Below are positions 1 through 26,466 of a DNA stretch of 26,466 nt, piece after piece. The notes below the pieces were generated by a model that was not told the DNA's origin, made no database searches, and worked only from the letters and a program-made list of their open reading frames with translations. The stretch is from a virus: IMG/VR virus record IMGVR_UViG_3300033144_004569, positions 1 through 26,466 of that record, one strand, 5' to 3'. Made by a program: the position numbers and the translations under genes. How positions within the stretch are numbered: position 1 is the stretch's first letter; each line of letters begins with the position of its first letter.

Positions 1-114
1 GGTTCGTAGCTTTCTAAACTCATTCACTACCAGCATATCTTGCCACGAAGCAATAGTTGTCCCGGCAATTACAAATGCCGCTGTAAGAATAAAAAATAAT
101 AGTTCTGTGTTCAT
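1..114 (-). CDS. small membrane protein, 3' end cut by the window
   Basis: An open frame starts at ATG 114-112 and runs 38 codons to the window edge without a stop, so the C-terminus is missing. The N-terminus is hydrophobic (MNTELLFFILTAAFVIAG, about residues 4-22) and looks like a signal anchor or single membrane helix, followed by a polar stretch. The start overlaps the stop of the preceding gene in an ATGA arrangement, which is the usual junction in this window and supports the frame. I do not recognise a family. It is one of several small membrane peptides at this end of the cluster. Confidence 0.55.
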   Translation of the reverse strand, partial: MNTELLFFILTAAFVIAGTTIASWQDMLVVNEFRKLRT

Positions 115-362
115 CGTTCTATTTTTTCAAGGGTTTCATAAAATGTACGATCTATCTTCAATCCAGTCTCCAACATGTATGAATCATTAAATATGGAATA
201 ATCCATTACAAATAAAGTGTCTCCGCGAAAGATCACTTGGTTTCCGACTTCGGCATCAAATTTTTCAAATTGCTTCTCTGTCATGCGTAATCCCGTTACA
301 ACCCCTGCTGATACCAGTACAGTTATTATTACCATGATGAGAACGGTTCTGTCTATTTTCAT
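111..362 (-). CDS. small single-span membrane protein, unknown function
   Basis: This 83-residue protein begins with a short basic stretch (MKIDR) and a hydrophobic segment at about residues 6-24 (VLIMVIITVLVSAGVVTG). A charged domain with several Phe and Asp residues follows. The layout fits an N-in signal anchor with a roughly 58-residue domain outside the cytoplasm. I see no lipobox Cys. The stop overlaps the next start by ATGA, and the start overlaps the upstream 66-residue gene by 4 bases, so it belongs to a translationally coupled run. No family recognised; a phage envelope or exclusion protein is possible but not shown. Confidence 0.65.
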   Translation of the reverse strand: MKIDRTVLIMVIITVLVSAGVVTGLRMTEKQFEKFDAEVGNQVIFRGDTLFVMDYSIFNDSYMLETGLKIDRTFYETLEKIER

Positions 363-559
363 AGCTTATAGTTTGTCAGGTTTAGATAATCATCAATTGC
401 ATTCCGGATGTTGGGTTGAGCACCCTCCGAAGATGTTTCCTGCAAACGCATCCCGCGTCCTGTTGAGGATACTCGTAGCATCCAACCATTCCCATATCCT
501 TTGGTCAGGTTTTGTAAGGCATCAAGCCTTTCTGTGTCAGTCCATTCTTTTTCTGTCAT
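359..559 (-). CDS. hypothetical 66-residue protein
   Basis: I place the start at ATG 559-557 (MTEKEWTDTERLDALQ), giving 66 residues. A longer in-frame extension to 631 exists, but its sequence is better explained by the overlapping membrane-peptide gene at 556-687, whose TGA overlaps this ATG as ATGA. The protein is polar, predicted mostly helical at the N-terminus with a Gly-rich middle, and has no Cys. No domain recognised. Confidence 0.6.
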   Translation of the reverse strand: MTEKEWTDTERLDALQNLTKGYGNGWMLRVSSTGRGMRLQETSSEGAQPNIRNAIDDYLNLTNYKL

Positions 560-687
560 AGCTTTATAAATATTAATGAAGCAACTGTTAATATTAATAA
601 TACGATGCTGGTGTAGCAGACGTACATCCACGCTTCCATTTTATCTTTGTACTTGCGGCCTTGTTCTATCATGGTTTTATATTTCAT
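556..687 (-). CDS. 43-residue single-span membrane peptide
   Basis: A short frame runs from ATG 687-685 to TGA 558-556. It has a basic N-terminal half (KYKTMIEQGRKYKDK) and one hydrophobic helix at about residues 24-41 (CYTSIVLLILTVASLIF). Its start lies inside the last codons of the 315-residue gene and its stop forms ATGA with the following gene, matching the coupling pattern of the region. Internal Met codons at residues 6 and 17 are possible alternative starts. Function unknown; small phage membrane peptides of this form are common near lysis or exclusion genes, but nothing here proves either. Confidence 0.55.
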   Translation of the reverse strand: MKYKTMIEQGRKYKDKMEAWMYVCYTSIVLLILTVASLIFIKL

Positions 688-1624
688 TTAGGTCAGCAAA
701 TAATGTTCTTGCCAACATGTATTTGTAACATCCCTGTTGAGATTCCATTGGGATCCTTCTAATGGTTCGGTCACAAGACTTGTTCAGCTTGATTCCAGAA
801 GCATCCCCAGTGGTTTCAGGATATGCCCTAACATCAGAGATTGACACGGTGAGATCACCAAACAGCAGCCGAACAATTGGATTATCCTTATCAGTCCTAC
901 GTAAGAGGATCCGTTTCTGTCGTTCCTTTCGCTTGCTTTCTGGTAACCACTTCAGTTGCCATCCCCGGTTCTGTATAGGATAGAATGGAGTTACTGTGAC
1001 CCAGATCTTACGCCAAGCCTTTTGCCACCAAGTGAGATTATACAGCATCCGAGTGCCTCTATTAACATCTTCACCAACATTATGAACAATCCACCAATGG
1101 ATTCCCATCTCTGGTCCAAGTCTGCCGATCCAGGTGATGAGGTTGCTTGCGATGTTACCCAGATAAGCTCCAGGATTAAACAGGGCATAGAACCACCACT
1201 CAGCCCACTTACTGCCCTTCATAGTTTTCATCCACAGGTTCATTCCCCGCATCCGTGGCACCTTGGATATGAAATCAGTAAACTCTTCCTCACTGAGAGT
1301 GTTCTTTTTGTACTGGATGAAGTAGCTCCAATGATCCCGGCTGGCAAATTCTTCACCTTTCTTGTCGTATTTGTATATGGTAGGATCTGGGGTGACTGAC
1401 CCCGGAGTACTCATAGCTTTAAGTAGAAATGTTGGATGTCTATATAGCACATATCCAGTTGGAGTCAAATCTAGGCAACTCTCCAAAGCAGGGTTCACTT
1501 CATTTAGCTTTCCGTGGGCATACAGGTATTCCATCAACCTGCCGATGGCATCACGCCAGCTTTTCGGATCTCCAAAGATCAGAAGAAATCCCCATGTGTC
1601 CCATTTGAAATGTAGTTTAGTCAT
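677..1624 (-). CDS. Trp-rich hypothetical protein, 315 residues
   Basis: The largest unrecognised protein in the window. It has about seventeen Trp residues, many paired (AEWWF, HWW, TWW). A hydrophobic region at roughly residues 135-185 contains Gly/Asn/Pro breaks, so it may sit on or in a membrane rather than span it as clean helices. The C-terminal third is strongly basic (KSKRKERQKR, IRR). The start ATG at 1624 lies 2 bases after the upstream stop, as in TAAGCATG. It is downstream of the replication genes and upstream of small membrane peptides, so it may mark the transition to another module. No catalytic motif seen. Confidence 0.75.
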   Translation of the reverse strand: MTKLHFKWDTWGFLLIFGDPKSWRDAIGRLMEYLYAHGKLNEVNPALESCLDLTPTGYVLYRHPTFLLKAMSTPGSVTPDPTIYKYDKKGEEFASRDHWSYFIQYKKNTLSEEEFTDFISKVPRMRGMNLWMKTMKGSKWAEWWFYALFNPGAYLGNIASNLITWIGRLGPEMGIHWWIVHNVGEDVNRGTRMLYNLTWWQKAWRKIWVTVTPFYPIQNRGWQLKWLPESKRKERQKRILLRRTDKDNPIVRLLFGDLTVSISDVRAYPETTGDASGIKLNKSCDRTIRRIPMESQQGCYKYMLARTLFADLNEI

Positions 1625-1626
1625 GC

Positions 1627-1908
1627 TTATAAATAGTCTGCCAACTCTTCAACCCATTCCGGATCATTGAGTTTGGCATGCAGTTTTTGTAAGTCCTTTT
1701 CAAAAGATTCCCTATCCTTTCCCGAAGCCATCTGACTTTCAGGATTGGGGATGTTGGCGTAGGCATTGAGAACCGTAAAAGCATTATTGAATTGTAGTTC
1801 TCCGGCTACTTTGATTGTCTTGTTCTTAGAATCATACTCGCACAGGTATAGTATGCCCAGAGTAGATTCAAGAATTTCTGTTCCTAAGAATGTTTTCATA
1901 TCAGTCAT
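1627..1908 (-). CDS. hypothetical acidic protein, about 93 residues
   Basis: I use ATG 1908-1906 (MTDMKTFLGTEIL), which overlaps the upstream stop by 8 bases. ATG 1899 (MKTF), just after that stop, is an equally plausible start. A TTG three codons further upstream also keeps the frame but is less likely. The N-terminal half looks beta-rich (GILYLCEYDSKNKTIKVAGE). The C-terminal half is helical and acidic. No domain recognised. Confidence 0.6.
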   Translation of the reverse strand: MTDMKTFLGTEILESTLGILYLCEYDSKNKTIKVAGELQFNNAFTVLNAYANIPNPESQMASGKDRESFEKDLQKLHAKLNDPEWVEELADYL

Positions 1909-2116
1909 TTTCGTCAATTCTATTGGTTCCTATTAGCATTTCCACCACCTTACCTTTTTGTATACGGTACTGGTGCTCCCCATGATCCAGTATAAAGGAT
2001 TTAGCCCACATACGTATCCTGATAGTATCACCGGATTCGTTCACAAAAATCATTGATTGGCCAAGGTCTAATTCCCGGACTTCAATGGCTCCATTTTCTT
2101 TCGTTTGTAGTTTCAT
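1901..2116 (-). CDS. small beta-rich hypothetical protein
   Basis: A 71-residue protein with alternating hydrophobic and polar residues across most of its length (SMIFVNESGDTIRIRMW, QYRIQKGKVVEMLIG), which suggests a small beta-barrel or beta-sandwich. The start ATG at 2116 follows an AT-rich leader (ATATTTTAATT) and sits 2 bases after the upstream DnaA-like gene stop, so the two are probably co-translated. No Cys and no known motif. Confidence 0.6.
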   Translation of the reverse strand: MKLQTKENGAIEVRELDLGQSMIFVNESGDTIRIRMWAKSFILDHGEHQYRIQKGKVVEMLIGTNRIDEND

Positions 2117-2118
2117 AA

Positions 2119-2748
2119 TTAAAATATTTTGTTTGGTTTGCGAAAATCAAATTCATCTTTAATAGCCTGCATCTGAGCCTGTATCTTCCTATCCGTTTCA
2201 GTCTCTTCCAGTTCTTTCTTAAGTCGGACTTTATCCTTATATATGTCAACACGTGCCCTTATTTCTACATGACTTTGGCAGTTCGTACACCAATTATCCA
2301 GTGGGGAACTATCACTAAAATAATCCCGATCTATGACTTCTTCGGTATTAGGATCCACCCAAATCCTGGTCCAAATATTTGCGCGTTCACAACGAACACA
2401 AACGAGTTGATCATCAGTGTCCCCGGATACGAGTTGATCCAGCTTGCTTTGTATCTGTACAACCTCACCACGAAACTCTCGTTCGGTAGTAATTAAATTT
2501 TCTATTGTCTTTATGGCATAGAGTACCGTGGCATGGTCTTTCAAATACTCACTACCAATAACAGCAAGGGAAGCTGTGGTATATTTCTTTGCCAAGTACA
2601 TGCACAATTGTCGGCGTTGTACGATCTCTCGTTTACGCTTTTTCTGCATGAGTTCCCAAGGTTCCATTCGATAGAACCGACAAACGATTCTGGTAATCTT
2701 GGGCAGGAACTCCTTTGGCTGTTTGGTTATTTTGAGTACTACGCTCAT
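2119..2748 (-). CDS. DnaA domain IV-like DNA-binding protein with zinc ribbon
   Basis: Residues about 15-85 resemble the C-terminal DNA-binding domain IV of the initiator DnaA: an early helix (ITRIVCRFY), a basic segment (KKRKREIVQRRQ), then LKDHATVLYAIKTI, close to the DnaA signature helix-turn-helix (G-R-D-H-S/T-T-V-L-x-A). The AAA+ ATPase domain of DnaA is absent. Downstream there are two CxxC pairs (C117/C120 and C154/C157) spaced like a zinc ribbon, then a charged helical tail. In DnaA this domain binds DnaA boxes, so the protein may bind the phage or host origin or mimic or compete with host DnaA. The family role is known; the role here is inferred. It is coupled by ATGA to the Rad50 C-terminal half gene. 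Confidence 0.8.
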   Translation of the reverse strand: MSVVLKITKQPKEFLPKITRIVCRFYRMEPWELMQKKRKREIVQRRQLCMYLAKKYTTASLAVIGSEYLKDHATVLYAIKTIENLITTEREFRGEVVQIQSKLDQLVSGDTDDQLVCVRCERANIWTRIWVDPNTEEVIDRDYFSDSSPLDNWCTNCQSHVEIRARVDIYKDKVRLKKELEETETDRKIQAQMQAIKDEFDFRKPNKIF

Positions 2749-3368
2749 GACACTGTTGTTATACCTTTACGGATCTTGGTTTCAAATACTTTATCGGCAT
2801 TGTCAATGATATCTTCCTTGGGGATCCGTTCGTCACTAACCATTATAATCTGCAGGTTCAGCTTCTTGGAAACTTCCCGGGCCATCTCCAATACCCTGAG
2901 ATTAGCTTCATGCCCCTTGAGATGTTTGAACGGCTCATCCAACATAAGCACGTTCCGTGTATGTGGTCTTGCCATGGACCAGGAAGCAATCCGGAGGGCA
3001 AAAGCGGCAACGTCTACCGCCCCGCCTCCGGACGCTGAAAGTGGATCTACTTTATTACCATCCCGGGTGAAGAAGAGATCACACTCAGTCTTGTTCCTGC
3101 GTTTTACAAATTCTACTATCAGTTCATATGGATCATCAAATACAGCTTCCAGTGCCATGGATGTCAGATCACCTATGTGGAACTGGATCTGTTCCTGGGT
3201 CTTCAGAGCTACAATGCGCATGATTTCTCTGGCCTGGTCGTGCTTTTTCAGCTTGCGATTCTCAGTACGCAACAGGATCTTGTTCTCAGAGATTGTAGTC
3301 TTGATCTGAGCCAGCTTACCTTTTTGCTGCTCCAGCTTATTTCTTATATTTTGTATGGATTGGGCCAT
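2745..3368 (-). CDS. Rad50/SbcC-type ATPase, C-terminal half (gp46-like)
   Basis: This 207-residue protein carries only the C-terminal half of an SbcC/Rad50 ATPase. Residues about 4-60 form a coiled coil. Residues 111-116 (SASGGG) with the following helix are the ABC signature motif, and VLMLDEP at 140-146 is Walker B with the catalytic Glu. A D-loop-like region follows, and the switch region reads IMVSDE instead of the usual His form. No Walker A is present. The missing half (Walker A and zinc hook) is encoded at 4745-5662. The two halves would assemble with the SbcD nuclease (3722-4609) to process DNA ends for recombination, as gp46/gp47 do in T4. The start overlaps a 51-residue gene by 32 bases. 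Confidence 0.88.
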   Translation of the reverse strand: MAQSIQNIRNKLEQQKGKLAQIKTTISENKILLRTENRKLKKHDQAREIMRIVALKTQEQIQFHIGDLTSMALEAVFDDPYELIVEFVKRRNKTECDLFFTRDGNKVDPLSASGGGAVDVAAFALRIASWSMARPHTRNVLMLDEPFKHLKGHEANLRVLEMAREVSKKLNLQIIMVSDERIPKEDIIDNADKVFETKIRKGITTVS

Positions 3369-3492
3369 GATATCCTTTTAATCTTTTTTTGAAAATGCTT
3401 TTATTAAACCAGCGTTTTGCTTTTTCAAGTTGTTCCTCAGTTACAGGTTCGCCGGGATCATCTATTATGATAATGCGTTCATCCTTTTTCAT
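3337..3492 (-). CDS. 51-residue basic hypothetical protein
   Basis: A short gene from ATG 3492-3490 to TAA 3339-3337. Its start makes an ATGA overlap with the stop of the coiled-coil gene, which supports the frame. The N-terminus has MKKDERIIIIDDPGEP, a short hydrophobic beta strand followed by acids. The C-terminal half is strongly basic (RWFNKSIFKKRLKGYHG), suggesting nucleic-acid or protein contact. It sits between the pieces of the Rad50-like ATPase. Too short to assign. Confidence 0.5.
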   Translation of the reverse strand: MKKDERIIIIDDPGEPVTEEQLEKAKRWFNKSIFKKRLKGYHGPIHTKYKK

Positions 3493-3725
3493 AACTCATA
3501 CTTTTCTTCCAGTTTTATAACTCCCCCTCCGATTTGGGTGTTGAGATCTTCAGCCTCCGTTTCAAGTCCCTTCAACTTCTTCTCAGCTTGCTTGGTCGTG
3601 GTACACTTCCACTGATCCTTGAGTTCTTGCGTCACCGCCTCCTTCTTCCCTTCCAGTTTAGCGATCTCGGTTTTGGCATTGTCAATATCCTGCTTCAGTT
3701 CCAGAAGTTTTTCAGTCGTGCTCAT
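3489..3725 (-). CDS. short coiled-coil protein between SbcD and SbcC C-half
   Basis: A 78-residue protein that is almost entirely heptad-like and charged (KLLELKQDIDNAKTEIAKLEG, KQAEKKLKGLETEAEDL), predicted as two coiled-coil helices with one Cys at about residue 41. It lies between the SbcD nuclease and the C-terminal half of the Rad50 ATPase and is coupled to SbcD by ATGA. The C-terminal half gene has a coil of only about 55 residues while the N-terminal half has about 140, so this protein could supply missing coil length, or could be an independent adaptor. That is inference from position and sequence character only. Confidence 0.65.
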   Translation of the reverse strand: MSTTEKLLELKQDIDNAKTEIAKLEGKKEAVTQELKDQWKCTTTKQAEKKLKGLETEAEDLNTQIGGGVIKLEEKYEL

Positions 3726-4609
3726 GGTTGTATTGCTTTATATATTATATCACGTATATCCTGATCCGTTTCATTGGTATTGAAAAAGACTTCAAGGTTC
3801 TCCTCAAAACCAGTTTCCGCTTCCCAGGTAGTATCAAGTTTAGAAATGAAGGCATCAATTCGCCTTTCCCTGCGCTCCTTGACATCGATGTGGTCCCGGG
3901 TAAGCACACCTTCTGTGATGGGCAGGTACACGGGTTCCACGGTGTTGGATAAAGCATACCAGAGGTATACCCGGGGCTGGTGGTCTATCTGAGCAGCGGT
4001 CATTCGCATCATTGATCCCGGGTTTACCAGCAGCCTGCCCTCGTATGCCTGAACGAAGGGAATGTGGTTGTCTCCGGTTACGATCAGGTCCATGTCCGGA
4101 TACTTTCTCAGCAGCCGCATGGCAGACGGTCCTTTATGGTCCGGGTATGGGCGTTCATCCTTGTAGGTCAGGGTATGCCAAATAAGAACACTTCTACGCC
4201 CCTCTAGAAACGTAAGACCAGCTTTGTCTTCCGTTGGATTCATACCCCAATGACATCCCGGTAAGATTTGTAAGTTACTGGACTCAGCTAATGTATTGAC
4301 CCCACATTTGTCTGCTAAATCAATATTATGCTGTGGCAGGTCATGTTGACCATATATAGTCCAGAAAGTGAACGGCAAATGCCTAATTGTATGTGTAAGA
4401 AGTTCTGGTGTTGGTTTCCAATAATCGAAAAGATCACCAGCATGGAAAACTGGACAATTGTGTTTACGTTGCAAAATCTTTATGAATTGTACCTTCATCC
4501 ATTGTGCTATCCAGTAATTATCAGTCCTAGCACGGGGAACGGAGGAACGCAGGTGCATATCTGCACATAGAATTGCGTCTGGTTTTTTATTTTTCTTAGT
4601 CCTTTCCAT
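3722..4609 (-). CDS. sbcD: SbcD/Mre11-type DNA exonuclease (gp47-like)
   Basis: A calcineurin-like metallophosphoesterase of 295 residues. Visible metal-binding motifs in order: DMH (17-19), HAGDLFD (GD at 58-59), GQHD at 87-90 in place of GNHD, H145 in IWHTL, and TGDNHIP (179-182), with the family NPGS motif at 196-199. Mre11/SbcD partners with Rad50/SbcC to cut and resect DNA ends in the cytoplasm. Here the two halves of the partner flank it. I start at ATG 4609 (MERTKKNKK) because an upstream 48-residue gene ends at 4596; a longer frame to 4705 only adds non-conserved sequence read through that gene. The C-terminal roughly 90 residues are the Rad50-binding and capping part. Confidence 0.88.
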   Translation of the reverse strand: MERTKKNKKPDAILCADMHLRSSVPRARTDNYWIAQWMKVQFIKILQRKHNCPVFHAGDLFDYWKPTPELLTHTIRHLPFTFWTIYGQHDLPQHNIDLADKCGVNTLAESSNLQILPGCHWGMNPTEDKAGLTFLEGRRSVLIWHTLTYKDERPYPDHKGPSAMRLLRKYPDMDLIVTGDNHIPFVQAYEGRLLVNPGSMMRMTAAQIDHQPRVYLWYALSNTVEPVYLPITEGVLTRDHIDVKERRERRIDAFISKLDTTWEAETGFEENLEVFFNTNETDQDIRDIIYKAIQP

Positions 4610-4742
4610 GGAATTCTTTTGTTTTGACTGTGTATTGTTTTCCATCCAAGTCTTCCATTGTAAGTTCAATACTGATTGAGTCATCTTTTGGGAGATTGAT
4701 AACAATCTTCACAACACCAACTATTTGTTTCCCTACTGCCAT
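4596..4742 (-). CDS. 48-residue beta-rich hypothetical protein
   Basis: A short frame from ATG 4742-4740 to TAA 4598-4596. It starts 2 bases after the stop of the SbcC N-terminal gene (TAATTATG) and overlaps the SbcD start by 14 bases, the same packing as elsewhere. The sequence alternates like a small beta sheet (QIVGVVKIVINLPKDD, SISIELTMED). No motif recognised. Its place between the ATPase half and the nuclease suggests co-expression with the Mre11-Rad50 complex. Confidence 0.55.
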   Translation of the reverse strand: MAVGKQIVGVVKIVINLPKDDSISIELTMEDLDGKQYTVKTKEFHGKD

Positions 4743-4744
4743 AA

Positions 4745-5662
4745 TTATTTTTTCAGATTAGTATTACATAATGGACACACCTCCGGGAATTCTTCTTTAA
4801 ATCGCTTCTCCCATTTCTTGAGGGAGTGATTCCAATCACCCAAATCAGCGTCAATACTTTCTATTTCGTGTAGTACTCCTGCAATCTCGGCAATTGGGCC
4901 ACGCTCCAACGCATTGCGTTTAGAAATCAGATCCAATATCTTGGTTACCTCATCATCCATCTCAAGAAATACACCCCAATCAGCAATGTCCGTATCAATT
5001 GATTTTATCTCCTCGATTAGGGCCCCTAATTCCGATACGTTTGCTGACTTTGTGTTGTATTGTTTTCCCAGCTGTTCCAGTGCCTCGACTTCGATTTCAA
5101 ACTTCTCCAAGTGGGTATAATCCTCCAGCTTCTTCTCAGAGGATTCGATGTTCATGCCATAGGCTTTGATATTCTGATCAATTTGCCTGATTGCGGAATT
5201 GATATTTTTAACACCTTCATCGATCTTATCCAACTTGGCCACACGGTTAAAGTGTTTGGCCACCTCACCCGGGCTGGTTTCTTCTGCGAGAAGGAAGGGA
5301 CCGGCAAACTGATGCTGCAGGTTGATAGCACCTATATTGAGTGCCCGACGTATTTCTTCCGGGACATCTGTCTTAAATGCTACGAATTCCTGCTTCATCA
5401 AGTGATAGGCATTGTATGACTTATCTTTCGTTCGGGTGATTACAGCACCGTCATCAGTAATCATTACCAATTCCATGGGCCCACCCCAGTTGCTGATAAA
5501 CTCATCTCCTGATGGCCTGTTATCTACCAGCATACGAATACCCCGGGCAATAGAGGATTTGCCGGAGTCGGACTTGCCTATAATCACATTGACACCTGGA
5601 TCAAGGGTAATTAAGGTGCTTTTGTGACTTTGGAAATTTTTTAGAGAGAAAGATTTGATCAT
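4745..5662 (-). CDS. Rad50/SbcC-type ATPase, N-terminal half with zinc hook
   Basis: This 305-residue protein is the N-terminal half of an SbcC/Rad50 ATPase. It begins with the SMC-type strand (MIKSFSLKNFQSHKS), has a Walker A at 29-37 (GKSDSGKSS), a Q-loop region near LQHQFAGPF, then coiled coil from about 145 to 290, and ends with CPLCNTNLKK, a CxxC (C296/C299) zinc hook only six residues from the C-terminus. In Rad50 the hook lies at the tip between the two coils, so the gene is split at the tip. The signature and Walker B half is at 2745-3368. The start codon lies inside the preceding 70-residue gene by 62 bases but is fixed by the conserved N-terminal strand. Confidence 0.88.
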   Translation of the reverse strand: MIKSFSLKNFQSHKSTLITLDPGVNVIIGKSDSGKSSIARGIRMLVDNRPSGDEFISNWGGPMELVMITDDGAVITRTKDKSYNAYHLMKQEFVAFKTDVPEEIRRALNIGAINLQHQFAGPFLLAEETSPGEVAKHFNRVAKLDKIDEGVKNINSAIRQIDQNIKAYGMNIESSEKKLEDYTHLEKFEIEVEALEQLGKQYNTKSANVSELGALIEEIKSIDTDIADWGVFLEMDDEVTKILDLISKRNALERGPIAEIAGVLHEIESIDADLGDWNHSLKKWEKRFKEEFPEVCPLCNTNLKK

Positions 5663-5813
5663 AATATCCTGCTTCTTTTAATGCTATTATCATTTGTTGG
5701 TAGAGTTCTTCTGCTACTACGCGGCAGTCTGCTCTAGGTGGTCGGGCAAACATACCCAGTAACACTCTGCGGTCACCCGCTTTTATTGGGAGGGGGTCTT
5801 TACTTTTTTTCAT
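5601..5813 (-). CDS. 70-residue hypothetical protein
   Basis: A basic, mixed alpha protein (KAGDRRVLLGMFARPPRADC) with helix-rich middle (VVAEELYQQMIIALKEAG). The start at ATG 5813 makes ATGA with the upstream gene stop. Its last 20 codons overlap the SbcC N-terminal gene in another frame. A stop-free alternative seems unlikely, but part of the C-terminus may be constrained by the overlap. No family recognised. Confidence 0.5.
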   Translation of the reverse strand: MKKSKDPLPIKAGDRRVLLGMFARPPRADCRVVAEELYQQMIIALKEAGYYDQIFLSKKFPKSQKHLNYP

Positions 5814-5998
5814 TTCTGGTATCTATCTAGTAATTCTTTTACTTCCTTATCCATTACAGTAATTCCCCAATCTACTCCGGCTAGGAAAGCTGCTTTTTTG
5901 ACATGATTTATACGGGGAGTACCATCTCTGTTAAACCCTTCCTGAGCATACAGAGAGGAATCATTTGCAAGTCTTTTTTCATGGTTTGATCTTTTCAT
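5810..5998 (-). CDS. 62-residue hypothetical protein
   Basis: I start at ATG 5998-5996 (MKRSNHEKRL), which forms ATGA with the stop of the RuvC-like gene. A TTG two codons upstream is a weaker choice. The protein is basic at the N-terminus and has an Ala-rich helix (KKAAFLAGVDWGITVM) followed by a charged helix. This helix pattern resembles small phage accessory proteins but no domain is identifiable. Confidence 0.55.
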   Translation of the reverse strand: MKRSNHEKRLANDSSLYAQEGFNRDGTPRINHVKKAAFLAGVDWGITVMDKEVKELLDRYQK

Positions 5999-6540
5999 TT
6001 CCAAAATTTTATTACGGGTGATTGTTCCATTGCTACAAAGTGTATTGCCAGGGCATCGGCTATGGCTTCGTCTTTATACTTGACTCCTGTGGCCCAGTTT
6101 GAGTAAGTCGCGTCCATGGCATCTATCATTTCCTTTTTAGTGGCTGAGAGCTTCCCCAGTACAGCTTTTTTGGCATCGCCTTCACTGTACCATTCAATTC
6201 CGATGTCTTTCCAATCCGAGATCGTCTGCAGAACACCCGCTACCATGCCAATCATTCTCGCAGCTGATGCGTTTTGACTGCCGTGGGGAAGTTCTGCCAA
6301 GATGTAATTTACACCATAAGCTTCTACCTGCTTTTTAAGGACGCTGTTGATCTCGCTAATCCTGCGCATGGTATCATCCCCTTTGCGTATACGGCGTTTC
6401 TTTTGCTCCGGTGCAGTCTTTATACAACCGGCTTGCATAACGCGTCCTGCGTGGTCTAAAATGGCCCATCCCCATGCCGTGAGACTGGGGTCATTTGTCA
6501 GGATCGTGAATGTGTTCTTGCGTTTTGTTATTCTTTCCAT
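5995..6540 (-). CDS. RuvC-like Holliday junction resolvase
   Basis: A 181-residue protein with the RNase H-like fold pattern of RuvC: first strand with catalytic Asp in LTNDPSLTAWGWAIL (D17), second acidic residue in ILAELPHG (E83), and the C-terminal pair in KYKDEAIADALAI (D157/E158 and D162). RuvC cleaves four-way DNA junctions; in a phage with UvsX recombination it would resolve branched replication intermediates before packaging. A crossover-junction nuclease of the same fold with another role is possible. The stop is coupled by ATGA to the next gene; the start lies 50 bases inside the upstream 69-residue gene and is set by the catalytic strand. Confidence 0.82.
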   Translation of the reverse strand: MERITKRKNTFTILTNDPSLTAWGWAILDHAGRVMQAGCIKTAPEQKKRRIRKGDDTMRRISEINSVLKKQVEAYGVNYILAELPHGSQNASAARMIGMVAGVLQTISDWKDIGIEWYSEGDAKKAVLGKLSATKKEMIDAMDATYSNWATGVKYKDEAIADALAIHFVAMEQSPVIKFWK

Positions 6541-6700
6541 TGAGTATTTTATTCATTAGTTTAAAAAGGGCATCATCATCAAGGAGTTTTTCTTCCAACC
6601 ACTCCACGTACTCTTCCATGTCGGACTCGTCCTTATCAAAAGACCAATCTTGAATACGTACTCCGGTTTCTCTGTGGTATTCCAGTCTAAGTTCCTTCAT
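6491..6700 (-). CDS. 69-residue acidic hypothetical protein
   Basis: The start I favour is ATG 6700-6698 (MKELRLEYHRETG), because the longer frame to 6730 reads through the end of the preceding gene. It begins with a beta strand and continues with a very acidic helix (DKDESDMEEYVEWLEEKLLDDD). The C-terminal 16 codons overlap the RuvC-like gene. Strong acidity suggests a protein-binding adaptor or a DNA mimic, but this is only a guess from composition. Confidence 0.55.
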   Translation of the reverse strand: MKELRLEYHRETGVRIQDWSFDKDESDMEEYVEWLEEKLLDDDALFKLMNKILNGKNNKTQEHIHDPDK

Positions 6701-6890
6701 ACTTAACCTCCATTTTAATAATAAAATCAAAATTTAATATGGCGCTTATGCGTTTATAGGGGGCCTTGGGGAATTCATTATATACCCGTAATAATTGTGT
6801 CTCGTGTATTAATTCAAACTCAGTACATTCAAAGAAGTCTGGTGGATGAATAGCATTTGGATCCTCATACACAACATATAGTGTTATCAT
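6687..6890 (-). CDS. 67-residue hypothetical protein
   Basis: A small beta-alpha protein (MITLYVVYEDPNA at the N-terminus, ISAILNFDFIIKMEV near the C-terminus). The ATG forms an ATGA overlap with the stop of the recombinase gene, so it is probably translated together with it. It overlaps the next gene by 14 bases. No family recognised. Confidence 0.55.
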   Translation of the reverse strand: MITLYVVYEDPNAIHPPDFFECTEFELIHETQLLRVYNEFPKAPYKRISAILNFDFIIKMEVKYEGT

Positions 6891-7945
6891 CTTTTCTTGG
6901 GTTTACGTTCAGATTTAAATTTCTCCTCGATATCCTCCCACAAATCAATCACTTCTTCCCTGAGTTCGTCTATGTCATCATCGTCTTGTTCAACCATGTC
7001 AATAGACTTTTCAAGGCTTTGGTGAAGTTTATTACCATTCAGTGTGTATGTGGTGGAGCCATTATACTTTTTAACGTACTGCAGATTCTGGCGAATATCA
7101 TCTATGCCGTAATCAAATATAATGGTTACCGGAGCCGTGCCCATTGGTTTCCATACCGTGGATTTAAATACCTCCACCACGATATTGACACCCACCACTT
7201 TCTTAATTGGTCTGCCCTTGTGGGTTTTCTCCCTGTACATCTTAGCATCTTTATAAGCATACTCTGTTTTCAGACGCAGACTGGAGTAAAAGCCAATGGC
7301 ATGACCACCAGGACTTTTGGTCTTGGGACCAAGCTTGGCCATAGTGTCCCGGATTTGGTTGCTACAGACCATGAGGTAATTCTTCTCGGTGATCATACGA
7401 CACGTACGCCGCAGTTCTTGGCTGAACTCCTTACCCCTGCGTCCTCCCATTTTATCACCCACATCATCCTCCATTTCCATTTCTGTAGACAATGCCGCCA
7501 AGGAATCGGCAAAGACACCGTTTATTACATCCGGATCCTTCGGTTCCCACTTACGCACACTTTGAAACACCTCTGGTACGAGATTAGGTCTGGAGTATTC
7601 GGCATCATCAAGTTCAAAACCAAATAGCTGTGCAAACTGCTTATTGAGTCTGGCTTCCGGATCATGGAACATGACCTCACCATTCTGATTCTGTACATTA
7701 CCAGCTATCTCGGTCAACAGAACCGTCTTACCGGTACTGCTGGGACCAAAGATCTCCACCAGAATCCCTGCCGGAATCCCACCACCTCGGACTCGTCCTC
7801 CTGAGATGGCAAGATCCAGCAAGGTAGATCCTGTACTAATCATCTTTGTAGTGTCCCCGTCTAACTCGGGCTTCTTTACACGGACCTTGGTATTTGCTAC
7901 CTTGTCCTTGACCTGCTTACTTAAGGAATTCCCTGTTCTTTTCAT
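6887..7945 (-). CDS. RecA/UvsX-type recombinase
   Basis: A 352-residue RecA-fold strand-exchange protein. Walker A is GPSSTGKT at 67-74. The catalytic Glu lies in HDPEARL (about E97, matching the RecA E96 region), and Walker B is VINGVFADS at about 140-148. The L2 region is near SPGGHAIGFYSS. The C-terminus is strongly acidic (DDDDIDELREE) before a basic end, as in many RecA tails. UvsX/RecA coats ssDNA and drives homologous pairing for recombination-dependent replication and repair. The SSB, UvsY-like candidate and resolvase nearby support that role. Its N-terminus overlaps the preceding ribbon-helix-helix gene by 29 bases. It could be called either RecA or UvsX; length and tail fit a phage form. 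Confidence 0.92.
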   Translation of the reverse strand: MKRTGNSLSKQVKDKVANTKVRVKKPELDGDTTKMISTGSTLLDLAISGGRVRGGGIPAGILVEIFGPSSTGKTVLLTEIAGNVQNQNGEVMFHDPEARLNKQFAQLFGFELDDAEYSRPNLVPEVFQSVRKWEPKDPDVINGVFADSLAALSTEMEMEDDVGDKMGGRRGKEFSQELRRTCRMITEKNYLMVCSNQIRDTMAKLGPKTKSPGGHAIGFYSSLRLKTEYAYKDAKMYREKTHKGRPIKKVVGVNIVVEVFKSTVWKPMGTAPVTIIFDYGIDDIRQNLQYVKKYNGSTTYTLNGNKLHQSLEKSIDMVEQDDDDIDELREEVIDLWEDIEEKFKSERKPKKR

Positions 7946-8330
7946 ATACTCGTTCGATTATTTTTTCTGCAATTTCCGGATCAATCTTTTGCTTTCTGGC
8001 ATACCTGGAATCTTTACGGGATACTTCCGCTTCCAGTTCGTTCATGAATTCGTTGAAGTCAGGCTCGGGTTCATTCTGGGATTTGGCCAATTTTTGCTGA
8101 CTATACCACACCTCATCCACGCGCTCCACCACTTGATCGATCAGGACTTCCTCGGGTTCCTCTACTGTGGTATCATCGATCCAATCCCCTATCACGTCCC
8201 GTATTATTTTGGTTCTTGAAAGTCCCTTGGCCAAAGAGTACAATCCCAGATAACGCAGTGATTCAACTGGTAATTTCAGTATGAATGTGTGCCGTGGTTT
8301 TTTCCTAATCTTCGTCCGTAATAGAGGCAT
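7917..8330 (-). CDS. ribbon-helix-helix-like protein, candidate regulator
   Basis: The N-terminal 50 residues look like a ribbon-helix-helix fold: a basic lead (RTKIRKKPRH), one strand (TFILKLP), then two helices (ESLRYLGLYSLAKGLSRT, then KIIRDVIGDWIDD). Such proteins bind DNA as dimers, the strand sitting in the major groove. The remaining 85 residues are acidic and helical and may be an oligomerisation or partner-binding part. It lies between the SSB and recombinase genes, so it might regulate this operon or act in DNA binding during recombination. No operator was seen upstream. Assignment rests on pattern, not on an exact match. Confidence 0.6.
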   Translation of the reverse strand: MPLLRTKIRKKPRHTFILKLPVESLRYLGLYSLAKGLSRTKIIRDVIGDWIDDTTVEEPEEVLIDQVVERVDEVWYSQQKLAKSQNEPEPDFNEFMNELEAEVSRKDSRYARKQKIDPEIAEKIIERVYEKNREFLK

Positions 8331-8332
8331 TA

Positions 8333-9406
8333 CTACAACGTTTTGTTAACGTCATTGCAATCATCCCAAGAACTGCACTTTTCACAGTCATCAAATTTGT
8401 CCAGATCACTGCCGAACTTGTGTCCATATGGGCAGTCATTGTCAGGCTCTTCCTTCTCCTTTGGTTTACGGGATCTGCGGGTACTGGTCTTTTCCTCAGG
8501 TTCTTCCTTTGGCTTGCGGGAACGACGCCTTGTGGGCTTTTCATCTTCAGCGGGTGTTTCCTTCTCTTCAACAGGTGCATCTTCCTTCTCTGACCTGCTG
8601 CGACGCTTGCGTGTGCGTTCAGGCTTCTTATCCGGATCTTCAAATTCACCGTCACCAGCATCACCACCTTCAGCACCCATGAAAAGTCTTTCCACTTCCT
8701 CATAAGTTCTGAGGCTTTTGGTAATGATATCATCCAGGCTGGGCAATTCCTCAATCTCTTCCCATGTATACCCGTCCTTACGCTCATTGAAATCGATTCG
8801 ATTGGCCTTACAGAATTTCTGACCACCGAAACTATCTCGTTCCCAGCGTACATTAAGGGTCATACCTTCCTCGGGATGAGCAAAGTTTTCATAAGCAGTA
8901 TCCTCTTTCAACTCGGCATCCAATTCCTTGTGGAAGTTGAAGTAGGATATATCCAGGATATGGAAATCATTTTCCCAATCCCTGTGCAGAGGCACGACAT
9001 AATACAACATCCGGTCCCGGGCCTTGAGTGCTTTGACCTCTTCTTCATTGACCTCGTCACCCTGTGCCGCGAGTTGTTTGCGGTATTCACAGATTGGGCA
9101 CTTCTGTCCCACTGATTCCAAGCACACAACCGTGTCTTGATCTGGGCCAATACTTCTGTGGATCTTGAACGGACGACAATACCAGGGGTCACCTACCAAA
9201 GCTTCTTCATGATCTACATCCCGGTCCGGGTGGTTCTCGTCATTTACGATGTAGGGAATGATGTCCAAATCAATCTTACCAGGTTCTGGCGTATACATTT
9301 CAAAATCACTCGGCATCAACAGATAACTGAATGAACGTTCTCTTTCACGCTTGTCAACGTTGTGGCGTACTTTGCCTTTAAAACTGAATTCTCTCTTCTT
9401 TGTCAT
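8333..9406 (-). CDS. single-stranded DNA-binding protein, T4 gp32-like
   Basis: A 357-residue protein resembling phage gp32-type SSBs. The N-terminus is basic (KVRHNVDKRERERSF) for cooperative binding. An OB-fold core follows with a zinc site: H83, C95, C103 and C106, the last two in CPICEY, as in the gp32 H-C-C-C cluster. After about residue 245 comes a Glu/Lys/Arg/Pro-rich linker with a repeated RRSRKPKE unit. The end carries four Cys (325, 341, 344, 350) in an acidic tail. SSB acidic tails recruit replication partners. Next to UvsX and the UvsY-like candidate, it would coat ssDNA in replication and recombination. The extra C-terminal Cys cluster is unlike T4 gp32. Confidence 0.82.
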   Translation of the reverse strand: MTKKREFSFKGKVRHNVDKRERERSFSYLLMPSDFEMYTPEPGKIDLDIIPYIVNDENHPDRDVDHEEALVGDPWYCRPFKIHRSIGPDQDTVVCLESVGQKCPICEYRKQLAAQGDEVNEEEVKALKARDRMLYYVVPLHRDWENDFHILDISYFNFHKELDAELKEDTAYENFAHPEEGMTLNVRWERDSFGGQKFCKANRIDFNERKDGYTWEEIEELPSLDDIITKSLRTYEEVERLFMGAEGGDAGDGEFEDPDKKPERTRKRRSRSEKEDAPVEEKETPAEDEKPTRRRSRKPKEEPEEKTSTRRSRKPKEKEEPDNDCPYGHKFGSDLDKFDDCEKCSSWDDCNDVNKTL

Positions 9407-9417
9407 AATTTAAATAT

Positions 9418-9906
9418 TTAGGTGTTTTTTCTTTTGAGGGATCTTCCAACCCCCCTGTTAGTTTGCGTTCTATCGTGCTTCGCCTTGGCCTCAAAGGAAA
9501 GATCCCTTGGCATTTTGGGACCGGCGAAGTATTGTTGTCCATGGAGTAAGATCAGACGCTCCAGCATGTCCTTACGGGCTGCAACGGCCCTGACCGCTCC
9601 CTTGGCTACATTGTTTTCAAATTTGGTATCGATATACTCGGCATTCATCTTCCGATACACCACGTCCTTGATTATGGTATTCATAACCACAGCTTCCGTG
9701 ACCTTGTCGATATCATATTTGTCAGGATCCGATCGGATAGCTTTATCCAATTCAGCACGTTTTAGATCCAAGTCTTCCCGGGACAGTTCCTCATCCCTTT
9801 GCAACTCGGCCTGTAGCGTGGTGTATTTTAGCATCAGGTCTGCCTGATCCAGGCACTCCACATCAAGTGCGGATTCGTCGATTCTCATGTCTTCTTCATA
9901 CTTCAT
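9418..9906 (-). CDS. UvsY-like recombination mediator candidate
   Basis: I start at ATG 9906 (MKYEEDMRIDESALD), one base after the upstream stop; a TTG seven codons earlier is unlikely. The 162 residues are almost all helical: an acidic first part, a long heptad-like helix (ELQRDEELSREDLDLKRAELD), then a second helical block (VYRKMNAEYIDTKFENNVAK) ending in HGQQYFAGPKMP. T4 UvsY has the same order: acidic start, coil, then a roughly 50-residue helical block with a similar VLKVDTSLQYW region. UvsY loads UvsX on SSB-coated DNA. The neighbours SSB and UvsX fit that role. Sequence identity is low, so this is a candidate. Confidence 0.55.
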   Translation of the reverse strand: MKYEEDMRIDESALDVECLDQADLMLKYTTLQAELQRDEELSREDLDLKRAELDKAIRSDPDKYDIDKVTEAVVMNTIIKDVVYRKMNAEYIDTKFENNVAKGAVRAVAARKDMLERLILLHGQQYFAGPKMPRDLSFEAKAKHDRTQTNRGVGRSLKRKNT

Positions 9907-9907
9907 A

Positions 9908-10108
9908 TTAATTCTTTTTAATGTCAAATCGTGATTTTTTGCCTTCTTTCAGTCCAGCATTGTAACCTTCTGTGTGGATGCCATTAATGAGTTTTCCCAT
10001 CGCCCCCATATAATACACTATTCGTGCCGTCTGGCTGGTGAGTTTAGCTGATTCTTCTGAGATTTTGAAAAACCTGTCTATGTACTTATTCTTCCATTCA
10101 TCTTTCAT
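9908..10108 (-). CDS. 66-residue basic helical protein
   Basis: A short basic protein with helix-rich sequence (WKNKYIDRFFKISEESAKLTS) and a Gly/Ala middle (YYMGAMGKLINGIHTEGYNAG). The ATG at 10108 forms ATGA with the stop of the preceding gene, and the stop precedes the UvsY-like ATG by one base. Probably co-translated with both neighbours. No family recognised. Confidence 0.55.
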   Translation of the reverse strand: MKDEWKNKYIDRFFKISEESAKLTSQTARIVYYMGAMGKLINGIHTEGYNAGLKEGKKSRFDIKKN

Positions 10109-10326
10109 TTGAGTTGCCCTTTTAAAAGCGTTTCAATTGCTTTTGTCAAATCTTTGAAAAAGACGAGGTGTCCCCCGTCATGTTCAAATCTGGTTGATCC
10201 ACTAAGTTCAGTCAATCCATAGTAAACAGTGAAGTTAACATCTACACCACCTATCAAAAACTCCTTGCCTTCCGGCGTGGATACATCAAGATTAATTGGA
10301 TAAATTGAGTCAATTTTTATTTTCAT
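10105..10326 (-). CDS. 73-residue beta-rich hypothetical protein
   Basis: The N-terminal half alternates as beta strands (KIKIDSIYPINLDVSTPEG, FLIGGVDVNFTVYYGL). The C-terminal half is one helix (DLTKAIETLLKGQL). The leader before ATG 10326 is AATAATAGAT, AT-rich and without Shine-Dalgarno. The gene follows the Tat-signal protein by 5 bases and overlaps the next gene by ATGA. Function unknown. Confidence 0.55.
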   Translation of the reverse strand: MKIKIDSIYPINLDVSTPEGKEFLIGGVDVNFTVYYGLTELSGSTRFEHDGGHLVFFKDLTKAIETLLKGQLK

Positions 10327-10331
10327 ATCTA

Positions 10332-10883
10332 TTATTGTTCACAGTTTAAACTTACAGCACCGGTAATTGCGAAAAGAATAGTGCAACCAATTCCATCATC
10401 AACAGGAACAGTCAGTGGTATTTCTGTTATCAATCCCTCAAATTCAATGGAAGTTAAGTCAGGTATTAGGATTTCATATTTTTGAGCAATATCACTTTCA
10501 AAATCGGATTGAATAATGTCCCAAGTACCATTTGAAAAAGCTGCATCTATTGATAATGTAGTAGATCTTCGATATCCTGCAATAAATTCACGATATCCGA
10601 TACCTGAGTCAATTGATGAAATCTTTATTGGTTCAGGTACAGGTAATTCAATTGCATTCACGTATGCAATATCCATCCAAAAATCACCTGTTGGGTCGAA
10701 TTTGCGTAATATAGATACGTCCCCCAAAGGCTTTAACTTTGTGACTTTTACTTCTTTTTCCGGAAGTTTCTCAGTCTCTTTGGAAGCAAGGACTGACGGT
10801 GTTAAAGCTGCCAATGTTCCCGCAGCAAACGCCTTCTTAAAGAATTCCCTCCTACCCAGTTCTTTTTTAAAATACTTTGCCAT
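10332..10883 (-). CDS. twin-arginine signal protein with tail-tube-like domain
   Basis: The N-terminus matches a Tat signal peptide: the twin-arginine motif GRREFFK (residues 10-16), a moderately hydrophobic region (AFAAGTLAALTPSV), and a likely cleavage site after VLA near residue 33. This suggests export in folded form through the host TatABC system. A Lys/Glu linker follows. From about residue 65 the sequence reads like the phage tail-tube fold (TP901-1/lambda gpV type): a GYREFIAGYRRSTTLSID segment, FSNGTWD, and the closing FEGLITEIPLTVPVDDG with an ITGAV strand. A tail-tube fold in a Tat-exported protein within replication genes is unexpected. The base composition looks more AT-rich than its neighbours, so acquisition is possible. 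Fold call is by eye. Confidence 0.6.
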   Translation of the reverse strand: MAKYFKKELGRREFFKKAFAAGTLAALTPSVLASKETEKLPEKEVKVTKLKPLGDVSILRKFDPTGDFWMDIAYVNAIELPVPEPIKISSIDSGIGYREFIAGYRRSTTLSIDAAFSNGTWDIIQSDFESDIAQKYEILIPDLTSIEFEGLITEIPLTVPVDDGIGCTILFAITGAVSLNCEQ

Positions 10884-10894
10884 TGATTAAGATA

Positions 10895-11161
10895 TTAAAT
10901 AATTTTATGATCCTTCTTAGAAATCCACTGCGAACCGTTCCCTGTATCGATGCGGATCTTGTCGTTCCTGATATCCTTAACAACATACTTTGTATAAGAA
11001 TCTAGAATGTTTTTAAAAAGACCATCATCACCGACTTTAACTATCTTCTGTGCCTTACGGTTAATGAAATACTTTATCAAAAGCCACGGAGATGTTATTA
11101 TGTAATAGATAACGTCAAGTAGAAATGTTAATAAATTAAAAAACAATACAAATAGTTTCAT
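10895..11161 (-). CDS. membrane protein with N-terminal hydrophobic hairpin
   Basis: An 88-residue protein. Residues about 2-34 are continuously hydrophobic (KLFVLFFNLLTFLLDVIYYI followed by ITSPWLLIKYF), which fits two short membrane helices in a hairpin or one long helix. The remainder is a soluble, basic domain with beta character (KIVKVGDDGLF, DKIRIDTGNGSQWISK). It starts 2 bases after the polymerase stop. Together with the Tat-signal gene it forms an envelope-directed pair inside replication genes. No family recognised. Confidence 0.65.
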   Translation of the reverse strand: MKLFVLFFNLLTFLLDVIYYIITSPWLLIKYFINRKAQKIVKVGDDGLFKNILDSYTKYVVKDIRNDKIRIDTGNGSQWISKKDHKII

Positions 11162-11163
11162 AG

Positions 11164-12561
11164 CTATGCAGTTAGTTTATACTTTTCTTTTTCAGCCCAG
11201 CTTCCATCCACCGGACACAGTTCTGCGTCGACCTCCAGTGGCACCATAATCCACTTCCATGCCTTGGGCAGAAGCTTTGTCGTGACCTCACGTGCAAGTT
11301 CAGCGACCTGGACCAGTTCCTTGGGATCTACATCAAATAGAATCGCGTCGTGGATCTGGCCCAGCAACCTCGTGTTCAGATTCAACCTCTGGAACATCTT
11401 ATCCAGTTCAATGTATGACCACAACAGGCAGTGGAATGCGGCACCCTGGATGGGATAGTTGGTGACTTCCTTTTTGTTCATTACACCACTGCAGCGGAAA
11501 CCTGTGTGGTAATCTATAAATCCCCTGCGCTTGTAGATGTTCCACATCCTACGCCGCCACATGGCATACTCCGGGAATCGGTTGTTCCAGAAATCATGTT
11601 CGATTTTCTCCAGATGTGTTTCAAAGGATTTTATGGATTTTATTCCACTGTCTCTCAAATGGGTACCCAGTGTCGTACCTCTATCATCGATGCCGACACC
11701 GGTACCGTCTTTAAATATTCCATTTGACAACTCTCCCCATTTGACAGCCATATCTTTTGCATTGTGAACATAGTAATCTCCGTAGAACTGTGGAAATACA
11801 AATCCGTTCTTTGCTGCAGCCCGTAGGTATGCATGTTCTTTTGATCCATTGTATTCCAATTTAAAGATTTCCTCCATGGCATCCCTGTGCATATCAGTAG
11901 AGGGATCTTTGATATAACGTAACATATTCTCATCCTTGTGATAACAGGCACCCACACGTACCTCCAAGCTGCCGTAGTCGATCTCCAGTAGCTGATGACC
12001 ACGCCTTGGGTAAATGGCTTTTCTGACCAGCTGCATCGACTTCTCCTCACGCTTGGGGATGTTCTGGAAGTTGGGCCGGTCGGAACTGCTGCGGTAAGTG
12101 GTTACCAGCTGCAGGTTGAAGAAGGGATGAATTATGCCATTGGTTTGTTCCCTGAGGAATTGATCGAGGTAGGTATCCCTGTTCTTTTTCAGCTTACGCA
12201 TGGCCAGGATCATATTCAGTTCCGGGAGATCCAGTTCCAGCAGACTCTCTTCATCGGTGGAGCCCTTCTCGGTCCCGGTCAGCTTTGGTGGCTTAAGACC
12301 CAACTCATTATATAGATAGTTACTTAGTTGCACAGGTGAATTGAGATTTATTTCCTTGTCCTGGGACTTCTGCCACCGCTGGTAAAAGTCGGTTTCCTGC
12401 AATCCGGTCATGGTCCAATTGATCTGCTGGGACAGGTCAGCCTTGGCCTGTTTGACATAATCTACATCCACACGAATCCCATGGCGTTCGGCACGTCCCA
12501 TGGCTAATGATCCATCGTGTAGGAGGCGGTAAGCTTCAGCCGTCTGTGGGTGTAGGTTCAT
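11164..12561 (-). CDS. family A DNA polymerase, polymerase domain only
   Basis: A 465-residue polymerase domain of the Pol I family without its exonuclease, which is in the gene at 14276-15484. Visible motifs: a thumb/palm lead with RSSSDRPNFQNIPKRE (157-172), motif A LEIDYGSLEVR (D195 binding metal), the O-helix RAAAKNGFVFPQFYG (R247, K251, Y260), and motif C QIHDAILF (D405). Motif C has Ala where Pol I has Glu (HDE), and the O-helix has one extra residue compared with E. coli. It extends DNA primers. Coupled by ATGA to the ParB-like gene. Polymerase and exonuclease-UDG proteins probably associate into one functional enzyme. Confidence 0.93.
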   Translation of the reverse strand: MNLHPQTAEAYRLLHDGSLAMGRAERHGIRVDVDYVKQAKADLSQQINWTMTGLQETDFYQRWQKSQDKEINLNSPVQLSNYLYNELGLKPPKLTGTEKGSTDEESLLELDLPELNMILAMRKLKKNRDTYLDQFLREQTNGIIHPFFNLQLVTTYRSSSDRPNFQNIPKREEKSMQLVRKAIYPRRGHQLLEIDYGSLEVRVGACYHKDENMLRYIKDPSTDMHRDAMEEIFKLEYNGSKEHAYLRAAAKNGFVFPQFYGDYYVHNAKDMAVKWGELSNGIFKDGTGVGIDDRGTTLGTHLRDSGIKSIKSFETHLEKIEHDFWNNRFPEYAMWRRRMWNIYKRRGFIDYHTGFRCSGVMNKKEVTNYPIQGAAFHCLLWSYIELDKMFQRLNLNTRLLGQIHDAILFDVDPKELVQVAELAREVTTKLLPKAWKWIMVPLEVDAELCPVDGSWAEKEKYKLTA

Positions 12562-13373
12562 TTACTTCGGTTTCGAGATACATATTTTTTCAATTCTTTT
12601 ATTCCCTCAGAAGCCTTAAGCAAGGTTTTCAAGTCTCCAATTATAATCTTCCCATCATCCTGCTTTTTAATAAGATGAACTAGGGTTTTTGCGATTGCAT
12701 CATAATTAGGCTCTTCCGTCTTTGGTTTCAACAGTTTTTGCAATTCCTTATACAATCGATCCACTGGTTCATCATCAATCCTACCTTTAAGTGCATCGAT
12801 TTGTTTTTGGATCAGTGGAATATCACTCTCAGCCTCCATTATCTGATTGATCTTGCGGATTGTATCAGGACTTTTGTCAACAGCCTTGGCGGCCTTATCT
12901 ATCGGTCGATCTTCCTTTTCCGGTTCAGGTTCAGGCTTTTCTGGTTGTTGATCTTCCTCTTTATCAGACACATCAGAACCTTGTACTGAATCAGTACGAG
13001 GTTCGTCTTTATCAGGTTCATCTTCCAGGTCTGTTCTTTTTCCCGACTTACTTTCAGCCGCATGAAACCACTGAGCAATGGCGTGGATCTCAGTATTGGT
13101 AAAGTCCTTTCGAATGGTGTTTTCCTCCATCTCCGCTGTACGCTTTTCCCTATCATCAAAATCAGTAATGACATTGCATGGGATGGTATCCTCATCCATT
13201 TCCACAAACACCAAGTAACGTCTGTATCCGGCAATCAGATTATACTCTGTATCCACTACAATGGGCTGGAGAAGACCCAACCTCATAATACTGTCGGAAA
13301 GAGTAGAGAGGTCACCTACGTCTTTACGAAAGCGATCACCAATCTTGATTTGTTTTAGTTTTACTTCTTTCAT
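12558..13373 (-). CDS. ParB-like nuclease-domain protein
   Basis: A 271-residue protein with an N-terminal ParB/sulfiredoxin domain: the strand LLQPIVVD, the GYRR motif (49-52) in IAGYRRYLVF, and the ENTIRKDFT segment (84-92) as in ParB box II. Residues about 108-155 are a Glu/Pro/Lys-rich linker (EKPEPEPEKEDRP). A small helical unit (AKAVDKSPDTIRKINQIME) resembles the helix-turn-helix of ParB. The C-terminus is charged and helical. ParB proteins bind DNA and use CTP; phage relatives can act in partition, replication or as nucleases. The place between the polymerase and its exonuclease suggests a replication job. Which activity applies is unknown. Confidence 0.8.
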   Translation of the reverse strand: MKEVKLKQIKIGDRFRKDVGDLSTLSDSIMRLGLLQPIVVDTEYNLIAGYRRYLVFVEMDEDTIPCNVITDFDDREKRTAEMEENTIRKDFTNTEIHAIAQWFHAAESKSGKRTDLEDEPDKDEPRTDSVQGSDVSDKEEDQQPEKPEPEPEKEDRPIDKAAKAVDKSPDTIRKINQIMEAESDIPLIQKQIDALKGRIDDEPVDRLYKELQKLLKPKTEEPNYDAIAKTLVHLIKKQDDGKIIIGDLKTLLKASEGIKELKKYVSRNRSK

Positions 13374-13382
13374 AGTGTGTTA

Positions 13383-14255
13383 TTATTTTAACAATCTACG
13401 ATCCTCACGCGCTCCATGATTGTATATGCGGATCAACTCATCTTCAAATTGAGGAAAACCAAGTGCACCCCTAAAATTAGATACATCATTACTATCTAAT
13501 TTTCTCAACATGTATTTTAAATCAAAAGGATCCCCATCAGTTTGTCTTAACTTCCGAACTGATAGATACGCATTTACAAATTTAGAATTTGGGGTTTTAT
13601 GCTTATTACCACCTTTTCTATTAGCAAAGGCTCTAAAAATTCTTGACCAACACATTAAAAGCTCATCAGCACGTTCCTCAATTCGCGCAAGGCTGTATGT
13701 TGGGATTTTTAATTCACCGTCCCTAAATACTTTTGTATCTGATCCACCACCTTCAACATTGCGTCTATTAAAGAGCACAGCCAACATTGCTGAGTGCCCT
13801 ATTGGGTACTTATCAAGCAATTTTTCGTATAAAATGTATGAATCAATGTGCAATGTGACATACATGTGAAGAAATTGCTTCCAAGACCAATTTGCCCTTT
13901 TCGTATTTAAAGATTGTGTGATTACTAAAAGAGCCAAAGTAAATGGCAAAAGATAAAATTGGACAGATATGTCTAAAGATTCACAAGCGAATAATCTGTT
14001 TTGTCCATCAAGCACAAAATACTTACCATCCCTGAGTGTTACTAAGATGGGCATAAGCTGTCCTTTACTTTTCATATCTGCCAATAGATCGTTCATCTGT
14101 GCTGTGCCCGTGTACAACTCTCGATTACCCTCAATAAAATGGAATTGTGAGTAATTTTTTGTTTCAAAAACTTTTCCATAGATTCCGGAATGAACCTGTA
14201 CCCAATCAGCTGGTATGGTTGGTAAGTCTCGCACTAATACGTTGTCATTTTTCAT
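13383..14255 (-). CDS. second ParB-like protein
   Basis: A 290-residue protein whose residues about 54-100 show a ParB/sulfiredoxin-type domain: LLADMKSKGQLMPILV, then YFVLDGQNRLFACESL with the DGQNR motif (83-87) in place of GxRR. The C-terminal 190 residues are alpha-helical and unlike the first ParB-like protein, so this is not a recent tandem duplicate. The gene is AT-richer than its neighbours by eye and sits 9 bases from the other ParB-like gene and 20 bases from the UDG-exonuclease gene. Function not assignable; phage ParB-domain proteins range from partition factors to inactive scaffold proteins. Confidence 0.7.
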   Translation of the reverse strand: MKNDNVLVRDLPTIPADWVQVHSGIYGKVFETKNYSQFHFIEGNRELYTGTAQMNDLLADMKSKGQLMPILVTLRDGKYFVLDGQNRLFACESLDISVQFYLLPFTLALLVITQSLNTKRANWSWKQFLHMYVTLHIDSYILYEKLLDKYPIGHSAMLAVLFNRRNVEGGGSDTKVFRDGELKIPTYSLARIEERADELLMCWSRIFRAFANRKGGNKHKTPNSKFVNAYLSVRKLRQTDGDPFDLKYMLRKLDSNDVSNFRGALGFPQFEDELIRIYNHGAREDRRLLK

Positions 14256-14275
14256 GATTTGTTTATTTTTCGTTA

Positions 14276-15484
14276 CTAAAAAGGGAGGAAGCTATAGTTC
14301 ATCCCGTTAATTTGTTTCATCGCCAGCCTGAATTCGTATGCTGCGTCATAAGCACAGTACTCCATGAGTTTAGTCCGGCCCTGTCTGGTTTCTGTCAGTT
14401 CCCGGGTCTGATTAAACGAGTTGGCATTTTTATAGTCGCTACCCACCAGGTATGGATGGATCTCGCTGTCGTAATCGATGATACCGAAATTGACGTAGGT
14501 CTGAAACTTCAGACTGGTGATACCGGATCTGTTATCCAGAACATGTGCGGCCAGCATACTGTCAAACTCCCAGCTGACTGGCTTGGCATTGAACTTAACC
14601 CGGGACCAGGTATCCTCATATTTCATATTGTGAGCCATCATCCCGATCATGGGATTCTCAAGCAAGTTAATCAATGGCTGGCGCTCATTGCGTGTAGGTG
14701 GTATCATGAAGCTTAAAACCTTGTTCTCATCCACAGCCACGGCAGCACAGACAATCCTGTGCCCCGCAGCATAAGGTTTTAGGCCAGTGGTTTCAAAGTC
14801 AATAGCAATCAGATCAGTTTTTATAACATTCAACATTTCAATCTCATCATAGATAACTTCAACTTTTTTAGGTTTGGGTAAGGCCTTATTTACCAGATCA
14901 AACGCTTTCTTGAGATCTTCGGACCAGGTAAAGTCAGCACTGCCATCGTCCATGTGGCTGATGTAACTGGGATGAAAGGTGGGAACAATCCAACAGGCAA
15001 GATCCTGATCGGGAATTTCCCATCCTCTCCATTTTGTAATACCTCCCAGATCTCTTTTCCATCTCTTACCGATCACTGACTTCAGGGCCGTTGCACCCAA
15101 TAGGATAATCACCTCTGGTTGGAACTTGTCAATGGCGGGATTGACAATGACTTCCCTGCAGCAGTCTATCTCGAAGTTCTTGGGATCACGGTTTTTAGGT
15201 GGGCGACAATTTATTGCGTTGAGAACGACACAGTCCTCGAACAGATCAATACCTTCTCTTTTAAAGAAACGACGCAGCAGCTGGCCGGTCTTGCCTTGGA
15301 AGGGTAGACCCCGGTCATCCTCCACTTCCCCGGGAGCCTCACCAATGACCATTATCCTCTTACGGAAATTGCCATGAGGTTGGATCCTGGGACTGTCACA
15401 ATACTTGAACAGCTTGCAGGACTCACAGGTCAGGGCTTTCTTATCTACCCTGCGCTTAACCGTTGTTTCTTTGAAGGTGGTCAT
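14276..15484 (-). CDS. uracil-DNA glycosylase fused to 3'-5' exonuclease
   Basis: A 402-residue fusion. Residues 1-200 are a family 4/5 uracil-DNA glycosylase: iron-sulfur Cys at 20, 23, 93 and 108 (or 109), motif A GEAPGEVED (48-56), LGAT at 129-132, and motif B FHPSYI (H171). Residues 222-395 are a DnaQ-like proofreading exonuclease: DFETTG (D229, E231), AHNMKYED (284-291) and YCAYDA (Y376, D380). Both active sites look intact. SPO1-like polymerases, to my memory, carry a UDG-type domain ahead of exonuclease and polymerase; here the polymerase (11164-12561) is a separate gene, two ParB-like genes away. The enzyme pair would remove uracil and misincorporated bases during replication. The stop codon leads into a 20-base gap. 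Confidence 0.9.
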   Translation of the reverse strand: MTTFKETTVKRRVDKKALTCESCKLFKYCDSPRIQPHGNFRKRIMVIGEAPGEVEDDRGLPFQGKTGQLLRRFFKREGIDLFEDCVVLNAINCRPPKNRDPKNFEIDCCREVIVNPAIDKFQPEVIILLGATALKSVIGKRWKRDLGGITKWRGWEIPDQDLACWIVPTFHPSYISHMDDGSADFTWSEDLKKAFDLVNKALPKPKKVEVIYDEIEMLNVIKTDLIAIDFETTGLKPYAAGHRIVCAAVAVDENKVLSFMIPPTRNERQPLINLLENPMIGMMAHNMKYEDTWSRVKFNAKPVSWEFDSMLAAHVLDNRSGITSLKFQTYVNFGIIDYDSEIHPYLVGSDYKNANSFNQTRELTETRQGRTKLMEYCAYDAAYEFRLAMKQINGMNYSFLPF

Positions 15485-15771
15485 TTACCAGTCCATTTTG
15501 TTTTGAGTTTTTGTAGTTCCTGATATTCATCAAGTATATCTTCTGGCACAGATTTCCCCTGCATCAGGTACATGCGGACAATTTTATAGACTTCTATGTA
15601 GCGTTCATCCAACCAATCCCACCATGTTTTCTCCATTTCTGGTATGGGTGGTGGTTTCGAATTACTTTTTTCCAACCAATCTCCAAGTAATTCCCGGGGA
15701 AGTAAGTTCCTGTCATCCTTTTTTACAAACTCGGCAAAGGCAACCATCTCCCTTGATTCAAATAGTCTCAT
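15481..15771 (-). CDS. 96-residue hypothetical protein
   Basis: An alpha-helical protein with a proline-rich centre (KSNSKPPPIPEMEKTWWDWL) that could bind a partner, and acidic helices after it (RYIEVYKIVRMYLMQGKS). It is coupled by ATGA to the UDG-exonuclease gene and starts 2 bases after the Glu/Pro-rich protein, so it probably works with the replication proteins. No domain recognised. Confidence 0.6.
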   Translation of the reverse strand: MRLFESREMVAFAEFVKKDDRNLLPRELLGDWLEKSNSKPPPIPEMEKTWWDWLDERYIEVYKIVRMYLMQGKSVPEDILDEYQELQKLKTKWTGK

Positions 15772-15773
15772 AG

Positions 15774-16622
15774 TTATTTGGCTTTACGAGTTGACTTCTT
15801 CGGCATGTTTCCTGCATCCCGCAAATAACCAATCACCTTTGTCACGAGGCTATGTGCTGTGCGTATACCTGGTGTGGTGGTTTTATCCAATACCATCCCA
15901 GTCTTCGCCACAAACAATTCCCTTAAGTGTGCGAGTGTGGTATCTGGATTCTGACAGGCCAGTTCCAAGGCAATGGAATATGGTGATTTGCCACGTTCCC
16001 AGTTGGTTTGTTTGCGTCTTATCTGAACACCCTCTTTCAATAATTTCTGGACCAGGGCATCAACATCCAAATCGGCTAGGGTATTTTTTGTTTCAGGTAC
16101 CGGATCAGGTACCGGTACTTCTTCGGTACTTTCTTCCTCTACAGGTGGTTCCTCTGGTTCTGGTTCAGGTTCAGGTTCAGGTTCCTCTTCAGGTTCCTCT
16201 TCCGGCTTTTCCTCTACAGGTGGTTCTTCCTTAACAGGCTTCTTTTTCCTGGGCTTCTTTACCTTTTTAGGTTCGGGTTCCTTCTCTGGTTCCGGTACAG
16301 GCTCTCCCATGTCCAAGGCAATCTTGGTCCGGGTCACAAAGAGTGCACGAATGGATATGTCCTCGTCAATGTCTTCCCTGTTGCTGGAGAAGATGGCATC
16401 ACCCAGTGAGGTGCTTTCCACGATCTCACACAGATCATCAGTTAGCTTATCTGTCGGTGCGAGTATGTCCACGGCTTCATGGATCTTTAGCAGGATTTCT
16501 TCTTCCTCCCCAGTGGTGGGTACGATTTGCTCATCAGCTTTTAGATTCTGTACCTCACCATCTAAAAGTTCGTTCAATTCATTGGCAACCAGTTCCAGTT
16601 GCTCAGTAGTTACTTTTGTCAT
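15774..16622 (-). CDS. Glu/Pro/Lys-rich hypothetical protein with helical ends
   Basis: A 282-residue protein in three parts. Residues 1-105 are acidic and helical. Residues about 106-180 are low-complexity Glu/Pro/Lys, including a run of alternating Glu-Pro pairs encoded by the hexamer repeat near 16154-16201. The last 100 residues form a globular helical domain (SPYSIALELACQNPDTT, GIRTAHSLVTKVIGYLRDAG). The pattern suggests two domains joined by an extended charged linker, as in scaffold or chromatin-like proteins. I cannot name a family. It overlaps the next upstream gene by one base (TAATG). Confidence 0.65.
   Translation of the reverse strand: MTKVTTEQLELVANELNELLDGEVQNLKADEQIVPTTGEEEEILLKIHEAVDILAPTDKLTDDLCEIVESTSLGDAIFSSNREDIDEDISIRALFVTRTKIALDMGEPVPEPEKEPEPKKVKKPRKKKPVKEEPPVEEKPEEEPEEEPEPEPEPEPEEPPVEEESTEEVPVPDPVPETKNTLADLDVDALVQKLLKEGVQIRRKQTNWERGKSPYSIALELACQNPDTTLAHLRELFVAKTGMVLDKTTTPGIRTAHSLVTKVIGYLRDAGNMPKKSTRKAK
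16154..16201. repeat. hexanucleotide tandem repeat coding Glu-Pro
   Basis: Eight consecutive hexamers of the ctggtt/caggtt/cctctt type run through the coding region of the Glu/Pro-rich protein. They read as alternating Glu and Pro codons on the minus strand. Slippage here could change linker length in whole dipeptide steps without breaking the frame. Confidence 0.7.
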
Positions 16623-16858
16623 TATTCTATAGGTTTTAAATTGAATTTGTAATCAACAATGATCAGTTCACCCTCAATGGTTGAGCCAACATGTAGTGTT
16701 CCATCTTTAATGGCTTGGAATGTGGGCTTGTGATGTGCCCTATGACCATAGATTACTTTGCTGATGGCAATATCACGACCAACCTGATTGAGTACCAATC
16801 GATAAGATCGTGCTTTGAACAAAGGTGTAATGACTTTAATGGTGTATGTATTATACAT
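16622..16858 (-). CDS. 78-residue beta-rich hypothetical protein
   Basis: The start is ATG 16858 (MYNTYTIKVITPLFKARS), 7 bases after the helicase stop and after an A-rich leader (CATAACAATAAC). A GTG 14 codons upstream keeps the frame but reads over the end of the helicase gene and is unlikely. The protein alternates as strands (YTIKVITPLF, SYRLVLNQVG) with a His-rich turn (YGHRAHHKPT) and a C-terminal strand pair. No domain recognised. Confidence 0.6.
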   Translation of the reverse strand: MYNTYTIKVITPLFKARSYRLVLNQVGRDIAISKVIYGHRAHHKPTFQAIKDGTLHVGSTIEGELIIVDYKFNLKPIE

Positions 16859-16865
16859 GTTATTG

Positions 16866-18431
16866 TTATGGAAAATAACTTTGCAAACAGGGTTGGCCAC
16901 GCTTCAGGTTCTGCAGCACTACAATTACTTCGTGCTCTGAAAAGGCTCCCTCACGCTTTACCAGTTCATTGATACGCATCATCCCAATCTTCTTCTCCCT
17001 GCCGTGCTTATCCTGGTTGAGTCCGTACATGGCCGTGACCTGACCGTACTTTCTCTTGTCCTCAGAGAAGTTTGCCATTGACAGTATATTCTGATCATAA
17101 CTCTTGGCATCGGATTGTGTGGCGGTAATTACTAATGGCTCTCCAAGGCTTTTATCTTGGGATAATCCTCGGAGATCTTTCCAGACTTCGAATTGCTGGT
17201 GACGGAAATCGGTGGTATGGAACTCGGATACTAACAAGTCTGCATAATCAATTATAACGGCATCGGGAACAAAACTAGTTTGTTTTTCCCACATTTCCAA
17301 ATGAGTTCGTATATTTTTTACAGAAAGTGTTCCATTAACATGTGTGGAAAGTTTGAGATTAGCTTTGTCAGTCATGGTTGCATGAAATTTTTTCTTCGCT
17401 TCTGCCATTGTCAGTGGCTTTCCGGCGTTGATCTTATTAATCCACACCGAACCATGACCACGTTTGACCCAATAGTCATCACAGTTATGACAGGATTCAT
17501 AACCCAATTGCATGTCCTTATTCATTTTCCATGCGTCCTTCAACTGCTCAAGCGTTATCTCGGTTCTTATCTGCTTTTCAGTCCATTCCTCCAACACACC
17601 TACTTCAGATTGTCTTTCAGGTTTTTCACAGGTGTTTATTTGGTTCCAGATACAATCCCGGCAAGGTTCCCACATCTCCCCGGTATACTCTTCGATGTTG
17701 GATCGCTTGGTCAGATGGACACATACTCGCATGATCTGATCTTCTTCGGACATATCACCAGCCTGGAAGAATGCAACCTTTTTCTTACCCCGGGCAGCGC
17801 GTACGGCCATATCCATAAGGAAGAAGGTCTTGCCTCGTTTCTCCGTAGCCATAAACGCTACAAATGCACCACGCCTGAGTTCCCGGTTCCAGTACTTTCC
17901 CAGTTGACGTGGGTACTTGATTATAATCTCCTCAGTACGATTGAATGCTTTCTCCACCTTATCCAGTGCCGACACATCTTTAAAGTCTACTTCATTACCA
18001 ATTTCTTTGGCTACGGGTTTATACTCACTGGCCAGGTTCTCGGCATCCAACAAATTACCATCTAACAAATATCCCTTGATTTCTTCGGAGAAGATCTCGA
18101 GATTGCGTGTAGTGAAATGTTTATGGGTTATATCTAGCAGGTAGGTTAGGTTGATTGGTTCTTCTTCGTTGATGTCAGCCAGACCTGGGAGGATTTCATC
18201 GGATATATCCTCTGCCATATCATCTTGCAGGGAATCGCGCTTGCTGTGGAATATACTCCAGATGTCTTTGCCTGGTGCTTTGTTATATTGGTTATAATAT
18301 TCCATGGACCATATAGCCAATAGCTTACAAGCAGGTTCCTCTATTAGCTGCGGATTCCAGATAAGAGTGATTTCACGTAGGTAATCTTCGGAAGTGATCA
18401 ATCCTATTACGATCTTATGTTCGATGTTCAT
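16866..18431 (-). CDS. DnaB-type replicative helicase with Cys-rich insert
   Basis: A 521-residue hexameric helicase candidate. Residues 1-150 are the N-terminal helical domain. The RecA-like ATPase starts about 170: a modified Walker A MATEKRGKT (194-202), a catalytic Glu in DMSEED (about E229), Walker B VIIDYADLL (D395), then a motif 3-type ITATQSD and an Arg/Lys-rich C-terminus. Between residues 250 and 335 an insert carries five Cys in C257-x2-C260, C268, and C314-x2-C317, suggesting a zinc-binding insertion seen in some phage DnaB proteins to my memory. It unwinds DNA at the fork with the primase and loader. Coupled to the methyltransferase by ATGA. Confidence 0.85.
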   Translation of the reverse strand: MNIEHKIVIGLITSEDYLREITLIWNPQLIEEPACKLLAIWSMEYYNQYNKAPGKDIWSIFHSKRDSLQDDMAEDISDEILPGLADINEEEPINLTYLLDITHKHFTTRNLEIFSEEIKGYLLDGNLLDAENLASEYKPVAKEIGNEVDFKDVSALDKVEKAFNRTEEIIIKYPRQLGKYWNRELRRGAFVAFMATEKRGKTFFLMDMAVRAARGKKKVAFFQAGDMSEEDQIMRVCVHLTKRSNIEEYTGEMWEPCRDCIWNQINTCEKPERQSEVGVLEEWTEKQIRTEITLEQLKDAWKMNKDMQLGYESCHNCDDYWVKRGHGSVWINKINAGKPLTMAEAKKKFHATMTDKANLKLSTHVNGTLSVKNIRTHLEMWEKQTSFVPDAVIIDYADLLVSEFHTTDFRHQQFEVWKDLRGLSQDKSLGEPLVITATQSDAKSYDQNILSMANFSEDKRKYGQVTAMYGLNQDKHGREKKIGMMRINELVKREGAFSEHEVIVVLQNLKRGQPCLQSYFP

Positions 18432-19258
18432 TCAGTGGGATTGTGGTTCTTTATTGCTTCAAAGATGATATGTGCTATTTGTGGTACTATTGAGTTTCCG
18501 AGTGATTTAATTCTGTCCACCCTATTGGATACCCCATCAGCCACTCGACCCACGTCGGGTTCAGTTTCCCACCAACGTTCATACTTAATGCTGTTCCTCC
18601 CTGTTTGTATTTCCCCGTCCGGTGTCCAGTATCGTCTGCTACGGGTGTTGGGAACATCTTCACAAACCTGTCCAGAGTCACGCTTTTGTTGGTGTTGTAA
18701 TTCAGTTCCCCCTTGCTTGGACCGCCCGTGTTCGTTGATTTTCTCTCTATGTGGTCCTGACTCTGTGGTGTGGGAACGTGATGATGTGTACCCGATAATC
18801 CAGAGTCTATCCCTTTTATGCCAGGCTTCGATACCGCAAGCTGGAATAATAAACGATTCGAGTGTGTAACCTTCGCCTTCCAGGTCAGCAGCGACAGTCT
18901 CGAATGCCATACTGACGAATCCAGGAACATTCTCGAAAACCACAAAGGGCGGCTTGATTTGACGAATCGCTGCAATAGTCGCTGGCCAGAGGTAACGGTC
19001 ATCTGCCTTGCCTCCTCGCTTCCCGGCAAAAGAGAACGGTTGACAGGGATCTGAAGTTGAAAGGATATCGATTTTGTTTTGGTATGTTTTAAAATTAGTT
19101 TCTCTGACATCATAGTGTCTGGTTGTATTTGGAAAATGTTTATCTAAAACTTTATTGCAGAAGGAATCTATCTCACAGGTGAAAACATTTTCAATCCCTG
19201 CCCACTCAGCAGCCAATAACCAACCACCTATACCGGAGTAAAGAGAACCGTGATTCAT
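18428..19258 (-). CDS. DNA cytosine-5 methyltransferase
   Basis: A 276-residue C5-MTase with all core motifs in order: motif I LYSGIGGW (SAM binding), motif IV DPCQPFSFAG with nucleophile C72, motif VI ENVPGF (109-114), motif VIII KRDRLWIIG (148-156) and motif IX/X RVDRIKSLGNSIVP (246-259). The variable target-recognition region (about 160-235) is short and hydrophilic. Such phage enzymes methylate the phage genome to evade host restriction. No matching restriction enzyme gene is in the window, so it is likely solitary. It lies between the helicase-loader candidate and DnaB by ATGA overlaps on both sides. A 208-codon frame inside it is also open and is listed separately. Confidence 0.88.
   Translation of the reverse strand: MNHGSLYSGIGGWLLAAEWAGIENVFTCEIDSFCNKVLDKHFPNTTRHYDVRETNFKTYQNKIDILSTSDPCQPFSFAGKRGGKADDRYLWPATIAAIRQIKPPFVVFENVPGFVSMAFETVAADLEGEGYTLESFIIPACGIEAWHKRDRLWIIGYTSSRSHTTESGPHREKINEHGRSKQGGTELQHQQKRDSGQVCEDVPNTRSRRYWTPDGEIQTGRNSIKYERWWETEPDVGRVADGVSNRVDRIKSLGNSIVPQIAHIIFEAIKNHNPTE
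18487..19113 (-). other. open second reading frame inside the cytosine methyltransferase
   Basis: A 208-codon frame, shifted +1 from the methyltransferase, stays open from ATG 19113-19111 to TAG 18489-18487. Its translation contains sequences that recur in phage methyltransferase-associated proteins as I remember them: SSVWHSRLSLLTWKAKVT (67-84), LFQLAVSKPG, MFPTPVADD (153-161) and GGKLNPTWVEWLMGYPIGWT (181-200). The same DNA gives good motif VIII-X in the other frame. Three explanations remain: a real overprinted gene, an ancient frame change that left both readings in different phages, or conservation that simply follows from the other frame. There is no evident leader of its own. Confidence 0.35.
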
Positions 19259-20412
19259 TCAGTGAGACTGTGAATTTTAGTGGAGCCCGTCAGGACATGA
19301 ATATTCAAATTGCTTGAGATGTATCGAATGAACTTGGCGAAGATGGCGTGGTCTGCAGTGTACAGGCTGGAGTTCATGTCATTGATCCAAGACGCTCCGG
19401 ACAACCACTCCGTGTAGTAGTTCACCAATGTCCCGGGAGTCGGTACCGCATCATTGTCCTTGGCAGCATCGGTCTGTTTTCGGAGCATGTACCGCCGCAG
19501 GGTTACCATGTTCTGTGCCAGGTCCAGGTATTCTGATTCGGAAAGGTCGGGCATTGCTTTCTGTGCAAATTCGAAATACCCGTAGAAAGTACCGGCATAG
19601 GATCCCTTGACCTGTGTCCTGATGATTTGTTCTGGTGTCTGGTCCCGTACAGGGGTACTCCGTGATGAACCGTTCTTTCTGTGGTAGGACTTCTCACCAC
19701 TTTCTACGAACGGGGCAATGTAGCCTTTCCGGACAGCTTCCTCGAGTGAGTGGGTGGCTATATCCACTGAAACTTTAACCAACTCCTTCCGGGAAAGTGT
19801 CCGAGCTTGTTTGGTTAATGGTCTGTTAAGTTCTCGCCGGTGCCCTACAAATGCTTCCAGTGAATCTTGAAAGTTTTTATCCTCTTGCCAGTCTTCCGGA
19901 AACATTTCCAAAAATTCCGGAAAATCAAAATTTTTAAACTTTTCTTTTACAGTTTTCTTTTCTTCTGTTTTGTTCTCCTTAGTATTGGGGGTCGTATTTG
20001 AACTGGCTGGGGGTTGTATATCGTCTAGCTGCCCGTCGACATTGCTCTGGCTCTCACTCTCAACATAACGTATTATATTACTTGCTTCAAGTTTATAATA
20101 TTCCTTATTCGCCATGCGTTTTGTCGTGATAAGTTGTGAGTCTTTCAATACTTTTTTACAGGCTTTGATCTTATACAGATTCATTCCCGTTTGCTGCATC
20201 TGCTCATCATGCACCAGATAAAAATAACAGCCTTGTTCCAGCTGTTCATTTTCCTTGAAGTATTTGTGTTTGTCAATCAGGTTTGCTAATAATACTGTTG
20301 GCTCGGGTCCGAACCTTTCCAGTAGTTTTTTGTTGACCATTATATAAGCAGAGGTGGCGAGGATCTCGAATATCTGCTCATCAGATATAACGGAGTGATT
20401 TTCTATTCCCAT
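19255..20412 (-). CDS. winged-helix replication initiator or helicase loader candidate
   Basis: A 385-residue protein. Residues about 20-115 look like a winged helix of replication initiators: ERFGPEPTVLLANLIDKHKYF, a wing near GCYFYLVHDEQMQQ, and LYKIKACKKVLKDSQLITT as recognition helix. A Ser/Thr/Lys-rich linker (about 120-150) follows, then a helical domain (about 155-300). It is the first gene after the leader region and lies just upstream of the methyltransferase and DnaB, which fits a DnaD- or lambda O-type initiator/loader that places DnaB on DNA. No ATPase motif seen, so it is not a DnaC-type AAA+ loader. The family call is a pattern judgement. Confidence 0.6.
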   Translation of the reverse strand: MGIENHSVISDEQIFEILATSAYIMVNKKLLERFGPEPTVLLANLIDKHKYFKENEQLEQGCYFYLVHDEQMQQTGMNLYKIKACKKVLKDSQLITTKRMANKEYYKLEASNIIRYVESESQSNVDGQLDDIQPPASSNTTPNTKENKTEEKKTVKEKFKNFDFPEFLEMFPEDWQEDKNFQDSLEAFVGHRRELNRPLTKQARTLSRKELVKVSVDIATHSLEEAVRKGYIAPFVESGEKSYHRKNGSSRSTPVRDQTPEQIIRTQVKGSYAGTFYGYFEFAQKAMPDLSESEYLDLAQNMVTLRRYMLRKQTDAAKDNDAVPTPGTLVNYYTEWLSGASWINDMNSSLYTADHAIFAKFIRYISSNLNIHVLTGSTKIHSLTE

Positions 20413-20430
20413 AAGAGTGAGATTTTACAT

Positions 20431-20493
20431 AAAAAAAGAACCCGGGAAGTTGGTTCACGACAGGCTAATGCGGTAAGTTTTCCCAGGTTCTTT
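20431..20493 (-). terminator. hairpin with T-run, terminator or attenuator
   Basis: On the minus strand the arms AAAGAACCTGGGAA (20493-20480) and TTCCCGGGTTCTTT (20448-20435) pair over 14 bases with one non-Watson-Crick position, around a loop of about 31 bases. A run of T follows at once (20437-20431). This is the form of an intrinsic terminator. It lies downstream of the promoter at 20572-20602 and ends only 18 bases before the ATG at 20412, so it could end the lipoprotein operon or attenuate the replication operon. Confidence 0.65.
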
Positions 20494-20545
20494 CACCAAA
20501 AATAAACAAGATCATTGAATCAAAATTTTTTACTGCTGTGAACCA
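20451..20545 (-). promoter_or_regulatory. inverted repeat pairing leader with hairpin loop
   Basis: The minus-strand leader contains TGGTTCAC (20545-20538), and the loop of the terminator-like hairpin contains its exact complement GTGAACCA (20458-20451). A CAG/CTG triplet extends the match after a 2-base mismatch. The leader could therefore form an alternative fold that involves the terminator loop. Whether this changes termination is inference. Confidence 0.4.
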
Positions 20546-20571
20546 TTACAACTATCAACTAAAAGAGAATG

Positions 20572-20602
20572 CAAATCTAAACTAAAATATAACACAAGTC
20601 AA
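20572..20602 (-). promoter_or_regulatory. Bacteroidota-type promoter candidate
   Basis: On the minus strand, TTG (20602-20600) and TAGATTTG (20579-20572) are 20 bases apart. This equals the Bacteroidota sigma factor consensus TTG and TAnnTTTG, to my memory, with usual spacing. It lies in the only larger intergenic space (20413-20619) and would drive the replication operon starting at 20412, leaving a leader of about 150 bases. A -35-like TTGACT is also present. Confidence 0.65.
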
Positions 20603-20619
20603 GTGTTTCCAGAAATAGT

Positions 20620-20736
20620 TTAGAAGATCCACCAAATGATCAAGCCAATTGCTACTATCACTATCACCAGGCAGCCTATGGAGAACCAGTTGGGTGGTAG
20701 ATCTCTGTATGGTTGTATGTCGTCGCGCTCATTCAT
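20620..20736 (-). CDS. 38-residue single-span membrane peptide
   Basis: A short gene from ATG 20736-20734 to TAA 20622-20620. A polar N-terminus (MNERDDIQPYRDLPPNWF) precedes one hydrophobic helix (SIGCLVIVIVAIGLIIWWIF) that ends at the stop, so it is a tail-anchored or small membrane peptide. Its start overlaps the stop of the third lipoprotein by one base (TAATG). It is the last gene of this operon, just before the promoter region. Co-expression with the lipoproteins suggests an envelope role, not shown directly. Confidence 0.55.
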   Translation of the reverse strand: MNERDDIQPYRDLPPNWFSIGCLVIVIVAIGLIIWWIF

Positions 20737-21110
20737 TATCGTGGGGCTTTGGTATCATATAAAACATACGTGGGGTTTTCATCCCTGTTTATTAGATTCC
20801 CTTTCCATCCACCGGCACCACCAGCAGAAGGGGAGTGCACTCGTTCATACCTGACGTACAGTAATTCTCCCGGGACAAAACCACATGTGTCTCCCCAAAT
20901 AACATTACATTGCTTGGTGTCAGTGGAGTCCGTCATATAAATTATCATCCGTGCTGTTTTCATAAACTTCCTGGGCATTTGATTGGATGAGTCGTAGTAG
21001 GCATAGGGTTCAATGTGAACTTCTTCCCAGTAATCTGTGCCTACTATCTTGTCCATGAAGTTGCAGCTACACAACGACAGGACCATCATTATAATCAGTA
21101 GTTTTTTCAT
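20736..21110 (-). CDS. phage-encoded lipoprotein (third of three)
   Basis: A 124-residue protein with a type II signal peptide: MKKLLIIMMVLSLCSC with lipobox LCSC and lipidated C16. The mature part contains two further Cys (in TKQCNVIWGDTCGF) that could form a disulfide, and a Gly-rich segment (SAGGAGGWKG). It would be anchored in the inner or outer membrane of the host and face the periplasm or outside. Phage lipoproteins often block superinfection, but the family is not recognised. It follows the second lipoprotein by 2 bases. Confidence 0.7.
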   Translation of the reverse strand: MKKLLIIMMVLSLCSCNFMDKIVGTDYWEEVHIEPYAYYDSSNQMPRKFMKTARMIIYMTDSTDTKQCNVIWGDTCGFVPGELLYVRYERVHSPSAGGAGGWKGNLINRDENPTYVLYDTKAPR

Positions 21111-21112
21111 AG

Positions 21113-21334
21113 TTATTGTTTTTTACATGATACTTTTATGGTGATACCACCACTAGATATAGAAGCTGATTGAGCCGCTTCTTTGGCCTCCTTTCGTGTC
21201 ATTGTACCACATATAACAGACCTTTGCGATCCACTGCTTATGCCTGACAAAGTAGTAGTGCATTCAAAGCACCTTTCTTTTTCACACCCACTAAATAGGA
21301 TGCCAATTACAAATAAGAACATTAGTTTTTTCAT
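21113..21334 (-). CDS. phage-encoded lipoprotein (second of three)
   Basis: A 73-residue protein with signal MKKLMFLFVIGILFSGC and lipobox FSGC (C17), followed by acidic CEKE, as in Bacteroidota lipoproteins that are surface-exported. The mature 56 residues hold four more Cys (at about 22, 25, 42 and 70), likely disulfide pairs, with Ser/Gly-rich segments. It is coupled to the first lipoprotein by ATGA. Small Cys-rich surface lipoproteins can act in exclusion; no homologue is recognised. Confidence 0.7.
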   Translation of the reverse strand: MKKLMFLFVIGILFSGCEKERCFECTTTLSGISSGSQRSVICGTMTRKEAKEAAQSASISSGGITIKVSCKKQ

Positions 21335-21531
21335 CGTCTGAATTTTTTATGTTTTAAAGATTTGGAATTACACACCCAGGTTTTCTTGGGAGGGTGTTTG
21401 TACTTTGGAGCGTTACCCTTACCACAATACCAAATTCCATTGGCTGGGTAGTACGGTATAGTAGATACACTTTTCTGTGTTCCGCAACTGCATAGGCAGA
21501 TTACGCTTAATAAGAGTAGTAGTTTTTTCAT
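21331..21531 (-). CDS. phage-encoded lipoprotein (first of three)
   Basis: A 66-residue protein with signal MKKLLLLLSVICLCSC and lipobox LCSC (C16), then a short mature part with two more Cys (WYCGKGN, WVCNSKS) and a strongly basic tail (SLKHKKFRR). Its signal resembles that of the third lipoprotein. The ATG overlaps the primase stop as ATGA, so it is translated from the primase message, which is unusual for an envelope protein. Role unknown. Confidence 0.7.
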   Translation of the reverse strand: MKKLLLLLSVICLCSCGTQKSVSTIPYYPANGIWYCGKGNAPKYKHPPKKTWVCNSKSLKHKKFRR

Positions 21532-22439
21532 GGTGCTTGATTTATTAATTGTTTAACTAAATAGTCTGCTTCGTCTTGATCCATGCTTCCAGGATCACGT
21601 TCAAGCTGGACAATGTGTACTTCTATTTCTTTGGTGTACCCACTCAATTCCAGCTTCATTTTTCTTGCCTGTGCCTGGGCTTGCTCTTCTGGATCATACA
21701 GGATGAACACTCTGTCGAATGCGTCCCTGATGGCCCGTAGTTGCTTCCTGGTGTATGTAATTCCAAAAGTGCCTGCAGCTGCTGGTCCGAAACGCCACAC
21801 ATCTGTGATACCTTCAACAATGAGTCCAGTGGATCCCCAGGATTCCTGCTTGCCGTAGAGAATGTGTTTGTGATGAATTTTTTCATACTCCTTAGGACAG
21901 GCCTTGTACTTAGCCATTTGCTTGTTGGTGGTGTCCCGACCCTGGAAGGTGACGATTTCACCATCCCACATAATCGGTGCAATGATTCGTAGTCGGTAAT
22001 CGGCTTCTCCCAGTCTGGACATGGGTCCGGTTGAGCGGAGATCCCACTCGGATTCCAATCTATCTGGATCAAATCCTCTATGTAGAAGGTATTGTTTGTG
22101 GTTAGGTAAGAGAGGACCGGTGCTGCTAGGGAATTTGAATGGTTTCTTGTCCCGCTGAAGACGGACCCTAGCCCTGCCATCGTGTCCCCCATACTCTTGA
22201 ATAAGTTTTTTGACTGTTTTTTCATCGACGTTTAATAGTTTAATTAGTGTATCCTTGGTTTGGAGGCTACCACATTGCCAGCAGTTGAAGTAATCGCCAT
22301 CCAGGTTGTACCCCAAGTGCATATGCTGCGTCACCTTACAGAATGGACAATCAGTTCCTATCCAGCCAGCCCTCACGTTTTTGTGACCGGCCTCGGCGTA
22401 GTCTACGCTGAAGTCATCGTATAGTTGTTTAATCTTCAC
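21528..22439 (-). CDS. DNA primase with zinc finger and TOPRIM domain
   Basis: A 303-residue DnaG/T7-type primase. The zinc-binding domain has CPFC (C31/C34) and CWQC (C53, C56) in the form CxxC-x18-CxxC. The TOPRIM core follows: the catalytic Glu in GLIVEGITDVW (E209) and the acid motif ILYDPEE (249-251). I start at GTG 22439-22437, which makes GTGA with the upstream stop; an upstream GTG at 22487 would overlap that gene by 52 bases. It makes RNA primers for the DnaB helicase at 16866-18431. It has no helicase domain, so it is a stand-alone primase. The stop overlaps the first lipoprotein start. Confidence 0.85.
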   Translation of the reverse strand: MKIKQLYDDFSVDYAEAGHKNVRAGWIGTDCPFCKVTQHMHLGYNLDGDYFNCWQCGSLQTKDTLIKLLNVDEKTVKKLIQEYGGHDGRARVRLQRDKKPFKFPSSTGPLLPNHKQYLLHRGFDPDRLESEWDLRSTGPMSRLGEADYRLRIIAPIMWDGEIVTFQGRDTTNKQMAKYKACPKEYEKIHHKHILYGKQESWGSTGLIVEGITDVWRFGPAAAGTFGITYTRKQLRAIRDAFDRVFILYDPEEQAQAQARKMKLELSGYTKEIEVHIVQLERDPGSMDQDEADYLVKQLINQAP

Positions 22440-22723
22440 TGAGGTATTCTTTTGATTAGAGAAACTAATACTTTGCGTATCCACCACCAGATCCTGGCAG
22501 GTTTTTTCTCGGGTGGTTCTATGTAGAGATGGTAACGGTTCTCTGTAAGCATGCCATGGATATTTTCTTTCCAGATCATACCGGCTTTACCACCCTCCAC
22601 ACCCCTCATGATCACGTAATTCAATCCCCGTTGTTGGATTAGGGCTTGGCACCAACCATCGGAGTAGTACAGGATAATGGTCCCTGGTTCAAATTCTACT
22701 ATGTCTTCAATTGTCAGGCTCAT
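22436..22723 (-). CDS. 95-residue hypothetical protein with amphipathic C-terminus
   Basis: The N-terminal 70 residues look like a small beta barrel (GTIILYYSDGWCQALIQQ, RGLNYVIMRGVEGG). The C-terminus is a basic aromatic helix (PARIWWWIRKVLVSLIKRIP) that could bind a membrane or a partner. The stop overlaps the primase GTG start. Leader before ATG 22723 is TAATT, AT-rich. Function unknown. Confidence 0.6.
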   Translation of the reverse strand: MSLTIEDIVEFEPGTIILYYSDGWCQALIQQRGLNYVIMRGVEGGKAGMIWKENIHGMLTENRYHLYIEPPEKKPARIWWWIRKVLVSLIKRIPQ

Positions 22724-22725
22724 AA

Positions 22726-23007
22726 TTATTCAGTTATTGGGAGTGGTTTGATTTGGTTTTTGCTACCAGGTAATATACCTGTCCGGATGAATTCTTTCAG
22801 GTCCATGCCAAACAGCATCTTGTCAAACACCATGTACTCCTTCCGGGAATGGCTGATCAGATACACCTTGCCATCCTCCTGCCGGACCTCTAGTTTGGAT
22901 CGGCAGTATACTCTGGGTTCATATGTTACACTGTGAGAGAATCCGTTTGCAGTCAGCAGTTTGCCGATGTCATTTGATCTTGGGTCAAAATGGATTTTTC
23001 GTGCCAT
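22726..23007 (-). CDS. 93-residue hypothetical protein
   Basis: A basic alpha/beta protein (ARKIHFDPRSNDIGKLLT, VYCRSKLEVRQEDGKVYLI) with a C-terminal helical part. It begins 2 bases after the stop of the 54-residue gene and ends 2 bases before the next ATG, the normal packing of the region. No recognisable motif. Confidence 0.6.
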   Translation of the reverse strand: MARKIHFDPRSNDIGKLLTANGFSHSVTYEPRVYCRSKLEVRQEDGKVYLISHSRKEYMVFDKMLFGMDLKEFIRTGILPGSKNQIKPLPITE

Positions 23008-23009
23008 GG

Positions 23010-23174
23010 TTAAATGAGTTTAAGTGTTTCCAGTTTTCTTGTAAAGTCCATACGATCCAGTGGGTGGCAGTTGCAAAGCAATTCTCTAATGTGGAGCTTT
23101 TCAAGATGATCCCTGGTCAGATGCTTATTGTATCCATGGATGTGTGTGTACATCAGTTCTCTAATTTCTTTCAT
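23010..23174 (-). CDS. 54-residue His/Cys-containing hypothetical protein
   Basis: A short gene from ATG 23174-23172 to TAA 23012-23010, coupled to the helicase stop by ATGA. It is helical and basic with several His and one CNC (YTHIHGYNKHLTRDHLEK, ELLCNCHPL), so metal binding is possible. It follows the SNF2-type helicase directly and may be its small partner; no evidence beyond position. Confidence 0.55.
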   Translation of the reverse strand: MKEIRELMYTHIHGYNKHLTRDHLEKLHIRELLCNCHPLDRMDFTRKLETLKLI

Positions 23175-24817
23175 GATTCTAAGTATTCGTTTATTAATTC
23201 AGTTAACATTGATTGTTGTGGAACTTCGGCACCATCGGTCACCGCCGCAATCACCTTGGCTTTTCGGTCCAGTAACATGGCCATTTTTTCATCGATGGTA
23301 TCCTGGGCCAGCAGGAAGTGGACCGTGACATTGTTTTCCTGCCCTATACGGAGCAATCTGTCCTCTGCCTGTACCATGTCACCCGGAGTTTGTGGAAGCT
23401 CCAGAAACGCGACGTGGCTGGCTGCAAAGAGATCGATGGCCACGCCAGCTGCTTGGATGTTGCCCACGAACAGTTTAATCTTGCCTGATGTTTGGAAACT
23501 GGTATAGGCATCCTCCTTCTGTTGGGCAGACATACCACCTACGATTTTTACCGCGATGTCACCGAAGTGCTCCATCAAGTCATGGGCTACATTCCTATGG
23601 ACACAGAACACAACGAGCTTGTCTTCCACTTCCAGGAAATCTTCTATCCACTGGATGCAGTGTTTAATTTTGCCTTGGATCGCAAGTTGCTTGAGCATCG
23701 CGACTTGTACGAGGTGTTGTGCGGCACCAGCTTTCTCAACAGCTTCCTCACCCTTTTTTCCTCGGAGATAATCGATGAAGTTCAACTCAGCATCCCTGTA
23801 TTCTGTTTTGTTATCCAATGGCATGGGTACAAAGGTTCTGGTTTTTGTAGGCAGATCGGGAAGTACCTCTTTTTTCAGTCTGCGAATCATACAGTTATCG
23901 GTCAGGAGTTTGTGCAGTTCCTTGGTGTTGGATGCACCTGTCCAGTCCCAGCCAAAGCCATTGTGCTTTAATCCACAGTACTTTTTATAGAATGGCCATG
24001 GTTCGGGAAGAAGCAGGGGATCCACTAGCTTGACACCGTTGTAGATCTCAGCCGGTCTGTTTTTTATCGGGGTACCGGAGAGACAGATGACATGGTCTAT
24101 GCCCTTGGCCAGTCGCTTAACTGCCTTGGTGCGCTTGGCCTTGTTGTTTTTAATATAGTGACACTCGTCAATAATCACAGCCTTGGGATTTATTTTCTGT
24201 AGAAATGGTATCCAGCTGCTGAGTATGTCGTAGTTTATAACATAGATCTCCCTAAAAACATTCTCCCAGTATTTTTTTAGTGTGCTTGGTCCAGGTTGTG
24301 TGCCATGGAGAGCTACGGCTTTTGGATCAGCCATCCAGTCCTGGGCTTCCCTCACCCATTTAAGTTTAGCCACAGCAGGTACTACAATCACTGCAGGTCT
24401 GAGTTCAGGATGCAGCTGGAGCCATGCCAGTGCTTGAATTGTCTTACCTAATCCCATTTCATCAGCGACCAGGGCCCTGCCACCACGAGACTCGATGAAC
24501 TCCACACCTACCTGTTGGAAAGGATAGAGCGTTTTTTTCAGTCCTTTAATTTCTGGACCCTGTTTAATTTTCGTGGCCGGTTTAATTTTCGTATAGTTGT
24601 CGAATCGGGGATCCATTTCAAATCCCCACTCAGTTAACAGCTTCAAGGCTCCTGTGGTCATGGTACAGGTCCAGCACTTTTGATCACTGTGCCATCTCCT
24701 GTCCTTGAGCATGTGCATGTGCTGGACATCAACCTTGTTGTAAGGGAAGCTGATTTGGATGCCCAAGTCACCGGTTGATTTGAATGATATGAGTTTAGCT
24801 GTTCGCATCACTATCAC
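23171..24817 (-). CDS. SNF2-family DNA translocase, SMARCAL1-like
   Basis: A 548-residue SF2 ATPase. An N-terminal segment (HMLKDRRWHSDQKCWTCTM, about 35-53) resembles the HARP-type annealing domain of SMARCAL1-like proteins. The helicase core: DEMGLGKT (motif I, 119-126), VINYD, IIDECH (motif II, 215-220), LSGTP (motif III, 246-250), and in the second lobe GNIQAAGVAID with QAEDRLLRIGQ (motif VI). Such enzymes remodel branched DNA and forks by translocation rather than unwinding. A phage copy may restart forks or displace host proteins. The start GTG 24817 makes GTGA with the previous stop; ATG 24808 is an equally good start three codons on. Confidence 0.9.
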   Translation of the reverse strand: MIVMRTAKLISFKSTGDLGIQISFPYNKVDVQHMHMLKDRRWHSDQKCWTCTMTTGALKLLTEWGFEMDPRFDNYTKIKPATKIKQGPEIKGLKKTLYPFQQVGVEFIESRGGRALVADEMGLGKTIQALAWLQLHPELRPAVIVVPAVAKLKWVREAQDWMADPKAVALHGTQPGPSTLKKYWENVFREIYVINYDILSSWIPFLQKINPKAVIIDECHYIKNNKAKRTKAVKRLAKGIDHVICLSGTPIKNRPAEIYNGVKLVDPLLLPEPWPFYKKYCGLKHNGFGWDWTGASNTKELHKLLTDNCMIRRLKKEVLPDLPTKTRTFVPMPLDNKTEYRDAELNFIDYLRGKKGEEAVEKAGAAQHLVQVAMLKQLAIQGKIKHCIQWIEDFLEVEDKLVVFCVHRNVAHDLMEHFGDIAVKIVGGMSAQQKEDAYTSFQTSGKIKLFVGNIQAAGVAIDLFAASHVAFLELPQTPGDMVQAEDRLLRIGQENNVTVHFLLAQDTIDEKMAMLLDRKAKVIAAVTDGAEVPQQSMLTELINEYLES

Positions 24818-25050
24818 TTAACCATTTTGTTGAGTTCAACCTTAACCCTTCTTGCAGTTTCACCTCTCCATGTAGTGGCATTGGATAGGAAATAAACGAC
24901 AATTGATTTGGCACTATCAAACATAAACTTGTCCTCAACGCGAGTCAATGTAGACATTGCATCAAGGTAAGGTACTGCTCCGAAGTAAACTTTTTTCCAG
25001 TCTCTGCGGATCTCGGCAGCGATTTCATAAAGAGGTCTTGTTGCTTCCAT
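24814..25050 (-). CDS. 78-residue hypothetical protein
   Basis: I start at ATG 25050 (MEATRPLYEIAAEIRRDWKK), which is preceded by the AATTAAACA leader seen at several other starts; a longer frame to 25095 would overlap the upstream gene. The protein is helical with a basic C-terminus (ETARRVKVELNKMVK) and a central YFLSNATTWRG segment. The stop overlaps the helicase start by GTGA. No domain recognised. Confidence 0.6.
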   Translation of the reverse strand: MEATRPLYEIAAEIRRDWKKVYFGAVPYLDAMSTLTRVEDKFMFDSAKSIVVYFLSNATTWRGETARRVKVELNKMVK

Positions 25051-25052
25051 TG

Positions 25053-25061
25053 TGTTTAATT
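25053..25061 (-). promoter_or_regulatory. AATTAAACA initiation leader
   Basis: Minus-strand AATTAAACA precedes ATG 25050 with a 2-base spacer. It is the reason for choosing this start over an upstream ATG inside the previous gene. Confidence 0.45.
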
Positions 25062-25066
25062 TTTGG

Positions 25067-25303
25067 TTATTCAAATGTTTTCTCATATGCATCATCTAAT
25101 CCATTCCACAAGGCAAATTCCGATTTAGGCCATACGAATGCGCCTGTCAATCCACCGGGAACATCACCATGTTCCTTGAGATACTTTGCAAATGCACTTG
25201 GTGTTACATCGTTTCGATGGGGATTACACTTGCGGTAATTCTCTTTGAATTTAGTCCATACCTTCCTTTCACGTAGAAAGGATTCAATTTTGGTTCTTTT
25301 CAT
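25067..25303 (-). CDS. 78-residue basic hypothetical protein
   Basis: A basic helical N-terminus (MKRTKIESFLRERKVWTKFK) is followed by PHRNDVTPSAFAKYLKEHG and a WPKSEFALWNGLDDAYE end. The pattern could be a small DNA- or RNA-binding protein, but no fold is identified. The ATG makes ATGA with the upstream zinc-ribbon gene, implying coupled translation. Confidence 0.55.
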   Translation of the reverse strand: MKRTKIESFLRERKVWTKFKENYRKCNPHRNDVTPSAFAKYLKEHGDVPGGLTGAFVWPKSEFALWNGLDDAYEKTFE

Positions 25304-25551
25304 GATCTTAATTTTTCCTCGTTTTTTTCCTCCTGCTTAAATTGCTTCTCCAAGTTGTATTTGGCCACATCTCCTGCGTTGTATTCATCCCGGTACCCAT
25401 CAGCATAGACTACCAGTTCATAATCGCAGATGAGGCACTTATAGCGTGTGCGACGGTATGCCTGACCTGTTCGATTTTTTCTCCTGGGCAGAGATTCAAC
25501 GAACTCCATCTCTACTCCCACGCATATTATACATGTTGGTATTACTTTCAT
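25300..25551 (-). CDS. zinc-ribbon hypothetical protein
   Basis: An 83-residue protein with two CxxC pairs, CIIC (C7/C10) and CLIC (C39/C42), separated by a basic loop (SLPRRKNRTGQAYRRTRY), a classic zinc-ribbon spacing. The C-terminus is highly charged and ends in KQEEKNEEKLRS. Zinc ribbons of this size occur in phage proteins that bind RNA polymerase or nucleic acid; the partner here is unknown. Confidence 0.65.
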   Translation of the reverse strand: MKVIPTCIICVGVEMEFVESLPRRKNRTGQAYRRTRYKCLICDYELVVYADGYRDEYNAGDVAKYNLEKQFKQEEKNEEKLRS

Positions 25552-25556
25552 GATTA

Positions 25557-25763
25557 TTATATTGTAAAATTAAATTTAGGATAGGAATAAATTTCATTTG
25601 TAAGGCGATTAACAATCTTATCAGCTGCGGCAAGCATCTCCGTATCATTTGGATCTCTGGCGATTTTTTCTAGTATTGCATTCCGATAACGATTCAAGGC
25701 AACAGCAATAAGAACAACTTCCTTGTAATGCAGTGTCGTATGAATTTTTTCATTGATTGTCAT
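25557..25763 (-). CDS. 68-residue helical hypothetical protein
   Basis: A small helical protein (YKEVVLIAVALNRYRNAILE, MLAAADKIVNRLTNEIY). The start ATG 25763 has the AATTAAACAG leader, two bases upstream. No Cys and no motif recognised. It belongs to the set of small early-type genes at this end. Confidence 0.55.
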   Translation of the reverse strand: MTINEKIHTTLHYKEVVLIAVALNRYRNAILEKIARDPNDTEMLAAADKIVNRLTNEIYSYPKFNFTI

Positions 25764-25765
25764 AG

Positions 25766-25775
25766 CTGTTTAATT
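25766..25775 (-). promoter_or_regulatory. AATTAAACAG initiation leader
   Basis: Minus-strand AATTAAACAG lies two bases before ATG 25763, in a gap of 12 bases between stop and start, so nearly the whole gap is the leader. Confidence 0.5.
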
Positions 25776-25925
25776 TTAGAATAGTTCGAAAGTTGCTTTT
25801 TGATAGCCACATTCCGGTTCCCAGCAACCTTTGCATGCACAGGGGTACCCATGTTCTTCAGTGAATGGAGCAGTGCACAGTGCACAAATCTCACCGTCTA
25901 CGATCATATCAGATATTTCTCCCAT
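25776..25925 (-). CDS. 49-residue Cys-rich zinc-binding protein
   Basis: A short gene from ATG 25925-25923 to TAA 25778-25776, with the AATTAAACAG leader. It contains six Cys (14, 17, 29, 31, 34, 39) around HGYPCACKGCWEPECG, typical of a small zinc-binding phage peptide. I recall similar short ICALC-x-HGYP peptides in other phages, function unknown. It probably folds only with metal bound. Confidence 0.6.
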   Translation of the reverse strand: MGEISDMIVDGEICALCTAPFTEEHGYPCACKGCWEPECGYQKATFELF

Positions 25926-25927
25926 AA

Positions 25928-25937
25928 CTGTTTAATT
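25928..25937 (-). promoter_or_regulatory. AATTAAACAG initiation leader
   Basis: Minus-strand AATTAAACAG lies two bases before ATG 25925 of the Cys-rich peptide, in the short gap between genes. It decides the start of that small gene. Confidence 0.5.
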
Positions 25938-26236
25938 TAGATTAATGGTAACATTCGTGAAGGGTCATACCCACGACCGATTTTTTTATACGCGGTAATG
26001 AGATCCTTGCAGAGTTCATGACTATCCTCATTGCGCCCATCAAACCTGTACTCATCGCTGGCAACATATTCCATCCACTTCAGGCATAACCTTGTGAATG
26101 ATTGTTGCAGCGTCCTGTGCTCCCGGGACATTGCCTCGTTGAATCGGTCACCTTCGAGTGAATACGTATTTACAAAGTCAGTGATTTCTTCAACGAATTT
26201 TTCTAGGTGATTTTTAGTGAATGGTGAATTTTCCAT
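25937..26236 (-). CDS. 99-residue hypothetical protein
   Basis: A helical protein (NHLEKFVEEITDFVNTYSLE, MSREHRTLQQSFTRLCLKW) with an acidic centre (RFDGRNEDSHELCKD). The leader before ATG 26236 is AATTAAACAG, as for two other genes here. It starts 13 bases after the previous stop. No family recognised. Confidence 0.55.
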   Translation of the reverse strand: MENSPFTKNHLEKFVEEITDFVNTYSLEGDRFNEAMSREHRTLQQSFTRLCLKWMEYVASDEYRFDGRNEDSHELCKDLITAYKKIGRGYDPSRMLPLI

Positions 26237-26238
26237 GA

Positions 26239-26248
26239 CTGTTTAATT
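26239..26248 (-). promoter_or_regulatory. AATTAAACAG initiation leader
   Basis: The minus strand reads AATTAAACAG two bases before ATG 26236. There is no Shine-Dalgarno sequence. The same string precedes three further starts in this end of the window. Confidence 0.5.
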
Positions 26249-26249
26249 T

Positions 26250-26453
26250 TTATTCACAGGACAATTCCCATGCCTGTACATTTTCATGAATATGATGTGC
26301 AATCTCTTCTGAGTTCATGTCGTGGTTCAGATTCTCAATAACAAACCAAGCCAGTTTTTCAGGGTCATTTAATTCTCCGTCATTTTGTTGGCGTAATTCA
26401 AATGCACTGACACCATACGCCCGTTGACAATACTTTTCAGCCTGTCCCAGCAT
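26250..26453 (-). CDS. 67-residue hypothetical protein, start near window edge
   Basis: A helical acidic protein (ELRQQNDGELNDPEKLAWFV, EEIAHHIHENVQAWELSCE). I use ATG 26453, but the frame remains open to the window edge (codons for PRTF precede it), so the true start may lie outside. Ends at TAA 26252-26250. Function unknown. Confidence 0.5.
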   Translation of the reverse strand: MLGQAEKYCQRAYGVSAFELRQQNDGELNDPEKLAWFVIENLNHDMNSEEIAHHIHENVQAWELSCE

Positions 26454-26466
26454 AAATGTACGTGGC

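Follow-up and report, generated by a model that had tools for sequence, protein, structure and literature searches.

A phage Rad50/SbcC cut at the zinc hook, with a small coiled-coil protein as its probable third part

The arms of Rad50 and of SMC proteins are usually pictured as a single chain folded back on itself, and in ordinary Rad50 the two arms pair antiparallel at the arm base. The viral locus described here shares with Rad50/SbcC and Mre11/SbcD (including the phage families phrog_77 and phrog_100) the ABC head motifs, an antiparallel arm base as supported by coupling, the CxxC hook and an adjoining gene for a calcineurin-type nuclease partner. It differs from them in that the ATPase is encoded by two genes cut at the hook, with the genes for SbcD and for a small coiled-coil protein (CC) lying between them, in that the C-terminal chain carries about 50 residues of coil, and in that the length of the arm varies in 47-residue steps.

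In the crystals of the P. furiosus Rad50 head the separation of the chains was reportedly engineered, and most of the arm is said to be absent. These structures (1f2t, 1ii8, 3qkr) belong to the nearest relatives of known structure for both halves, and in them, as presumably in our locus, separate N- and C-chains make one head; here, however, the genes themselves are separate, and the cut falls at the hook instead of at the base of the coil. Bacillus phage vB_BboS-125 has the same two halves as separate genes, gp32 (phrog_16465) and gp35 (phrog_15167); its N-half also ends in CPLC and a 78-aa protein, gp34, is encoded just before the C-half, but the SbcD gene follows the C-half and an AP2-domain gene follows the N-half. 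In the records of this phage and of PHROG the two halves stand under separate names and the pair is not described as a single split Rad50. Tatebe et al. (2020; PMC6969161) described the Rad50 hook as a constitutive dimerisation module that is interchangeable with the SMC hinge. Their work shares with ours the theme of the arm tip as an exchangeable dimerisation module; it deals with single-chain arms and contains nothing on split arms. A hook-split SbcC/Rad50 in phages was not found in a targeted literature search, which is weak evidence where subscription literature is concerned. New here are the 47-residue steps of the stalk at constant CC length and the pattern of covariation between the chains.

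The window analysed is a 26,466-base fragment of an uncultivated virus, in which all genes of the locus are on the minus strand. Its parts are:

5662..4745, minus strand: N-half of Rad50/SbcC (N), 305 aa, with the N-lobe (Walker A GKSDSGKS, Q-loop), three stalk units of 47-48 residues and a C-terminal CPLC hook.
5087..5113, minus strand: candidate docking site of stalk unit 0 (N residues 184-192, HLEKFEIEV), assigned to the C-half because the equivalent position covaries with C residue 15 but shows no such relation to CC residue 17.
4934..4960, minus strand: candidate docking site of stalk unit 1 (N residues 235-243, MDDEVTKIL), assigned to CC because of a charge-swap covariation with CC residue 17.
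4787..4813, minus strand: candidate hook-proximal docking site (N residues 284-292, WEKRFKEEF), assigned to CC from covariation in the four-unit class, which is suggestive only in the window's own three-unit class.
4766..4777, minus strand: zinc-hook motif CPLC (N residues 296-299), six residues before the C-terminus.
4705..3722, minus strand: longest SbcD-like ORF, beginning with TTG 4705.
3722..4609, minus strand: SbcD/Mre11-like phosphoesterase, with ATG 4609 as the likely start, judged from the length of its relatives.
3489..3725, minus strand: CC, a two-helix coiled-coil protein of 78 aa, the proposed repeating subunit of the arm.
2745..3368, minus strand: C-half of Rad50/SbcC (C), 207 aa, a single long helix followed by the C-lobe, with the signature SGGGAVDVA and Walker B VLMLDEP.

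The order of transcription is N-half, a 48-aa ORF, the SbcD-like gene, CC, a 51-aa ORF and the C-half. The sequence-only reading of this DNA had proposed a Rad50 split at the hook, with Walker A and CPLC on one half and signature motif and Walker B on the other, and with SbcD, the coiled-coil protein and two small genes in between. Motifs, profiles and conservation confirmed the split, and all the intervening genes are present; the two small ORFs, however, had no relatives in the 36 related loci searched and do not seem to belong to the system. The CPLC six residues from the C-terminus of N and the unequal coils (about 140 against 55 residues in that reading, a stalk of about 148 against a C coil of about 50 by our measurement) were likewise borne out.

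Profile searches placed the N-half in Pfam AAA_15/AAA_23 and in phrog_16465 ("exonuclease") and the C-half in phrog_15167 ("ATPase"), and against the PDB the two halves found the N-chains and the C-chains of Rad50, respectively. Invariant in the N-lobe are G29, G34, K35 and Q118, belonging to Walker A and the Q-loop. In the C-lobe, with signature and Walker B, two of the SGGG glycines and the aspartate of DEP never vary. The SbcD-like protein contains a calcineurin-like phosphoesterase domain (Metallophos_2, E 1e-8; phrog_100, SbcD-like) and is presumably the nuclease of the complex. AlphaFold2 modelled the window's N-half (90 sequences) with a pLDDT of 89.9 and, as best fold match in the PDB, Rad50 of P. 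furiosus. The model consists of the head, the helices 144-181, 185-234 and 236-291 and then the hook, the one-residue break at N 235 reading as a kink in the predicted stalk and not as a turn back. For the relative L016 the program predicted CC as two helices (4-37 and 43-73) and a C-half that opens with a single long helix and, like the window's N-half, matches Rad50 in its fold; this prediction was made with a stop-read-through CC-C chain without N, and the placement of CC in it is not trustworthy.

A few residues of the window's proteins differ from those of relatives. The SbcD-like protein (3722-4609) has GQHD and GDNH where that of L016 has GNHD and GHNH, and thus may differ from it at two metal-site positions. 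Near residue 177 the C-half reads SDER in the window and in L002, L004, L008, L010 and L016, where most relatives have a TH-type H-loop; the ATPase switch histidine may have been lost in the window's clade.

The cut lies at the hook throughout the family, since CxxC is confined to the C-terminus of N. The motif (mostly CPLC) was found inside the last 45 residues in 178 of the 182 distinct N proteins, with a median of 6 residues after it, and not once in their other 56,889 residues; from its sequence the hook would bind zinc. The four other N proteins (L020, L021, L085 and L381) end in a C-terminal CPx(4-5)C, a possible variant of the hook.

Scans of viral contigs yielded at least 407 relatives of the C-half, and the fetched loci collapse to 204 with distinct C proteins. 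The reading had suggested a search for the same gene order in related phages, and the exact order N-SbcD-CC-C on a single strand was found in 178 of these 204 loci. Many of the remaining 26 are cut by the end of the contig; a few are rearranged (L036, L038, L111) or are without one detectable part. In L036 the C-half is on the strand opposite to N and SbcD, and in L026 C stands ahead of N. Neighbouring genes overlap or are spaced by at most 5 bases (108 loci examined) in 52 cases for N-SbcD, 45 for SbcD-CC and 67 for CC-C. The single polypeptide that characterises Rad50/SbcC is missing: among the 204 loci no ORF was matched by both halves and none matched any two of the four families (N, SbcD, CC, C). 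Fused N-C or CC-C relatives, sought in the same loci as a Rosetta stone, were not found. Among about 50,700 phage records only a handful contained the C-half, one of them the annotated isolate genome of Microcystis phage Mvi-JY20, which has the four genes in the same order, with a weak match for CC (E 0.05).

Relatives of the window's UvsX-like gene occur in 144 of the 204 loci; of the 143 whose position was measured, 142 stand upstream of N. Those of the gp32-like gene occur in 106, and with these neighbours the locus resembles a recombination operon. Immediately downstream of the C-half, at 2119-2748 on the minus strand, the window encodes a protein that carries the C-terminal DNA-binding domain of DnaA (Pfam E 1e-21); its relatives were present in only 3 of the 204 loci. 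Elsewhere on the minus strand, by eye from the translations, the ORF at 14276-15484 looks like a fusion of a family-4 uracil-DNA glycosylase with a DEDD-type 3'-5' exonuclease, and that at 11164-12561 is of the PolA type, seemingly the polymerase part only; two ParB-like ORFs (12558-13373 and 13383-14255) lie between them.

The length of the stalk, measured between D148, a landmark in the head, and the hook, falls into classes. It is 144-153 residues in 23 proteins (including that of the window), 183-206 in 136, 227-241 in 14 and 286-298 in 2, and few N proteins fall between these classes, which center on about 147, 194 and 241, with the two longest near 290. The step of 47 residues is also the leading self-similarity lag within N (59 of 90 sequences). 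CC has a near-constant length (median 81 aa) that is uncorrelated with that of N (rho 0.11, p 0.29). The reading had supposed that the 78-residue protein could make up the difference between the coils. From its coevolution with the N stalk, given below, CC is very probably a third structural part of the split Rad50; but with a stalk that varies in 47-residue steps and a CC that is constant, a single CC cannot simply bridge the difference.

Mean-field DCA of 152 paired loci, with an effective number of 147, gave the couplings between the chains; the residue numbers are those of the consensus of the four-unit class. The N-C pairs 193-8, 186-15, 158-42 and 151-49 fall on one antiparallel line, which by these couplings is the arm base of an ordinary Rad50, the C coil coupling to stalk unit 0. 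Eight N-C pairs were above the maximum of the permutations, a procedure that strips relatedness along with contact. The base is thus supported for N148-195 with the C coil, and for the remaining arm the C chain lacks a strand. By motifs, fold, arm base and hook the split system belongs to Rad50/SbcC, as one that appears to behave as a Rad50 with separate arms.

The top N-CC pairs were 236-13, 280-17 and 233-17, followed by 328-17, where N233, N280 and N328 are the equivalent docking site in units 1, 2 and 3. Two of these pairs were above the maximum of 12 permutations. In a run restricted to the stalk the top pair scored 2.24, where 74 permutations gave at most 1.53, and the statistic folded at 47 residues was 1.50, where they gave at most 0.93. 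The CC-C block, which retains relatedness, gave nothing above the permutation null in the 152 paired loci, and for the contacts of CC helix 2 neither a hairpin nor a tiled arrangement fitted consistently.

The pattern at the docking sites is one of exchanged charges. CC17 is K in 114 loci, mostly with E at N233, N280 and N328, and E in 15 loci, mostly with K or R at at least one of the three. The Spearman rho with CC17 is -0.57 for N233, -0.54 for N280 and -0.38 for N328, and each site keeps a partial correlation when the others are given (-0.54, -0.40 and -0.34, respectively). No relation to CC17 is seen at N186, the site of unit 0 (rho -0.11, p 0.18), which follows C15 (rho -0.55). By the tree of the SbcD proteins there were no fewer than 27 changes at CC17. 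Phylogenetically independent pairs changed in the expected direction by 6.7 to 0.3 for N280 (median p 0.03), 6.0 to 1.1 for N233 (p 0.125) and 5.4 to 1.6 for N328 (p 0.29), and by 1.0 to 2.6 for the control N186; after this correction the signal is significant at N280 only, has the expected direction at N233 and N328 and is absent at the control.

The 21 loci of the window's three-unit class lie outside the DCA set and could serve as an out-of-sample set; neighbouring offsets were also computed, the three named here being those that the model expects. At hook minus 59, the unit-1 site, the residue covaries with CC17 (rho -0.67, p 0.0009); at hook minus 106, the unit-0 site, it covaries with C15 (rho -0.58) and not with CC17 (rho -0.08). 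The hook-proximal site is suggestive only (rho -0.36 with CC17, p 0.11). Hook minus 106, which belongs to C in the three-unit class, belongs to CC in the four-unit class; the partner goes with the distance from the head, in line with the model. The 14 five-unit loci are already part of the DCA set and give no independent evidence. Homogenised repeats in N could mimic docking on several units, which is the main alternative for the multi-unit coupling.

The split, the gene order, the position of the hook, the quantised stalk and the covariation can be read directly from the sequences. From these we infer the physical assembly and the number of CC copies, and we give somewhat better than an even chance to a phage Mre11-Rad50 (SbcCD) whose Rad50 consists of three polypeptides, with one CC for each stalk unit beyond the first. 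N and C would form one ABC ATPase head, and the first 47-residue stalk unit of N would have the C coil as its antiparallel partner. Past unit 0 the descending arm would belong to no ATPase chain; the first helix of a CC would dock antiparallel on each further unit, making two copies for a three-unit stalk as in the window, three for the common four-unit stalk and four for a five-unit stalk. Since N ends in the hook, two N chains would meet at the arm tip and hold one zinc between them, with no descending strand covalently attached. SbcD would be the nuclease, and the complex would process DNA ends beside the UvsX-like recombinase and the gp32-like protein of the phage. That the arm is modular and non-covalent in this way, with a variable number of 47-residue docking units of which each beyond the first is filled by a separate small protein, we regard as an evenly balanced proposition. 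A need for several CC per N would lead one to expect that CC is the most translated gene. Its Shine-Dalgarno pairing is predicted to be stronger than that of the other three, with a median of -6.4 kcal/mol compared with -3.0 for N (paired p 2e-9), -3.3 for SbcD (6e-5) and -4.2 for C (4e-4), a comparison that, with start sites chosen by rule and hosts not identified, is supporting evidence only.

An alternative has exactly one CC per N, which would pair with one unit and supply the distal part that the descending arm lacks. The lengths in the window nearly allow it, a C coil of about 50 residues and a CC of about 70 facing a stalk of 148. The units within one N are also alike, as seen from the couplings 233-280 and 236-283, so that binding at a single unit could echo at the others. 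We consider this arrangement unlikely but deserving of serious attention: the stalk varies by whole 47-residue units and CC does not, and every distal site retains its partial correlation with CC17 when the others are given. A Rad50 of N and C only, in which CC is a regulator or loading factor acting on the stalk or on SbcD and the rest of the stalk pairs N with N up to the hook, seems to us quite improbable. With the hook on N alone a parallel N-N arm is possible in principle, and no CC-C pair rises above the null; CC couples, however, antiparallel at the docking sites of the units, in a manner equivalent to the contact N186-C15.

That the halves never assemble, N and C being remnants or separate ATPases with other tasks, is very improbable, as the motifs of head and hook have been kept in both halves over deep divergence and eight N-C couplings beat every permutation. 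We give practically no credence to a sequencing frameshift, an assembly error or an interrupted single gene. Phages with an intact SbcC do exist, such as Pseudomonas phage UAntarctica with its protein of 750 aa; yet SbcD and CC separate the halves in 178 loci and in the isolate Mvi-JY20, and halves that are not adjacent cannot be produced by a frameshift. A homologue with one intact gene, which would point to a sequencing-type frameshift in the window and which the sequence-only reading had named as evidence that would speak against a split, did not turn up, no fused gene being present in the 204 loci, and the recurrence of the arrangement (178 of 204) refutes such an artefact.

A natural and widely conserved Rad50 cut at the hook would show the covalent link between the arms to be dispensable. 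It would also provide a compact system for studying head, arm, hook and nuclease each by itself. If the modular reading is true, arm length can shift by whole units while the partner protein stays unchanged; with a quantum of 47 residues it would change stepwise, and through the addition or removal of units the role of arm length and hook geometry in the tethering of DNA ends would become testable.
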